A stretch of 64,000 nt of DNA, from positions 1,488,001 through 1,552,000 of the forward strand of contig CP012155.1 in NCBI GenBank assembly GCA_001602415.1. The letters are read 5' to 3'. Source of the stretch: Bacteroidetes bacterium UKL13-3. Its GTDB lineage: Bacteria; Bacteroidota; Bacteroidia; UKL13-3. Within the stretch, counting starts at the first letter, position 1. Each line of letters starts with the position of its first letter. Position numbers and translations under genes: made by a program. A model generated the notes under the pieces. It saw only the letters and a program-made list of their open reading frames with translations, made no database searches and was not told the origin of the DNA. Positions 1 through 64,000 of this stretch are shown here, piece by piece.

Positions 1-418
1 TGGCTTGTAAAAACAGCAATTCATTGCTGCCTTGTGTGTAAAATAAATCAGTATAAGGTGTTTTGGTTTTATAATAATGAGCATCTTCTGCCTTCATAAA
101 ATAAACATCATACGGATTGATGGCATATTGAAAACCAATTGGTCTATTGACATCAAACAAAAGCGGGCGCGAGGGAGAACCTACATTTCCTAAATCTTGA
201 AATACAATATACTTTTTGAATACTGGTTGGAAAATTTCCATACGTTGAAATCCCGTGTCGATAGGTTGCCAGTTTTCATTCTGATTTATTTTCTGTTCTG
301 TAATTTGGGAAGTAAACGGTTTTACATACCGCGTAGAATCCTGTGCAAGTGCGCCAACACTCAACAATATACCGATACCATATAATACGAAATTTCGCAG
401 TTTCTTCTGTGCAATCAC
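1..418 (-). CDS. Putative porin (Porin_10 family), 3' end outside window
   Basis: This is the first ~139 codons of an outer-membrane barrel protein. A signal peptide (basic start, hydrophobic stretch, cleavage near ALAQ) is followed by the conserved N-terminal block of Bacteroidota 'putative porin' proteins: IFQPVFKKYIVFQDLGNVG, then SRPLLFDVNRPIGFQYAINP and a TPYTDLFYTQGSNE-like segment. I chose the GTG at 418 because a TGA lies directly upstream in frame and there is no ATG before the mature region. The start sits 4 bases past the stop of the upstream LVIVD-repeat gene, so the two are probably translationally coupled. The family forms beta-barrels in the outer membrane; the substrate is unknown. 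The rest of the gene is off the window edge. Confidence 0.82.
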   Translation of the reverse strand, partial: MIAQKKLRNFVLYGIGILLSVGALAQDSTRYVKPFTSQITEQKINQNENWQPIDTGFQRMEIFQPVFKKYIVFQDLGNVGSPSRPLLFDVNRPIGFQYAINPYDVYFMKAEDAHYYKTKTPYTDLFYTQGSNELLFLQA

Positions 419-422
419 TCAG

Positions 423-1841
423 TTAATATTTGACAATCGGGAGTTGTTTGGTAAGGCCCGACTCTGTGATAATACTCATAAAGTACATGCCATTTTGAAT
501 TCCCGAAACTTCTTCAAGTTTAATGTCATTTTCGCCACCAAGCAAATCAATCTGTTTTTGCAACAATGTTTGTCCATTCAAGTTCATTATTTGAAGGGTT
601 GCTGTTTCTTTTTGATTGCTGAAAATAGAAACGTTTACCACCGTTGAGGTTGGATTAGGATAGGCTCGCGCGGCAAGTATTGAACGTCCGTTTTGCGAAA
701 GTCCTACTTTCTGGTTGTACTTTAAGATAAACAATCCATTGCGCATATCTGAAGCAGCAATATAGCCCGATGCAAAAAACGGATACACTCCCCAACAGCC
801 GGTTAATCCTTGGTAAACACCATCTGGATTTTGCGGATAGGTATCATAAAAACCTTGGATTACTGGATTTAAAGGATTCGTCATGTCCCACAATACCATT
901 CCATCTTCATAGGCGGAAGTCCACAATTTATTGCCCAACCAAATAACATTGTGCGGAGTGGCACCTGCATGTGAGTTAAAGTTAGTTTTATAATCTGGCG
1001 ATTTTTTGTTACTTATATCATACAATTTGATGGGTAATCCGTAAGGCAACTCATCAGTAAACACAATCATCGAACCTTCATCATTTAACCAGCCTGTATG
1101 GTTATAACCGTTGAATGGGTAAGGTGGTGAAATGCCACCAATATGTACCGAGTGTTTTGGATCTCGCACATCAAATATCTGTAAGCCTTTGTATTCGCAT
1201 GAGCAGTAGGCTGTGTCATTTCTAAAGTAGGCCTCATGAACAATATTGCATATTTTTGTGGAGTCGGTTAGTGAGCCTATTAATACAGGGTTTTCGGGAT
1301 CATTGAGTGAAATGATTTGCATGCCAAATTTGGGAATGTTTCCAAAGGGTTTGGTGGCGTTAAGATACAAACGCTTACTGGTGGAGTCGATAAATATCGA
1401 ATGGGTATTACTACTGATAGCACTATCTGTTTTCACTAAGTGAACCGAGTCGGGGAGGTATTGTAAATCAAAAATTTGCAAAGCCCCTGGAGGACCATTA
1501 TCGGAAACACAATACACATAATGGTCAAACACTTCAAAATCGCGATTAATTACGCGGTTTAACCCCGAACGTACATCACATTTTTTGATGCTTATCGGAT
1601 TGCTAATATCAAAAAAGTATATAGAATCAATGGATCCCATTATAACAAACTCTTTTCCGCTTGTTGGATGCGTCCAACCCATCAGGTCTGTCCATGTTTG
1701 CCTGTCATTTGAAAACTGTGTAGTTTGTGAAGCCAAATTGGTATCATTCCAGTGCCCCCCAAGCTCGAACCTGTATGCTTGTTGAGATTGAACTTGAAAG
1801 CATAAGAACGTTAGGAAAAGGCAGTAAAATATTGGTTTCAT
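423..1841 (-). CDS. Secreted LVIVD-repeat / choice-of-anchor B protein with T9SS sorting domain
   Basis: 472 aa. A signal peptide (residues 1-19) precedes repeated beta-propeller-like segments. Phrases such as IYFFDISNP, LQIFDLQYLPDSVH, GLQIFDVRDPKH and GMVLWDMTNPLNP are the LVIVD-type repeats of the choice-of-anchor B family. The last ~80 residues are a type A Por sorting domain (YPNPTSTVVNVSI near the start, GMYFMSI...KQLPIVKY at the end), so type IX secretion to the surface is expected. It is a close tandem paralogue of the gene immediately upstream (1869-3278), even sharing a stretch of identical DNA at the DLQYLPDSVH codons. The biochemical role is unknown; the propeller probably binds a ligand or partner protein. 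Confidence 0.85.
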   Translation of the reverse strand: MKPIFYCLFLTFLCFQVQSQQAYRFELGGHWNDTNLASQTTQFSNDRQTWTDLMGWTHPTSGKEFVIMGSIDSIYFFDISNPISIKKCDVRSGLNRVINRDFEVFDHYVYCVSDNGPPGALQIFDLQYLPDSVHLVKTDSAISSNTHSIFIDSTSKRLYLNATKPFGNIPKFGMQIISLNDPENPVLIGSLTDSTKICNIVHEAYFRNDTAYCSCEYKGLQIFDVRDPKHSVHIGGISPPYPFNGYNHTGWLNDEGSMIVFTDELPYGLPIKLYDISNKKSPDYKTNFNSHAGATPHNVIWLGNKLWTSAYEDGMVLWDMTNPLNPVIQGFYDTYPQNPDGVYQGLTGCWGVYPFFASGYIAASDMRNGLFILKYNQKVGLSQNGRSILAARAYPNPTSTVVNVSIFSNQKETATLQIMNLNGQTLLQKQIDLLGGENDIKLEEVSGIQNGMYFMSIITESGLTKQLPIVKY

Positions 1842-1868
1842 TATTTTTGAAGTTAACGATAATGGAAG

Positions 1869-3278
1869 TTATCTAATATGTAAAATAGGCTTGTTAATAA
1901 ATGAATGTTCACTTTCAATTGTAGCCAGAAGCAAGCCTTCGGGTAAAAAAATTAGATCTTTTAATAGAATTTCGTTTAAACCATTTTTTAATAAAACAGA
2001 TTGTTGCAACCATTTTTTTCCTTGTACATCAAATACTGTAATTGTTGCGTTTTCTGAAATGTTTGATTGAATAGAAACCGTTAACTGTTCAGTAAAAGGA
2101 TTCGGATAAAAAGTTGCATGAATAATTCCTTGTTGCTGTTCTGTTGTTCCCAGTGGCCAGGACGGTTCAAGCACAAACAAGCCTTCACTAATATCACTTA
2201 CCAATATGAGTCCTGAGGGTAAAAATGGCCAAACACCCCAGCAGCCGTGAAATCCATTGTAAACGCCTGTTGCATTTTTAGGATATGTATCATAAAAGGC
2301 AGCAATGGTTGGTGTTTGTGTGGCAATATTTTTCATATCAAAAATATACACTCCATCTTCATACATTGAAGCATAGGCATAACGCCCTTTCCAATAAGCA
2401 TTATGTGGCAGTGCTTGTGTGTTGGAATTGAAGAAGGTAACCAAATCGGGGGCATTGATATTTTTTACATCATAAACTTTAATAGGCGAGCCTTGGTTTT
2501 CATCGGTAAACATTAAATACCTTCCAGTGCTATCCAACCAGCTGCTATGATTGTAGCCATTTCCGGGATAAGGAGCCACAATGGAACCGATCAAAACCTT
2601 TTGTTGCGGGTTGCGCAAATCGTAAATAAACAATCCGTTATTTCCACACGAGCAGTATGCGGTGTCTCGCTGAACAAATACTTCATGCGTATAAGGGCAT
2701 CCTTGGTTTTTATCCAACTCTCCTAAAAAGGTTGGTGATTCGGGATTGGCCAACGAAAAAATGCCCATTGACCAACTACCGGCCGGCTTGTGAATATTGC
2801 CACACAAATACATGCGTTGAGAAGCTTGTTCGATAAATATAGTGTGGGTGTTTATGCTAAAGGTGTCGTTATCATAAATTTTGTGAACCGAGTCGGGGAG
2901 GTATTGCAAATCAAATATTTCGAGTGAACCTAAAGGTGAAGTTCTGTCTGAAACGCAGTAAACATAATGGTCATAAATCTCGTAATCACGATTAATGGCA
3001 TTTTTTGCGCGTCCTGCCTCAACATCACACTTTTTCATGTTTAATGGGTTTGTTACATCAAAGAAGTAAAGTGAATCGGTGCTCCCGGCAATCATGTACT
3101 CTCTGTTTTTAACGGAGTCTTTCCATCCCGTAACATCATTCCAAATTTGATCTCCGTCTATTCTTTTGATATTGGTGTCGTTATAATGGGCTAGCAATCT
3201 CAAATTATAACGATTGTTTTGGGCTTGCGATTGCCAAGTGAAGAAACACAGAACAAGGAAAGTGAAATATTTAGTCAT
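1869..3278 (-). CDS. Secreted LVIVD-repeat / choice-of-anchor B protein with T9SS sorting domain (paralogue)
   Basis: 469 aa from the ATG at 3278; an upstream TTG at 3284 is less likely. It has a signal peptide ending near QAQ, then the same architecture as its downstream neighbour: NDVTGWKD, AGSTDSLYFFDVTNP, LEIFDLQYLPDSVHK, NGYNHSSWLDS and a CWGVWPFLPSG block. It ends in a Por sorting domain (FYPNPFTEQLTVSI...). Both proteins keep the INRDYEIYDHYVYCVSD-type segment and the CSC pair (TAYCSCG/TAYCSCE), which suggests a conserved fold with possible disulfides. The 27-bp gap to the downstream copy suggests one transcript that also includes the porin. Function unknown; family assignment is confident. 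Confidence 0.85.
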   Translation of the reverse strand: MTKYFTFLVLCFFTWQSQAQNNRYNLRLLAHYNDTNIKRIDGDQIWNDVTGWKDSVKNREYMIAGSTDSLYFFDVTNPLNMKKCDVEAGRAKNAINRDYEIYDHYVYCVSDRTSPLGSLEIFDLQYLPDSVHKIYDNDTFSINTHTIFIEQASQRMYLCGNIHKPAGSWSMGIFSLANPESPTFLGELDKNQGCPYTHEVFVQRDTAYCSCGNNGLFIYDLRNPQQKVLIGSIVAPYPGNGYNHSSWLDSTGRYLMFTDENQGSPIKVYDVKNINAPDLVTFFNSNTQALPHNAYWKGRYAYASMYEDGVYIFDMKNIATQTPTIAAFYDTYPKNATGVYNGFHGCWGVWPFLPSGLILVSDISEGLFVLEPSWPLGTTEQQQGIIHATFYPNPFTEQLTVSIQSNISENATITVFDVQGKKWLQQSVLLKNGLNEILLKDLIFLPEGLLLATIESEHSFINKPILHIR

Positions 3279-3324
3279 GAACAACGAAGATAGTTTAAAC
3301 CGAATGAAAGTGAATGATGCAGTT

Positions 3325-4386
3325 TTATACGTTTTCTGATAGTGTTGTATAGATGTATTGCCTCAATGCTGTAAGTAATTCGTCTTCCGAATGTTTATCA
3401 AAACAAACGGCAACAGGAAGAGCATAAACCGGTAATTGGCCTAGTATATATAATGCTTCTGGTGAACGAAGTTTTACTGCATCTTTTTCGGTAGTTACTA
3501 GTATTTTATTGGAAGTAGTTAAAAGCTGAAACCTTTCGGCAAGATCATTAAGTTCGTTTTCGGAATAGTCTTTATGATCGCTAAACGAAACAGCGTGCAC
3601 TTTTTCAAATTCTCGATTGAGTTCTTCTTTAAATAATGTGTTATGTGCAATTCCTGAAAAGGCAAGTATTTCTGTTGATGCAGAAAAGGTGAATTCGGTT
3701 TTGTAAATTGGTTTTAACTCACCATAAGTTAATGATGAAAATAAAACCAATTGATCAGGTAATGGTTTGATGTGCTCGCGTATGGTTTGTTTTTCTTGCT
3801 GCGATAACGTTGTCGGGCATTTACTTACAACTATACACTGAGCCCGTTTGTATGCCGAGCGAAATTCGCGCAATGTGCCCGATGGCAACAACCAATCATT
3901 GTAAAACAGCTTGCGGTAATCAGTGAGTATGATAGAAAACCCAGGTTGGATGGGCAAATGTTGAAACCCATCATCCATCAATATAACCTGAGTATCTTCG
4001 CAATCACCAAGAAGGGCGGGCACTCCCAATACTCTGTTTTCACTTACTGCAAGATGAATATGTGGGTGTTTTTGTTTAATTTGAAAAGGTTCGTCACCTA
4101 TTTGTTCGGGTGTTGAATATTCATCGGCTAATACATAACCCAATGTTTTACGTTTGTATCCTCTGCTTAAAATGGCAAGTTTAAACTCGTCTTTTAGGTT
4201 GGCAATTAACCATTCGATATGAGGGGTTTTACCTGTTCCTCCAGCAGCAATATTGCCCACACAAATTATGGGAAAATCAAATTTGGTACGACTGAGTATT
4301 CTGGATTTGTATAAAAAATTTCGAATAAGAATAGCAGTTCCATATAAAAAGGTGAGCGGAAATAAAACAACTCGTACCAAAATCAT
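3325..4386 (-). CDS. lpxK: Tetraacyldisaccharide 4'-kinase LpxK
   Basis: 353 aa, the usual length. LpxK phosphorylates the 4' position of the tetraacyldisaccharide lipid A precursor at the inner membrane. An N-terminal hydrophobic helix (residues ~5-25) precedes the variant Walker A loop GNIAAGGTGKTP (~44-55). Then come the SRGYKRKTLGYV, GDEPFQIKQKHP and MDDGFQH blocks typical of the family, and a C-terminal FSDHKDYSENEL...TTEKDAVKL segment. The start overlaps the lipB stop by 4 bases (ATGA), so the two are translationally coupled. Its presence implies a Raetz-type lipid A outer membrane. Confidence 0.96.
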   Translation of the reverse strand: MILVRVVLFPLTFLYGTAILIRNFLYKSRILSRTKFDFPIICVGNIAAGGTGKTPHIEWLIANLKDEFKLAILSRGYKRKTLGYVLADEYSTPEQIGDEPFQIKQKHPHIHLAVSENRVLGVPALLGDCEDTQVILMDDGFQHLPIQPGFSIILTDYRKLFYNDWLLPSGTLREFRSAYKRAQCIVVSKCPTTLSQQEKQTIREHIKPLPDQLVLFSSLTYGELKPIYKTEFTFSASTEILAFSGIAHNTLFKEELNREFEKVHAVSFSDHKDYSENELNDLAERFQLLTTSNKILVTTEKDAVKLRSPEALYILGQLPVYALPVAVCFDKHSEDELLTALRQYIYTTLSENV

Positions 4387-5096
4387 ACGGCAGTTAATTG
4401 CATGTTAAACAATGTTGCAATATGGTAACGCAATTTGCTTTTTACTTCTTCCATATCAACTGTATAACCTAATTCTTGTTGCATAGAGGTAACCTGTTTA
4501 TCGTCAATACCGCAAGGAACAATATGGCCAAAATAACTAAGGTCGGCATTCACGTTAAACGCAAAGCCATGCATGGTAATCCAACGGCTGCAACGAACAC
4601 CCATGGCACAAATTTTCCTAGCTTTTGCATCATCATCGGCATCTAACCAAACACCTGTATAACCCTCGTACCTGCCACCTTTGATGCCGTACTCTGCTAT
4701 TGTTAAAATAATGGCTTCTTCCAAAGTGCGCAGGTAAAGGTGAATATCCGTAAAAAACTGTTCGAGATCCAAAATTGGGTAACCTACAATTTGTCCGGGA
4801 CCATGATAGGTTATATCACCACCTCTGTTAATCTGATAATAGGTTGCGCTAAGTTCGTTCAGCTCTTGTTCATTTACCAGGAGGTTATCAATAGAACCAC
4901 TTTTACCCAATGTGTATACATGCGGGTGCTCACAAAAAATAAGGTGATTAGTCGGTAGCGTTTTTTCCGCATAATCCGGCAGCTGCCTATTGGCAAACTT
5001 TAAATCTACCTTTTCTTTAAAAAGAGATTCCTGCCTGTCCCAAGCTTCTTTATAATCAATCAATTCCCAATCAATAAATTGTACTTCTTTGTTCAT
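4383..5096 (-). CDS. lipB: Octanoyl-[ACP]:protein N-octanoyltransferase LipB
   Basis: 237 aa. LipB moves octanoate from acyl-carrier protein to lipoyl domains of 2-oxoacid dehydrogenases and GcvH, the first step of de novo lipoylation in the cytoplasm. Family motifs are present: HPHVYTLGKSG, NRGGDITYHGPGQIVGYP, the KICAMGVRCSRWITMHGFA block carrying the conserved Lys, and VPCGIDDKQVTSM carrying the active-site Cys. It is the first gene of a lipB-lpxK pair, 171 bases downstream of the sigma-54 regulator gene. LipA is not in this window. Confidence 0.95.
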   Translation of the reverse strand: MNKEVQFIDWELIDYKEAWDRQESLFKEKVDLKFANRQLPDYAEKTLPTNHLIFCEHPHVYTLGKSGSIDNLLVNEQELNELSATYYQINRGGDITYHGPGQIVGYPILDLEQFFTDIHLYLRTLEEAIILTIAEYGIKGGRYEGYTGVWLDADDDAKARKICAMGVRCSRWITMHGFAFNVNADLSYFGHIVPCGIDDKQVTSMQQELGYTVDMEEVKSKLRYHIATLFNMQLTAV

Positions 5097-5267
5097 TTTC
5101 GGGGTTGATTTGTATAATTTAAAATGTTTTTGGTTTGAATGTTTATTTGTTGCTTCTAGCTCTTGATATACTTTTTAGCAGTCAACACAATTAACAGATA
5201 CAATAGTCAACAATTATGTCATGTTTAGTTTTAAAAAACAATCAATTGATTTTACCCAACACACTCA

Positions 5268-6647
5268 TTAATCATTCAACGTGCTAATCATTTCTCCCCT
5301 GCGTAGGCTGTACTTCTCAATTTTGTTATACAGATGACTTCTCTGAATATCAATTTCCTGAGCTGTTTTAGCTACATTCCAATTGTTTTTCTTGAGCTTT
5401 TCTTCAATAAAAATTTTCTCAACATGGTCCTTAAACTCTTGCAAAGTATCGTACTTCTCAAATACGCTCTTTTCATTGTTTTGTTGGTTCATCGGACTGG
5501 CAAATTTCACAACATCTTCTTCCGTAATTTTGTTGCCGCTTAGTATTACCAGTCGCTCGATAACATTGCGTAACTCGCGAATATTTCCACTGTAGTGGAT
5601 TTTTTTCAATTCGTTTAATGCAGCGGTGTTGAAGCTTTTACGTGGAATACCATTGTCTTCACAAATTTCTTTCACAAAACGTTCTGATAACAATGCGATA
5701 TCGTCTTTGCGCTCGTTTAAAGAGGGCACATGTATGAGGATAACACTCAAGCGGTGGTATAAATCCATGCGGAAGTTACCTTTTTCAATCTCCTTTAATA
5801 AATCTTTGTTGGTTGCCGCAATTACGCGAACGTTCACATCAATATCTTTATCGCCACCCACACGTGTAATTTTGCTCTCTTGTAGGGCTCGCAAAACTTT
5901 GGCTTGGGCCGATAAGCTCATATCACCAACTTCATCTAAAAACAAAGTTCCTTCATGTGCTTGTTCAAATTTTCCAACACGTTGTTTAATGGCAGAGGTA
6001 AAAGCGCCTTTTTCATGTCCGAATAATTCGCTTTCGATTAATTCGGTAGGAATGGCTGCGCAGTTAACTTCAATGATGGAATTTTTAGCGCGATTGCTTT
6101 TTTCGTGAATCCAGCGGGCAACAAGTTCTTTTCCTGTTCCGTTTTCACCTGTAATCAACACCCGAGCATCTGTTGGTGCTACCTTTTCAATGGTTTCGTT
6201 AATATTTTGAATGGCGGGTGAATCGCCAATAATTTCACGGGTTTTACTTACTTTACGCTTTAAAACTTTGTTCTCAATAACAATTGATTTTTTATCAATA
6301 GCATTGCGTAGGGTAACAAGTAAGCGGTTTAAATCAGGTGGTTTTGAGATGAAATCAAAGGCTCCTTTTTTGGTGGCCTCAACAGCAGTATCAATGGTTG
6401 CGTTGCCCGAAATCATGATAAATGGAACATCATCATCTAACTCGCGGGCTTTGGTTAGTAATTCCAATCCATCCATTTTGGGCATTTTAATATCGCACAA
6501 AACAGCTTCGTATTCTTCGTTTTCTATTTTCTCTAGTCCAATCTGTCCGTCAGCAGCTTCATCTACAAGGTACCCTTCGTATTCTAAAATTTCCTTGAGT
6601 GTGTTTCGAATGGCTTTTTCATCATCAATAATTAGTATCTTTCCCAT
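5268..6647 (-). CDS. Sigma-54-dependent NtrC-family response regulator
   Basis: 459 aa in three domains. The receiver (~1-120) has D8/D9, phospho-acceptor D52 in VLCDIKMPKMDG, and K102. The AAA+ sigma-54 interaction domain (~138-365) has Walker A GENGTGKE (~168), ELFGHEKGAFTSA (~207-219) and FLDEVGDMS Walker B. The C-terminal Fis-type HTH (~410-450) contains NVAKTAQEIDIQRSHLYNKI. The sigma-54 contact loop reads GAFTSA instead of GAFTGA. It should open sigma-54 promoters when phosphorylated. No histidine kinase is adjacent, so it is an orphan here and its targets are unknown. It has its own transcription unit between lipB and the exonuclease gene. Confidence 0.93.
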   Translation of the reverse strand: MGKILIIDDEKAIRNTLKEILEYEGYLVDEAADGQIGLEKIENEEYEAVLCDIKMPKMDGLELLTKARELDDDVPFIMISGNATIDTAVEATKKGAFDFISKPPDLNRLLVTLRNAIDKKSIVIENKVLKRKVSKTREIIGDSPAIQNINETIEKVAPTDARVLITGENGTGKELVARWIHEKSNRAKNSIIEVNCAAIPTELIESELFGHEKGAFTSAIKQRVGKFEQAHEGTLFLDEVGDMSLSAQAKVLRALQESKITRVGGDKDIDVNVRVIAATNKDLLKEIEKGNFRMDLYHRLSVILIHVPSLNERKDDIALLSERFVKEICEDNGIPRKSFNTAALNELKKIHYSGNIRELRNVIERLVILSGNKITEEDVVKFASPMNQQNNEKSVFEKYDTLQEFKDHVEKIFIEEKLKKNNWNVAKTAQEIDIQRSHLYNKIEKYSLRRGEMISTLND

Positions 6648-6761
6648 TGTGGCGCGTTATTTATAACAGTTGCAAATAAGAAAAAAATACTACATTGTTA
6701 TCCTCAAAAAGTTAACAATGTAAATAGCTTGATTACAGCAAGAAGGGGGGAGGATAAAGAC

Positions 6762-7529
6762 CTATTTACCGAATCCGGCAAGTTTCAATTTGGTGAGTTT
6801 ACGTTTGGTTTCCAGCGGAAAATCATTATCCATCATCCATTGATAATAGCCGGGTTCAAATTTAAAAACATCTTGTACTGCCTTGCCTCTGTGTTTTCCA
6901 AAATTGAATACAGCTACTTTTTTATCATTGTATACCATGCGTCCGGCTAAATCAACATTGTTGGATTGACCAGAAACAGCATGCAGTTGTTCAATATCAT
7001 TTTCAAGGTTTTCATAACGCTCAATTTGAGCCAATAAAACCTCGTAAGTAGCCTGAGTATCGGCAAGTGCATTGTGTGCGTTTTCTAAATTTTTATCGCA
7101 ATAAAACTTGTATGCTGCAGTAAGGTTACGTTGCTCCATCATATGGAAAATACGCTGTGCATCTACAAATTTTCTATTTTCTGTATCAAAATCGATTTGT
7201 GACCTTAAGAATTCCTCAACCAACATTGGGAAATCAAATTTATTGGAATTAAACCCTCCAAAATCGCATCCTGCAAATTTATCAGCCAGCTCTTTGGCTC
7301 TTTCGGTAAAGGTTGGTTCATTGGCTACATCTTCGTCATAAATACCATGAATAAGTGATGTTTCGATCGGAATGGGCATTTGTGGATTAAAACGCATGTT
7401 CTTTTTTTCTTCCGTTCCATCTGGAAAAACTTTGATGTATGCCAATTCTACAATTCTGTCTTTGGAAATATTGATGCCCGTGGTTTCCAAATCAAAAACA
7501 ACAAACGGACGTCTTAAATTTAATTTCAT
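6762..7529 (-). CDS. 3'-5' exonuclease, DnaQ/ExoX-like
   Basis: 255 aa. The exonuclease domain (residues ~8-175) carries DEDDh motifs: FDLETTG (Exo I), GGFNSNKFDFPMLVEEF (Exo II) and HNALADTQAT (Exo III, catalytic His and Asp). A C-terminal module (~205-250, NFGKHRGKAVQDVFK...YYQWMMDNDFP) resembles the ExoX-like C-terminal domain of stand-alone exonucleases. It probably acts in DNA repair or proofreading; no polymerase domain is fused. The gene is monocistronic, with a 114-bp gap to the downstream regulator gene. Confidence 0.88.
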   Translation of the reverse strand: MKLNLRRPFVVFDLETTGINISKDRIVELAYIKVFPDGTEEKKNMRFNPQMPIPIETSLIHGIYDEDVANEPTFTERAKELADKFAGCDFGGFNSNKFDFPMLVEEFLRSQIDFDTENRKFVDAQRIFHMMEQRNLTAAYKFYCDKNLENAHNALADTQATYEVLLAQIERYENLENDIEQLHAVSGQSNNVDLAGRMVYNDKKVAVFNFGKHRGKAVQDVFKFEPGYYQWMMDNDFPLETKRKLTKLKLAGFGK

Positions 7530-7583
7530 GTGATGCGTTTTACGGCATGCAATTAACGACTAAAATCGGATTAATAAAATGTA

Positions 7584-8072
7584 TTACAATTCAGGACTTC
7601 CAATCTTTTCTGACGAATGATGGCGATGTTTTGAATGATGTTTACGAGATGAAGATGAGTCTAAATCGGTGAGTTTAAACCCATCGTAAGCAAGGTATGC
7701 CCAACCTACAATAAAACTTAATCCGCCCAACGGAGTAAAGGCTCCAACAGCCTTAAATTGTTCAGAAAATCCTAATACAGCGCGCAACGACAAAAAGTAT
7801 AGAGAGAGGGAGAAAATTACAATCCCGAACATAAATAAATACCAAACTCTTTTAGCTGTTATTTCCTTTAATTTACGCAATGAAAGGGCGATGATAAGTA
7901 TACCAATTGCATGCATAAACTGATATTTTACGCCTGTTTCAAACGTTTCTAATTGGGTAGGTTCTATTAAATCTTTGAGTGCGTGAGCTCCAAACGCACC
8001 CAACACAACTGCACTTCCTGCAAATATGCATCCCGATTGAAACATCGATTTTTGTAGTGTATGATTAGTCAT
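7584..8072 (-). CDS. DUF423 family integral membrane protein
   Basis: 162 aa. The N-terminal ~125 residues match DUF423 (YgdD-like): GSAVVLGAFGAHALKD, FETGVKYQFMHAIGILIIAL and a terminal FTPLGGLSFIVGWAYLAY block, with four predicted membrane segments. A His/Ser-rich basic tail (SSSSRKHHSKHRHHSS, ~138-153) extends beyond the usual family length and could bind metal or be unstructured. Function is unknown across the family. It is divergent from the envelope cluster starting at 8152. Confidence 0.88.
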   Translation of the reverse strand: MTNHTLQKSMFQSGCIFAGSAVVLGAFGAHALKDLIEPTQLETFETGVKYQFMHAIGILIIALSLRKLKEITAKRVWYLFMFGIVIFSLSLYFLSLRAVLGFSEQFKAVGAFTPLGGLSFIVGWAYLAYDGFKLTDLDSSSSRKHHSKHRHHSSEKIGSPEL

Positions 8073-8126
8073 AGTTTACACATTATTCTGTTTACAAATA
8101 AGCATTACTCTAAGGAGTTTCAGAAG

Positions 8127-8134
8127 TATTTTTG
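8127..8134 (+). promoter_or_regulatory. Putative -7 element (TAnnTTTG) of the 8152-13944 cluster
   Basis: TATTTTTG fits the Bacteroidota -7 consensus TAnnTTTG. Transcription would begin about 7 bases later, leaving an ~11-base leader before the ATG at 8152. I see no good TTTG at -33, so confidence is limited. Confidence 0.4.
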
Positions 8135-8151
8135 ATAAACTATAAAAATAA

Positions 8152-10887
8152 ATGAGTAGATCGCTGATAATCGGTTTAATAATTACCATTGCAATCATTT
8201 CAGGATTGGTCGCATTTTTCTATATTAACTTTGTTAAAGTAAAGAATAGGCCTGCAATTGATGGCGTTCCAAGCGATGCAGCAGTTATCTTAGAAATAAA
8301 AAACACTCAAGATACATGGGCTTCTTTTTATGGAACAGACATGTGGAAAGATCTTCAAAAAAATGAAGCTGTCCAAAAATTGAACACGATTGTAACTACT
8401 GCCGATTCCCTCATCACAACAAACAGCGATATTCAATCAATGCTTTCCGATCATAAAATGACGGTTTCTTTTCATAGCAATGGTGCACAAAAACTATCGA
8501 TGTTATTCATTGCCGAAGCGGGTTCATATAAAGATATTGAGGCATTGGCAGGCTGGATTGCCAAATCCGTTAACGGAAAATTTACGAAACGAGGTTTTGA
8601 TAAAGAGACTATTTATGATGTTTACGATGCACAGCAACATATATTATTATCGGTTGCATATTTTGATCGTTTGATCATTTTATCTGCTGATGGAACGTTG
8701 GTTGAAGAGTCGGTTCGCAAACTGAAGTATAACAATTCAACAGATGGAAAAGGGTTTGCTCAAGCTAAAACAATCGCAGAAGTTGGTTCGGATTTAATGG
8801 TGTATGTTAACTATCAACAACTGCCTTCTTTGCTCGCAATTTTTAATAAAGTAGAGTATAAAAATATCTATAATTACCTGCAAGTATTTGCAGATTGGAG
8901 TGTGTTTGATGTAAAACTTGAAAAGGAATTCATAGGTATATCGGGTGTTACTTTCACGGATGATTCATTGTTTCAATTTTTGGATTTGTTTAAAACACAA
9001 ACGCCAATCGTAAATGATGTAAGCAATTATCTGCCATCAGCTACTGCATATTCTTTACAACTAAATTTTAGCAACTACTCTCAGTTTAACAGCGACCTTA
9101 ACGAGTATTTGCAAAACACCGGCCGATTGGATGGTTATATTAAATATGTAGATAGTTTGGAAGACCGTTACAATATTTCTCTTTCTGAAAAACTTACTCC
9201 TTTGGTTGGAAATACTGCCGTGTTAGCAATGAATGAAACTACAGGTGCCGATTACCAGCAACAGTTGTTTGCGCTGCTATCATTCAAGGACACAAAAATG
9301 GTAGACGAGATTTTCACTTCTTACGTTCGTGAGATAGAAAAAAGAGGAGAGGGCGACTCGACAACTATCTATCACAACGGTAAGCTTATACGTAGATTGC
9401 ATTTAGGTAACGTATTTAAGATGCTCTATGGAAATACCTTTGAGCACTTGGTTAATCCTTTTTATGTGCTAAGGGATAATATATTCATAATGGCAAATGA
9501 TGTAAACACATTAACCTTTGTAATGGATGCTCTTGCAAATGGAAACACCTTGGCATCAACAGAGTCATACAAACAACACCGCAAACATGCATCATCATCA
9601 AGCAATATTAGTTTGTTTATCAGTCCGGGTAAGTGCATGCAATTGCCGAGCATTTATACCAATGATGAATTTATTAGTGTACTAAACAGGTTTCAGTTCG
9701 ATTTTAAAAAGTTTGAGTATGCCGAAGTGCAATACGCAAATTCATCCAACAACACCTTTTTTACCAATATCAATATCAGGTTTAATCCTTCGTTTAAAGA
9801 AGAAACAAAGGTGCTTTGGGCTACAAAACTCGACACAACATTTGATCAACAGCCCTTTATTGTGATGAATAGTGAAACCAAACAGCCTTGTATATTGGTT
9901 CAGGATGTTTTAAATACTGTATACTTTGTGAGCAATACGGGATCTGTTTTATGGAAAGCAAAACTCTCTGGTAAAATAAACAGTAAGGTTTACGAAGTTG
10001 ATTTAAATAAAAATGGGGAACTACACTATCTGTTTAGCACAAATAAACAAACCTGCTTGTTAAATAACAAAGGATTAAACGCATACGGTTATCCGGTTCG
10101 CTTTCCAGGCACAGCTCGTGCTGGCATCAGTTTGTTCGATTTTTATGGAGATAGCACATTCCAATATTTTGTTCCTCTTGAAAGTAGTAAAATAATGGGC
10201 TATGAGTTGAATGGAAAACCCATTCAAGGATGGAATCCTAAATCTGTTGAGAGCAAAATTACTACCCAACTTGCAGGATTTACGATCGGGTCTGGTGCAT
10301 ATCTTGCAGGCTCGGCTGCAAAAGATAAGTTGTTGGTATATGGCTTAAAAGCAACTCAGCCAAAGTTTACAAGCTTAGTTTCGGCCTCAATGAATTATCC
10401 TGTTAATATATTCAGTTCTGATACCAGTATAGCAACTATTTGGTTGACAGATTCAGCCGGAAACTTCAATCATTATACAATTAACAGCGAGCTTATAGTA
10501 ACACCTATTCGTAGTATCGTTTCTAACTCACTCGATAACTACCATGCAGTTATTCCATCTGCGGGTGGTTATAGCTTGTTGTCTGCATCTCAGACTGGAT
10601 TCACTTTGTATAACCAAGACGGAAAAAGCATTTTAGCTAAATTGTACACAGATTCAACCTCTACACTTCCTATTTTTAATTACACAAAAGATAGAGTTGC
10701 AATGATTGGATATACCGAGAAAATGCTTGGAAAAGTTAATTGGATTGACCTATCCGGAATGCAATATCCGACATTACCGGTGGAAGGAGTTACTCCTTTT
10801 GCTATCGGAGATGTTTTATTAAACAACGCTAACTATCTGGTTTGCGGAGATAAAGGAAATTACTTGCGTATGTATCGATTGAAATAA
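8152..10887 (+). CDS. Membrane-anchored periplasmic protein, DUF3352-like N-terminal half
   Basis: 911 aa. A single N-terminal transmembrane helix (residues ~4-27) is followed by VPSDAAVILEIKNTQDTW, a pattern reminiscent of DUF3352 proteins, and a long extracytoplasmic region. The C-terminal ~300 residues contain repeated short blade-like segments (VLWKAKLSGKINSKVYEVDL, TCLLNNKGLNAYGYPV, GFTLYNQDGKSILAKLYTD) suggesting a beta-propeller. No catalytic motif is seen. It is followed after 41 bases by a lipoprotein gene and then by a DUF5723 barrel gene, so an envelope-associated role is inferred. Specific function unknown. Confidence 0.7.
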   Translation: MSRSLIIGLIITIAIISGLVAFFYINFVKVKNRPAIDGVPSDAAVILEIKNTQDTWASFYGTDMWKDLQKNEAVQKLNTIVTTADSLITTNSDIQSMLSDHKMTVSFHSNGAQKLSMLFIAEAGSYKDIEALAGWIAKSVNGKFTKRGFDKETIYDVYDAQQHILLSVAYFDRLIILSADGTLVEESVRKLKYNNSTDGKGFAQAKTIAEVGSDLMVYVNYQQLPSLLAIFNKVEYKNIYNYLQVFADWSVFDVKLEKEFIGISGVTFTDDSLFQFLDLFKTQTPIVNDVSNYLPSATAYSLQLNFSNYSQFNSDLNEYLQNTGRLDGYIKYVDSLEDRYNISLSEKLTPLVGNTAVLAMNETTGADYQQQLFALLSFKDTKMVDEIFTSYVREIEKRGEGDSTTIYHNGKLIRRLHLGNVFKMLYGNTFEHLVNPFYVLRDNIFIMANDVNTLTFVMDALANGNTLASTESYKQHRKHASSSSNISLFISPGKCMQLPSIYTNDEFISVLNRFQFDFKKFEYAEVQYANSSNNTFFTNINIRFNPSFKEETKVLWATKLDTTFDQQPFIVMNSETKQPCILVQDVLNTVYFVSNTGSVLWKAKLSGKINSKVYEVDLNKNGELHYLFSTNKQTCLLNNKGLNAYGYPVRFPGTARAGISLFDFYGDSTFQYFVPLESSKIMGYELNGKPIQGWNPKSVESKITTQLAGFTIGSGAYLAGSAAKDKLLVYGLKATQPKFTSLVSASMNYPVNIFSSDTSIATIWLTDSAGNFNHYTINSELIVTPIRSIVSNSLDNYHAVIPSAGGYSLLSASQTGFTLYNQDGKSILAKLYTDSTSTLPIFNYTKDRVAMIGYTEKMLGKVNWIDLSGMQYPTLPVEGVTPFAIGDVLLNNANYLVCGDKGNYLRMYRLK

Positions 10888-10928
10888 TCAATATTATTTC
10901 TATATTCGACCGAGCCAATAAATACAAT

Positions 10929-12578
10929 ATGAAACAAAAGCGATACCGTTACATTTTTATTCTTGCTGCGTTTACACTTACATTTTTATCATCTTGTGTA
11001 AAAGAAACCATTGATGAACTTACAGGCATTAATGGCATTAAAGTATCCAATGAATTTTCTGCACCATTACTTAATTTAACTGTGGGTATGCAAGAACTTT
11101 ACCAATCCATTTCTAACCAGGCAGGCATCTCTGAAAGGCCAGACAAGTTATTGTTTTTTACCTACAGAGATACAATCATTCAGCAGCCTAAGCAGTTGGT
11201 TGATATTCCTGCCATACCATTTAACTATAAATTTCAAATGACTGCTCCGATTATTGCAGCGTTTACATTTAACAATGGGTTTGATTTGTCGATTTCGGAT
11301 AGTGCCAAGTTGCCATCTGCAAGTGGCCAGGAACTGAAGCTTATCAGAATAAAAGAAGGTTCGTTTGATATAAATATTAATAATACTTTTAAACACAATA
11401 CCACTATTGAAATTGCTTTCCCTAATATCAAGAAAAATGGTATTGCACTTACACAAACTATAAACTTCGTTTTCGGCACTACGCCCAATCCAATGCCTGC
11501 AGTGAGCATTGACTTAGCTGGTTACGATTTAGATTTATCAAACGGAGGTTTTAGCTCCAACACAATCCCGTTTTCATATCGAATTTCCATGGTTCGCAAT
11601 CCTGCTAACCCTACAACTGTTAATGATGAACTTAATTTGGAACAAACATTTAACATCAAGTCATACAGTTTGATTAGAGGATATTTGGGATACTTTAATA
11701 TTTTAAATCAAGCAATCACACAAAAAATAGATCTTTTCGAACAACAAAAATCAGGACAGTTTTTGGTTAATGATCCTCGATTGGTAATAAGGGTTTATAA
11801 CTCCTTTGGTGTTCCCCTAACGGGTAGAATTGCAAATCTGAGAGTGGTAGGCCAAGATGGAAGCAATTTACCAGTTGAAATCAATCCGTTTAAAGATACA
11901 TTCTCTTTTCCAAAGCCAAAAACTCCTGGCGAAACAGTTATTGCGACATACGTAATTGATAAAACCAACTCAAACATCGACTTGGCAATTAATTCAAGTC
12001 CAAGTTTTATTAAATTTAATATATATTTTGATGCCAATTATAATAAGGTTGTTACGGATAATTTTATGATTGACACGGCTTCTTTCAGAACCGATTTGGA
12101 CTTTGAGGTTCCAATGGATATTAAAATTGTTGATTACATAAGTGAAACGGAACAAAAGCAAACTCCCGATACAGCTAATTTACCTTACATTAAAAGTATT
12201 GGCTTGTCGGTGAGGTCTGAAAATGGATTACCATTTGATATTTACACCCAGTTGATTTATACAAACGATACGATTATTAACGGCAAGCCTACCACTTATG
12301 TTGTTGATAGTTTGTTTTCAAACGAATTAACGATACTTGGTGCCAATGTAGATGGAAACGGAAATGTTGTTACGCCAAGGGTTACCGAATCCAAACCAGT
12401 TTTAGAGGTTGCTAGGTATAAACGTATTATGGCTGCCGACAATATGGTTACTCGTTCTCGTATTGTTACCTCAACATTTAATGGAGCTCCAGGTTTCGTT
12501 AAAATATATACGAATCAAAAAATGAATGTAAAAATTGGTGCCGACATCAAACTAACCTATAAGAGCAATGAACAATAA
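10929..12578 (+). CDS. Hypothetical lipoprotein
   Basis: 549 aa. A signal sequence ends in a lipobox, LTFLSSC (Cys at residue 23), so lipid attachment to the outer or inner membrane is expected. The mature protein is rich in beta-strand-like alternation and Asn/Thr, with no motif I recognise. Its last 11 bases overlap the start of the DUF5723 gene, so the lipoprotein and barrel are translationally coupled and probably work together. Function unknown. Confidence 0.75.
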   Translation: MKQKRYRYIFILAAFTLTFLSSCVKETIDELTGINGIKVSNEFSAPLLNLTVGMQELYQSISNQAGISERPDKLLFFTYRDTIIQQPKQLVDIPAIPFNYKFQMTAPIIAAFTFNNGFDLSISDSAKLPSASGQELKLIRIKEGSFDININNTFKHNTTIEIAFPNIKKNGIALTQTINFVFGTTPNPMPAVSIDLAGYDLDLSNGGFSSNTIPFSYRISMVRNPANPTTVNDELNLEQTFNIKSYSLIRGYLGYFNILNQAITQKIDLFEQQKSGQFLVNDPRLVIRVYNSFGVPLTGRIANLRVVGQDGSNLPVEINPFKDTFSFPKPKTPGETVIATYVIDKTNSNIDLAINSSPSFIKFNIYFDANYNKVVTDNFMIDTASFRTDLDFEVPMDIKIVDYISETEQKQTPDTANLPYIKSIGLSVRSENGLPFDIYTQLIYTNDTIINGKPTTYVVDSLFSNELTILGANVDGNGNVVTPRVTESKPVLEVARYKRIMAADNMVTRSRIVTSTFNGAPGFVKIYTNQKMNVKIGADIKLTYKSNEQ

Positions 12579-13944
12579 AATTTCCATTCTACTACTATTG
12601 GTTATTTGCTCATGCACTGTTTCGTGGGCTCAACCAGATGTTACCCTTCCTTCATTGAGAAGAGTATATCAGTCTTCCTATTTCAACCCTGCGTTTGTGC
12701 CTAAATATAAGGTGAGTGTGGGGATTCCTGTTTTGTCTAACTTATATATTAACAACTCGCGCACGGGATTTACCCTTCAAGATGTTTTTGATAGTAAGGA
12801 TCCTGATGGATTGATTGACTTAAATGTTCTACATGACAAAATTGATAAAAACGGAATAGCCATTAATACACTGATTCAAACTGATTTGTTTCATGTGAGC
12901 TTTCCCATTAAAAAGTTTCAAATCGGGATAAATAGTAGCATTAAAACCCAAACAACTCAGGCATTTAGTAAAGAGTTTATTGGTTTTTTGGTTAACGGAA
13001 ATTCATATTTTAAAGGTCAAACTGCTGAGTTTAAAGGGTTAGATATTTACAATATTTCGTATTTGGAAAATGGACTTTCAATAGCACGCCAATTTCGCAA
13101 ATTTTCTATAGGAGCTAGAGCAAAATACCTACAAGGCATTGCAATTACCGAAACCAATGATTTACGTTTTGCTGTAACTACGCCTGTTAATTCTTTCGAC
13201 CCATTGGTTGTGAAAACAGGAGGACAAGTGAATACGTCTAATTTACCTTTGCAGGCTGATAGTGTTACAGGTAAAGCACCTGATAAAAAAGATAAAGAGA
13301 TACAAGAGATAGATTTCACTCAATTCCAAAATACAGGGTATGCATTCGATTTTGGTTTTACCTATAACATTTTACCTCGGTTATTGATACATGGATCGGT
13401 AATGGACTTGGGTAGTATAACTTGGAACAGTAAACCATACAACTACACACTGTCAAATGCAGATGTTCAGTTAAATGGTATTAATTATGATCAATTAAAT
13501 AACGCTGATCAACGCACCAATTATACGGATAGTATTGTTGGCTTGCTCAAAGGAGCATCTGTAACGGAAAATGGTTTTAACAGAAAATTGAGAACACGCT
13601 ATTTTGCTGGTGCTGATTGGGATTTTTCTTTCAGAGATCGCATTGGATTTTTGTTCCAAGCACAGCAAAACCTTGATAATCTTTACAAGGTTTATACGTT
13701 TAGTTATACTCACCGATTTGGCGTAAATTGGGACTTAACGGCCAATTACACCATGCTTGATGGCAAGGGAACAAATGTTGGTATAGGAACTGCTGTTAAA
13801 ATGGGTGCCTTCCAGTTCTACATTATTCAAGATGATATTTTATTGTATTTCAAACCAGCTACATCTCAAACATTCTACTTCAGAATGGGCTTAAACTTAG
13901 TGTGGAGCGAATACACCGGAGCCAAAATTAGCGGTAAAGAGTAA
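12568..13944 (+). CDS. DUF5723 family outer-membrane beta-barrel protein
   Basis: 458 aa. A signal peptide ends near SWAQ. Next comes the family's typical opening YQSSYFNPAFVPKYKVSVGIP...NLYINNSRTGFTLQDVF, then alternating strands and a terminal strand (TFYFRMGLNLVWSEYTG). Such proteins are Bacteroidota-specific predicted outer-membrane barrels without known function. It is the last gene of the 8152-13944 cluster and is followed 24 bases later by a strong terminator. Confidence 0.82.
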   Translation: MNNKISILLLLVICSCTVSWAQPDVTLPSLRRVYQSSYFNPAFVPKYKVSVGIPVLSNLYINNSRTGFTLQDVFDSKDPDGLIDLNVLHDKIDKNGIAINTLIQTDLFHVSFPIKKFQIGINSSIKTQTTQAFSKEFIGFLVNGNSYFKGQTAEFKGLDIYNISYLENGLSIARQFRKFSIGARAKYLQGIAITETNDLRFAVTTPVNSFDPLVVKTGGQVNTSNLPLQADSVTGKAPDKKDKEIQEIDFTQFQNTGYAFDFGFTYNILPRLLIHGSVMDLGSITWNSKPYNYTLSNADVQLNGINYDQLNNADQRTNYTDSIVGLLKGASVTENGFNRKLRTRYFAGADWDFSFRDRIGFLFQAQQNLDNLYKVYTFSYTHRFGVNWDLTANYTMLDGKGTNVGIGTAVKMGAFQFYIIQDDILLYFKPATSQTFYFRMGLNLVWSEYTGAKISGKE

Positions 13945-13968
13945 ACGCGCTTCAAACCGGATTGCAGT

Positions 13969-14003
13969 CCCCTTCAAGTAAGTATCTTGAAGGGGATTTT
14001 TTT
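13969..14003 (+). terminator. Rho-independent terminator of the envelope cluster
   Basis: A perfect 10-bp stem (CCCCTTCAAG / CTTGAAGGGG) with a 7-base loop is followed by A and seven T's, just after the DUF5723 stop codon. Confidence 0.92.
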
Positions 14004-14239
14004 ATCTTATTTTTTGCAATTGCCTCATTAAATGGGTTTTCTACTTTCCACAATTTTATTGCATTCTGTGGATTACACTGCACACATTATAGGTAATTTG
14101 CATCCCAAAGAGTTCATGTTCTAAGCTTATTAGATTGTTGTATTGTGTTATGAGCGAGTAAGCATCTTACTTTTATTCATACATTAGCCATGATCAACAA
14201 AATAAAAATGAACTTTTTTACAGAGACAGGAACATTCGT

Positions 14240-16111
14240 ATGGCAGAAAAAGTAATTTATAACGAAGACAGTATTCGTTCGTTGGATTGGAGGGAGCATA
14301 TTCGCTTACGTCCCGGTATGTATATTGGGAAATTAGGCGATGGGTCGGCTCCCGATGATGGAATTTATGTATTGCTCAAAGAGGTTATTGATAACAGCAT
14401 TGATGAGCATGTGATGGGGCATGGTAAAACCATCGATATTAAAATTACCGATAACAAAGTATTTGTGCGCGATTTTGGTCGTGGTATTCCGTTGGGTAAA
14501 GTGGTTGATGTTGTATCCAAAATCAATACTGGAGGGAAATATGATAGCAAGGCGTTTCAAAAATCGGTTGGATTAAATGGTGTAGGAACGAAGGCAGTAA
14601 ATGCCTTGTCGCATCACTTTTTTGTTCAGGCTTACCGCGATGGAAAAACCGTTTTGGCGGAGTTTGAAAGAGGTGTATTGGTTAAAGAAAGTAAGCCTCA
14701 GAGCACTTTAGAACCTGATGGAACAGCAATCATCTTTGTTCCTGATGACACCATATTTAAGAATTACCATTTCATTCCCGAGTATGTAGAAAACCAATTA
14801 TGGAACTATGCATACCTCAATATGGGGTTAACCATTAACTATAACGATCGTAAGTTCTATTCTAAGGATGGGTTATTGGATTTGTTAAAACGCAAAACCA
14901 ATGAAGAGCATATCCGCTATCCTATTATCCATTTAAAAGGTGAAGATATTGAAGTTGCTATTACCCACGAAAATCAATACGGTGAAGATTATTACAGTTA
15001 TGTAAACGGCCAATATACAACCCAGGGTGGTACACACCTATTAGCTTTTCGTGAGGCATTTGCCAAAACTGTTCGTGAGTTTTACAAGCGCGAGTTCGAT
15101 TTGGCAGATATTCGTGCATCTATCGTTGCCGCTGTGAGTGTTAGGGTGCAAGAGCCAGTATTCGAGAGTCAGACTAAAACCAAATTGGGATCAACCAATA
15201 TGGGCCCCGATAGTCCTACCATCAAGAATTTTGTGATTGATTTCTTGAAGAAATCATTGGATGATTATTTGCATAGAAATCCAACTACTGCCGATGCGTT
15301 GTTAAAGCGTATAATGCAAAGTGAACGAGAGCGCAAAGATATGGCAGGCATCAAAAAACTTGCCAATGAGCGTGCAAAAAAGGCAAGTGTTCATAACAAG
15401 AAACTGCGCGATTGTAGGTTGCATTACAATGAAGATGTTAAAGAAGAACGCAGATATGAATCAACTTTGTTTATTACCGAGGGCGACTCGGCAAGTGGAA
15501 GCATTACTAAAAGTCGTGATGTGCAAACACAAGCGGTATTTAGTTTACGCGGTAAGCCATTAAACTGTTACGGTCTTACCAAAAAAGTGGTATACGAAAA
15601 CGAAGAATTCAACCTGTTGCAGCATGCATTGAACATTGAAGAAGGCATCGAAGGACTGCGCTATAATAATATTGTAATCGCAACAGATGCCGATGTGGAT
15701 GGTATGCATATTCGATTGTTGATGCTCACTTTTTTCTTACAGTTTTTTCCCGATTTGGTTAAAAACGGACATCTTTACATTTTAGAAACGCCATTGTTCA
15801 GGGTTCGAAACAAACAACAAACCATTTATTGTTACAGTGAGGATGAGAAACAAAAGGCAATAATCAAACTAACAGGCAAGCCTGAGATTACTCGATTCAA
15901 GGGATTGGGAGAAATTTCCCCCGATGAGTTTGGATTGTTTATTGGCGATAGTATTAAACTACAACCAGTAATTTTAACCCCTGAAACACCTGTTCCAAAA
16001 TTGCTAGAATATTATATGGGTAAAAACACCATCGATCGTCAAAATTTCATTATCGAACATTTGAAGGTGGAGAAGGATATAATAGATAAGGAAGAAGAAG
16101 AACTGGTTTGA
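14240..16111 (+). CDS. parE: DNA topoisomerase IV subunit B
   Basis: 623 aa. This is the ATPase/TOPRIM subunit of a type IIA topoisomerase. The GHKL ATP site is visible ([34 protein letters not shown]), then a transducer region ([14 protein letters not shown]) and the TOPRIM signature ([21 protein letters not shown]). The family is confirmed by the following parC gene. ParE rather than GyrB is favoured by this pairing and by the short C-terminus; Bacteroidota gyrB usually lies elsewhere. About 295 bases of upstream sequence hold the preceding terminator and presumably the promoter. Confidence 0.94.
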
Positions 16112-16254
16112 ACGAATCTGCAAATGTGAAGATGAGTGCACGTGCAGATGGATTTGCAATCGCCCGTTTGATCTGGTAACGTTGGGTAAGAGAAAGAAAA
16201 TAATGATTCAAGGTGATCAACTATGATCTATGAACCATAAACGATGAACTAAAA
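16112..16254. repeat. Degenerate intergenic repeat-like tract between parE and parC
   Basis: The 143-bp gap holds inverted short words: ATCTGCAAAT at 16116 versus TGCAGAT at 16143 and ATTTGCA at 16152. After these comes an imperfect tandem of ATGATCT / ATGAACC / ATGAACT-like heptads (~16213-16250). It has no coding potential and no clear terminator, so parC may still be cotranscribed with parE. Confidence 0.4.
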
Positions 16255-18957
16255 ATGAGTGACGAATTAAGAAATAAAGGAAGTGAATCTGACCATAGCA
16301 TGCACAATGTAACTCCTGTTACAGGTTTGTATGAAAACTGGTTTTTGGATTATGCATCGTATGTAATTTTGGAGCGCGCAGTACCTGCGGTTGAGGATGG
16401 TTTAAAACCCGTTCAGCGCAGGATTTTACATGCCCTGAATGAAATGGATGACGGTCGCTTTAATAAAGTGGCAAATGTTATCGGGCAAACCATGCAGTAC
16501 CATCCACATGGAGATGCCGCCATTGGAGATGCGTTAGTTGGTTTAGGGCAAAAAGACCTTGTGTTTGAAATGCAGGGTAACTGGGGAGATGTTCGCACGG
16601 GCGATTCGGCTGCTGCACCACGTTATATTGAGGTGCGTTTATCTAAGTTCGCCAAGGAAGTTGCCTTCAACGGACAAACCACAACTTGGCAGGCTTCGTA
16701 CGATGGTCGTAAAAAAGAGCCGGTAACCCTACCTATGAAGTTTCCATTGTTGGTAGCACAAGGTGTTGAAGGTATTGCCGTTGGATTGGCCACTAAAATT
16801 TTGCCTCACAACTTTTGTGAAATTTTAAAGGCAGCAATTGATACGGTTAAAGGAAAATCGGTTGAAATTTATCCTGATTTTGCAACTGGTGGAATGGTTG
16901 ATGTTTCCAATTACAATAGGGGAGCAAAAGGTTCAAAAATCCGTGTTCGTGCCAAGATTGAAGAACTCGATAAAAAGACGTTGGTGATAAAAGACATTCC
17001 TTTTTCAACCACTACAACCAGCTTGATTGAGTCGATTTTAAAAGCCAATGATAATGGTAAAATCAAAATCAAAAAGGTAATTGACAACACAGCCAAGGAT
17101 GTTGAAATACAGATCCAATTAGCTCCGGGCGTATCACCTGATATAACTATGGATGCCTTGTATGCATTCACCGATTGTGAAATTTCTATTTCTCCAAACG
17201 CTTGTGTAATTGTTGGTGATCGTCCGCAATTTTTAGGTGTAGATGATTTATTACGCTTGTCTGTTGATTACACTCGCGAACTGTTGAAGCAAGAGTTGCT
17301 TATCCGAAAAGGTGAATTGGAGGAGAATTGGCACTTCAGTTCACTGGAAAAAATATTCATCGAAAAACGTATTTACCGCGATATTGAAGAGTGCGAAACG
17401 TTTGAAGCAGTAATTGATACCATTTTTAAAGGCGTTAACAAATACCGTAAACAGTTTCGTAGAGATGTTACCGAGGACGATGTATTAAAACTGACTGAAA
17501 TCCGAATTAAACGTATTTCCAAATACGACTCATTTAAAGCAGATGAGTTAATGGTAAAAATTGAAGCAGAATTGGAACAAGTAAATGCGGATTTAAGTGA
17601 CTTAAAACCTTATCAAATTAAGTACTACGAAAACCTGTTGAAGAAATACGGTAAAGGTCGTGAGCGTAAAACAGAAATCAAGATTTTTGACACCATTCAA
17701 GCTAATCAAGTAGCCATTGCCAATCAAAAATTGTACGTTAACCGTGCCGAAGGATTTGTTGGATATGGCTTGAAAAAAGATGAATACGTATGCGATTGTT
17801 CCGATATTGATGATATCATTATTTTCCGCAAAGACGGTAAAATGCAGGTAAGTAAAGTGCAGGATAAACTCTTTGTTGGTAAAGATATTTTGTATGTAGA
17901 TGTGTTTCGTAAAAACGATGAACGCAAAGTGTATAACCTCATTTACATGGATGGTAAAACCCGCATCTCATACGCTAAGCGCTTCAATGTAATGGGTATT
18001 ACACGCGATAAAGAATATGATTTAACAACCGGAGCTCCCAACAGCAAAGTACTATACTTTACTGCCAACCCAAACAGCGAGGCTGAGTTAGTGGAAATTA
18101 CCCTTAGTCCAATGAGCCATGCCCGTAAGTTGGTGTTTGATTTTAACTTTGCCGATCTGGCTATTAAAGGACGAAGCGTGCTTGGAAACACAGTTTCTAA
18201 ATACTTAATAAAAGGAGTGAAGCTAAAAGCCAAAGGTGTTTCAACCATGGGTGGCCGAAAAATTTGGTATGACGATGTGTTGGGAAGATTGAATGTTGAC
18301 GACAGAGGAACCTATTTAGGAGAATTTGATACCAACGACCAAATTTTGGTTGTTTACAAAGATGGTAATTACGAACTCACCGATTACGAGCTAACCAATC
18401 ATTACGAAGCAGAGCAAGTTGTGCTGATTAATAAGTTTCGACCAAAACGTGCAATCAGTTTGGTGTATTGGAACGATAAAGACAAATACCATTTTATCAA
18501 ACGCTTTTTGATTGAAACCTTAACACAAAACAAGAAGTTTATGTTGATTCCTGAGGGACCTAAAAATCGGGTTATCATGGCCACCGACCAAGGTGCTCCG
18601 GTTGCTGTGGTAGAAACCAGTAACGGAAAAGGTAAGGCAAACAATACTGAAGAAACCATCAATCTTGCCGAAGCCATTGAAGTAAAAGGGTGGAAGGCTA
18701 TTGGAAATAAGTTTGCTGGAAAAGAATTGGCAGGCATTAATATTTTACCTCCTGATCCAGAAACATTGATTGAAGAAGACGTAAAAGCTGAGATTGTTGC
18801 TGAAACAAATACTCAAATGACCTTATTGAATGAGGATATTGAGGCAGCAGAGCAAGAACGAATCAAAAAATTGTTAGAAGATGATGAACCATTAGGTGGA
18901 GATAAACCCAAATTTAAACCCAAAAAACCGGACGCTGAACAACCCAAGTTGTTTTAA
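16255..18957 (+). CDS. parC: DNA topoisomerase IV subunit A
   Basis: 900 aa. The breakage-reunion subunit carries QTMQYHPHGDAAIGDALV and the catalytic tyrosine Y124 in AAAPRYIEVRLS. A coiled region (~390-470) precedes a C-terminal beta-pinwheel-like DNA-wrapping domain (~520-800) and an acidic, Lys/Pro-rich tail. A Ser or Thr at the quinolone-resistance position is not obvious: the HPHGDAAIGDAL helix has Ala where Ser is common, which matters for quinolone sensitivity predictions. It acts with ParE in chromosome decatenation. Confidence 0.94.
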   Translation: MSDELRNKGSESDHSMHNVTPVTGLYENWFLDYASYVILERAVPAVEDGLKPVQRRILHALNEMDDGRFNKVANVIGQTMQYHPHGDAAIGDALVGLGQKDLVFEMQGNWGDVRTGDSAAAPRYIEVRLSKFAKEVAFNGQTTTWQASYDGRKKEPVTLPMKFPLLVAQGVEGIAVGLATKILPHNFCEILKAAIDTVKGKSVEIYPDFATGGMVDVSNYNRGAKGSKIRVRAKIEELDKKTLVIKDIPFSTTTTSLIESILKANDNGKIKIKKVIDNTAKDVEIQIQLAPGVSPDITMDALYAFTDCEISISPNACVIVGDRPQFLGVDDLLRLSVDYTRELLKQELLIRKGELEENWHFSSLEKIFIEKRIYRDIEECETFEAVIDTIFKGVNKYRKQFRRDVTEDDVLKLTEIRIKRISKYDSFKADELMVKIEAELEQVNADLSDLKPYQIKYYENLLKKYGKGRERKTEIKIFDTIQANQVAIANQKLYVNRAEGFVGYGLKKDEYVCDCSDIDDIIIFRKDGKMQVSKVQDKLFVGKDILYVDVFRKNDERKVYNLIYMDGKTRISYAKRFNVMGITRDKEYDLTTGAPNSKVLYFTANPNSEAELVEITLSPMSHARKLVFDFNFADLAIKGRSVLGNTVSKYLIKGVKLKAKGVSTMGGRKIWYDDVLGRLNVDDRGTYLGEFDTNDQILVVYKDGNYELTDYELTNHYEAEQVVLINKFRPKRAISLVYWNDKDKYHFIKRFLIETLTQNKKFMLIPEGPKNRVIMATDQGAPVAVVETSNGKGKANNTEETINLAEAIEVKGWKAIGNKFAGKELAGINILPPDPETLIEEDVKAEIVAETNTQMTLLNEDIEAAEQERIKKLLEDDEPLGGDKPKFKPKKPDAEQPKLF

Positions 18958-18963
18958 TAACCC

Positions 18964-18993
18964 AAGAGCCTGAGATTTTTATCAAAGGCTCTT
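18964..18993. terminator. Hairpin between convergent parC and barrel gene
   Basis: AAGAGCCT (18964-18971) pairs with AGGCTCTT (18986-18993) across a 14-base loop, between the parC stop and the stop of the minus-strand gene at 19009. The T-tract is short on both sides, so it may be a weak bidirectional terminator. Confidence 0.5.
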
Positions 18994-19008
18994 TGGTTAT
19001 AGCAAGAT

Positions 19009-19638
19009 TTAGTTTTGCCAAAGAGAATATTGAAGTTGAACAAATGGAATATTGCTGAACGATTGAACACATCCTTTCCCATTGATATTGGAGTACTCAA
19101 GCGTAATTAAGTAGTGGGCCAAACCAGCCTTTAATGAGATAAATTCACTTAAACGATAACCTAAATAAAATTCAGAGTTTAAGGTTCCTCTATCGTTTGA
19201 TGCACCGAGAAGTATGTTGGTGTATTCAGGGTTTATCTTATATATCGGATCGGTACCAATGGTTTTGAATGAGCGTGTTCCGGTGTTTACACCTAAAGCA
19301 TCAATTGTAAAACCGAATAATAATTTGCGCTTAGAAATGTATTCGAACCCAAACATCACATTAACTGAATAACTTGAAATATCATCAATCGTAGTTTGTT
19401 GATTGTTGATTGTATAGGTGCTTTGACCGAATGCGAGATTTTGTCTGATACCTAAAATATAACGTAACCCGTTTAATCCTTTTACCTGATGGTTGTATGA
19501 AACAGGGATGTTGGCAAGGGTCAATTGATCGAAATTTCCTATTGATAAACCTGTGCTAACAAAAGATTTTGAAAAGTTTTGGGCTTTGGCAAAAGCTGTT
19601 GTTAGAATGGTTGCAGTGATGAGAATGATTTTGTTCAT
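19009..19638 (-). CDS. Hypothetical secreted outer-membrane beta-barrel protein
   Basis: 209 aa from the ATG at 19638, chosen because the protein then opens with a proper signal peptide (NKIILITATILTTAFAKAQ). The longer reading at 19680 places 14 charged/mixed residues before it. The mature part has alternating strands (GLSIGNFDQLTLANIPVSYNH, FGFEYISKRKLLFGFTIDAL, YLGYRLSEFISLKAGLAHY) and ends in aromatic FVQLQYSLWQN, typical of a small barrel closing strand. No specific family is recognised. Confidence 0.65.
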   Translation of the reverse strand: MNKIILITATILTTAFAKAQNFSKSFVSTGLSIGNFDQLTLANIPVSYNHQVKGLNGLRYILGIRQNLAFGQSTYTINNQQTTIDDISSYSVNVMFGFEYISKRKLLFGFTIDALGVNTGTRSFKTIGTDPIYKINPEYTNILLGASNDRGTLNSEFYLGYRLSEFISLKAGLAHYLITLEYSNINGKGCVQSFSNIPFVQLQYSLWQN

Positions 19639-19761
19639 GTTTAAAGTTTTTGAAATTAGGATTATTCGAGCAAAATCCAAGTTGATGTTCGTTTACTTTT
19701 TACGCAAACGGTTTTTAATTACGCCTACTATTTCGGTTATTTGATTGACCAAAATACAGCT

Positions 19762-20697
19762 ATGAATATTCTTGAAGTTAAACATGTAACCAAACAATAT
19801 GCAACTCACAGAGCGCTTAATGATGTGAGCTTATCCGTGCCACAAGGTAGCATTTATGGACTACTAGGGCCAAACGGAGCAGGAAAAACAAGTTTAATTC
19901 GCATCATAACCCAAATAACAAGGGCTGATGAAGGTGAAGTCTTATTTAATGGAGAGAAATTAGCGTCTCACCATATTGCTCAAATTGGTTACCTTCCAGA
20001 GGAGCGAGGGTTGTATAAAAAAATGGAAGTGGGTGAGCAGCTTTTGTACTTTGCTCAATTAAAAGGGTTGTCGCGTGCTGATGCGCTTGATAAATTGAAG
20101 ATATGGGTTGAAAAATTTGAAATAAATGGCTGGTGGAAAAAGAAAGTAGAGGAGCTATCAAAAGGGATGCAACAAAAAATACAGTTTATAGCCACCGTAT
20201 TGCACGAACCTAAACTCATCATTTTAGATGAACCGTTTTCGGGTTTCGATCCCATCAATGCCGGCTTAATAACAGATGAAATTTTAGCATTAAAAGCTAA
20301 AGGCAGCAGCATCATTTTTTCAACCCACCGCATGGAATCTGTTGAACAACTATGTGATCATATTGCCCTTATTAATCAATCAAAAAAAATATTGGATGGT
20401 TCCGTACAACAAATTAGAGAGCAATACAGAAGCCATACATACGAGGTTGAACATACAACTGAAACCATAGCATTGCAGCATCATTTTGAATTGTTACAAA
20501 CCCTTCCAACCAAACATCAGTCGTATGTTTCCTTAATTAAAATTCCTCAGGATGCGCTAAATAATGCTTTGTTGCAGCAATTAATTCCACAAACATCCAT
20601 CATTCGGTTTGAGGAAAAACTTCCCGATATGCAGCAAATATTTATTGAAGTGGTTGGCAAGGCATCAATGGTTAATGAAGTAAGCCATTCCAATTGA
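19762..20697 (+). CDS. ABC transporter ATP-binding protein (NatA-like, ABC-2 type)
   Basis: 311 aa from the ATG at 19762 (NILEVKHVTKQYATH), the usual family start. It has Walker A GPNGAGKT, Q-loop ITQITRADEG, signature LSKGMQQK, Walker B LIILDEPFSGFDP and H-loop STHRMES. A C-terminal ~80-residue domain (YEVEHTTETIALQHHFELL) follows, as in the DUF4162-type subunits that partner NatB-like permeases. No permease is adjacent; the likely partner lies at 35892-37193. The 3' end overlaps the convergent barrel gene by 33 bases. Confidence 0.9.
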   Translation: MNILEVKHVTKQYATHRALNDVSLSVPQGSIYGLLGPNGAGKTSLIRIITQITRADEGEVLFNGEKLASHHIAQIGYLPEERGLYKKMEVGEQLLYFAQLKGLSRADALDKLKIWVEKFEINGWWKKKVEELSKGMQQKIQFIATVLHEPKLIILDEPFSGFDPINAGLITDEILALKAKGSSIIFSTHRMESVEQLCDHIALINQSKKILDGSVQQIREQYRSHTYEVEHTTETIALQHHFELLQTLPTKHQSYVSLIKIPQDALNNALLQQLIPQTSIIRFEEKLPDMQQIFIEVVGKASMVNEVSHSN

Positions 20698-21369
20698 AAA
20701 TGAATTGATACCCAATGACGAGAAAAATCGACTTCTTGCTGCTTCATAATCATCATTACCCAACGAAAATGTTTTGGAATATCGATAGCTCACCCCACCA
20801 AAAGTGCCAGTTAAGCTCCATTTAGGCGTAATCAAATACAATAGTTGAGGAGCAACATAAACATATCCTGAAAATACGTTGTATGTTGTTTTATTATCGG
20901 TTCCAAATGAGTTGTTTTGTCTCAAAAAATTCCGTCCCATTCCACCTCGGATGCTTGTTACAATTGCAAACGCAAAATTACTTTTACCAATAGGGTAATA
21001 CTTAGTTAACCCTAATCCTAATAGGCCTTCAAATGTGCTATTTGAATTTTTACTGGTTTGGGAGCCTCCATTTAAATTGTTCCAATAAGAATAAGAATTT
21101 TCGCTTAAAACGTAATTTCCATAAATTCCTGTGTTGAGTGATAGATTGTGTTTGATAAAATGTCCCCATTCAACCGAAACAGCCGCCTGTCCGTTTTTAT
21201 AGCTGGTACCCGAAGGATAGGATGTTGTCTTGGTTGAGTTTTTATCCGAGTTTTCGTAATAATATACACTTCCATTTAAGGATTGAGTTCCTTTAGGGAA
21301 AGATACTTGTGCATGGGCCGTTACAAAGGATAAAAGGAAAAGTAGGGTTAAGGGATTAATGATTTTCAT
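20665..21369 (-). CDS. Hypothetical outer-membrane beta-barrel protein
   Basis: 234 aa from the ATG at 21369, which gives a clean signal peptide (KIINPLTLLFLLSFVTAHAQ). The mature region alternates polar and aromatic residues (SLNGSVYYYENSDKN, VEWGHFIKHNLSLNTGIYGNYV, WSLTGTFGGVSYRYSKTF) and closes with FSIGMAYFINH, all barrel-like. It converges on and overlaps the ABC ATPase gene by 33 bases, and its start is 84 bp from the divergent peptidase gene. Function unknown. Confidence 0.68.
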   Translation of the reverse strand: MKIINPLTLLFLLSFVTAHAQVSFPKGTQSLNGSVYYYENSDKNSTKTTSYPSGTSYKNGQAAVSVEWGHFIKHNLSLNTGIYGNYVLSENSYSYWNNLNGGSQTSKNSNSTFEGLLGLGLTKYYPIGKSNFAFAIVTSIRGGMGRNFLRQNNSFGTDNKTTYNVFSGYVYVAPQLLYLITPKWSLTGTFGGVSYRYSKTFSLGNDDYEAARSRFFSSLGINSFSIGMAYFINH

Positions 21370-21453
21370 GTTTTGGGGATTTTGGTTTACGAGGATAACG
21401 AAATATTTGTTCTTAAATATCCTCACCTTACATTTGTTCTCAAAAACAATAAC

Positions 21454-22833
21454 ATGTCAATAAACCAAGATTACATAAACACAAACAAAGATCGTTTCCT
21501 CAATGAGTTATTTGAGTTATTGCGCATTCCGTCTATCAGTGCCGATCCTGCATATAAAAATGATGTACACAAAGCTGCCGAATTCGTTAAAGAAAAAATG
21601 ATTGCTGCCGGAGCAGATGACGTAGAAGTTTGTCCTACTGCCGGCAATCCTATTGTGTATGGCGAAAAAATAATTGATGCATCATTGCCAACTGTTTTGG
21701 TATACGGCCACTATGATGTACAACCTGCTGTTCCCTTGGAGTTTTGGTATACGCCACCGTTCGAACCCACCATTCGCAAAACAGCGGTACATCCTGATGG
21801 TGCTATTTTTGCTCGTGGTTCTGCTGATGATAAGGGTCAATTTTACATGCACCTTAAAGCATTTGAGTTAATGATGCAAACCAATACACTTCCTTGTAAT
21901 GTGAAGTTTATGATTGAGGGAGAAGAGGAGGTTGGAAGTTCTAACTTGGGTAAATTTTGCATAGATAACAAGGATCGTTTGAAAGCGGATGTGGTATTAA
22001 TTAGTGATACATCTATGATTGCAAATGATGTTCCTTCAATAGATACCGGATTGAGAGGGTTGAGTTATGTTGAAGTTGAAGTAACCGGACCAAACCGTGA
22101 TTTACACAGTGGAGTGTACGGAGGAGCAGTAGCTAATCCAATTAATATTTTAGCCAAAATGATTGCTTCTTTGCACGATGAACACAATCATATTACCATC
22201 CCTGGTTTTTACGACAAGGTATTGGAGTTAACACAAGCCGAACGTGCCGAATTAAACAAAGCACCTCTGGATTTAACCGATTATAAAAAGGATTTAGCCA
22301 TTGAGGATGTATGGGGAGAAACAAGTTATACCGTATTGGAAAGAACAGGTATTCGCCCAACATTGGATGTAAACGGAATATGGGGAGGGTATATTGGCGA
22401 GGGGGCAAAAACTGTTTTGCCATCAAAAGCATTTGCCAAAATTTCAATGCGTTTGGTTCCTAATCAAACCAGTGATGAAATTACTGCTTTATTTAAAAAG
22501 CATTTTGAAAGTATTGCACCCAAAGGAGTGAAGGTTGAAGTAAAACCTCATCACGGAGGTGAACCTGTTGTTACTCCAACCGACTCAAAAGCATACATTG
22601 CTGCGGCAAAAGCGATGGAAACAACCTTTGGCAAAACACCCATTCCAACCCGCGGAGGAGGAAGTATTCCCATTGTTGCGTTGTTCGAAAAGGAATTGGG
22701 TTTAAAATCGGTATTGATGGGTTTTGGGTTGGATAGCGATGCACTTCACTCGCCAAACGAGCATTATGGAATTTTTAATTACCTAAAAGGAATTGAAACC
22801 ATTCCATACTTCTTCAAGTATTTCGCTTCTTAA
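21454..22833 (+). CDS. M20 family dipeptidase/metallopeptidase
   Basis: 459 aa from the ATG at 21454 (SINQDYINTNKDRFL). The open frame extends upstream but encodes nothing family-like. Metal-site motifs are visible: GHYDVQP (metal-binding His and Asp), RGSADDKGQ (bridging Asp), EGEEEVGS (catalytic Glu pair) and a distal DALHSPNE His. Dimerisation-domain residues (DLHSGVYGG) fit the ArgE/DapE/CNDP-like dipeptidase branch. No signal peptide is present, so it probably cleaves peptides in the cytoplasm. Confidence 0.92.
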   Translation: MSINQDYINTNKDRFLNELFELLRIPSISADPAYKNDVHKAAEFVKEKMIAAGADDVEVCPTAGNPIVYGEKIIDASLPTVLVYGHYDVQPAVPLEFWYTPPFEPTIRKTAVHPDGAIFARGSADDKGQFYMHLKAFELMMQTNTLPCNVKFMIEGEEEVGSSNLGKFCIDNKDRLKADVVLISDTSMIANDVPSIDTGLRGLSYVEVEVTGPNRDLHSGVYGGAVANPINILAKMIASLHDEHNHITIPGFYDKVLELTQAERAELNKAPLDLTDYKKDLAIEDVWGETSYTVLERTGIRPTLDVNGIWGGYIGEGAKTVLPSKAFAKISMRLVPNQTSDEITALFKKHFESIAPKGVKVEVKPHHGGEPVVTPTDSKAYIAAAKAMETTFGKTPIPTRGGGSIPIVALFEKELGLKSVLMGFGLDSDALHSPNEHYGIFNYLKGIETIPYFFKYFAS

Positions 22834-22850
22834 CAACTCATTCATAGGAT

Positions 22851-22888
22851 TAAAGAGGTTGTGTCAAGTAATTGGTGCAACCTCTTTA
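22851..22888. terminator. Bidirectional terminator between M20 peptidase and UbiA genes
   Basis: TAAAGAGGTTG (22851-22861) and CAACCTCTTTA (22878-22888) form a perfect 11-bp stem with a 16-base loop between two convergent genes. A T-rich flank follows on the plus side. Confidence 0.75.
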
Positions 22889-22892
22889 TTAT

Positions 22893-23771
22893 TTAGATCC
22901 TCCAAAAAATCATGCTTAACATGCCCGTAACCATTATTAATTTGGTGTAAGTGCTCAGCCGATGAAAATCGGAAGTGGTATCGGCAGTTTTAATAAAATA
23001 GAGGAGTATAAACAATGGCACAATTACAAATGCCATCATGTAAAAAATAAAAGATCCACGTGCAAACGAATGTTCAAACGAATAAGAGGCTGCAAAAAAT
23101 GTAGTGTATACAAACAGTATGAGCGCAAATATTCCGGTAATGTAAAGCAATACTGTTTTGGTTTTGCGCACACCTAAAACAATGGGTATGGTTTTACAAT
23201 CAAATTTGCCATCACCTCTTATATCTTCGGTGTCTTTAATAATTTCTCTGAGTAGGGTAAGCACAAATGCAAAAAAACTATACGCCCATATCAGTTGAAC
23301 CTGTAAGCTATTGTCGTAAATGAAATTAATCACTATAACAAAAGAACTTAAACACGATACCAATACATTTCCAGAAAGGAATTTTCGTTTTAACGATACC
23401 GAGTAAATCCATAGCATTACAGCAGCAATAACAATGGCAACGGTAACCTTGGTGCCAATGTATAAACCCAAGAGCATTGCAATTGCATTCATGCAAAAAT
23501 GTAAAAACATAGTCCAGCGCCTGCTGATGATTTGGCCCACAACAACTTTGTTTGGTTTGTTGATTAAATCAAGTTTTACATCCAAGTAATCATTGATAAT
23601 GTATCCACCTGCACCCACTAATAATGTTGCTAAGCATAAAAAAACAAAACGTGTTTCGATAAGTTGGTGAGCAGTAATATGTGGCGATAAAAAGTAATAC
23701 GACAACACTTGCGTGAAGAGCATAATCAACAAATTGTTGAACCGAATGAGTCGTAAAAAGGCTAAAATCAT
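22893..23771 (-). CDS. UbiA-family prenyltransferase (geranylgeranylglycerol-phosphate geranylgeranyltransferase-like)
   Basis: 292 aa with about nine membrane helices. It has both UbiA aspartate motifs: NDYLDVKLDLINKP (NDxxDxxxD) and KDTEDIRGD. The protein attaches a prenyl chain to an acceptor within the inner membrane. Bacteroidota members of this branch are commonly annotated as digeranylgeranylglyceryl-phosphate synthase-like, but the acceptor cannot be read from sequence. It lies 22 bp downstream of the DUF502 gene and ends at a shared terminator. Confidence 0.85.
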   Translation of the reverse strand: MILAFLRLIRFNNLLIMLFTQVLSYYFLSPHITAHQLIETRFVFLCLATLLVGAGGYIINDYLDVKLDLINKPNKVVVGQIISRRWTMFLHFCMNAIAMLLGLYIGTKVTVAIVIAAVMLWIYSVSLKRKFLSGNVLVSCLSSFVIVINFIYDNSLQVQLIWAYSFFAFVLTLLREIIKDTEDIRGDGKFDCKTIPIVLGVRKTKTVLLYITGIFALILFVYTTFFAASYSFEHSFARGSFIFYMMAFVIVPLFILLYFIKTADTTSDFHRLSTYTKLIMVTGMLSMIFWRI

Positions 23772-23793
23772 TTGCTGATTGTATTATGTCGCA

Positions 23794-24375
23794 CTAGTCA
23801 ATACTCGTTACACCACCTGATACAATGAACTTCATCGCATCGGTTGAGTTGCCTTCCATGGGTTTTACTTTATCCTTTTCTACCAAAAACAAATTTCCGG
23901 AAAAAGCATAAGAGTGCGGACAATAAACAGCTACCATTCCGGGCAGTTTTAAAGCGGTTAAATCTTCTTGTGTAATAAAGCCGGGTTTATACAAACCATC
24001 ACCCATTTTTACCAAAACTGGGTTATTGAATTTCTTTTTATCACCAACAAAGGCTTCCATAAAATCCTTCACGGAGGTATAGATGATTTTCACAAATGGT
24101 ATGCGTGAAAGAATATCATCCACCAATGAAAACAGTGGCTTGGTTAAAATGCTTGATCCAATCCAACCCAATATGGTTACCGAAACAATCACAATTAAAA
24201 AACCAACTGCCGGAACGCCAACATCCACAAACGTATCCAAGCTAATAACGATAGATTTGATAATGCTATAGGTAATGGCAAATGGCAACACTACCAATAA
24301 ACCTTTGAGGAAATAGTTGATAAGCTTGGCTAAACGTTGCCTTAAGCTGAGTTTGATTTGTTCTTTTCTCGACAT
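23794..24375 (-). CDS. DUF502 family membrane protein
   Basis: 193 aa from the ATG at 24375 (SRKEQIKLSLRQRLAKL), 4 bases after the dnaX stop. This start removes the improbable extension that overlaps dnaX. Two N-terminal transmembrane helices (~20-40, ~55-80) precede the family signature LVDDILSRIPFVKIIYTSVKDFMEAF and a soluble C-terminal part (VAVYCPHSYAFSGNLFLVEKDKV). Function is unknown. It is cotranscribed with dnaX upstream and UbiA downstream by spacing. Confidence 0.88.
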   Translation of the reverse strand: MSRKEQIKLSLRQRLAKLINYFLKGLLVVLPFAITYSIIKSIVISLDTFVDVGVPAVGFLIVIVSVTILGWIGSSILTKPLFSLVDDILSRIPFVKIIYTSVKDFMEAFVGDKKKFNNPVLVKMGDGLYKPGFITQEDLTALKLPGMVAVYCPHSYAFSGNLFLVEKDKVKPMEGNSTDAMKFIVSGGVTSID

Positions 24376-24379
24376 AGTG

Positions 24380-26158
24380 TTATTCAAATTCGAGTCCAAA
24401 TGATTGGCGTAAATCATTTAGCATCGGGTTTTTTTCGGCCATAACTTTAAAACGATCTTCGGCAGTAAAGGCTTTAAAAGGTTGACTTGTTTGGTTAACG
24501 ATAAAGGTAAGGTCTATAAGGCCATTTTTGAGGTTGCTGCGTAAAAAAGGGATGATGTTAATTTTATCTTCCTCAATCATTTCGCGCTCATGTTGACTAG
24601 CCAATGTTAATTCCACAATATTGGCATCCACAATTCGTGATGTCGCATTTTTGTATATGACACTCAGACTATTCTTTCCTTGCTCCGAAAGTTTTTCGAG
24701 ATATTTTCTCCACGTTTCGGTGAATGAAACTTGGCTTAAAGGAACATCGGCATCATAAACTATTGGAGCTTTTTCGGTTTCGGTGGCTGTATCGTTGATG
24801 GTTTGTTGTGTTGTTTGCGACACCTGCATACGCAACTTATCCAGTTTACTCATTGCGTTGTTATTGCCAATAGGTTTGATTGGAATACTTACAACAGGCT
24901 CAGTTTTAACAACACGTTCAGGAGCAATTACTGTAGGTTGGGCTAATGTATTGTTGGTTGAGTTAGATGTTGTCTCGGGTTGCGGTTGAGCACTTAAAAC
25001 AGGAGGAGCGGTTACATTAGTAATTTTTTTTTTAGCATCGGGGTTTCCCGAGTTAATATCGATTATCGACTGAATATGGCTCAATTTCATCAACGTGAGC
25101 TCAACATGCAAACGTGGGTTTTTACTCGATTTATATTCCAACTCACATTTATTCAACACATTCAATCCATTTAGCAATAAAGAGGAAGAACATTTTTGCG
25201 ATTGTTGAATAAAACGAGCAGCAATACTTTGAGCAACTTCGAGTAATTTATGCGTATTTGGATGTTTACACATCATTAAATTACGTAAATGATCACTGAA
25301 ACCTGAGAGGAAATGCTGGGCATCAAAACCTTTGGCTAATACTTCGTCAAATAACAAGAGCATAGCAGGAAGATCTTTTTCCAGCATCATATCTACACCC
25401 CTAAAATAATATTCATAATCCAGGATATTGAGGTTATCAATAACATCTTTGTAGGTAATATTCTTTCCCGAAAAACTTACAATTCGATCAAAAATAGAGA
25501 GAGCATCGCGCATGGCACCATCTGCTTTTTGAGCAATAACATGCAACGCCTCTTCTTCGGCAACAATTCCTTCGTTGGTAATAATTTTTTTGAGCTGCGT
25601 AACCGCACTTTCGATGGTGATACGGTGGAAATCGAATACTTGGCAACGAGAGAGAATGGTTGGTAAAATCTTATGCCGTTCCGTTGTGGCCAAAATAAAC
25701 TTTGCGTATGGAGGCGGTTCTTCAAGCGTTTTAAGGAAGGCGTTGAAAGCTGCTGCACTCAACATGTGCACCTCATCTATAATGTATATTTTGTATTTGG
25801 CACCCTGTGGAGCATATCTAACCTGATCTACCAATCCTCGTATATCATCTACCGAGTTGTTGGATGCAGCATCTAATTCATAAATATTGAAGGAGGCATT
25901 TTGGTTAAAGGATTTGCACGAATCACACTCATTACAGGCTTCAAACTCGGGCGTAATATTGCTGCAATTGATGGTTTTTGCCAAAATACGGGCACAGGTT
26001 GTTTTTCCTACGCCACGCGGACCACAAAACAAAAATGCATGTGCTAGCTGATTGTTTTTTATCGCATTTTTTAAGGTATTGGTAATGTGCCCCTGACCAA
26101 TTACGCTTTCAAACGTAGCGGGTCTGTATTTACGAGCCGAAACCACAAAATTTTCCAT
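24380..26158 (-). CDS. dnaX: DNA polymerase III subunit gamma/tau
   Basis: 592 aa from the ATG at 26158 (ENFVVSARKYRPATF), the conserved family start. The AAA+ clamp-loader core has Walker A GPRGVGKTTC (~42-51), the zinc knuckle (CEACNECDSC-type cysteines), DEVHMLSAAAFNAFLKTLEEPP and SRCQ sensor region. A polar linker (~370-450) and C-terminal domain follow, as in tau. I see no clear programmed-frameshift signal. It loads the sliding clamp at the replication fork. Confidence 0.95.
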   Translation of the reverse strand: MENFVVSARKYRPATFESVIGQGHITNTLKNAIKNNQLAHAFLFCGPRGVGKTTCARILAKTINCSNITPEFEACNECDSCKSFNQNASFNIYELDAASNNSVDDIRGLVDQVRYAPQGAKYKIYIIDEVHMLSAAAFNAFLKTLEEPPPYAKFILATTERHKILPTILSRCQVFDFHRITIESAVTQLKKIITNEGIVAEEEALHVIAQKADGAMRDALSIFDRIVSFSGKNITYKDVIDNLNILDYEYYFRGVDMMLEKDLPAMLLLFDEVLAKGFDAQHFLSGFSDHLRNLMMCKHPNTHKLLEVAQSIAARFIQQSQKCSSSLLLNGLNVLNKCELEYKSSKNPRLHVELTLMKLSHIQSIIDINSGNPDAKKKITNVTAPPVLSAQPQPETTSNSTNNTLAQPTVIAPERVVKTEPVVSIPIKPIGNNNAMSKLDKLRMQVSQTTQQTINDTATETEKAPIVYDADVPLSQVSFTETWRKYLEKLSEQGKNSLSVIYKNATSRIVDANIVELTLASQHEREMIEEDKINIIPFLRSNLKNGLIDLTFIVNQTSQPFKAFTAEDRFKVMAEKNPMLNDLRQSFGLEFE

Positions 26159-26234
26159 GCAGCTAAAATACAAATTCCATTTTGATTGCAAACGGAAACA
26201 AGGGGTATGTGGGAAACTATTACTATTCAGTTTT

Positions 26235-26594
26235 TCATTTAGTTAGCGGTTTGTTCATGCCAACTTTAAACCATAGCGCGCCACATGCATAAGCAATACA
26301 GTCGAACCAATCGGCTGTAAACGATGAATTGAATAGGGGAAAGAGTAATTCAAAAACGATACAGCAGTATACCCAAACACACACGAGGGCGCGGTTTGAA
26401 TAAATAAAAGGGGTTGTTGGCGCAATCCATCTTTGCTGGAGTAGTAATCCCAGTCCCATTATTATTGGAATAAATAGCAAGTCATCTGCATAGGATTGAA
26501 AATAAGCGGGAAACGGAATAGCTGAAAGCTTTAGCAAATGGTAAACTATCCAAAGGCTGAGCGGAACATAAACGGATATTGGAAATAGGCTCAT
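26235..26594 (-). CDS. Small integral membrane protein, VanZ-like ('magnesium citrate secondary transporter' annotation group)
   Basis: 119 aa with three or four hydrophobic helices. The pattern YADDLLFIPIIMGLGLLLQQR ... VFELLFPLFNS ... TADWFDCIAYACGALWF resembles short Bacteroidota proteins often named magnesium citrate secondary transporters, and faintly VanZ. The name is not evidence of transport. It is the last gene of a three-gene operon whose members overlap by 4 bases (26591-26594). Confidence 0.65.
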   Translation of the reverse strand: MSLFPISVYVPLSLWIVYHLLKLSAIPFPAYFQSYADDLLFIPIIMGLGLLLQQRWIAPTTPFIYSNRALVCVWVYCCIVFELLFPLFNSSFTADWFDCIAYACGALWFKVGMNKPLTK

Positions 26595-26899
26595 CCAGGC
26601 AGAAAAAAGAGAATAAGCGTTACCAGTAAAATAAGGGCCGAAAGCAAAAATTCACCGGTATTGATAAGTTTTTCAAGCAACCAAAACCATTTGGAACGAG
26701 AGGATCGATTCAATTTAGTGTACGAAATCAACCCCGGGAAGGACTCCCATTTTTGAGGTAATTCCGAATGTTCTTGCCTAAAATGTTGATCCAAAATTTC
26801 GCCACAACTGCTACAAAAAGATTTTGTGCCATCAGTCCAGTTGGAGCAATGCTCGCATTTTTGCAATGATTTGGTTATTCGGTATTTCGTTTTGCTCAA
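26591..26899 (-). CDS. Zinc-ribbon protein with C-terminal membrane anchor
   Basis: 102 aa. The N-terminal half has a four-cysteine zinc ribbon (KCEHCSNW ... SFCSSCGEIL). The C-terminal ~20 residues form a transmembrane helix (FLLSALILLVTLILFF). Function not recognised. It overlaps both neighbours by 4 bases in the SRPBCC operon, so the three proteins are made together. Confidence 0.65.
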   Translation of the reverse strand: MSKTKYRITKSLQKCEHCSNWTDGTKSFCSSCGEILDQHFRQEHSELPQKWESFPGLISYTKLNRSSRSKWFWLLEKLINTGEFLLSALILLVTLILFFLPG

Positions 26900-27348
26900 G
26901 CAAATATCTTTTTTAGCTGTTCTTCGCGGTATTCAAAGATCTGCTTCACCTTTTTACCAACAAAAAGGGCGTTAATCAACGGTTCCAAAATCCATCCTGG
27001 AGACAAGAACTCCACACGATCCGTCATTTCGGTAATACCATTTACTTCTTTAAAACTATGGGTGTGATGCCAACGCACGTATGGTCCTTTAAGTTGCTGA
27101 TCTACAAATTGGTGGGGTGGATTCCATACACAAATTTCTGTTTTCCAGTTAAACGGTATACCATTTAGTTTAATACGGTAGTCAATCAAGGTTCCCGGTT
27201 TCATGTTAATTGGAAGATGTGTGGTAATCGTAAACTCCAACTCGGGAGGAGTGAGGAGGTTTAAATTCTCTGCTTTGCTAAAAAAATCAAATACTTCGCT
27301 CAGCGGACGTTTAATAATGGTGGTTGTTTCTAATATGTGTGGTTTCAT
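26896..27348 (-). CDS. SRPBCC (START-like) family protein
   Basis: 150 aa from the ATG at 27348. The opening HILETTTIIKRPLSEVFDFFSKAENLNLLTPP and the closing LINALFVGKKVKQIFEYREEQL are typical of the Bacteroidota SRPBCC proteins related to TIGR01777 N-termini and ligand-binding cyclase folds. It has a hydrophobic cavity-type fold and probably binds a lipid or aromatic ligand; no catalytic residues are obvious. It is the first gene of the operon facing the XRE regulator, and the 27450/27472 operator-like pair lies about 100 bp upstream. Confidence 0.8.
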   Translation of the reverse strand: MKPHILETTTIIKRPLSEVFDFFSKAENLNLLTPPELEFTITTHLPINMKPGTLIDYRIKLNGIPFNWKTEICVWNPPHQFVDQQLKGPYVRWHHTHSFKEVNGITEMTDRVEFLSPGWILEPLINALFVGKKVKQIFEYREEQLKKIFA

Positions 27349-27449
27349 TATCAATATATACACAAACTAATACCAATTAGTTTTGTGAAAGTATAGAAAG
27401 CCAAGAAAGCGACAGGTTGGCACTGTTTTATTGTCAATATTCAACTCAA

Positions 27450-27480
27450 ACAATTGTAAATCGCTTATTTTACAATTGTA
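27450..27480. promoter_or_regulatory. Paired palindromic operator-like sites, SRPBCC-operon side
   Basis: Two copies of ACAATTGTA (27450-27458 and 27472-27480), centres exactly 22 bp apart, about two helical turns. The core ACAATTGT is a perfect palindrome. The same pair with identical spacing recurs at 27629-27659 before the regulator gene. Confidence 0.6.
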
Positions 27481-27612
27481 TACTCAATAATTATAGGGGA
27501 CATTTGACGATATTTTTATAATATAACTTAATAAAAATCAATAAGTTATACAATCATTATTAAACAAAAGATAGAACAATATAATTTACAAAAGTAAACC
27601 CCATAATTAACA

Positions 27613-27643
27613 TTTGTTTTTAGTATAAACAATTGTAAATTTG
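27613..27643 (+). promoter_or_regulatory. Bacteroidota-type promoter of the XRE regulator
   Basis: TTTG (27613-27616), a 19-base spacer, then TAAATTTG (27636-27643) match the -33/-7 consensus exactly. The first ACAATTGTA of the downstream pair overlaps the start of the -7 box, and the second covers the expected transcription start, an arrangement expected of autorepression. Confidence 0.75.
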
Positions 27644-27659
27644 AATCAAAACAATTGTA
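27629..27659. promoter_or_regulatory. Paired palindromic operator-like sites, regulator side
   Basis: ACAATTGTA at 27629-27637 and 27651-27659, again 22 bp apart, embracing the -7 box of the regulator promoter. Confidence 0.65.
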
Positions 27660-27692
27660 AACAATGCTACTTTTAACTAATTATATATCAAT

Positions 27693-28145
27693 ATGATAGA
27701 TGAATTAAACAAACGTATCATAGAAGTGATGGTGCGCACAGAGCACAGTAAATCATCATTCGCAACAGCTTTGGGTGTTTCGTTGCCTTTAATCACACAT
27801 ATAACAACCGGTCGGAACAAGCCAGGGTTGGATATTATTCAAAAGGTTCTTACTCATTTTGAGCGTATTAGTCCCGATTGGCTGTTATTGGGTGTGGGCA
27901 ATATGTATCGGGAAGAAGCTGAAAGTCAAGATTTTTCACACCTTATTGAGCAAATTGAGACACTTGGTCGAGAAATTGAGTCAGTTAGAAGCGCACAATC
28001 ATCTGTAATACAATATCATAAAATGCTATTGGATGAAGTGAAACACCTCAATGAAATGGATCATTTACTCGAAAATAGCAGTGAGAAATTGAGCGAATTA
28101 ATGCGAAGGCTTCAAGCTATTCAGGTAGAGTTAAAATCTATATAA
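27693..28145 (+). CDS. XRE-family transcriptional regulator with C-terminal coiled coil
   Basis: 150 aa. The N-terminal HTH (residues ~8-65: SKSSFATALGVSLPLITHITTGRNKPGLDIIQKVL) is followed by the phrase ISPDWLLLGVGNMY, typical of Bacteroidota XRE regulators. A long coiled coil (~80-150, heptads rich in Glu/Leu) suggests dimerisation. By position it is the candidate ligand for the four ACAATTGTA sites, controlling itself and the divergent SRPBCC operon. This is inference from layout. Confidence 0.85.
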   Translation: MIDELNKRIIEVMVRTEHSKSSFATALGVSLPLITHITTGRNKPGLDIIQKVLTHFERISPDWLLLGVGNMYREEAESQDFSHLIEQIETLGREIESVRSAQSSVIQYHKMLLDEVKHLNEMDHLLENSSEKLSELMRRLQAIQVELKSI

Positions 28146-28759
28146 TTACTTAAGTTATTATATGTTAAATAATTGATTAATAAGTTAAATGATGTAAGTA
28201 TTAAAATCTTTAAAACTTCTTAAAGTCAATAAATCTGCTGTATTTTTGGGGTTCATTTATAGATATGTCAAAGAGGCAGACATAAAAACACCACCCTCAT
28301 TTGGGGCTTTGACCCTAAGCTCAATTAATAATAGAAGCCGAGTATATCGTTTTCTATTTTTTGCTTATTTCTTTAGGAATAGAGCACAATTAGCTCATCA
28401 GGCCAAATGGGTTGATGTGCTGTTACCCAAATGTTCAACTTGGCAAAATTTAATACTTCATTTACTGCTTCCAAGAGCAAATCAAACTGTGCTTGAGGAG
28501 GTTGGCTTACAATCCTCATAAAGCGGAGCAGCATGGTTAGCCTATGATTAAGCATGTTTGACCGGTTAAAGTTCCGACAGGTGAAGGATTCACAAACAAG
28601 GCGAGAAAGCTATGATGATTTTCGAATTGGTTAACATCACCAATCTAATTAAAGCCACAGCAAGGGTTTTAAGACGGTAGTATTAGGAAATGGTTCCTTT
28701 ATTGTTGGATAGAATGAGGATAAAGACTTTGGGATGATTCACTTGTTTATAATTAAAAA
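28146..28759. other. 614-bp stretch with no confident gene
   Basis: The stretch is AT-rich at first (28146-28245), then has higher-complexity sequence. Two short frames (plus 28246-28521, minus 28373-28555) have no recognisable homology, no signal and no promoter. The minus frame (MLNHRLTMLLRFMRIVSQPP...) could be a decayed gene fragment, but I cannot name it. Confidence 0.4.
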
Positions 28760-30913
28760 TCAAGTATTTGTGTGAATTTTAAGCGAGTGTGTATTTAGTT
28801 GAATTAATTCTAAAGCTGTTTTACGAATATTTACAGAGGTTTGGTGTATTTCCCTTAGAAAATCATTTTGTACTAAATCATTTTCAGTAAGTGAGGTGTT
28901 GCGAGAAAGCTTAAACAATAACTCTTTACAGGTAATCTTTTCATATGTTTCTTTAAGAACAAACCATATGGAGCGAAGTTGTTTAAGTTGATCGTCCGAA
29001 AGGTTTTCGTTCGCTTCTAATTGATAGGACAGTGTAGCCAAATAGGAGTTAAGTTGATTGTTAAGAACCACTAAACGGTATAATAAATCGGCTTGTGTTT
29101 GTTTGCTTTTGGGTTCGGACAGCATTCGCTGAAATGCTGTAGTTAAATTAGCCGAACTAACATAAGAAGCCTTTCTTGACAAACGATAGGCTGATTGCGA
29201 CTCTTGATTTTGGCTGCTCCGTTCTACCATTTTTTTTAGATAGTTTACGTTTGATTTGAGCGTATCAACCACAGCTGTTTTTAATTGGTACGACTCCCAA
29301 GATGGAAACACAAAGTAGCTTCCTAATATTGCTGCACCTGCCCCAATAAAAGTATCAATGATACGTTCCCAGGCAACTGTTGAATCATTGTATGATGTGG
29401 TAAAGCTAAATACAATTAAAATATAGGGAGTCATAAATAATACACTTACCACATATTTTATCCTAATAAAACTGAAAGTAAGCAGCATGAATAATACTAA
29501 AAATCCAAACCGGGCTGCATCGGTTGGAAAAAACGTAAGCACTCCAAGTCCAATAATTCCTCCAATAACTGTTCCAATGATTCTTTCAATGTTTCGTTGT
29601 TTGGTAAGGCTGTAACCGGGTTTTAATATTACAATAATGGTGAGTAAAATCCAGTAACTGTGAGGACCTTCCGAAACGGTTAAGGTAAATACATAAGCCA
29701 GTAAACAAACAATTGCCACCCTTGCTGCATGTCTGCAATGATTTGAGGTTAGTGATAAGTTAGCTCGGAATAAATTCCAGTCAATCAATTGTCTATCCAC
29801 AAATCGTGTTAGATCTTTGCTGCGCAATATAGATAATTCGTTGGCCTTATGCTGGTAATCGTGCATTCGGTTGACCCGATAGGCTATATTTCTCAGGTTA
29901 ATTAAAATGCGTTTGAGTACCAGTACATTAACTCCTTCTCTTTCTGTGGTATCGATCTTTGATTTTATGAGTGTGAGATCCAGTAAGAAATCATGCTTTA
30001 CTCTAATTTTTTGATGATTGTGTATGCCTTCTCCGATATGCTCCAATTCTTCAGCAAGTTTAATAATTACCTTGTGAAACAATTCAAGTATTCCTTTATC
30101 AGCAAATGTTAGTCTTATACTTTCATACTTATAGTGCGTAGCATTAATTTGTTCGTACAAATCAACCAAATCCACAAATGTTAACACTAACTTACGACCA
30201 TTGAGTGAAGTATCGTTCAATAGTTTTCGAGTTCTAAATAAAATATCTCGTACATTTTGTTGTTGCTGGTTGATGATTACCTGTTGGTTAAGCGTTTTCT
30301 TGTAGTTCTCATCAATCACCGAATCTTCATTATAAAACTCTGCTTTGATGCGCATAAAGGCGGCCACTTCCAAAATACATTCTCCCAAAGTTTGTTCTGC
30401 AGCTCTGTAGGGCAAAAGACCTTGACTAATGATACTTAATAAAAAGTACCAAATGCCACCTCCAAGTAAAAAGGTTGCGTATAAAAATGTTTGCTGCCAA
30501 GTAAGTTGGGTATCAATCCCCAAAACCATTACTACCAAAACCGATACACCAACGGCTGCAGCTCGGGCACCAAAAATATTTAACATGGATAGTAGGAAAC
30601 AGCTTACCCCAATGAATAATGCCAAAACCCAAGGATAGTAGGTAAGTAATCCTGTAGAAATAGCCATTAAAAAACTTAGACCAATAGTAATAAGCATAGC
30701 ATTTCTTCGGTGCTCGGGTGGACCGGGATTGTCAGGAATGCTAGTACCCAACGCACCAAGCGATAAGGTGATACCTACTTCAATATAATTAAAATGATAA
30801 CAAATAATAGATGGCAACAAAATGCCTAGGGTTATGCGAAAACCATCACTAAAATACTGGCTGTATAAAAATTGTTTAAGCTGTTTGGATGATTGCTCTA
30901 AAGATTTGGGCAT
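28760..30913 (-). CDS. FUSC/YccS-like membrane protein
   Basis: 717 aa from the ATG at 30913 (PKSLEQSSKQLKQFLYSQYF). The longer reading to 30994 would run through the cold-shock gene's terminator hairpin, so it is rejected. Two six-helix membrane blocks (~35-190 and ~395-530) flank a cytoplasmic helical region, as in the YccS/YhfK and aromatic acid exporter (FUSC) family. The second block has ARVAIVCLLAYVFT...YWILLTIIVILKPGYS...ERIIGTVIGGIIG, the hallmark FUSC motif. A transport role is likely; the substrate is unknown. Confidence 0.88.
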   Translation of the reverse strand: MPKSLEQSSKQLKQFLYSQYFSDGFRITLGILLPSIICYHFNYIEVGITLSLGALGTSIPDNPGPPEHRRNAMLITIGLSFLMAISTGLLTYYPWVLALFIGVSCFLLSMLNIFGARAAAVGVSVLVVMVLGIDTQLTWQQTFLYATFLLGGGIWYFLLSIISQGLLPYRAAEQTLGECILEVAAFMRIKAEFYNEDSVIDENYKKTLNQQVIINQQQQNVRDILFRTRKLLNDTSLNGRKLVLTFVDLVDLYEQINATHYKYESIRLTFADKGILELFHKVIIKLAEELEHIGEGIHNHQKIRVKHDFLLDLTLIKSKIDTTEREGVNVLVLKRILINLRNIAYRVNRMHDYQHKANELSILRSKDLTRFVDRQLIDWNLFRANLSLTSNHCRHAARVAIVCLLAYVFTLTVSEGPHSYWILLTIIVILKPGYSLTKQRNIERIIGTVIGGIIGLGVLTFFPTDAARFGFLVLFMLLTFSFIRIKYVVSVLFMTPYILIVFSFTTSYNDSTVAWERIIDTFIGAGAAILGSYFVFPSWESYQLKTAVVDTLKSNVNYLKKMVERSSQNQESQSAYRLSRKASYVSSANLTTAFQRMLSEPKSKQTQADLLYRLVVLNNQLNSYLATLSYQLEANENLSDDQLKQLRSIWFVLKETYEKITCKELLFKLSRNTSLTENDLVQNDFLREIHQTSVNIRKTALELIQLNTHSLKIHTNT

Positions 30914-30969
30914 GAGTTGCTTCTTACAATACATCTTCAAAAGTATGGATTTAAAGGTATGAAAAGGGC

Positions 30970-31004
30970 AAAAAAAAACATGCTCCCAGAGCATGTTTTT
31001 TTTT
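30970..31004 (-). terminator. Rho-independent terminator of the cold-shock gene
   Basis: A9-CATGCTC-CCA-GAGCATG-T9 forms a perfect 16-bp inverted repeat with a 3-base loop. On the minus strand the stem is followed by nine U's, 25 bases past the csp stop codon. Confidence 0.93.
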
Positions 31005-31028
31005 CAACAAATAGGTAATAATGTAATA

Positions 31029-31223
31029 TTATATAACACTAACGTTTACTGCATTCATGCCACGTGGACCTGATTGAGTTTCGTAACTTACTTTGTCGTT
31101 TTCGCGGATTTCGCTTTTCAAACCTGATACGTGAACGAAAATATCTTTTTCGTTGCTGTCATTTGGAGTGATGAATCCAAAGCCTTTCGTTTCATTGAAA
31201 AACTTTACTGTTCCTTCTTGCAT
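31029..31223 (-). CDS. Cold-shock domain protein (CspA family)
   Basis: 64 aa from the ATG at 31223 (QEGTVKFFNETKGFGFI), the standard start. RNP1 (KGFGFI) and RNP2 (DIFVHVSGL) are intact and bind single-stranded RNA or DNA. It acts as an RNA chaperone in the cytoplasm. A minus-strand TATATTTG at 31332-31339 could be its -7 box, giving an ~100-base leader like those of cold-inducible csp genes. Confidence 0.95.
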   Translation of the reverse strand: MQEGTVKFFNETKGFGFITPNDSNEKDIFVHVSGLKSEIRENDKVSYETQSGPRGMNAVNVSVI

Positions 31224-31338
31224 TGTATTTTGTATTAAATGAGTCCGCAAGGTAGGTATAATTCGTTCGCAAACAATCTTTTTCTTTAAAATAACTGTTT
31301 AAATGATATTAATCATCGTAATTTACAACAGCAAATAT

Positions 31339-31713
31339 ATGAATACACATCACCGAGATACCATATTAATCAGCCTTCGTCCAGATATTACCATTGATAT
31401 TGAACGAGAATCATTGCCCGAAGAAAAATTTCAGCAACATACACTCCGGCCCATTTTAAAATTTCAAAATGCAGTGATTATGGAGTACTTCATAGCTAAA
31501 ACAGCATCGAGTAACATTCCTATTAATGTTCATGAGCGGTCGTTATTTGTAGAAAATATCATTCGAAAGGATTTAGTATTGCGCAATCAACTCATTGGAT
31601 TGGTTGCAGGATTGTTTAATTCCGAAGAGTTTGCTTTTTACTTGCAACATGTTTCTACTTTGAATAAACGAATTACGCAGCTACTTATTAAACGCTTACA
31701 AGATCAGTTTTGA
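31339..31713 (+). CDS. Small conserved Bacteroidota protein (annotated 'glyoxalase')
   Basis: 124 aa from the ATG at 31339. The pattern EEKFQQHTLRPILKFQNAVIMEYF...ERSLFVENIIRKDLVLRNQLIGLVAGLFNSEEFAFYL...LNKRITQLLIKRL matches a short helical family usually labelled glyoxalase in Bacteroidota. I see no glyoxalase metal residues, so the enzyme name is not supported. It is followed after 5 bases by a decayed Crp/Fnr gene, with which it probably once formed an operon. Confidence 0.75.
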   Translation: MNTHHRDTILISLRPDITIDIERESLPEEKFQQHTLRPILKFQNAVIMEYFIAKTASSNIPINVHERSLFVENIIRKDLVLRNQLIGLVAGLFNSEEFAFYLQHVSTLNKRITQLLIKRLQDQF

Positions 31714-31718
31714 AATCG

Positions 31719-32308
31719 ATGGATTGTTTCGATGATAATTTATTATTGAAAACGTTGGCGACAGCCATACATCCACTCGATGATACAGAGTGGCAAGCTT
31801 TTGAACGCGTTTGGACGCCCATGTAGGCTCATAGAAAAGAAGTGCTTACTTCTGCTGACGACACTGAGAAGTATTTGTATTTTGTGACGTAGGGAATACA
31901 GAGGGTGTTTTATTTAGATGATGAAAACTGCGAAGCAACGCTGGTATTTACCTATGCTCCATCTTTTGGGGTGTATTAGATTCACTTTTGTTGCAACAGC
32001 CCTCCAAGTACTATTACGAAACACTAACAACATCTAAGTTTTTGAGGACTTCGTATGCAGATATTCATTCCTTGATGAGACAATATTGTGGAGTGGAGGC
32101 TCTGATCCGAAAAGGCTTAACCGCAGCAACATCCTGAGTGTTGGAAAGATTGGTTGAATTGCAATGTTATACAGCCGAGCAGCGTTTTCGTAAGTTACTG
32201 CAGCGCAGTCCGCATGTTTTGCAGCTTATTCCACATAAATACTTGGCCAATTATTTAGGAATGGACCCCACCAACTTCAGTAAATTAATGAACAAAATTA
32301 TACTATAA
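31719..32308 (+). pseudogene. Decayed Crp/Fnr-family transcriptional regulator
   Basis: Translation from 31719 gives a recognisable cyclic-nucleotide-binding regulator (LATAIHPLDDTEWQAF, then EKYLYFV, GIQRVFYLDDENCEATLVF, YAPSFG). It has in-frame TAG codons at 31824 and 31890 and a TAG at 31977. A frameshift near 31965-31976 moves the reading to the second frame, which gives DSLLLQQPSKYYYETLTTS, then a TGA at 32135, LLQRSPHVLQLIPHKYLANYLGM and the HTH end TNFSKLMNK. With several independent lesions it is a true pseudogene rather than one sequencing error. Confidence 0.85.
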
Positions 32309-32476
32309 TACGATACCCCAATCATATCTTTAAGTATTGCAGTGTAATTGGCGTAAACAGTCATTTTCCCAAAAGCTTTGGGTGGGGGCATTATACCATT
32401 CATGTTTTGACTATTTTAAAATTAGAATTGGTATAATTTTTTACATAATAATCCTCAGCATCCTTTATTTTGCGGC

Positions 32477-34267
32477 ATGTTTACGGCTCACCTTAAAAGC
32501 ATTATTGGCAGTTTACCCGACACCCCTGGTATATATAAATACTATGATTCCGATGGTGTACTTATCTATATAGGCAAAGCCAAAAAACTCAAGAAGCGCG
32601 TTTCTTCTTACTTCACCAAAACACACGAAAGCAGGAAAACAGTCGTAATGGTGAGTAAAATTGCCGATATTCAGTTTACTTTGGTTGATACAGAAATTGA
32701 CGCATTGCTCCTTGAAAATTCTTTAATTAAAACCTTTCAACCAAGGTTTAATATCAGTTTACGAGATGATAAAACATATCCGTGGATTTGCATTAAGCGA
32801 GAACGTTTTCCTCGAATATTCTCCACACGACAATACATAAGAGATGGATCTGAGTATTTCGGGCCGTATGCTTCTGGACCTATGATGTATACCATTTTAG
32901 ATACCATTAAAGGTCTTTATCCTTTGCGAAACTGCAACTTAAATCTATCCGAATCCAATATAATGGAGGGGAAATTTAAAGCCTGTTTGGAATATCAAAT
33001 TGGAAATTGCAAAGCTCCTTGCATTGGTTTACAATTGGAGGAAAATTACAACGAAACGGTTAAACAGATAAAAAGTATTTTAAAAGGAAATATTGGAATT
33101 GTTGAACAACAACTCAAACAACAAATGCTGGAGGCCGCCTCTCAACTGCGTTTTGAGGAGGCTGCCTTACTTAAAAAGAAATTAGATTTACTGAAAAACT
33201 ATCAAAGCAAATCAACCATTGTCAGTTCCATTCCAAATGATGTTGATGTGTTTAGTATTGTAACCGATGATAAGTTTGCCTTTGTTAACTTTTTGAAAGT
33301 ATCAAACGGAATGATTATTCAAACCCAAACGTTTGAGCTCAAGAAAAAATTAGAGGAAACAAATGAGGAATTACTGGAATTTGCCATTGGAGAGGTACGC
33401 GAGCAATACAAAAGCTTGTCGATAGAAGTAATTATTCCCTTTCCCCTTGACTTGGAGGATGATCGCATCACGTTCACCATACCCAAAACAGGCGACAAGA
33501 AAAAGCTGCTCGATTTATCTCTTAAAAATGCGTTGTATTATAAAAAAGAGAAATTGTCGCAATATGAAAAACTCAATCCTGAGTTGAAAGTGGATAGGGT
33601 TTTAACACAAATGAAGCAAGATTTACGACTAACCGAATTACCACGACACATTGAATGTTTTGATAACTCCAATATTCAAGGAGCCTATCCTGTTTCGGCA
33701 ATGGTAGTGTTTAAAGATGCTAAGCCAAGTAAAAAAGATTACCGTCATTTTAATGTGCAAACCGTTGTTGGTCCAAATGATTTCGCCACCATGCGCGAAG
33801 TGATTCACCGAAGATACAAACGCATGATGGAAGAAAACCAGCCGCTACCCAATCTCATTATTGTTGATGGAGGGAAAGGTCAGCTAAGTTCTGCCATTGA
33901 AAGTTTACAAGAGCTTGGTTTGTATGGTAAAGTTCCCATTCTAGGTATAGCCAAACGTTTAGAAGAGTTGTATTATCCCGATGACGAACTGCCTCTTTAC
34001 ATCGACAAAAAATCAGAAACATTAAAAATAATCCAGCAACTGCGTGATGAAGCGCATAGATTTGGTATTACGCATCATCGCAACAGAAGGAGCAAAGGAT
34101 CCGTTCAGTCCGAATTAGATGCCATTAAAGGAATAGGAGCGGAAACCAAAAAAATGCTCTTGAAGGAATTGAAGTCCGTTAAAAAAATCAAAGAGAGTGA
34201 GATTAGTATTTTGCAGAACATCATCGGAAAATCAAAAGGAAAACTCGTTTGGAAATACTTTCATTAA
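32477..34267 (+). CDS. uvrC: Excinuclease ABC subunit C
   Basis: 596 aa. The N-terminal GIY-YIG nuclease (residues ~14-95: PGIYKYYDSDGVLIYIGKAKKLKKRVSSYF) makes the 3' incision. A UvrB-binding UVR motif (~200-235) follows, then an RNase H-like nuclease (ECFDNSNIQGAYPVSAMVVF ... LIIVDGGKGQLSSA) for the 5' cut, and a C-terminal helix-hairpin-helix (IKGIGAETKKMLLKEL). It acts in nucleotide excision repair. uvrA and uvrB are not in the window. Confidence 0.96.
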   Translation: MFTAHLKSIIGSLPDTPGIYKYYDSDGVLIYIGKAKKLKKRVSSYFTKTHESRKTVVMVSKIADIQFTLVDTEIDALLLENSLIKTFQPRFNISLRDDKTYPWICIKRERFPRIFSTRQYIRDGSEYFGPYASGPMMYTILDTIKGLYPLRNCNLNLSESNIMEGKFKACLEYQIGNCKAPCIGLQLEENYNETVKQIKSILKGNIGIVEQQLKQQMLEAASQLRFEEAALLKKKLDLLKNYQSKSTIVSSIPNDVDVFSIVTDDKFAFVNFLKVSNGMIIQTQTFELKKKLEETNEELLEFAIGEVREQYKSLSIEVIIPFPLDLEDDRITFTIPKTGDKKKLLDLSLKNALYYKKEKLSQYEKLNPELKVDRVLTQMKQDLRLTELPRHIECFDNSNIQGAYPVSAMVVFKDAKPSKKDYRHFNVQTVVGPNDFATMREVIHRRYKRMMEENQPLPNLIIVDGGKGQLSSAIESLQELGLYGKVPILGIAKRLEELYYPDDELPLYIDKKSETLKIIQQLRDEAHRFGITHHRNRRSKGSVQSELDAIKGIGAETKKMLLKELKSVKKIKESEISILQNIIGKSKGKLVWKYFH

Positions 34268-34273
34268 AATTAA

Positions 34274-34306
34274 TTTGACATTAAGCAACCTAATTCACTA
34301 TATTTG
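34274..34306 (+). promoter_or_regulatory. Promoter of the T9SS cargo gene
   Basis: TTTG (34274-34277), a 21-base spacer, then TATATTTG (34299-34306). The expected start is near 34313, which excludes the in-frame start at 34304 and supports the ATG at 34334. Confidence 0.6.
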
Positions 34307-34333
34307 AAGTTAAACATAAAATTTTTAATAAAA

Positions 34334-35035
34334 ATGAAAAAACTATTACTCTCTATTTTTACACTTGTTAGTGTAGCAGCTTTCGCCCAAAAAGATCTTG
34401 ACATCACATTATTATCGCCCGCGGATAGTGCTGAAATCAATTCTGGAAAAGCAATTTCTGTTGCATTCTATGTTAAAAATACGGGCAGCACTCCTATACT
34501 TGCTACCGATACTTTCCGAGTTAACTTAATTTTGGCACTATCTTCAACCAGAATTATTCCATTAGGCGCATTCTCAATTGGAAAGTCCTTAAATGCTGGT
34601 GATTCTGCTATTTATGCTCCAACAAACCCGATTGGTGTTACGTTTGCTAACGATGTAAATAATGCTCTTTTTATTATTACTGTCGAATTTAAAGACACCA
34701 TTGCGAATGTTGATCCAAACGATTCAAATGATGTAGATTTATCAATTGTGAATTTACGCGTTATCAAAACAAGTGTAGCAGAGTTAAACAACTTAGCATC
34801 TTCGGTATCTGCTTTTCCAAACCCGGCTAATACTGAGTTCACCATTACCATGAAATCAACAGATGCAACCGTTGAAGTTATGGATGTAACTGGTAAATTA
34901 ATTAACACGTATCCTATTGTATTAGGCGAAGGTAAAATGGATGTAAGTAACTTTAACAACGGAGTTTACTTTTACCAAATTAAAACTTCAGCTAATGAAA
35001 CAGTGAAATCAGGTAAGTTTACTGTGAGTCACTAA
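34334..35035 (+). CDS. Secreted protein with T9SS C-terminal sorting domain
   Basis: 233 aa from the ATG at 34334. The signal peptide is KKLLLSIFTLVSVAAFAQ. Residues ~20-140 form a CARDB-like beta domain (SAEINSGKAISVAFYVKNTGSTPI ... NVDPNDSNDVDLSI). A Por sorting domain follows (FPNPANTEFTITM, VMDVTGKLINTYP, NGVYFYQIKTS...KSGKFTVSH). It should be exported to the surface or medium. A promoter and a terminator bracket it, so it is monocistronic. Confidence 0.85.
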   Translation: MKKLLLSIFTLVSVAAFAQKDLDITLLSPADSAEINSGKAISVAFYVKNTGSTPILATDTFRVNLILALSSTRIIPLGAFSIGKSLNAGDSAIYAPTNPIGVTFANDVNNALFIITVEFKDTIANVDPNDSNDVDLSIVNLRVIKTSVAELNNLASSVSAFPNPANTEFTITMKSTDATVEVMDVTGKLINTYPIVLGEGKMDVSNFNNGVYFYQIKTSANETVKSGKFTVSH

Positions 35036-35052
35036 TATTTTCAACGAATTTT

Positions 35053-35088
35053 AAAAGGCTGAAATCCATTATGGTTTCAGCCTTTTTT
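35053..35088 (+). terminator. Rho-independent terminator after the T9SS cargo gene
   Basis: AAAAGGCTGAAA (35053-35064) pairs with TTTCAGCCTTTT (35075-35086) across a 10-base loop and runs into a T tract. Confidence 0.9.
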
Positions 35089-35121
35089 ATATACTTAGAT
35101 AAATATTTTCATACAAAAAGT

Positions 35122-35150
35122 TTTGCAAATGGAAAGTATGTTTATATTTG
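35122..35150 (+). promoter_or_regulatory. Promoter of tRNA-Arg
   Basis: TATATTTG at 35143-35150 is a good -7 element 16 bases before the tRNA. A TTTG at 35122-35125 lies 17 bases upstream of it, slightly closer than usual. Confidence 0.55.
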
Positions 35151-35166
35151 CAGCCCACTAATTAAT

Positions 35167-35243
35167 GGTTTTGTAGCTCAATTGGATAGAGCATCTCACT
35201 ACGGATGAGAAGGTTTGGGGTTCGAATCCCTACAAGACCACCA
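35167..35243 (+). tRNA. tRNA-Arg (anticodon ACG)
   Basis: A complete cloverleaf. Acceptor GGTTTTG pairs with CAAGACC (one G-U), the D-arm is GCTC/GAGC, anticodon stem TCTCA/TGAGA holds loop CTACGGA (anticodon ACG, read as ICG for CGN Arg codons), and the T-loop is TTCGAAT. Discriminator A and an encoded CCA (35241-35243) are present. tRNA genes are frequent integration sites, but no integrase or direct repeat of the 3' end is seen. Confidence 0.95.
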
Positions 35244-35274
35244 AAGCGTTTCAGGTAACTGAAGCGCTTTTTTT
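35243..35274 (+). terminator. Terminator immediately after tRNA-Arg
   Basis: AAAGCGTTTCAG / CTGAAGCGCTTT (12 bp with one wobble) with GTAA loop, followed by T's. The stem begins within the tRNA CCA end. Confidence 0.88.
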
Positions 35275-35591
35275 ATGCCACTAAACTTGTTTCTTGATAC
35301 CCTATTTCTCTTAACCGATGAAAAAACAGCAGCTACTATAATTTGTAGCAGTTATGTGCAAGAACAGGTTATCAGTTAACAACAGCTTTCTAAAAGAATA
35401 AATACCTAATACATTCCATTTTTAATAAATACCCTCAGCATAGTATCGATTTCAGCATTCTATTATTTTGATGCTATTGATTTTTTACCATAACCCAATG
35501 CTATTTTAATCGGGTTAAACGGTTTGTGATTTTAATTTTTGCATATCGGGTTTAAATGAAAGGCCAACTTTTTGTAGTTTATGCTCGTTTT
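35275..35591. other. 317-bp AT-rich stretch without a gene
   Basis: No open frame with homology. It holds a short GCTAC/GTAGC inverted repeat near 35333 and two copies of ATCGGGTTTA/ATCGGGTTAA-like words. It probably contains the erased 5' part of the ClC gene whose tail follows. Confidence 0.35.
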
Positions 35592-35876
35592 TAAAATGAG
35601 TTTTTGGCCGTAATAAGCGGTTCACCGATCGATTTATTTGCTGGATTAGGATTTATTGCAGTGTTTGCCGGAGCTGTTAATAAACCTATAGCCTGCACTT
35701 TAATGGGCATTGAATTATTTGGGACAGAGTATACGGTTTATTTTGCCATTGCTTGTTTTACGGCTTACTATTTTAGCGGGCATTCAGGTATATACCATTC
35801 TCAACAGTTGGCTGTTTCAAAATTTCATCAAGAAAAGGAAGCAGAATTAACACCCATAGAAACGAAAGAAACGTAA
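35592..35876 (+). pseudogene. C-terminal remnant of a ClC chloride channel/transporter
   Basis: About 93 residues remain: [29 protein letters not shown], then [23 protein letters not shown], the conserved final helices of bacterial ClC proteins. The stop TAA at 35592-35594 is immediately upstream in frame, no ATG is available (only TTG at 35604), and the ~300 residues forming most of the ion pathway are missing. It cannot be a working channel. Confidence 0.8.
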
Positions 35877-35891
35877 CAATCTCTTGTTAAA

Positions 35892-37193
35892 CTATCCTTT
35901 TGCGAAGAGCCATTTGCCAATTTCTTTGTAACTTGGTTTCTTTCCGTACATCAAAATACCTATGCGGTAAATTCGGCCCGCAAGCCAAACCGTGAAAATA
36001 AATCCGGCAATCATACAACCCATTGATAGGAATAATTCCCAATTGGGCACGCCAAATGGCATGCGCACCATCATTACAACGGGTGAGGTGAATGGGATAA
36101 TGGATAACCAAAATGCCATTACACCATTTGGGTTGCTAATAACAGCACTTTGCGCCAACACAATTGCCAAAACCAAGGGCATGGTTACAGGGAGCATAAA
36201 CTGTTGCGTGTCGGTTTCGTTATCAACAGCAGAACCAATTGCAGCAAATAAGGCACCGTAAAACAAATAACCGGTGATGAAGTAAAATAAAAACACAGAT
36301 GCTAAATATGTATAATTAAAACTGAGCAAAGCTGTAATAAATGATCCCGACTCGCTCATGTCATTTCCACTTTGAGCCAAGGCTCCCTGAGCTTCGGGAG
36401 ATACAGTCATTTGCGAAGCCATCATTCCAGATGTGCCACCACCCAATAATGCAATAAGTCCCATCCAAATAATAAACTGCGTAAGACCAACCAAGGCTAT
36501 ACCTATAATTTTACCCATCATCAGTTCAAAAGGTTTGAGTGAGGAAATAATAACCTCAACAATACGGTTTGTTTTTTCTTCAATAACCCCACGCATTACT
36601 TGCACGCCATACAAAAAGATAAACATGTAAATTAATAAAGCGGCTGCAAATCCAATTGCACTACTGGCGGCCGCACTGCTACTTTTTGCACCGGTTTCGG
36701 TTGCCTTGGCAGTATTTATACGAATATGTACATTATTTACTTCCTCAATTTGAGAAGCAGTTACACCAATGTGTTCTAGTTTCCGTTTTTTGAGTACATC
36801 TGCTAATTGTGTTTCGATATAACTTACCGTTGTTAAACTGGGTTGATCAACAGCAACAAGATCAATTTTGTGGAGAGCAGAATCATGCAGCGTAAGCAGT
36901 GCGTAGTAGTTTCCTTCCTCTAAAAATGTTTTGATGTTTTTCTCGTCAGTCACATCTCCATAAATAAATTTGATGGTTTCTTTCGAGTTAAGTTTGGCTG
37001 TATAGGCTCCACTTTGATCGGCAACATAAATACGTTTTTCCGACTCTCCAATATCTCTGTTAATAGCAAAATAAATAATGATGCCATAAAATGCTGAAAT
37101 GAGAAGAGGAGCGGCAATCGTCATAATAATAAACGATTTTTTGCGCACTCTACTAAGGTATTCGCGTTTAATGACTAAAAAAATTTTATTCAT
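35892..37193 (-). CDS. ABC-2 type transporter permease (NatB-like)
   Basis: 433 aa. It starts NKIFLVIKREYLSRVRKKSFIIM, the typical opening of Bacteroidota NatB-like permeases. One N-terminal helix (~20-42), a large extracytoplasmic domain (~45-165) and five or six C-terminal helices (~175-420) with GVIEEKTNRIVEVIISSLKPFELMMGKIIG are present. It needs an ATPase; none is adjacent, and the best candidate is the NatA-like gene at 19762-20697. Substrate unknown (the family is linked to Na+ or drug export). Confidence 0.88.
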   Translation of the reverse strand: MNKIFLVIKREYLSRVRKKSFIIMTIAAPLLISAFYGIIIYFAINRDIGESEKRIYVADQSGAYTAKLNSKETIKFIYGDVTDEKNIKTFLEEGNYYALLTLHDSALHKIDLVAVDQPSLTTVSYIETQLADVLKKRKLEHIGVTASQIEEVNNVHIRINTAKATETGAKSSSAAASSAIGFAAALLIYMFIFLYGVQVMRGVIEEKTNRIVEVIISSLKPFELMMGKIIGIALVGLTQFIIWMGLIALLGGGTSGMMASQMTVSPEAQGALAQSGNDMSESGSFITALLSFNYTYLASVFLFYFITGYLFYGALFAAIGSAVDNETDTQQFMLPVTMPLVLAIVLAQSAVISNPNGVMAFWLSIIPFTSPVVMMVRMPFGVPNWELFLSMGCMIAGFIFTVWLAGRIYRIGILMYGKKPSYKEIGKWLFAKG

Positions 37194-37259
37194 AGTGGTT
37201 TAATAACTAGCCAAATATAAGGGGAATGTAAGATAAAAAAATAATAAGAAAAGATAAAC

Positions 37260-37297
37260 GGTGGCTTCAATCGTTCCCTGCGGGAAGCTCAGCCACC
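37260..37297. other. Imperfect hairpin in the 37194-37476 intergenic stretch
   Basis: GGTGGCT (37260-37266) pairs with AGCCACC (37291-37297), and an inner TTCCC-TGC-GGGAA stem fills the loop. There is no T tract, so it is not a standard terminator. It could be a leftover of a mobile element near the ISAon1 fragment. The rest of 37194-37476 shows no gene. Confidence 0.35.
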
Positions 37298-37476
37298 CCT
37301 GAAGGTAATATTTAACACCCGTTCATGCGGACGTATCGTCTGTGTGTATTAAAACGGTAAAGCAAAAGTAAACGAAATAATTATGAGGAAGCACCAATCG
37401 AAGTTTGATGATTTAAAAGAGATCGTTCTTTCGACAAATTCGATAAAAGTTTTATCATTGAGGTAAGATGTGCAAG

Positions 37477-37780
37477 TCACGGAGCTACTAAATCCCAGTC
37501 TCTAAATACTACTTTTCCTGTATCTTCATTAAGCCATCGCCTGCGTGTTATATGAAGGAAGGCTCTAAACCCTCGGATAGGGAAGTCTTGCAGTGTTACC
37601 TCAGCAAAAAAGCCTTTAGATACTAGCTTGTTCGACTTGTATTCCGAAGGTGTCTCATTGCGTTCTTTCATGTAAAGATGAATAACATCGTCTTCCTTTT
37701 TTTGCATTGGTTAACTCAAAATAGTCTTCTATGGATTCGGGTAGGATTAGTTTTATTAAGATATTAAAGGAGTCATTCAT
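37477..37780 (-). pseudogene. ISAon1-type transposase N-terminal fragment, frameshifted
   Basis: Reading from the ATG at 37780 gives MNDSFNILIKLILPESIEDY then FELTNAKK. At a run of seven A's (37697-37703) the frame shifts and continues EYKSNKLVSKGFFAEVTLQD then FPIRG, RRRWL and RDWDLVAP-stop. This is the characteristic DNA-binding N-terminal region of ISAon1-family transposases. The catalytic domain is absent downstream, so it is a dead insertion sequence remnant at the left side of the restriction island. Confidence 0.75.
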
Positions 37781-37834
37781 GTTTGGATGTTTATTCTCTC
37801 CAAATCTCTTCTTTTATTTTTTACCCCACAACTT

Positions 37835-37918
37835 TTACGCTTGATCCGTTGATTCGCGCTTAATGTTGCGCGTTGCATTTTCAAATTGTTTATCTAGTTC
37901 GCTTTGCATCCTTCGAAT
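37835..37918 (-). pseudogene. Left flanking gene fragment (ATRN-type tail)
   Basis: A 27-codon tail bounded by TAG upstream reads MQSELDKQFENATRNIKRES then TDQA-stop. It aligns with the fragment at 43491-43625 (M-x2-[ED]-LDK-x-F-x2-ATRN-x-K-x2-ST). Neither has a start region, so both look like 3' remnants of a related gene. Family not recognised. Confidence 0.5.
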
Positions 37919-37983
37919 CTAACAATTGTAAATGAAGAAAAAATAGTGCAGAATTGCATCGATAGTAATATTTTCGATTAAGA

Positions 37984-40731
37984 ATGGCATTAAGCTGGAA
38001 CGAAATAAAAGATAGAGCATTAAATTTCTCAAAAGAATGGGCTGAAACTTCAAATGAAGAAGCAGATGCAAAGCCATTTTTAGTTGAGTTTTTTAACGTG
38101 TTTGGTATTAGTAGTAAACGTGTTTCGACCTTTGAACACAGAGTAAAAAAACTTGACGACAAAGACGGCTACATTGACCTGCTTTGGAAAGGCACCATTT
38201 TAATTGAAATGAAAAGTCGAGGCAAAAACCTTGACAAAGCATACCAACAAGCAAAAGACTACACGCACGGACTGAAACAACATGAATTACCCAAGTACAT
38301 TTTAATTTCCGATTTTGAGAATTTTAGACTTTACGACCTTGAAGAAGATAAGGTTGTAGACTTTAAATTGAGCGATCTTGTAAACAATGTGCAGCATTTT
38401 GGGTACATACTGGGGTATCAAAAAAAGGTATACAAAGAACAAGACCCTGCAAACATTAAAGCGGCTGAGTTAATGGGTAAACTCCATGATAGGCTCGAAG
38501 AAATAGGCTACACTGGACATCCATTAGAAGTTTACTTGGTTCGTATTTTATTTTTATTGTTTGCCGAAGATACGACCATTTTTAACAAACAGCAGTTTCA
38601 GGATTATGTGGAGCAACGATCTGCCGAGGATGGCAGCGACTTAGCAGCAAAACTGCAAGAACTGTTTCAGGTGCTTAATACACCCAGCGAAAAGAGATTT
38701 AAAAACCTTGACGATCAATTGGCCGAATTTCCTTATGTGAATGGAAAGTTATTTGAAGAGAACCTACCCACAGCGAGCTTTGATGCCAAAATGAGGCAAG
38801 CTTTGTTAGATTGTTGTTACATTGATTGGAGTAAAATATCACCTGCTATTTTTGGCTCTATGTTTCAAAGTGTAATGAACCCGAAAGAACGTAGAAACTT
38901 GGGAGCACATTACACAAGCGAAACCAATATTTTAAAACTTATCAAACCACTTTTCTTGGACGACCTTTGGAAAGAATTTGAAAACATCAAAGACAACAAA
39001 AACAAACTTCCCGAATTTCATAAAAAATTAAGCACTCTTAAATTTCTTGACCCAGCTTGTGGTTGCGGTAATTTCCTTGTAATCACTTACCGAGAATTAC
39101 GATTGCTTGAATTAGAAATTTTAAGAGCATCTAATAAAACAGGACAAAGAGTTTTTGACGTTAGAGAAATAATTTATCTTGATGTTGATATGATGTGCGG
39201 AATTGAATATGAAGAATTTCCTGCAAGAATTGCCGAAGTTGCAATGTGGTTAATCGACCACCAAATGAATATGCAAATTAGCAATGAGTTTGGACAGTAT
39301 TTTGTTCGTTTGCCTTTGAAAAAAGCCGCAAAAATTATTCATGGGAACGCATTGAAAACGGACTGGGAAAACGTAGTTTCTAAAAATGAACTTACATACA
39401 TAATCGGCAATCCTCCTTTTATTGGGAAGAAAGAACAAAAGCCCGAACAGAAAGCAGATATGGAAATGCTATTTGCAAATGCAAAAGGAACAGGCGTTTT
39501 AGATTATGTAACTGCTTGGTATATAAAATCGGCACAATACATTCAAAATACAAAAATCAAAGTTGCGTTTGTTTCTACAAACTCAATTTGTCAAGGCGAA
39601 CAAGTCGGACTGTTATGGAGCTTGATGCTCAATAAATACAAAATCAAAATCCATTTTGCTCACCGAACTTTTAAATGGAGCAACGAAGCCAAAGGCAATG
39701 CAGCAGTTTATTGTGTGATAGTTGGCTTCGCCAACTACGACACTAATAACAAGAGCATTTTTGAATATGAAGATATTAAAGGCGAAGCCCACGAAATAAA
39801 AGCAAAAAACATCAATCCTTATTTGGTTGATGCAAAGGATATTTTTGTTGGTAAACGCAGAAAACCTATTTGCAATATTCCAGAAATATCATTTGGCAGT
39901 ATGCCAAATGATGGCGGAAACTTTCTTTTCACAGACGAAGAAAAAAACGCATTTATTGAACAAGAGACGAAAGCGGAAAAGTTTTTCAGACCTCTCATTT
40001 CAGCTCACGAATTTTTAAATGGTCATAAGCGTTGGTGTTTATGGCTAAAAAATGCAAATCCAACAGATTTAAAAGAAACTAAACTTGTAACTGAAAGAGT
40101 TGAAAATGTGAGAAAACTTAGGGAACAAAGCACAAGACAAGCAACTCAAAAACTTGCAGCTTTCCCAACTTTGTTTGGAGAGGACAGACAACCAAAAAGT
40201 GATTACGTTCTAATACCACGTCATTCATCTGAGAATAGAAAATATATTCCTTTGGGCTTCTTTGACGAAAATTCTATTGCAAGTGATAGTTGTCTATTTA
40301 TTGAAGGTGCAAAGCTCTATCATTTTGGTATTTTAATGTCAAGCATTCATATGGCTTGGGTTAAATCTGTTTGTGGACGATTAGAAAGTCGTTTTAGATA
40401 TTCAAAAGATATAGTTTACAACAATTATCCTTGGCCAGAAAATCCGACCGACAAACAAATCAAAGCTATTGAAACAGCAGCACAAAAGGTTTTAGATGCA
40501 AGATTAGAATTTCCTAAAAGTTCTTTATCGGATTTATACGACCCGTTGACAATGCCACCAGTTCTAATTAAAGCACACAATGAGTTAGACAAAGCGGTTG
40601 ACTTAGCTTACAGACCGCAACCGTTTACAAGTGAAGCCAACAGAATGGTGTTTTTATTTGAACTTTACGAAAAATACACGGCAGACCTTTTTACAAAAGA
40701 GAAACCTAAGAAAATTAAAAAAACAAAGTAA
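37984..40731 (+). CDS. Type IIG restriction-modification enzyme, MmeI-like
   Basis: 915 aa with all activities in one chain. An N-terminal PD-ExK nuclease has D65, E75 and K77 (IDLLWKGTILIEMKSRG). A helical connector (~170-300) follows, then an N6-adenine methyltransferase with motif I FLDPACGCGNF (~354-364) and motif IV NPPF (476-479). A target-recognition domain (~620-820) follows with PRHSSENRKYIPLGFF and LFIEGAKLYHFGILMSS, and a C-terminal helical part. Such enzymes methylate one strand of an asymmetric site and cut unmodified DNA about 20 bp away. The recognition sequence cannot be read from the TRD by eye. The 3' end overlaps the next start by one base (TAATG). Confidence 0.92.
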   Translation: MALSWNEIKDRALNFSKEWAETSNEEADAKPFLVEFFNVFGISSKRVSTFEHRVKKLDDKDGYIDLLWKGTILIEMKSRGKNLDKAYQQAKDYTHGLKQHELPKYILISDFENFRLYDLEEDKVVDFKLSDLVNNVQHFGYILGYQKKVYKEQDPANIKAAELMGKLHDRLEEIGYTGHPLEVYLVRILFLLFAEDTTIFNKQQFQDYVEQRSAEDGSDLAAKLQELFQVLNTPSEKRFKNLDDQLAEFPYVNGKLFEENLPTASFDAKMRQALLDCCYIDWSKISPAIFGSMFQSVMNPKERRNLGAHYTSETNILKLIKPLFLDDLWKEFENIKDNKNKLPEFHKKLSTLKFLDPACGCGNFLVITYRELRLLELEILRASNKTGQRVFDVREIIYLDVDMMCGIEYEEFPARIAEVAMWLIDHQMNMQISNEFGQYFVRLPLKKAAKIIHGNALKTDWENVVSKNELTYIIGNPPFIGKKEQKPEQKADMEMLFANAKGTGVLDYVTAWYIKSAQYIQNTKIKVAFVSTNSICQGEQVGLLWSLMLNKYKIKIHFAHRTFKWSNEAKGNAAVYCVIVGFANYDTNNKSIFEYEDIKGEAHEIKAKNINPYLVDAKDIFVGKRRKPICNIPEISFGSMPNDGGNFLFTDEEKNAFIEQETKAEKFFRPLISAHEFLNGHKRWCLWLKNANPTDLKETKLVTERVENVRKLREQSTRQATQKLAAFPTLFGEDRQPKSDYVLIPRHSSENRKYIPLGFFDENSIASDSCLFIEGAKLYHFGILMSSIHMAWVKSVCGRLESRFRYSKDIVYNNYPWPENPTDKQIKAIETAAQKVLDARLEFPKSSLSDLYDPLTMPPVLIKAHNELDKAVDLAYRPQPFTSEANRMVFLFELYEKYTADLFTKEKPKKIKKTK

Positions 40732-41306
40732 TGAACATAATACAAAAGCAAGCAGACGACTTTGTAAAGTATCACATGAACGACCATGATGAATACAAGG
40801 AATTTATTGATAAAGTGCGTTCGCAACTTTGGGAATATAAAAAGACTAGTTATAAAATTGAATTTGTTGAGTACATCATTAGTAAAGCAAAAATTGCATT
40901 TGACGACCATTTGCCAAAATGCACTAGTAAAAATAATTGTGCTGTAAATAAATATTACGAAAACACTTTGTTTTTTCTGCAAGAAGAATTGGAAGAATTG
41001 GAATCTGAATTAAACCCCGAAGATTTTTCGCGTGATGAAAAAACATCATTAAATCAAACTCTCCAAAAAATTGTTGAAGATTTAAACACAATTAAATTGG
41101 GACAACAAATTACTTACGATGATGTAAAAGACGAATTTGAAGAACTAAAAGACCTATACTATTTGAATAAGAAAAACTGGGTTCAATTATTTACTGGTAA
41201 ACTTTCCGAGATGGTTGCTGGTGGAGTAATTAGTGAAACCATAAGTAAAGATTTGGCTTTAATTATTAAAAACTCCTACAAAGAGTTGATTAGTAGCAAC
41301 ATTTAA
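40731..41306 (+). CDS. Hypothetical protein coupled to the type IIG enzyme
   Basis: 191 aa, starting within the stop of the restriction gene (one-base overlap), so the two are cotranslated. It is all-helical and very acidic (ELEELESELNPEDFSRDEK), with two Cys near 84-89 (PKCTSKNNC). The terminal segment KKNWVQLFTGKLSEMVAGGVISETISKDLALII recalls C-terminal parts of other Bacteroidota defence-linked proteins of unknown function. No catalytic motif is seen. A regulatory or immunity role is possible but unproven. Confidence 0.7.
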   Translation: MNIIQKQADDFVKYHMNDHDEYKEFIDKVRSQLWEYKKTSYKIEFVEYIISKAKIAFDDHLPKCTSKNNCAVNKYYENTLFFLQEELEELESELNPEDFSRDEKTSLNQTLQKIVEDLNTIKLGQQITYDDVKDEFEELKDLYYLNKKNWVQLFTGKLSEMVAGGVISETISKDLALIIKNSYKELISSNI

Positions 41307-41356
41307 CGCTTTTGAACATTGAGGAATATTTATTCCAAAACTCCGCTATAATTTTC

Positions 41357-41364
41357 TAAATTTG
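41357..41364 (+). promoter_or_regulatory. Putative -7 element before the ImmA/IrrE-PIN pair
   Basis: TAAATTTG fits TAnnTTTG and would start transcription near 41371, 16 bases before the TTG start at 41387. No TTTG is seen at -33. Confidence 0.4.
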
Positions 41365-41386
41365 CCTTAAATTCTGTAATCAATTC

Positions 41387-42547
41387 TTGTCGACTACTAG
41401 CATAAATATCAACCGTTTAAATCACTTATTGAAGCTCTACAAGCTATCAAAAAAAGATTTATTGGCTAATTTGAACCAAGGCAGGAAAAAGGCACTTTCT
41501 GAAAGTGAGGTTTTTGGGAATCAAATAAAAATTAGCATTCTTAAAAAAGTAGATGAACTTTTTAAAAAGGGTTTAGGATATTACATTGACCCTAAAGATT
41601 TAAAAGAATCGAAAGAAGAAAGTATCTTTTTTAGAAAAGATAAATTTAACGCTGAATTAAGTTTTGGAGCAAAACAAATAGTAACTCATTTTGAAGAAGA
41701 AAAAATAGGATTCTCCGCATTATCTAAACTTGCTGATTTTAAAAATGAACGAACGCTTCCGTTTTACACTGTAAAAAGCAATGCTAAAAAAGTTGCGGAA
41801 GAAATTCGCAAACAAATTTATCCAGGTTTCAATAAAGACCGCAAAGGCTTTTTAAAATCTATTATCACTAAGCTTGCAGATAACAATGTTTTAGTTTTTG
41901 AATTTATTGAAACTTGGAACAAAAAAGAAAAAGCAAATATTAATGGCTTTTATCTTTCACCTAATGTAATTGTATTAAAAAGACAGAAATCATATAGAAG
42001 AGAAACATTTACATTAGTTCACGAGCTTGGCCATTATTTACTCAATGTTGAGGAAATAGATGAGAAAATCGGAGACGATTATTCTGCTTACGAAAGTTTA
42101 GATAAAATTGAAAAATGGTGCAATGACTTTGCTTACTATTTTTTAATTGGCGAAATGGATAATATTATTGCCAGCATTGATAAAGCATCTGCTAAAAATG
42201 ATTACCACCACGAATTAATTAAAGATATTTCTGAGCAAACTAATTTAAGCGAATACGCCCTTTATACTCGACTTAGAATTAATGATAAAATTTCTTACAA
42301 CGATTATCAATCCGTAAAAACGGAATTTGAAAATAAATATCGTGAAAACGAAGAAAAGTTAAGAAAAGAAAGAGAGAAAGAAAAACAAGAAGGCAGAGCA
42401 TCACAAGCACGAGCAGCAAAACCAATTTTATCTCCTCTTTATGTAAATACCGTGCAATCTGCTTTTATTGTAGGAATAATTGGCGAGTCAGAATTTTGCA
42501 GACGACTTAATGTTAAACCTGAAAAAATTGATAAGTACCTTAAATGA
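41387..42547 (+). CDS. ImmA/IrrE family metallopeptidase (putative antitoxin-like partner)
   Basis: 386 aa from a TTG start; no ATG exists between the upstream TAA at 41357 and the conserved region. An N-terminal helical/HTH-like part (~8-40: NRLNHLLKLYKLSKKDLLANL) precedes a zinc peptidase domain with HELGH (H212-E213-x-x-H216) and downstream Glu-rich helices. A charged linker (~320-345: RENEEKLRKEREKEKQEGR) follows. Its stop overlaps the next ATG by 4 bases (ATGA). ImmA/IrrE peptidases often act as regulators that cleave repressors; paired with a PIN toxin this looks like a toxin-antitoxin module. Confidence 0.85.
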   Translation: MSTTSININRLNHLLKLYKLSKKDLLANLNQGRKKALSESEVFGNQIKISILKKVDELFKKGLGYYIDPKDLKESKEESIFFRKDKFNAELSFGAKQIVTHFEEEKIGFSALSKLADFKNERTLPFYTVKSNAKKVAEEIRKQIYPGFNKDRKGFLKSIITKLADNNVLVFEFIETWNKKEKANINGFYLSPNVIVLKRQKSYRRETFTLVHELGHYLLNVEEIDEKIGDDYSAYESLDKIEKWCNDFAYYFLIGEMDNIIASIDKASAKNDYHHELIKDISEQTNLSEYALYTRLRINDKISYNDYQSVKTEFENKYRENEEKLRKEREKEKQEGRASQARAAKPILSPLYVNTVQSAFIVGIIGESEFCRRLNVKPEKIDKYLK

Positions 42548-43113
42548 AAGTAGTAATTGACACAAGCTCCTTAATTGCTTTGGTACGTTATTACTTACCA
42601 TTTGACAAAGATGATTCTTTGAAAGACTTTATTCAAAAAAAAGTTGAAAGCAAAGAAATTATTGTAATTGATAAGGTACACGAAGAATCTAAATATGTAG
42701 CACAAAAAATTGTTGTAAAGCAACTTGATTTTATCAATACAAAAGGCAACACTATTAAAACTACAGACCTATTACCATATCCAAAATTCTTTAACATTGT
42801 AGATAATCAGTTGTGCAATCAGACTATCAAAAAACTGAAAGGATTTAACGAAACTGAATATGAAAAACAGAAAAACGAATATTTGGATTCTGCTGACGGA
42901 AAACTAATTCTATACTGTTTGAGGGAGAAAAACCAAAGCACATTATTGGATGACAAAACAATTTTAGTTACAGAAGAAACCAGCACCGAGAACGACAATA
43001 AACTATTTAAAAAGCTACCTGAATGTTGCAGAGTTTTAGAAATAGAAAATTGCAATTTACCGACCTTGCTCGAAAATCATTATAATATAAAGTTGAGCAA
43101 GTACCTCAAATAG
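42544..43113 (+). CDS. PIN-domain (DUF4411-like) putative toxin
   Basis: 189 aa. PIN ribonuclease features are visible: D6 in VVIDTSSLI, E47/E48, D115/D118 in LDSADGKLILYCL, and a following ILVTEETST block. Together they form the acidic metal site. It is translationally coupled to the upstream ImmA/IrrE gene, the usual arrangement for DUF4411-type toxins, where the upstream protein is the antitoxin or regulator. If active it would cleave RNA. Confidence 0.8.
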   Translation: MKVVIDTSSLIALVRYYLPFDKDDSLKDFIQKKVESKEIIVIDKVHEESKYVAQKIVVKQLDFINTKGNTIKTTDLLPYPKFFNIVDNQLCNQTIKKLKGFNETEYEKQKNEYLDSADGKLILYCLREKNQSTLLDDKTILVTEETSTENDNKLFKKLPECCRVLEIENCNLPTLLENHYNIKLSKYLK

Positions 43114-43329
43114 CCAACGCATTTTGCAAGCACATTTAAAAACCGCACAAGCAACCGCACAGACCAAAGTTTTTAAAAGAGCTTGCAAAGCCGACCCAAT
43201 AGAAAAATTGAATTAAAAAAATTCCAACGCTTTAAAAAAATAAAAAATACTCAACGCACATCCGACACTCAATGACACGACAACTCAATAACGACAATGG
43301 CTTACAAACGGACAGCCAAGAACGCCAGC

Positions 43330-43461
43330 ACCTAACAGCACCTACAAAAAATTGGCGGTTCAGTGCTCCGCTGACACATTTGTGATAGCCGAAAGTTTTG
43401 TACTCCGCATGAACATTTGTGGTAAAAATCGCCAACTTCTTGTAGCTGCGAAACGTTATGT
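43330..43461 (+). repeat. Integron attC-like imperfect palindrome
   Basis: ACCTAAC (43330-43336, matching RYYYAAC) is followed by a 20-base arm at 43338-43357 that pairs at 17 of 20 positions with 43430-43449. The site ends in GTTATGT (43455-43461), one mismatch from GTTRRRY. Total length is 132 bases, within the attC range, and the stem has unpaired bases as attC sites do. It lies 217 bp after the PIN gene. No integron integrase is visible. The rest of 43114-43490 shows no gene. Confidence 0.55.
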
Positions 43462-43490
43462 TTTTTTGCTTTCCCTGCACGGAGCATATC

Positions 43491-43625
43491 CTATTTAAAT
43501 CGAACAGCCCACCACTCAGTACTTCCTGATTTCATATTCCGGGTGGCATCGTTGAATTTTTTATCTAAATCATCATGCATAGCCGAATATACATAATAAG
43601 GAAAGTCATTCGCAATTTCACTAGG
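43491..43625 (-). pseudogene. Right flanking gene fragment (ATRN-type tail)
   Basis: 44 codons between in-frame stops: EIANDFPYYVYSAMHDDLDK, then KFNDATRNMKSGST and EWWAVRFK-stop. About 12 of 21 residues match the left fragment at 37835-37918, in the same orientation. It lacks a start region. Confidence 0.55.
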
Positions 43626-43681
43626 TTAATTGTATGAAATATTGTGTGAATTAGAAATGGAGCAACTATGAACGAGTAGTT

Positions 43682-44068
43682 TTAAACAATTGTTGGAGTG
43701 CAATCATTGATTATTCCGTCAAGGTAGAATTTTGCATTATCTGCCGTTACTCTATCTACTCGATAATTGACATATCTTGCATTGTGGCATTTGTCATGTA
43801 GGAATCTGTATGATGCGTTTTGTGAAGGTAAACGCATACTAACGAGATTGAGCATTGTGGCATGCTAATTGGCGCGTTTTAAATCATCATTTTTATGGGC
43901 ACCTTCAAGGCTTTTTATTTCAACTCCGTTGTGAGTAAATGGAAATATTTTGGCTTGAATAAAATGTAGTGCAGAATAAAACGCAGTAGTTACTACCCAG
44001 TCGTCACAGCCAGTTTCTGCGTGCAGCTTTTCACATACTTTCTTATTATGTGTACCGTGTGCGCTCAT
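43682..44068 (-). pseudogene. HEPN-domain protein interrupted by an in-frame TAG
   Basis: The frame from 44068 reads CEKLHAETGCDDWVVTTAFY then SALHFIQAKIF and LEGAHKNDDLKRAN. It meets TAG (43865-43867), then continues in the same frame for 60 codons (HATMLNLVSMRLPSQNASYR, FLHDKCHNARYVNYRV) to TAA at 43682. The helical layout and the RFLHDKCH (R-x6-H) motif fit HEPN ribonucleases. It starts 3 bases after the upstream gene stop, so the pair was an operon. Either a pseudogene or, less likely, a read-through. Confidence 0.7.
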
Positions 44069-44071
44069 TTC

Positions 44072-44596
44072 TTAACCAAGTACTATGGGTTCTTTTGTTA
44101 TTAAGTCATAACCAAACCCGTAACCATCTGAGTGCAACAAATCAAGGTTTATATCAGTTGAATCTTCGATGTAAGAAATTGAAATACTTAATTTCTGAGA
44201 AAAATATTTTTCCTCTATATCATGGGCTTTAGAATAAAAATACTCAATAAATGTCCGTTCAAGGGAAACACCTGCATCAATTGCGATTATTGCCTTTGAT
44301 TCATCAAGGTTGTGATTAATAAAAAGTTTATTAATAGTATAGCCGCCATTGTTAAGCTCTGCTGTTGCCTCAACAAGAGCCTCAGAAAACAAATTTGCCT
44401 TTTTGTAAAACGCTGCCCTTATTTGTTCTTTAACTGATGAGGATTGAGAAGTCGTTCCTTTGGCATATCCAGCTTTATATGCATCTATGACGATATCTGC
44501 CGAATAAAATCCGTTACGGTGTTCTGAGATTATTTCATCAGGACGAGTAGCAGCCCAAGTTGTAATCAACTCTTTAACCTCTGCTTTTGCTTCCAT
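44072..44596 (-). CDS. Hypothetical protein upstream of the HEPN gene
   Basis: 174 aa, soluble, no signal peptide. An N-terminal helical part (AEVKELITTWAATRPDEIIS) is followed by an alpha/beta region (KLFINHNLDESKAIIAIDAGVSLERTFIEYFYSKAHDIEEKY ending in HSDGYGFGYDL). I do not recognise a family. No nucleotidyltransferase G-S-x-x-x-D motif is present, so it is not an obvious MNT antitoxin. Its tight spacing to the HEPN gene suggests it is that protein's partner. Confidence 0.65.
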   Translation of the reverse strand: MEAKAEVKELITTWAATRPDEIISEHRNGFYSADIVIDAYKAGYAKGTTSQSSSVKEQIRAAFYKKANLFSEALVEATAELNNGGYTINKLFINHNLDESKAIIAIDAGVSLERTFIEYFYSKAHDIEEKYFSQKLSISISYIEDSTDINLDLLHSDGYGFGYDLITKEPIVLG

Positions 44597-44863
44597 AACT
44601 GTTATTTCTTTAAAATGCTGACGTAATCAATAACCCGATTCAAACTTCGTATTGTAAAGTTAATTATTATTAACAGGTTTACAACCGTATGTCTGATTTT
44701 TTAGCCTGCAAAAGTATGTAATCTTTATTTAGAATAATAATAAATAAGCAAAAACTATTATTTATTTTCATTTGTGTGCAATCCACAAGTGTCAACATGC
44801 GCAAGTTTGGAGTACCAAACCAGCTCTTGTTTTTGCGTTACTGTGTAGTTAAAACTATCAAAT
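44597..44863. other. AT-rich upstream region of the HEPN operon
   Basis: No gene is seen. On the minus strand TACTTTTG (44709-44716) fits TAnnTTTG and could be the -7 box of the 44596 gene; no matching -33 is clear. Long AT runs (44730-44775) fill the rest. Confidence 0.4.
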
Positions 44864-44894
44864 AAAAAAAAGCCACCCATTCGGATGGCTTTTT
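44864..44894 (-). terminator. Terminator of the dabA-dabB operon
   Basis: AAAAAGCCA (44867-44875) pairs with TGGCTTTTT (44886-44894). On the minus strand the stem is followed by eight U's, 65 bases past the dabB stop. Confidence 0.85.
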
Positions 44895-44958
44895 AGCCCT
44901 ATGAAATCCAATAATCCATTCACTGAATCACATTTGTTTTTCATCATCTCAATTTACT

Positions 44959-46827
44959 TTATGACGACCGATAAGCCATTTCGTATACCGACTTAGCATG
45001 TGGCCCTAAAAACACCCGTGCATAAATGCGAATAATGGATAAACCATCAATAACAAAACTCAGAGAGATAAAGAAGGCCAGCAAGGCTTGATCTTCGTGA
45101 ATGTGGGTGAATACCAAATCTTCGCCAATAAAGGTAGGAGTGATGGGAAATCCAGTTAATCCCAAACATGCTATTAAAAACACCAATGCAATCTTTGGAT
45201 GTTTGTATGCGTGTCCGTGAAACTGATTTAAACCTATAGCAAACTCTAAACGTTTTAACCTTTCCAAACAAATATACCCAACAATTCCGGCTACTATAAT
45301 TCCACTTAAATACAATACAATATGCAAGTAGGTAAAGTGCTCGTTAAAAGATATGGCTAGCGCCATCCAAAAATGATTGAGCATAACAAGCACCCAACTC
45401 ATACGTGATTTTTTGCGTTCGGTAAACGATTTCAAAACCATTATTAAACCTATAAACGAAAAGAAAACAGGAAGATAATGATGAATATATTCAGGTATCA
45501 TTTTCTCATATATCCAACAAAACCAACCGGCAACATAGGCAGGAATAAAAAATAACAATACCCTGTTCATGTTAAGGAAATCCAATTTTTTACCTGCCCA
45601 TTTCAATGGATTCCACAACAAACGATACATCAATGAATCGAGGTTCCATTCTTTTAAACATAAAACATATACAGCATTGCGCATTTTAGGAGGCAATAGA
45701 TATTCAATCGATTTTTGGTGAGGGGAGAAGTTGTAAAATTGCTCGCGAATTAAATAAGTAACTACCGAAGGCGAAACCAATAATTGGTAACTGCGCAAGA
45801 AGGCATTGCCTGCAAAATGGAGCAACGCCAGGTTTTCAAACCCACAGGCAACTTCTATAAAAATGAGTCCTATTTGTGATGCACTTGCATACGCAATCTG
45901 GCTTTTAACAGATGATTGTACACGTGCAATTCCGGATGTAATAAACATGGTAAGGAATCCCAACACACCAATAACAATGCGAACAGAGAGCTGGTTTTCC
46001 CAGAATGGAAACGTGCGCAACAATAAAAATACACCTATATGCACCGATAGCGAACCATAAAAAATGGCACTTGATGGAGTGGGACCTTCCATGGCACGTG
46101 GCAGCCATGATGAGAAGGGGAGTTGTGCCGATTTTGCAGCAGCTGAAATAACTATCATCAACGAAATAAGCACTCCGATGGTGGAGTGTGATTGCAAATG
46201 CTCGTGCACCAAATCGGCATTGTTGAGTTTTAAGAAGGTAATATTCTCATGCCATAAATTATGGGTCATCCACATAGCTAAAATAATTCCGATATCACCA
46301 ATTCGGTAAACCGAAAAAACTTTTACTGCATTTTTAACAGGCAAATACCGATCGCGGTAAAATGCAATGAGCAAGAAAGAAGATACTCCCAAAATTTCCC
46401 AACCCATAAACAGGGTTTCCAAATTTCCTGAAAGAACTGTAATGGTGTAACCCAAATAAAAGAACAAAATACTATTGAAAAATCGCTTGTACCCTCCTTC
46501 ACGGTGCATGTAATAACGGCTGTAGATGGTTACCAAGAAAGTAAGAAATGATCCAACAAACAGGTAAACAGCAGCTATTTTATCGAAGTAGAAATCAAGA
46601 AAAAAATCATACCCAACGGTTTGGTATAATGAAACATCTTTAATGTTCAATATTGGATGGCCATTAAACAGCCAGTAAAAGGTAAATGCTAAAAAACTTA
46701 CAGCATGAACACCAACAGTAAAAAAGGCAACCCACGAAAGTGTATTTTCCTTTGCTTTTGGAACAATCAAACTGATTATAAAACCAATAATTGGGATGAG
46801 AATGAATATATTTAAGAAGGCTGTCAT
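44959..46827 (-). CDS. dabB: DabB: NuoL-like membrane subunit of the DAB inorganic carbon transporter
   Basis: 622 aa with about 14 membrane helices, of the NADH-quinone oxidoreductase subunit L / MrpA fold. Conserved helices include GWEILGVSSFLLIAFYRDRY, KAFSVYRIGDIGIILA-like and AAAKSAQLPFSSWLPRAMEGPTPSSA. It follows dabA after 3 bases, the defining context of DabB. It couples ion flow across the membrane to unidirectional CO2 hydration by DabA, trapping bicarbonate in the cytoplasm. No other Nuo genes are nearby, which argues against complex I. Confidence 0.9.
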   Translation of the reverse strand: MTAFLNIFILIPIIGFIISLIVPKAKENTLSWVAFFTVGVHAVSFLAFTFYWLFNGHPILNIKDVSLYQTVGYDFFLDFYFDKIAAVYLFVGSFLTFLVTIYSRYYMHREGGYKRFFNSILFFYLGYTITVLSGNLETLFMGWEILGVSSFLLIAFYRDRYLPVKNAVKVFSVYRIGDIGIILAMWMTHNLWHENITFLKLNNADLVHEHLQSHSTIGVLISLMIVISAAAKSAQLPFSSWLPRAMEGPTPSSAIFYGSLSVHIGVFLLLRTFPFWENQLSVRIVIGVLGFLTMFITSGIARVQSSVKSQIAYASASQIGLIFIEVACGFENLALLHFAGNAFLRSYQLLVSPSVVTYLIREQFYNFSPHQKSIEYLLPPKMRNAVYVLCLKEWNLDSLMYRLLWNPLKWAGKKLDFLNMNRVLLFFIPAYVAGWFCWIYEKMIPEYIHHYLPVFFSFIGLIMVLKSFTERKKSRMSWVLVMLNHFWMALAISFNEHFTYLHIVLYLSGIIVAGIVGYICLERLKRLEFAIGLNQFHGHAYKHPKIALVFLIACLGLTGFPITPTFIGEDLVFTHIHEDQALLAFFISLSFVIDGLSIIRIYARVFLGPHAKSVYEMAYRSS

Positions 46828-46830
46828 GTG

Positions 46831-49332
46831 CTAAGAATTAAAGGTTGATACCGGAAAATTATTGTGTTCATCTTCTACCATGTGCAACAGGTTATTCACT
46901 TTAGGAAGACTGTTTTGAATGGTTTGGTAGGGAATAAATTCCTCGTTTTTAAAGTAGGAAAGAGCCTTGGTTATTGGATGCACCACTACCAAATGAACCC
47001 ATTCGTTTTTGAACCATTCGTATGTTTCGGGAGCAAATTGAATGGCTTTCATCACAACAACAGTTTGGTGTTCAACAATTACCAACAAACGGATAGGGTC
47101 ATGCACCTCTATCATTTGGCTTGGTAATCCTGGACGTAAATCACCATCAATGCCATTGGCCACTCCAAACAATCCCATTACGTTATGTGGTAGTTTTGTG
47201 CCTGCACCCAATTTTTGATTATCAACCCTCGAAAAATAATATTCAAGGTTTATTCCTCCACAAACAGGTGCAACAGCTTTGAGGATATTGTACAAGTGTT
47301 TTCCATCGGGATCAATTCGATAGTCGTAAGAATTTAGAAACGAACGCCTATCCAGAAATAAATCTTTGGTTAAATCGCGGCTTCCAACAACACATAAAGC
47401 ATTGGTGGCATGGTTTAACTCTGGCCTTGGTTCAAATAATGATACCGAACGAATTCTTATTTCCTCATGAACCTTCTCGGGCGATTGGTGGGTATTAATT
47501 GAAACAAACCTGCGCGAACGTTCTTTGGCGTTAGCATCCAATGCTTTTGTAAAGGTTTCTTTATTTCTTCCATGAATATATTTGTTCAATTCAAACAAAG
47601 AATCCTCGTCAAAAAACTGCATTTCATCGCGAGTGGTATCGTGCAGACTGCCTACAAATTGTGTTGTGGGTGGAATGTGAATTCCTTTTTCACGTAATAT
47701 CAAACGAACCTTTTCATGATTAGCCATATAGGAAATAACGCGAGCGTTAACAGAGCCCGGTCGGCCCGAACAAGCCCCGCAATCATAGGCAGCATAGTGT
47801 GGGTTGTTTACACTGCTTGATCCGTGTCCAACTACATACACGATTGGTGCAAAATCATCAACCAAACCAATACTGCGCAATAAACCCTCAACCCGCGTTG
47901 CCATTTCATCAATGGTAAATCCTACTTGAAGATTGTTTTCTGTTTGATGATTATACTCAATGGTAAGTTTTGCATGTTCATTCATGTGTTTAAATGAGGA
48001 GGCAGTTGAAGGACTCATTGTAGGACGAAAAATGTTTAACGCCAATTTTATTACCGACCAAAATCCTAACGTTTGGGAAATAAGCCAGCCACTGTGAAAT
48101 GAATGGGCATGTTTACTAAAATGAATATCGGTTTCTCTGTTGTTGGAGTCACTTTCTTCTTTAATTAAGTATTTAGGTGTTACCGTAGCAGGGCATAATT
48201 TGGTGTAGAACTTTCCGTCTTGTGGTTGGTAAAAAAACTCGACACCAAAAAAGCCAGGTGTTCCGTACGTTTCACAATTGGAATCAAGCTGCTCAATATG
48301 CCTTCGAATGGAACACTCTCTATCATCAATACAAAATAGTGCTTGAAAGTTTTTGGTATCTTTTGTGGGTATAATAGGTTGATGTTTTAGCTGCATTCCT
48401 ACCAATACTTGATCATAATACGTCCACTCAAAAGCATCTTGCCACAAAGTAAACACCTCTTTTAAATCCGATTGCGCAACAGGTGCAAATAAATCAGTAG
48501 GAACTGTTGGCACTCTCGAGCTCAGCGGTTGCCATTTACTTTCTCCAAAATGAAAATCCAATGCGTCTATTTCAAGCAAGAGCTCAAAAGCAACCAAATC
48601 ACGCATGGAAATAGCTTTTTGATTGAGCAATGATTCCGGTAAATCTTCAATTGCCGAAACCATTCCCGACCATCCCTGATGGGCAAATTGTTGGTCGTAA
48701 AGATACGAAGTATAGTAGGCCTCATCTTCACCAACTACCAAACGCAGCAGTTCTTTTATATCAGTTTTGCCAGCAAGCAGTAATTGTTTTGCTCTTTTTT
48801 TGTGAAAGAAACTGGTGAATCCATTTTGCTCCAATACCCTTAATGAAGCAAGTAACCCGTTTTCGTTTACAGGGAAATTCCAAATGGAAATTCCTTGATC
48901 GAGATAACTACACAAAATACGGAAGAGGATAGGGTGCACCATCGAATCCATATCAAGTTGGTACTGTCGTTTCCAATTGGAGCGCAATGAACCAATGCGC
49001 GGTGATTCCGGATTTTTATAGTTAGTGTTTATTAATTTGGTTGTCCACTCTTCAACTTGTGCAGCCCCTTTTTTTTCTTTAATAACTCTCGAAAGTATCT
49101 CTTTATTTATCTTACCCTCAGAATATAATTGCCTGTATTCATGCAATGATAAAGAAACGCGGTAGCCAAAAATGGAGGAAGCCTCGCTCAATGCATCATA
49201 AAAACGTTTGTGCTGAAAAGCATGCAATGTATTGTGGTGTATAAAATCTTTTAATGGAGCTTGTGCCGGTAAATAATGCTTTAATTGGTGCAACACGCTA
49301 TGTTCATCAAATACCCGTTTGGTTGTATTCAT
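46831..49332 (-). CDS. dabA: DabA (DUF2309): carbonic-anhydrase-like subunit of the DAB inorganic carbon transporter
   Basis: 833 aa. The predicted zinc site of DabA proteins is complete: C334 and D336 in FCIDDRECSIRRH, H503 in VVGHGSSSVNNP and C518 in YDCGACSGRPGS, with the His-to-Cys spacing of 15 seen in characterised DabA. The N-terminus KDFIHHNTLHAFQH is also family-typical. It is a cytoplasmic, membrane-associated protein partnered with DabB. In a heterotroph the likely use is bicarbonate supply for carboxylases under low CO2. Confidence 0.93.
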   Translation of the reverse strand: MNTTKRVFDEHSVLHQLKHYLPAQAPLKDFIHHNTLHAFQHKRFYDALSEASSIFGYRVSLSLHEYRQLYSEGKINKEILSRVIKEKKGAAQVEEWTTKLINTNYKNPESPRIGSLRSNWKRQYQLDMDSMVHPILFRILCSYLDQGISIWNFPVNENGLLASLRVLEQNGFTSFFHKKRAKQLLLAGKTDIKELLRLVVGEDEAYYTSYLYDQQFAHQGWSGMVSAIEDLPESLLNQKAISMRDLVAFELLLEIDALDFHFGESKWQPLSSRVPTVPTDLFAPVAQSDLKEVFTLWQDAFEWTYYDQVLVGMQLKHQPIIPTKDTKNFQALFCIDDRECSIRRHIEQLDSNCETYGTPGFFGVEFFYQPQDGKFYTKLCPATVTPKYLIKEESDSNNRETDIHFSKHAHSFHSGWLISQTLGFWSVIKLALNIFRPTMSPSTASSFKHMNEHAKLTIEYNHQTENNLQVGFTIDEMATRVEGLLRSIGLVDDFAPIVYVVGHGSSSVNNPHYAAYDCGACSGRPGSVNARVISYMANHEKVRLILREKGIHIPPTTQFVGSLHDTTRDEMQFFDEDSLFELNKYIHGRNKETFTKALDANAKERSRRFVSINTHQSPEKVHEEIRIRSVSLFEPRPELNHATNALCVVGSRDLTKDLFLDRRSFLNSYDYRIDPDGKHLYNILKAVAPVCGGINLEYYFSRVDNQKLGAGTKLPHNVMGLFGVANGIDGDLRPGLPSQMIEVHDPIRLLVIVEHQTVVVMKAIQFAPETYEWFKNEWVHLVVVHPITKALSYFKNEEFIPYQTIQNSLPKVNNLLHMVEDEHNNFPVSTFNS

Positions 49333-49422
49333 GATACGTTAATCTAAAATGGTAATAAAATAGAAATTTAACCATCAACGATTAAGTTGAGGTTTTATGG
49401 TAAATTTTTGCTCAACCTAATA

Positions 49423-49818
49423 CTAAATAAGCAACCTTCGGGTGTTCATAAAAACGGGAAGGCTTGAGGACTGAAAAGATTGCTTGGAAAAAGATGAAAT
49501 ACTATTTTTTGATGAAGTATTTGTGCAATCAATAAGGTGATGATTTGCTGCAATGGGGTAGTATGTGTTTACTAAATCCTTATTACTTTTCTCAAACTCA
49601 GTCTCACACTCTTCGCAAATAAAATACAAAGTAACTGTTTGATTTTCCTGTGCCTGATGAAGTGAAGCTTGACTATAACTGTAACACGAAGATGTTGATG
49701 CAAACAGAGAATTAACTGACATTCCCAAAACGAATATTGCAAACAGAACAGTAAACCATTTGGCTAGGGCTAATTTAAACACGCTACAATTTTTTACGTT
49801 TGGTACTTGTTTCATCAA
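49423..49818 (-). CDS. Small secreted hypothetical protein
   Basis: 131 aa. A signal-peptide-like hydrophobic stretch (LALAKWFTVLFAIFVLGMSVNSLFAS) precedes a short mature part with four Cys (SSCYSYSQ, FICEECETEFE, HHLIDC) and a Ser-rich tail. No family recognised. It lies 90 bp upstream of dabA on the same strand and could share its transcript. A chance frame is possible but the signal peptide argues for a gene. Confidence 0.5.
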   Translation of the reverse strand: MMKQVPNVKNCSVFKLALAKWFTVLFAIFVLGMSVNSLFASTSSCYSYSQASLHQAQENQTVTLYFICEECETEFEKSNKDLVNTYYPIAANHHLIDCTNTSSKNSISSFSKQSFQSSSLPVFMNTRRLLI

Positions 49819-49875
49819 TTCGCATTCAAAGGTAATTCATGTATCGCTTAAAACGACTTAAAATCCACTTAAAGT

Positions 49876-52365
49876 CTAAAAGCTTTTTTTGTGCGAACCC
49901 TTGGCTACGGGAGGTGCATTCCAAGGATCATCGGGCCAGGCGTGTTTAGGGTATCTGCGTTTGAGTTCGTTTTTAACTTCGATATATGTATTGTTCCAAA
50001 AACTTTTTAAATCGGAAGTAACCTGAACAGGCTTAAAACCGGGCGATAATAAATGCATTACCACTGGAGTTTTTCCGGCATTAATTGTGGGTGTTTCAGC
50101 CAATCCAAAAACCTCTTGTAACCGAACAGCTAAGATGGGCGTTTCGCCATTGGGCAAATACTGCAATCCAATATTAGAACCGCTGGGGACTTCTATTTTT
50201 GCGGGAGCCAATGCTGCCAAAGCTTGTTGCTGTTCCCAATCCAAATGGTGTAATAAGGCTTGCGCCAGATTGATCTTCTTCAAATCATCCGGCTTTTTGA
50301 TGCCCGTTAAATAAGGCCCAAGCCATTCCTGATTGTTAAACAAAAGGGCAGGAGTACTCACATCGGGCCAGCCATCTTGTGGATTCCACTTCCGTAAACT
50401 TTTGATTCTGTTTTGCAACTGCTCCATCTGTTCATCAAACAATAACAATGCTTCACCTTCTGTTTTCAAGGCATTTGAGATAGCCTCAGTCAAATGTTTC
50501 TCATCGGGTTGTGGCAGTGGTTTGGATTGTAAAACAATACTTCCAATTCGCAAATCTTTGGTGGCAATTAATCCGCCTTTGCGCGTATCCCATGTAATTA
50601 CTTGCTGCTCCTTCACCATAGGCAATAAATCCTTGGGGTTTAAAGGCGATGCCATAAAAATTTTACCCAAACCATCTCGTGTATCAATATGTGCAATGGC
50701 CAGCCATGGTTCATTTGATAAATCATCTCGATGTCCGGCAGCCGCATATTTCCCATTTGCTAGTTGAAACTGAGCATTGTTCCCGGACCTAGCAAATGCA
50801 ATTCGTTCTGGGTATGCGTATGCAAGTAACAACCCCGTTTCGTATGGGTCAATAGTACCATTATCTATTTCCACGTTCAATAATCTTCGGTACGATTCGG
50901 CTACTTTTTCAATGCGCGCAAAACGATTTCCCAACGCATTGTTTTCCCTTCCTCTGCGCAAAGCTTCAATGCGTAAATTAATGTCAATACCCGATTCTTT
51001 GGGTAGTGGATCACGCTCTTCCAACACTGCGGCAATATCGGTGGCCAGTTGTTTGGCGGTTCTACTTTTTGCCATCAATAACATATGAGCCAACCTTGGG
51101 TGACAAGCCAATTGGTGTATTTGCTTTCCGTGTTCGGTTATCTTTCCGTTTTCAAGTGCACCAACTTGATGTAAAACTTCCGAAGCCTGCTGTATATGAG
51201 CTTTAGGAGGCGGGGAGAGCCATGTTAATTGATTTACATCTGTTACACCCCATAGTGCCAAATCTAAAACCAATGCAGCTAAATCGGCTTCCAATATTTC
51301 CGGAATACGGTGTTCTGCCAATCGTTCATGAGTGGCTTTTGTCCACATGCGGTAACACACTCCTGCACTCAAACGCCCTGCACGTCCGGCACGTTGATCA
51401 GCGGAATCTTTTGAAATTTGTACCGTCTCCAATCTAGATAAACCCGATTTGGGATCAAAGCGCGATACTTTTCCATAACCGGTATCTACAACAATCTTCA
51501 CACCTTCAATCGTTAAACTTGTTTCGGCAATGGATGTAGCTAGTACAATTTTTCGTTTCCCGAATTTGTTTGGAACAATGGCCAAGTATTGCTCATGCTG
51601 AGGTAATTGACCGTATAAAGGATGAATGGCAAAGTCTTTAATTTCCTGTTTTAATAAAGCCGCACATTTTCGGATATCTCCTTCGCCCGGTAAAAAAACC
51701 AAGGCGTCTCCATCATGCTCATTCATGGCTTTAATTACGGTGCGTGCAGTAATTTCGGGCAATAACCGCACATCTTGTCCGGTTCCATAAAACACTACAA
51801 CAGGGTATTGTTTTCCTTTACTTTCGGCTACGGGAGCATTTAATTTAGATATGAGTTGTGGTATGTTTAAGGTTGCCGACATAATCATAATCCGTAAATC
51901 GGGGCGTAATACCTGCTGTGCTTCCCGACACAAAGCCATAGCAACATCGGCATGAATACTGCGCTCGTGAAACTCATCAAAAATAACCAATCCCACACCT
52001 TCCAATGCATTATCTGTGTGCAACATGCGGGTTAGAATTCCTTCGGTAACAACTTCAATTTGGGTTTTATCTGATACTTTATTTTCAAATCGAATACGGT
52101 AACCAATTGTTGCACCAACGGTATCTCCCCACAAATCGGCCATGCGCATGGCAATGGTTCGGGCAGCCAGTCTACGTGGTTCCAACATCAATATTTTTTT
52201 ACCCTCCAACCATGGTTCGTTTAAGAGTGTTAATGGTAATAATGTACTTTTTCCCGCTCCTGGTGGAGCACTGATGATAAGTGTATTTGATTGTGATAAG
52301 TGTGATTTTACCGAATCAATAATTTCGGTAACTGGAAGATCGGATGTATAAGGATTAAAGGCCAA
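49876..52365 (-). CDS. hrpB: ATP-dependent helicase HrpB
   Basis: 829 aa. DExH helicase core: APPGAGKSTLLPL (motif I), RRLAARTIAMRMAD (Ia), DEFHERS (II, DEFH rather than DEAH), MSATLN (III), ATSIAETSLTIEGV (V) and QRAGRAGR (VI). A long C-terminal half follows, ending in RYPKHAWPDDPWNAPP, the HrpB signature. It belongs to the RNA-helicase-like SF2 family of unclear cellular substrate. It is divergent from the S8 protease gene. Confidence 0.94.
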   Translation of the reverse strand: MAFNPYTSDLPVTEIIDSVKSHLSQSNTLIISAPPGAGKSTLLPLTLLNEPWLEGKKILMLEPRRLAARTIAMRMADLWGDTVGATIGYRIRFENKVSDKTQIEVVTEGILTRMLHTDNALEGVGLVIFDEFHERSIHADVAMALCREAQQVLRPDLRIMIMSATLNIPQLISKLNAPVAESKGKQYPVVVFYGTGQDVRLLPEITARTVIKAMNEHDGDALVFLPGEGDIRKCAALLKQEIKDFAIHPLYGQLPQHEQYLAIVPNKFGKRKIVLATSIAETSLTIEGVKIVVDTGYGKVSRFDPKSGLSRLETVQISKDSADQRAGRAGRLSAGVCYRMWTKATHERLAEHRIPEILEADLAALVLDLALWGVTDVNQLTWLSPPPKAHIQQASEVLHQVGALENGKITEHGKQIHQLACHPRLAHMLLMAKSRTAKQLATDIAAVLEERDPLPKESGIDINLRIEALRRGRENNALGNRFARIEKVAESYRRLLNVEIDNGTIDPYETGLLLAYAYPERIAFARSGNNAQFQLANGKYAAAGHRDDLSNEPWLAIAHIDTRDGLGKIFMASPLNPKDLLPMVKEQQVITWDTRKGGLIATKDLRIGSIVLQSKPLPQPDEKHLTEAISNALKTEGEALLLFDEQMEQLQNRIKSLRKWNPQDGWPDVSTPALLFNNQEWLGPYLTGIKKPDDLKKINLAQALLHHLDWEQQQALAALAPAKIEVPSGSNIGLQYLPNGETPILAVRLQEVFGLAETPTINAGKTPVVMHLLSPGFKPVQVTSDLKSFWNNTYIEVKNELKRRYPKHAWPDDPWNAPPVAKGSHKKSF

Positions 52366-52562
52366 TGATATTCACTATTTTGACGCGAAGGTAAGGGAAA
52401 CGGGTTAATGGTTTGGAGAATTATTATACATCAATATTTGTAAAAAGACGGTGCTAGTAACATTTTCATTGCATTCATTGGTATACTTTGGACGAGCCTA
52501 GAATATTTAATTGTATTAACTTGAAATTTGTGGAAGGCAAAGAAACTTCCTACATTTACGTA

Positions 52563-54794
52563 ATGAACACTATTGTTAAACGTAAACACCTATTTTTTAC
52601 TGCAGTACTTACACTCGGATATTTAAGCATGTTTGCTCAAGCGCAGCTTTCGGCCAATTTGCAACAATACTTGGTGGCCCAACATAAACAGCAAACGTAT
52701 AAACAAGCGGTTTATTCCAAACAAAATAATGTAGTTTATATCGGTGCATTTCTCAAAGTAAATAAGGATTTACAAGAAACGCAATTGACTGATTTAGGTG
52801 TGTTGATTGGTACCAAAGCAGGAAACATTTACACAGCACAAATACCTGAGCAAAAGGTAATTTATCTATTCAAAATAAAAGGAATAGATTATATCCAATT
52901 AGACGAACCCATTACCGTAAATATGGATGCTGCCCGCAGATCTTCAAGAGTTGATTCGGTGCAAAACGGCATTAATTTGCCCATGCCTTACACGGGAAAA
53001 AATGTAGTAGTTGGAATTATTGATGCAGGGTTTAATTACAATCATCCAACTTTTTACGATACCACCGGAACCCTGTTGCGATTAAAGCGGGTTTGGGAAC
53101 AAAAGAATGGAGGAACTCCACCTGCAGGGTTTTCATACGGAAATGAATTAACCGACACGAGTGCAATGGTAGCTAAAGGATATGAAGTAAACTCCTTTTC
53201 GCATGGAACACATGTGGGCGGAATTGCGGCAGGATCTGGTTTTACAGGTGTAAATAATCTGAAATATAGAGGTGTTGCTTATGAAAGCGATTTGGTATTT
53301 GTAGGCATTCGACCTGAAAAAAGTGAATGGAAAACAGCTGGCATGAGCAGTATCATTGATGCTGCAAACTACATCTTTACTTACGCTAAATCGGTTGGTA
53401 AGCCCGCTGTAGCTAATTTAAGTTGGGGATGTTCTATTGGTCCCAATGATGGTTCGTCATTGTTTGCTCAAGCATTAAATAATTTGTGCGGGCCTGGACG
53501 TATATTCGTTAACTCAGCCGGAAACAATGGCGATGAAAATATTCACCTGCAAAAACAATTCAGCAGCTCAGATACTGTTATTCAATCTTTTGTAACATTT
53601 CCAACAATAGCAGGAGAGAAGCGCACCTGGATTGATATTTGGGGTGAGGCCGGCAAACAATTTAGTGTGCAGCTAAGGTTGTTTAATGGATCAACAGAAC
53701 AAAGTGTTTCAGGATATTTTGCCCTCAACAATACAACTACTGATACATTTTTGATTGGAAGCAATAATGATACTTGCTTTTTTACGCTCACAGCAACTGC
53801 CAACGAATTCAACGGAAAACCACATATTTTGGTTGATGCATATAGCAAAACAACAAATACCCTTTGCTTAAGCATTAAAGGTGTTAATGGAACTACACAT
53901 GCCTGGCTTGGATTTGTTCAGAATTACAATGGTTATTACGGAGAATTTACATCCAACAACCAACCTTGGGCAGTGAATGGTGATAATAAATATACCTTGG
54001 GAGAAATGTCGTGTGCACGTTCAGCTATTACTGTTGCAGCTTATGCATCCAAAATTACCTTTCGTAACTTGGCAGGTACTAATCAATCGTATACAGGATA
54101 TGGAAGCACCAACCAAATTGCGCCTTTTTCAAGCCGCGGACCAACAGTTGATGGTCGTATTAAACCTGATATTGCAGCACCCGGAATGACAATTGCATCA
54201 GCAGTAAATGCGTATGATGTTTCCTATGCACCCGGAGGGAGCAATTATGCGCAGAGTGTGGCTGTAAATAATTTTGGTGGCCGAAATTATTATTATGCCG
54301 AAGCCATGGGAACATCCATGTCGTCACCAATGGTAAGTGGAATTGTTGCCTTATTGTTACAAGTTAATCCTGAGTTGAACCCACAACGTATTCAAGGTAT
54401 TTTAGCCGAAACAGCGTTTAAGGATAACTGGACTACCCAAAACCCTGACTCCAGCCGCTGGGGTGCTGGAAAAGTGAATGCGTATGCAGCAATTAAAAAG
54501 GCAATCCAAACGGTTGGAGTGGAAACAATTAAAGATGATGCTTTAAGAACGATTCTGGTTTTTCCAAATCCAAACAAAGGCTTTTTTCAATTGGAATTAG
54601 TGGCACAATCATCTGGATTATTGCATGTAGAGATTACAGATATCTTAGGGAAAAACTTAGGAGTGAAACCATGGAAAATCGAATCAGGTACGAATGTTTT
54701 ACCTATCAATTTTGAGACAGAAAACAAAGGAATTTATTTCGTTTCGATTACGGGAGCTGGTATACAGTTGGTGAAGAAGATAATTGTAAATTAA
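52563..54794 (+). CDS. Secreted subtilisin-like S8 protease with T9SS sorting domain
   Basis: 743 aa from the ATG at 52563, which places the signal peptide (KRKHLFFTAVLTLGYLSMFAQ) at the N-terminus. The catalytic triad is visible: Asp154 in VVGIIDAGFNYNHP, His214 in SHGTHVGGIAAGS, and Ser in GTSMSSPMVSGIVALLL, with Asn in NSAGNNGDEN. A split insert domain (~330-450) is typical of Bacteroidota S8 enzymes. A Por sorting domain (FPNPNKGFFQLEL...GIYFVSITGAGIQLVKKIIV) ends the protein, so type IX export is expected. Confidence 0.92.
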   Translation: MNTIVKRKHLFFTAVLTLGYLSMFAQAQLSANLQQYLVAQHKQQTYKQAVYSKQNNVVYIGAFLKVNKDLQETQLTDLGVLIGTKAGNIYTAQIPEQKVIYLFKIKGIDYIQLDEPITVNMDAARRSSRVDSVQNGINLPMPYTGKNVVVGIIDAGFNYNHPTFYDTTGTLLRLKRVWEQKNGGTPPAGFSYGNELTDTSAMVAKGYEVNSFSHGTHVGGIAAGSGFTGVNNLKYRGVAYESDLVFVGIRPEKSEWKTAGMSSIIDAANYIFTYAKSVGKPAVANLSWGCSIGPNDGSSLFAQALNNLCGPGRIFVNSAGNNGDENIHLQKQFSSSDTVIQSFVTFPTIAGEKRTWIDIWGEAGKQFSVQLRLFNGSTEQSVSGYFALNNTTTDTFLIGSNNDTCFFTLTATANEFNGKPHILVDAYSKTTNTLCLSIKGVNGTTHAWLGFVQNYNGYYGEFTSNNQPWAVNGDNKYTLGEMSCARSAITVAAYASKITFRNLAGTNQSYTGYGSTNQIAPFSSRGPTVDGRIKPDIAAPGMTIASAVNAYDVSYAPGGSNYAQSVAVNNFGGRNYYYAEAMGTSMSSPMVSGIVALLLQVNPELNPQRIQGILAETAFKDNWTTQNPDSSRWGAGKVNAYAAIKKAIQTVGVETIKDDALRTILVFPNPNKGFFQLELVAQSSGLLHVEITDILGKNLGVKPWKIESGTNVLPINFETENKGIYFVSITGAGIQLVKKIIVN

Positions 54795-54854
54795 GCTTTG
54801 TAGCTTTGCGAGATTAGCCATAATACAGTCTTAATACCCAGTAAATACAGGCAT

Positions 54855-55823
54855 TAAGAGTTATTTACAGATGTTTATATAATACTTATAATTAATATTA
54901 CCTTAAAAGGGTTTGTTTTTCTTTTCAGCTTGATTATTTTACTAGGCTTATTTTTGTATGGAGGGATAGATTCTTTGAAATATGTAATTGCAAATCCATT
55001 GACACCCGAGGAGTTTGGAATGCTGAGGGCTAATTCTGGTGTACAAGGCTGGATATCATCATTTTATAGTTATTCAATTACTGCTCTTGGACGATTTGTA
55101 GGTTTTTTGTTTTTGGGGGTTGCCATTTATAAAAAGCGAAGACTAGAAACTATAGTAGCATACGCCTATCTTATTCTAATATTTATTGGGCTGATGGCGA
55201 ATTTGTCAAAAAGCTCCGCTGTAGTTTTTTTGTTCCAAATAGTTGTTTTTCATTCTATACTTTATAACAAGGCTATTAATTTCAGTAAAGCCTTATTGTT
55301 TTTGCTTTTATCTATTGTATTGTTTGCCGCAATATACTTATTTACAACAACAGCCGAGGACATCCCTACTGCTTTAAGTCTTTTTTCTCATCGTATATTT
55401 GGAGAACCGAATAGAGTGCTTGCTCAATATACTGAATATTATCCTAATATTTATCCTCACACTTACGGATTGAATATTCGCTTAGTGCATTCATTAATAG
55501 GTACGGGGGAGTTTATTTCTTCCGATGCTCTATTAGCCGGTAATATTATTGGAGCCACAGTAAATACAATCTTTATAGGTGATGCATGGGTTGATTTTGG
55601 ATATTGGGGAGTTATGTATCAATCGTTGTTTTTAGGGGCTTATTTAGCGATACTTGATTATATTGTTTTTAATAAAAAAAACCTATATACAAAAGCAATG
55701 TGCGCAACCTTAATTCTTGGGATTTTATCATTATCAAGCATAGCATTATTAGCATGTTTAATTGGTTTTGGATTATTGAGCATTCCAATATTTTCAGTAT
55801 TATTTAAAATTAAATTTAGATAG
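54855..55823 (+). pseudogene. N-terminally truncated O-antigen polymerase (Wzy-like)
   Basis: About 320 codons remain open from the TAA at 54855, with no ATG before residue ~55; TTG at 54930 is the only plausible start. Eight or nine hydrophobic helices, a polar loop (NPLTPEEFGMLRANSGVQG) and a periplasmic loop (RIFGEPNRVLAQYTEYYPNI ... GTGEF) resemble oligosaccharide repeat polymerases, which usually have 400-480 residues. It opens the polysaccharide locus. It may be a broken gene or a short functional form from the TTG. Confidence 0.6.
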
Positions 55824-55864
55824 AAAAGAAGTTATAATTGTAAATTAATTTCAACTATATTATT

Positions 55865-57061
55865 ATGAAAATTGTTTTTGTTACTCCCTACTATACTGAA
55901 GGGATGGGCTATATTGGGAATCGACTTCCAGCAAAACTTGCTGAGTTGGGGCATGAAGTTCATCTAATTTCAAGTACTGGGAAGGTATATTTTACTCAAT
56001 CTTTTTTCAAAAACTATAAAAATGTACATGAAAAGAAACATGTGGTTGAGCCTTATAAATTAGTTGAGGGTGTTCATATTCATAGAGTACCCCATTTAGA
56101 ATTTATGAGTACGCTTTATTTGAGAGGGTTGTGGACGATGCTTAAAAGGATTCAACCTGATGTTGTTCATACTTGGGAGATATCATCGCCATATGTTCTT
56201 CAAATTGCAGTTGCTAAGCCCTTTTTGAACTACAAAATGTTTTCAGCCAACCATTATGTGTTGTCTGTTTTTGCCCTACACCGCACCTGGCATAAATTTT
56301 CGATGGCTAAATTAAAATGGGTATTGCTAAAAAAGTATACAGGTAAATTTATTTCGATGTTTACTGACCAATGTTTTCCTGCAACAAATGATGCTCGTTT
56401 TGTGGCGGTAAAATATATGGGTATGCCTCTCAGAAAATGTAAGGTGACACCATTGGGAGTAGATACTGATTTGTTTAAGCCGATAACAGATGAAAAAGGT
56501 AGAATCTTGCGAAACGAACTCAGAAAAACGATGGGGTATTCCGAAAATGATATCGTTTGTATTTACACAGGCCGTTTTGCTGCGGATAAAAACCCGCTGG
56601 TATTAGCGAAAGCAGTTGATAAGCTGCAAAAGGCAGGAAATACCCGCTACAAGGGATTGTTCATTGGAGTAGGTGAGCAGGAAAGTGAAATAAAAGATTG
56701 CGAAGGTTGTCAAATCATCCCGTTTGAGAAGTATGTTAACCTTTGGAAGTATTATCAGGCATCAGACATTGGGGTTTGGCCGACACAGGAGTCTACTTCA
56801 ATGATTGATGCTGCAGCATGTGGGATTCCTATTGTTATAAGCAATCAATTGTACGCTAGAGAGCGTGTTTCCGGTAATGGCATTGATTACGAATTTGAGA
56901 ATGTTGATGACATGTCGGCAAAACTGCTAACACTTGAGGATGCTTCTTATCGCCAAAGACTCGGCCAGCATGGAAGTGAAAAAATGAAAACGCAATTTAG
57001 TTGGGACAGAATTGCAGAAGAGCGAATAGCAGACTATACTTACCATATTAATAAAAAATAG
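55865..57061 (+). CDS. Glycosyltransferase family 4 protein
   Basis: 398 aa, GT-B fold. The N-terminal Rossmann domain (VTPYYTEGMGYIGNRLPAKL) includes a GYIG loop. The C-terminal domain has the acceptor-type VTPLGVDTDLFKP and donor-binding GRFAADKNPLVLAKA ... STSMIDAAACGIPIVIS (the E-x7-E-like region here reads ESTSMIDAA). It adds a sugar to the growing lipid-linked repeat unit at the cytoplasmic face. Substrate unknown. 13 bp before the next glycosyltransferase gene. Confidence 0.85.
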   Translation: MKIVFVTPYYTEGMGYIGNRLPAKLAELGHEVHLISSTGKVYFTQSFFKNYKNVHEKKHVVEPYKLVEGVHIHRVPHLEFMSTLYLRGLWTMLKRIQPDVVHTWEISSPYVLQIAVAKPFLNYKMFSANHYVLSVFALHRTWHKFSMAKLKWVLLKKYTGKFISMFTDQCFPATNDARFVAVKYMGMPLRKCKVTPLGVDTDLFKPITDEKGRILRNELRKTMGYSENDIVCIYTGRFAADKNPLVLAKAVDKLQKAGNTRYKGLFIGVGEQESEIKDCEGCQIIPFEKYVNLWKYYQASDIGVWPTQESTSMIDAAACGIPIVISNQLYARERVSGNGIDYEFENVDDMSAKLLTLEDASYRQRLGQHGSEKMKTQFSWDRIAEERIADYTYHINKK

Positions 57062-57074
57062 AGTAGGGGTTTTA

Positions 57075-58313
57075 ATGCGAATTTTACACATCAATAATGT
57101 TAGTTATGCATCAGTTACCGACCAGGTAATTAAACCGCTAATGGCCTCGTTAGAGGAGAACGGCTATGCTAATCAGTTTTTCAGCCCGGACTCTCTGGCT
57201 CATGGCAGTTTGGGCGATAAAATGATCCACAAATTACAACGCATGAAAGTCTTTGTGGAGAAGTCGTTGCGAAGGATTGTGAGTAATAATGATTATTATT
57301 TTTACAATCTATTTGAAAGGATATCTTTTTTATCGGCAAAAAGAATTTTAAAACATACAGATACTCCTGATGTGATAATTCTCTATTGGATTAGTGGGAT
57401 AGTGAATGCTAAAACCATTCGGAAGCTACAACAAAAAACAGGCGCCAGAATTTTGATGTATCCAATGGATATGGCCATGTTAACGGGTGGGTGTCATTAT
57501 TTTTGGGATTGCACAGGCTATCAAAGAAACTGTGAGCAATGTCCCGCATTAAAAAAAACATTTCGATTTTTAGCGTCTTCTAATTTTAAATTTAAAAGAC
57601 AGCAGTTCTCCCTCACACAAATTGAAATGATAACTGGCACCCTCACAAATATGAAGCAGTTACAACAAAGCACATTATTTGGTAGAAGCAACATCAACTA
57701 TATGCCGGTTGGAATTAATGAGAATATTTTTTTGCCTTCACCAAAGCTAGTGGATGCAACTGCGCCGAGGAGAATATTAATAGGAGCGTCTTCGCTCCTA
57801 GATAGGAGAAAGGGAATACATTTGCTTTTAGCTGCCTTAAAAAAGATGGAAGTGTCGGACAGTCGCATTGGAAAACTTGAATTGGTTATTATTGGTAGCA
57901 ACGGTAGTGATATTTTTAATGATATAAAAATCCCGAAAGTCTATCTAGGTTTTGTTAACCAGGAAGGTTTGATTAGCGCATTTCAAAGTGCCCATTGTTT
58001 CATTTGTCCTTCCATCGAAGATGCAGGGCCAATGATGATTAATCAATCATTAATGTGTGGTACTCCAGTATTAGCTTTTAAAAATGGAGTAGCCATTGAT
58101 GTAGTTATAAATCGGGAAACTGGTTTTATTGCTGCCGAAAAAACGGAAGATGCATTGTTAGATGCATTGATGGAATTATTAGCAATGCCTGAGCATATTT
58201 ACAGCAAAATGAGAGCTAACTGCAGAGATGTAGCCATGAGGGTTAATAGTTTGCCAATTGCTACGGATAGGCTAATTAAGATATTAAAATCGGAGCATCA
58301 GAATTTGTATTAA
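57075..58313 (+). CDS. Glycosyltransferase family 4 protein (WcaC-like)
   Basis: 412 aa. The N-terminal domain carries the MDMAMLTGGCHYFWDCTGYQ segment and the Cys-rich NCEQCPAL, characteristic of GT4 enzymes related to colanic-acid WcaC. The C-terminal domain has SSLLDRRKGIHLLLAALKK and CFICPSIEDAGPMMINQSLMCGTPVLAF (nucleotide-sugar binding). It probably transfers a hexose to the repeat unit. Confidence 0.85.
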   Translation: MRILHINNVSYASVTDQVIKPLMASLEENGYANQFFSPDSLAHGSLGDKMIHKLQRMKVFVEKSLRRIVSNNDYYFYNLFERISFLSAKRILKHTDTPDVIILYWISGIVNAKTIRKLQQKTGARILMYPMDMAMLTGGCHYFWDCTGYQRNCEQCPALKKTFRFLASSNFKFKRQQFSLTQIEMITGTLTNMKQLQQSTLFGRSNINYMPVGINENIFLPSPKLVDATAPRRILIGASSLLDRRKGIHLLLAALKKMEVSDSRIGKLELVIIGSNGSDIFNDIKIPKVYLGFVNQEGLISAFQSAHCFICPSIEDAGPMMINQSLMCGTPVLAFKNGVAIDVVINRETGFIAAEKTEDALLDALMELLAMPEHIYSKMRANCRDVAMRVNSLPIATDRLIKILKSEHQNLY

Positions 58314-58375
58314 GGTTATCATAAAGATAATTCTTAGTAAGTATAGTTATAACTAAATAATAAACAGTAACATAA

Positions 58376-59512
58376 ATGAAAATAATTCCATTTAACAAAC
58401 CATACATGACAGGCAATGAATTAGCTTACATTGCTGATGCGGTAAAACAAGGTAAGATTTCTGGTGATGGGCTTTATACTAAGAAATGTCAACAATTCTT
58501 TGCCGAAAATTATGGCTTTTCCAGAAATCTGTTAACAACGTCATGCACAGATGCTCTTGAGATGGCCGCAATTTTGATTGATATTAACATTGGTGATGAG
58601 GTTATTATGCCTTCTTATACTTTCGTTTCCACCTCAAATGCGTTTGTTTTAAGAGGTGCGAAAATTGTATTTGCCGATTCTAAAAAGGATTCACCAAATA
58701 TTGATGAAGACCAATTGGAGGATCTTATAACAAATAAAACAAAGGCTATAGTAGTTGTTCATTATGCTGGTATCGCATGTGATATGGATAAAGTACAGGC
58801 TATCGCTGCTCGACATAATTTGTTTCTTATTGAAGATGCTGCTCAGGCAATTGATGCTACTTACAAGGGTAAGCCACTTGGATCTTTTGGTGATTTAGCT
58901 GCTTTTTCGTTTCATGAAACAAAAAATGTTATTGCTGGTGAGGGTGGTTTGTTGGTAGTGAACAACGAGTCGATGTGGAGAAGAGCTGAAATTATTAGAG
59001 AAAAGGGGACTAATCGAAGTGAGTTTTTTAGGGGTGAAGTTGATAAGTATGGATGGGTTGATATTGGATCATCATTCCTGCCATCTGATATTATTGCTGC
59101 ATTTTTATTTGCTCAGCTAGAGAGTATTCAAGATATTCAGCAAAGAAGGAAAAAACACTGGGATCATTACTATGCTAAATTATATACACTAGAAAAGGAG
59201 GGGTTTCTAAAGTTGCCAATAATACCTGATTATGCTACCAATAATGCACATATGTTCTATATTGTGTGTAATAATATTGAAGATCGGACTGCCTTAATTG
59301 AGTTTATGAAAAGACGATTGGTTAATCCGGTGTTTCATTACTTATCACTTCATAAATCACCATTTTACAGTCACAATCATGACGGTAGAGACCTCCCTTT
59401 TTCAGATTATTACACTGATAGGTTATTGAGATTACCATTATACTATGAATTAACAAATGATGATGTTGATTTCATCAGTGAATCGGTTATTGAATTTTAT
59501 AAACAAAAATAA
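58376..59512 (+). CDS. wecE: dTDP-4-amino-4,6-dideoxygalactose transaminase
   Basis: 378 aa. The DegT/DnrJ/EryC1/StrS aminotransferase fold has the PLP lysine K183 in FSFHETKNVIAGEGG and the family-specific start PFNKPYMTGNELAYIADAVKQGKISGDG. It makes dTDP-Fuc4N (or an analogue) from the 4-keto sugar using glutamate. The dTDP-glucose pathway genes (rmlA, rmlB) are not in this window. Confidence 0.9.
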   Translation: MKIIPFNKPYMTGNELAYIADAVKQGKISGDGLYTKKCQQFFAENYGFSRNLLTTSCTDALEMAAILIDINIGDEVIMPSYTFVSTSNAFVLRGAKIVFADSKKDSPNIDEDQLEDLITNKTKAIVVVHYAGIACDMDKVQAIAARHNLFLIEDAAQAIDATYKGKPLGSFGDLAAFSFHETKNVIAGEGGLLVVNNESMWRRAEIIREKGTNRSEFFRGEVDKYGWVDIGSSFLPSDIIAAFLFAQLESIQDIQQRRKKHWDHYYAKLYTLEKEGFLKLPIIPDYATNNAHMFYIVCNNIEDRTALIEFMKRRLVNPVFHYLSLHKSPFYSHNHDGRDLPFSDYYTDRLLRLPLYYELTNDDVDFISESVIEFYKQK

Positions 59513-59526
59513 ATTACTAATTAAGT

Positions 59527-61329
59527 ATGTGTGGAATAGCAGGTGTTTTTAAATTAGACGATAACAAAGCAACCAAAGAAGAGATCAAGACGTTGACAGA
59601 TTTACTCATCCATAGAGGTCCAGATGGAGAAGGAGTATATTGTGAAGGGAGTGTAGGTCTTGGTCACCGAAGATTATCAATTATTGATTTGACTGATGAT
59701 GGAAAGCAACCAATGTTATTTGATGAGAAATATGTTATTACTTTTAATGGGGAGATTTATAATTATTTAGAAGTTAAAAAAGAACTTATTAAAAAAGGAT
59801 ATAATTTTAAATCAAAAACTGATACGGAAGTAATTCTCGCTGCATATGATTATTACGGAGAAGAATGTTTGAAGCATTTCAATGGGATGTGGGCGTTTGT
59901 TATATATGACAAGGTTAAGAATATTCTTTTTTGTAGTAGGGATAGATTTGGAGTAAAGCCATTCTATTATTCCGTTAATAATAACCAGTTTATTTTTTCT
60001 TCTGAAATTAAACCAATTTTAAGTACGTTTTCATCTGTAAAAGTGGATAAGGGTATCCTAATGGAATATCTTATTATGAATATGACAGATCACACAGAGC
60101 GGACATTTTTCGAAGGCATAAAAACTTTAAGGGGGTCACATAATCTCATTATTAACCTCAGAACAAAAGAAATGTCAATTAAACCGTATTATTCAATTAA
60201 ACATTCGCCCGAAATTGCAAAGTTGAATGAAGAGGATTCAATTGATTTATTTGAAAAAGAGTTTAAGCGATCAATTGAGTGGCGTTTGCGCTCCGATGTT
60301 AAGGTTGGCACATGTTTAAGTGGCGGATTGGATAGTTCATACATTGCTGCAGTTGCATCAAAGATGTACAAACATAATGATGATGTGAAGTTCAATGCGA
60401 TTACCGCAGAGTCCTTAGATCCAGCATTAAATGAAACTGCTTATGCTAAAATTGTGGTAGATCACCTCAATTTAGACTGGCATGTTACCTCTCCTACCGC
60501 TAAAGATTTTAATGAAGGAGTGCAAGATCTCGTTCGTACTCAAGAAGAGCCATTTGGAACCCCTTCTGTATTTCTTCAAAATTTAGTAATGAAAAAGGCA
60601 AAGGAATCTGGAGTAACCGTATTACTTGACGGGCAAGGAGCAGATGAAACAATACTCGGATATCCAAGATATATTGGTGCTTACCTTAAAACGTTACCAT
60701 TCTATAAACGCCCCTTTGTTTTGAAATCAATGAGTACAAATTATGGTTTACCACTAATTGAATTAATTAAGAATCAATTTTATTTCACAAGCTATCAGAT
60801 TAAGAAAAAAAGGGTTTTGATGCGATTGGGTAAAGTAAATCAAGATTTTATGGATGCACTTGATTTTTCAACTTTAAAAGACCTTTCTAAAGCATATGGC
60901 AATTTGTCTATGTTGCAGCAAATGGAAGTTATGAAAACACAGATTCCTCAGTTATTGAAGTGGGAGGATAAAAACTCAATGGCTTATTCTGTCGAAACTC
61001 GATTACCATTTTTAGATTACAAATTGGTGGAAACAAACTTGTCTATAAATAATAGTTTTAAACTTAATAATTTGTGGTCGAAGTACGTGCTCAGAAAAGC
61101 TATGGAAAAAGTTTTGCCAGCTTCTATCGTTTATAGAAAGAAAAAAATCGGCTTTACAGCACCCGCGAAGGATTGGTTGCATAATAGTGCTATTTGGGAT
61201 GTTGTTGTTAAGTCGCCAATGTTAAATGAAATATTTAACAATAATATTAAGAAACCAAATGATATTAACTTGTTTTGGAGAGTTTGTAATATTGCACTTT
61301 GGGAAAAAGAATTTGAGGTTAAGTATTAA
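59527..61329 (+). CDS. asnB: Asparagine synthase (glutamine-hydrolysing)
   Basis: 600 aa. The N-terminal Ntn glutaminase domain starts with Cys2 (MCGIAGVFK), and the ATP-dependent synthetase domain (~230 on) has the P-loop SGGLDSSYIAA. In polysaccharide loci such enzymes often amidate a sugar-acid substituent rather than making free asparagine; the neighbours here make that likely but not certain. Confidence 0.9.
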   Translation: MCGIAGVFKLDDNKATKEEIKTLTDLLIHRGPDGEGVYCEGSVGLGHRRLSIIDLTDDGKQPMLFDEKYVITFNGEIYNYLEVKKELIKKGYNFKSKTDTEVILAAYDYYGEECLKHFNGMWAFVIYDKVKNILFCSRDRFGVKPFYYSVNNNQFIFSSEIKPILSTFSSVKVDKGILMEYLIMNMTDHTERTFFEGIKTLRGSHNLIINLRTKEMSIKPYYSIKHSPEIAKLNEEDSIDLFEKEFKRSIEWRLRSDVKVGTCLSGGLDSSYIAAVASKMYKHNDDVKFNAITAESLDPALNETAYAKIVVDHLNLDWHVTSPTAKDFNEGVQDLVRTQEEPFGTPSVFLQNLVMKKAKESGVTVLLDGQGADETILGYPRYIGAYLKTLPFYKRPFVLKSMSTNYGLPLIELIKNQFYFTSYQIKKKRVLMRLGKVNQDFMDALDFSTLKDLSKAYGNLSMLQQMEVMKTQIPQLLKWEDKNSMAYSVETRLPFLDYKLVETNLSINNSFKLNNLWSKYVLRKAMEKVLPASIVYRKKKIGFTAPAKDWLHNSAIWDVVVKSPMLNEIFNNNIKKPNDINLFWRVCNIALWEKEFEVKY

Positions 61330-61343
61330 GAGATAAATCAAAT

Positions 61344-62381
61344 ATGAAAGATAAAATATTACTCATAACAGGAGGAACAGGATCATTTGGGAACGCAGTG
61401 TTAAACCGATTTTTACACACTGATCATTTTAGTGAAATTAGAATATTTAGTCGTGACGAGAAAAAACAAGATGATTTACGTAAAAGATTAAACAGCCCTA
61501 AAGTAAAATTTTACATTGGCGATGTAAGAGATTTGTCAAGTGTTGAGCCAGCTGTAAAAGGTGTTGATTATATTTTTCATGCTGCTGCATTAAAACAAGT
61601 CCCTTCGTGCGAATTTTTCCCGCTAGAAGCCGTTAAAACGAATATATTGGGAACAGATAATGTGCTCAATGCGGCTGAAAAATATGAAGTGAAACGGGTT
61701 GTGGTGCTCAGTACAGATAAAGCGGCCTATCCTATCAATGCCATGGGCATGTCGAAGGCATTAATGGAAAAAGTAACAGTAGCCCGATCTCGTAATTTAG
61801 ACTCAACGAAAACAGTGTTTTGTGCAACTCGTTATGGAAATGTGATGGCCTCTAGGGGTTCGGTAATTCCAGTATTTATTGATCAAATTAAGAAAGGGCT
61901 TCCAATCACAATTACTGATCCCAACATGACTAGGTTTATGATGACCTTGGAGGATGCTGTGGATTTGGTTTTGTATGCTTTCGAAAATGGCCAACAAGGA
62001 GATTTGTTTGTGCAAAAAGCACCTGCAGCTACCATTGAAGTGTTAGCCAAAGCGTTGATGGAATTGTATCAGAAAGAAACGGCCATTTCAATTATTGGCA
62101 CCCGCCATGGTGAAAAGTTGTATGAAACATTGGTAAATAGGGAGGATATGGTAAAAGCAATTGATAGTGGAGATTACTATCGAATTCCGGCAGACACACG
62201 CGATTTAAATTATGCACTTTATTTTTCTGAAGGCGAAGTGGAAGTTTCTGCGCATGAAGAATACCATTCGCACAATACTGAAAGGCTTGATATTGAAGGA
62301 ATGAAAAAACTCCTATGTAAGTTACCAATTATTAGAAGTGAAGTACTTGGTGAAACAAACATTTTGCAATACGCTGATTGA
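61344..62381 (+). CDS. capE: UDP-GlcNAc 4,6-dehydratase (inverting), CapE/FnlA family
   Basis: 345 aa, extended SDR fold. The NAD(P)-binding motif is ITGGTGSFGNAV, and the catalytic region STDKAAYPINAMGMSKALMEK shows Met-x3-Lys where most SDRs have Tyr-x3-Lys, as in CapE. It starts the UDP-N-acetyl-L-fucosamine route (FnlA/WbjB/CapE). The stop overlaps the TTG of the next gene by 4 bases. Confidence 0.93.
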   Translation: MKDKILLITGGTGSFGNAVLNRFLHTDHFSEIRIFSRDEKKQDDLRKRLNSPKVKFYIGDVRDLSSVEPAVKGVDYIFHAAALKQVPSCEFFPLEAVKTNILGTDNVLNAAEKYEVKRVVVLSTDKAAYPINAMGMSKALMEKVTVARSRNLDSTKTVFCATRYGNVMASRGSVIPVFIDQIKKGLPITITDPNMTRFMMTLEDAVDLVLYAFENGQQGDLFVQKAPAATIEVLAKALMELYQKETAISIIGTRHGEKLYETLVNREDMVKAIDSGDYYRIPADTRDLNYALYFSEGEVEVSAHEEYHSHNTERLDIEGMKKLLCKLPIIRSEVLGETNILQYAD

Positions 62382-62821
62382 TTTTGACTATCCAAATACC
62401 AGCTGCTATCAAAGGAGGTTCATTTACCGATTCGCGCGGTAAATTGGGTTTTTGCAACGACTTTGATATGAGCCAGGTGAAGCGTTTTTATTTAGTGGAA
62501 AATGCAAATACTGAAATCACTAGGGCATGGCAGGGTCATCAACAAGAACAAAAATGGTTTTATGTGGTATCAGGTAGTTTTATGGTAGCTATAGTCAAAC
62601 CCGATAATTGGAGTGCACCAAGTGCTAATTTGCCTGTTGATACACATATCATAAAAGCGCACGAAAATAGTGTATTGCATATTCCGGGAGGCTATGCAAA
62701 TGGATTTAGAGCTTTAGAACAAGATTCAAAATTGATGGTATTTTCAGATTTTACTTTAGAGGAAGGGCTCAATGATAACTTTAGATTCGATGCCAATTTA
62801 TGGTTTAATTTTCAGCAATAA
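62378..62821 (+). CDS. FdtA/WxcM-like cupin (sugar ketoisomerase or epimerase)
   Basis: 147 aa from a TTG start overlapping capE (TTGA). A single cupin: SRGKLGFCNDFDMSQVKRFYLVENANTEITRAWQGHQQEQKWFYVVSG ... LHIPGGYANGF. It resembles the 3,4-ketoisomerase/epimerase branch. Tight coupling between capE and capF suggests it acts on the keto-sugar CapE product or assists CapF. Exact reaction unproven. Confidence 0.8.
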   Translation: MILTIQIPAAIKGGSFTDSRGKLGFCNDFDMSQVKRFYLVENANTEITRAWQGHQQEQKWFYVVSGSFMVAIVKPDNWSAPSANLPVDTHIIKAHENSVLHIPGGYANGFRALEQDSKLMVFSDFTLEEGLNDNFRFDANLWFNFQQ

Positions 62822-62826
62822 TTAAC

Positions 62827-63966
62827 ATGATAAAAATAGGAATAACTGGGCAGGAAGGCTTTGTTGGTAGTTACTTATACAATACCATTGGTTTGCAACC
62901 AGAAAAATATGAAAGAGTACCATTTAAAAGAGATTTTTTCCAAGATGCCGCTTTATTAGACTCCTTTGTCTCTTCATGTGATGTAATTATTCATCTAGCG
63001 GCAATGAATAGGCATACTGATCAAGAGGTGATTTATCAAACCAACAAAGATTTAGTAAGCCAATTAGTCGAATCATTAAAGCGCACTGGGGCAAAGCCTC
63101 ATGTTTTATTTTCTTCCTCTACCCAAGAGGAGCGAGATAATTTATATGGCAAATCAAAACGTGAGGGTAGATTGCTGATTGAAAATTGGGCAAAAGAAAA
63201 CAATGCTTCATTTTCAGGATTAATTATACCTAATGTGTTTGGGCCATTTGGCAAGCCATTTTACAATTCAGTTGTTGCAACTTTTTGTTATCAGTTAACC
63301 CATAATCAAACTCCCACAATAGACCAAGATAGCGTTATCAAACTTGTATATGTTGGTGAATTAGTTGATCATGTTATCAAGCTAATTGAAATAAACAATG
63401 GCAATGTTATTTCGTCAAAGTCAACTGAGGTTGTAGACATTCCGCATTCAAAGGAAATTAAAGTCTCTCAAATACTTGATTTGTTGGATTCTTACAAAGA
63501 GAAATATTTGGAAAAAGGAATTATCCCTGGCTTTGGAGATGTTTTTGAAAGAAACCTTTTTAATACCTACAGAAGCTATATTGATTTAGGAAATCATTAC
63601 CCTGTTAAATACACTCCGCATTCTGATAACAGAGGTTCATTCGTTGAAATTATAAAACTAGAAGCAGGTGGGCAAGTATCGTTTTCAACAACGGTTCCTG
63701 ATATCACACGTGGAAATCATTATCATACCCGAAAAATTGAACGTTTTTCGGTGATAAAAGGAGAGGCTCTGATTCAACTTCGTAAGGTTAACACCACAGA
63801 GATTTTGAACTTCAATCTTTCTGGCTCCGAACCATCATTTGTTGATATGCCTATTTGGTATACCCACAATATTAAAAATGTTGGCAAAGAGGATTTATAC
63901 ACAGTATTCTGGATTAACGAGTTTTTTGACCCTCAAGATGCAGACACCTATTTTGAAACAGTATAA
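62827..63966 (+). CDS. capF: UDP-2-acetamido-2,6-dideoxy-hexulose reductase, CapF/FnlB family
   Basis: 379 aa, two domains as in CapF. An N-terminal SDR (ITGQEGFVGSYL NAD(P)-binding, YGKSKREG catalytic Tyr-Lys) is followed by a C-terminal cupin (~250-375: HSDNRGSFVEIIKLE, GNHYHTRKIERFSVIKGEA, the metal-binding His). It converts the CapE product to UDP-N-acetyl-L-talosamine, after which CapG epimerises to UDP-FucNAc. An ATG at 63996 probably starts capG beyond the window. Confidence 0.93.
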   Translation: MIKIGITGQEGFVGSYLYNTIGLQPEKYERVPFKRDFFQDAALLDSFVSSCDVIIHLAAMNRHTDQEVIYQTNKDLVSQLVESLKRTGAKPHVLFSSSTQEERDNLYGKSKREGRLLIENWAKENNASFSGLIIPNVFGPFGKPFYNSVVATFCYQLTHNQTPTIDQDSVIKLVYVGELVDHVIKLIEINNGNVISSKSTEVVDIPHSKEIKVSQILDLLDSYKEKYLEKGIIPGFGDVFERNLFNTYRSYIDLGNHYPVKYTPHSDNRGSFVEIIKLEAGGQVSFSTTVPDITRGNHYHTRKIERFSVIKGEALIQLRKVNTTEILNFNLSGSEPSFVDMPIWYTHNIKNVGKEDLYTVFWINEFFDPQDADTYFETV

Positions 63967-63995
63967 CTAAACATCAGCAGAATTAATATATAATA

Positions 63996-64000
63996 ATGAA
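63996..64000 (+). CDS. Start codon of the next gene, probably capG
   Basis: ATG at 63996-63998, 30 bases after the capF stop, with a T-rich leader. capG (UDP-GlcNAc 2-epimerase) is the expected next gene. Only two codons are in view. Confidence 0.3.

Follow-up and report, generated by a model that had tools for sequence, protein, structure and literature searches.

The window is a 64,000-nt stretch of Bacteroidetes bacterium UKL13-3 (assembly GCA_001602415.1, contig CP012155.1, positions 1,488,001–1,552,000 of the forward strand), and the region studied covers window positions 26235–28145. Here an XRE-type regulator gene on the plus strand and a three-gene operon on the minus strand diverge from a 329-bp intergenic region of 23% GC, which lies between the XRE gene and the SRPBCC gene. 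The host belongs to a little-studied group of the Bacteroidota, a phylum with promoters unlike the E. coli ones and, to our knowledge, few known operators. The features are as follows, the putative operators being given without strand.

26235–26594, minus strand: third operon gene, a four-helix, probably membrane protein of 119 aa and unclassified family, conserved in 11 loci
26591–26899, minus strand: zinc-ribbon membrane protein of 102 aa with a TTG start, a CxxC...CxxC pattern and a C-terminal hydrophobic stretch, conserved in 10 loci
26896–27363, minus strand: SRPBCC-type protein, likely start ATG at 27348, a start conserved in orthologs
27450–27457: distal operator, ACAATTGT, 138 bp from operator 1
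27472–27479: distal operator, ACAATTGT, 116 bp from operator 1
27588–27595: operator 1 of the regulator array, ACAAAAGT, 22 bp to operator 2, position kept in orthologs
27610–27617: operator 2, ACATTTGT, including the −33 TTTG
27613–27643, plus strand: regulator promoter, TTTG-N19-TAAATTTG, an exact match to the Bacteroidota consensus
27629–27636: operator 3, ACAATTGT, its last base being the first base of the −7 box
27651–27658: operator 4, ACAATTGT, close to the expected transcription start
27693–28145, plus strand: XRE regulator of 150 aa, HTH at residues 4–66 and a long C-terminal helix at 82–149

The regulator and its operator array

The regulator scores 23.1 bits with the HTH_3 profile (PF01381), just above the cut-off of 23, and is thus a member of that family. 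Its AlphaFold2 model, built on a 32-sequence alignment, has a confident HTH (helices within residues 4–66) and a single helix at 82–149 with a pLDDT of 92.9. The pTM reaches just 0.50, in keeping with two parts that take no set orientation to each other. In helix 82–149, the conserved hydrophobic residues recur every 3.5 residues, as strongly as in none of 5,000 shuffles, and this periodicity is the mark of a coiled coil. The modelled architecture is a Cro/CI-type HTH joined to one 68-residue coiled-coil helix, consistent with the coiled-coil regulator of the original prediction.

The HTH fold matches 434 Cro, P22 c2 and P2 C, and also C.AhdI, C.BclI, DdrO and SinR. Searched by sequence against solved structures, the regulator gives weak matches only. 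Downstream of its gene, about 600 bp (28146–28759) hold no convincing gene and only short open frames on both strands (28246–28521 and 28373–28555), possibly a gene remnant.

Six ACAWWWGT operators lie in the intergenic region, as three pairs each 22 bp apart. The perfect palindrome ACAATTGT occurs four times (27450, 27472, 27629 and 27651) with 22 bp within each pair, and the degenerate sites ACAAAAGT (27588) and ACATTTGT (27610) form a pair of the same spacing. The original prediction had described the four perfect copies as two pairs with 22 bp between centres; both pairs are real, but 27588/27610 was overlooked and the total is three. Four of the sites form the array 27588-22-27610-19-27629-22-27651 on the side of the regulator; the single pair 27450/27472 lies towards the operon.

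In Markov-1 simulations of the 329-bp region at 23% GC, the mean is 0.28 sites; at least one 22-bp pair arises in 0.03% of the simulated regions and three pairs in none of 20,000. Genome-wide frequency had been put forward as a check on the paired motif, which proves rare: by pattern search across the 3.24-Mb genome, ACAWWWGT-N14-ACAWWWGT occurs at three places, every one in this intergenic region, and the reversed control pattern occurs 0 times forward and once reverse. Elsewhere in the 64 kb there is one exact copy of ACAATTGTA, at 37922. A search for RNA families in the region found none.

The Bacteroidota promoter consensus has a −33 box, matched here by TTTG at 27613–27616, and 19 bp further on TAAATTTG occupies 27636–27643. 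The −7 consensus in Bacteroidota is TAnnTTTG (PMC9723704). The exact consensus promoter and its overlap with one operator pair, both predicted earlier, are confirmed, operator 3 sharing the first base of the −7 box (27636). The array pairs 27588/27610 and 27629/27651, with 19 bp between them, together cover the regulator's own promoter, and the same embedding of the promoter in operators is seen at four loci (L011, L016, L023 and L024). Full operator occupancy should, we infer, exclude RNA polymerase.

Conservation of the array and the distal operator

Orthologs of the regulator (E ≤ 1e-20) are found in 38 of the 64 family genomes surveyed, UKL13-3 among them, and in 8 of 14 genera. Within 150 bp upstream, 33 of 34 ortholog genes carry at least three sites (mean 4.06), whereas the 185 other genes of the same loci have a mean of 0.038 and none has even two. 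The commonest spacing upstream of the orthologs is 22, followed by 19/20, with 41/42 as their sum. The layout 22-19/20-22 recurs among them, and a few orthologs deviate in spacing (L077, L080 and L093; L074). When nine divergent upstream regions are aligned, the operators stand out as conserved blocks and the surrounding DNA has diverged.

The array accompanies the regulator whether it lies beside an ABC-F ATPase, a NifU-like or an SRPBCC gene, as named by eye. Of 61 distinct paired sites in 58 genomes, 49 have a regulator gene at most 400 bp away, and two more are at a contig end where the regulator gene may be cut off. Hence the comparison strongly supports the XRE regulator as the likely binder of the array, in line with what had been predicted, since array and gene go together in 33 of 34 orthologs.

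Upstream of operator 1, at about 100–140 bp, most of the regulators have a further site, even in the absence of a nearby divergent gene; at five loci it is present with no SRPBCC gene near (L066, L075, L077, L082 and L095). The distances between the distal site and operator 1, taken one per clade, are 138, 98, 50, 117, 117, 96, 96, 107.5, 127, 107, 107 and 116 bp. At 10.5 bp per turn, they cluster in phase with an R of 0.76 (p = 2.4e-4; R of 0.91 without the single outlier; p = 0.007 on unique values), these p-values being optimistic as the clades were hand-assigned and the site rule was set after a first look. The independent clades are few. The control distance from operator 1 to the start codon gives an R of 0.33, and the secondary distal sites show a weaker phase trend (p = 0.04; 0.12 on unique values). 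The phasing suggests looping or same-face cooperativity from the distal operator.

The divergent operon as a probable local target

The operon genes overlap by 4 bases at 26896–26899 and 26591–26594, as had been noted from the sequence. The SRPBCC protein scores 22.9 bits with Polyketide_cyc (PF03364) against a cut-off of 23.4, nearly the whole domain being covered, and no solved relative was found for it by sequence. The zinc-ribbon protein gives weak zinc-ribbon matches only in the profile search. The third protein had been labelled VanZ-like, a label that family profiles do not support: it has no Pfam match in the profile search, the Pfam VanZ profile matches neither it nor nine relatives, and the fold search with it returned no solved fold. 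It is instead modelled as a small protein of four helices (pLDDT 89.6), to which VanZ could still be a remote fold relative.

Distant homologs of the SRPBCC protein have neighbours that look carotenoid-related by eye, a hydroxylase and a lycopene-cyclase-like gene, so its ligand may reasonably be guessed to be a lipid or isoprenoid. At loci L050, L051, L052 and L057, SRPBCC homologs occur with hydroxylase-like, lycopene-cyclase-like and isopentenyl isomerase-like genes.

The distal pair 27450/27472 lies 102–131 bp upstream of the SRPBCC ATG. No clear minus-strand promoter was found near 27450–27480, the best candidate at a sensible place having at least two mismatches. Near the SRPBCC start, nine loci (L069, L073, L078, L087, L089, L091, L092, L094 and L096) share a conserved block, approximately AATTGTTTT and then TGCCA, which matches neither an operator nor a standard promoter and may serve the operon as its own promoter or leader.

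Several loci keep the operon set next to the regulator; in three genomes (G006, G015 and G018) the conserved set lies apart from it. About 16 loci, from several genera, have the SRPBCC gene in divergent orientation to the regulator, and nearly all of them have a site in between. Where the SRPBCC gene lies apart (G001, G002, G006, G010, G011, G015 and G018), its 330 bp upstream contain no exact site and no 22-bp pair; all these seven genomes have the regulator, but not adjacent to the SRPBCC gene or operon. In the sister species, G001, the SRPBCC gene is directly followed by dnaX, without the other two operon genes.

This absence of sites suggests that the operon is controlled only locally and is no part of a fixed regulon, operators being present only where the operon adjoins the regulator. 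The predicted control of the operon thus stands in part. Operators do precede the operon here, and the extra operators would reach it as a neighbour in this genome, but it has none where it lies apart from the regulator, and what is conserved as the target is the promoter of the regulator itself.

Probable autorepression and the alternatives

We consider it highly probable that the XRE protein of 150 aa represses its own gene locally, by way of a conserved array bound cooperatively and strengthened by the distal sites. The best reading of the comparative data is an autoregulatory module first, with the operon secondary. XRE dimers would bind the palindrome TTWACAWWTGTWAA through the HTH. The spacings of 22, 19 and 22 bp are about two helical turns each and so put the operators nearly on one DNA face, a spacing suited to cooperative binding as originally predicted. 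The array would cover the −33 box, the −7 edge and the start region, and the promoter would be shut when the array is full. The C-terminal helix would dimerise the protein as a coiled coil and probably link neighbouring dimers for cooperative binding. The in-phase distal operator, here the pair 27450/27472, may strengthen the repression by looping or a continuous complex, and from its position before the SRPBCC ATG the operon would be co-regulated here as a neighbour.

The locus could instead be a dedicated divergent switch in which two equal operator pairs serve mainly to control the SRPBCC/zinc-ribbon/membrane operon. The two perfect operators before the operon and the many divergent loci with a site between speak for it, but the bare upstream regions in the seven genomes and the distal operators that persist with no SRPBCC gene nearby make it improbable. 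Activation by the regulator of its own promoter, or a switch from activation to repression with occupancy as in the C proteins of restriction-modification systems, is somewhat less probable still. Those C proteins have arrays of paired sites over the promoter, and the HTH has C.AhdI and C.BclI among its fold matches; yet the promoter here is already an exact consensus and the operators extend over the start and both promoter boxes (−33 and −7), not the upstream side alone.

Another protein such as a BlaI/MecI/CopY-type repressor may bind these TACAWWTGTA-like palindromes, and the CopY operator core TACANNTGTA, used as two copies in E. hirae, is very similar (PMC7253601). There it is bound by the winged-helix Penicillinase_R proteins, but this genome has no Penicillinase_R protein (PF03965) by a search that found one in 7 of 14 control genomes, and the sites travel with the XRE gene. 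Such a binder was rejected as very improbable. Chance, or an AT-rich promoter sequence resembling the palindrome, has the 77% AT of the region and the likeness of ACATTTG to the −7 box TAnnTTTG on its side. It is hardly credible, as the simulations never give three pairs, sites are all but absent from the other genes in these loci and the layout is conserved.

The putative autorepressor is closest to the Cro/CI-type phage repressors (434 Cro, P22 c2, P2 C and lambda CI). They are alike in the HTH fold, in the regularly spaced palindromic operators, some two turns apart, that lie over the promoter of the repressor gene, and in the possible looping to a distal operator. The UKL13-3 regulator differs by the shared palindrome and the 22-19-22 array, by a single long coiled-coil helix where those repressors have a globular dimerisation domain, and by its chromosomal locus with no phage genes seen adjacent. 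RstR (NF041951) is the best NCBIfam match, over the HTH, at 24.5 bits against a cut-off of 80, which leaves the regulator outside that family. DdrO and SinR are XRE repressors with helical C-terminal parts that share the XRE HTH, on which their fold matches rest (TM-score of about 0.38 by query), but they have no single helix of 68 residues.

More tentatively, the regulator may represent a Bacteroidota-wide XRE autorepressor family with the operator TTWACAWWTGTWAA, a portable self-limiting module in which coiled-coil-linked dimers would fill the 22-19-22 array, loop to a phased distal operator and control any divergent gene, here a lipid-binding/membrane operon. Cro/CI-like autorepression is known; in the open-access literature searched, we found no paper on the TTWACAWWTGTWAA operator in Bacteroidota and no description of the subfamily, the array geometry or the phased distal site.

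A regulator of no assigned role thereby gains a sharply defined predicted operator, a geometry kept in about 34 loci and a predicted mechanism. As the neighbours change, the array remains with the regulator, a pattern relevant to how target genes are acquired and lost by local regulators. If coiled-coil-linked cooperative repression is real, it would stand beside the globular dimer contacts of lambda CI as another solution.

A second ACAATTGT pair in the UKL13-3 genome, 23 bp apart at G000:C1:1751337–1751367 (locus L003, 1501–1531), lies within the inverted repeat ACAATTGTTGC-N9-GCAACAATTGT in a divergent intergenic region before a DEAD-box helicase gene. It was rejected as a further target, not being kept before that gene in six relatives.

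There are hints that the operator may be common to a much wider XRE family. Among distant homologs less than 45% identical, TTTACATTTGTAAA-type sites are seen too, for example three spaced 23/24 bp in L105, L106 and L111 and a further three spaced 23/21 bp in L100, to be taken with caution as ACATTTG resembles the −7 box. Together with L101 and L102, these distant Bacteroidota XRE homologs carry TTTACAWWTGTAAA-type sites 21–24 bp apart before their own genes.
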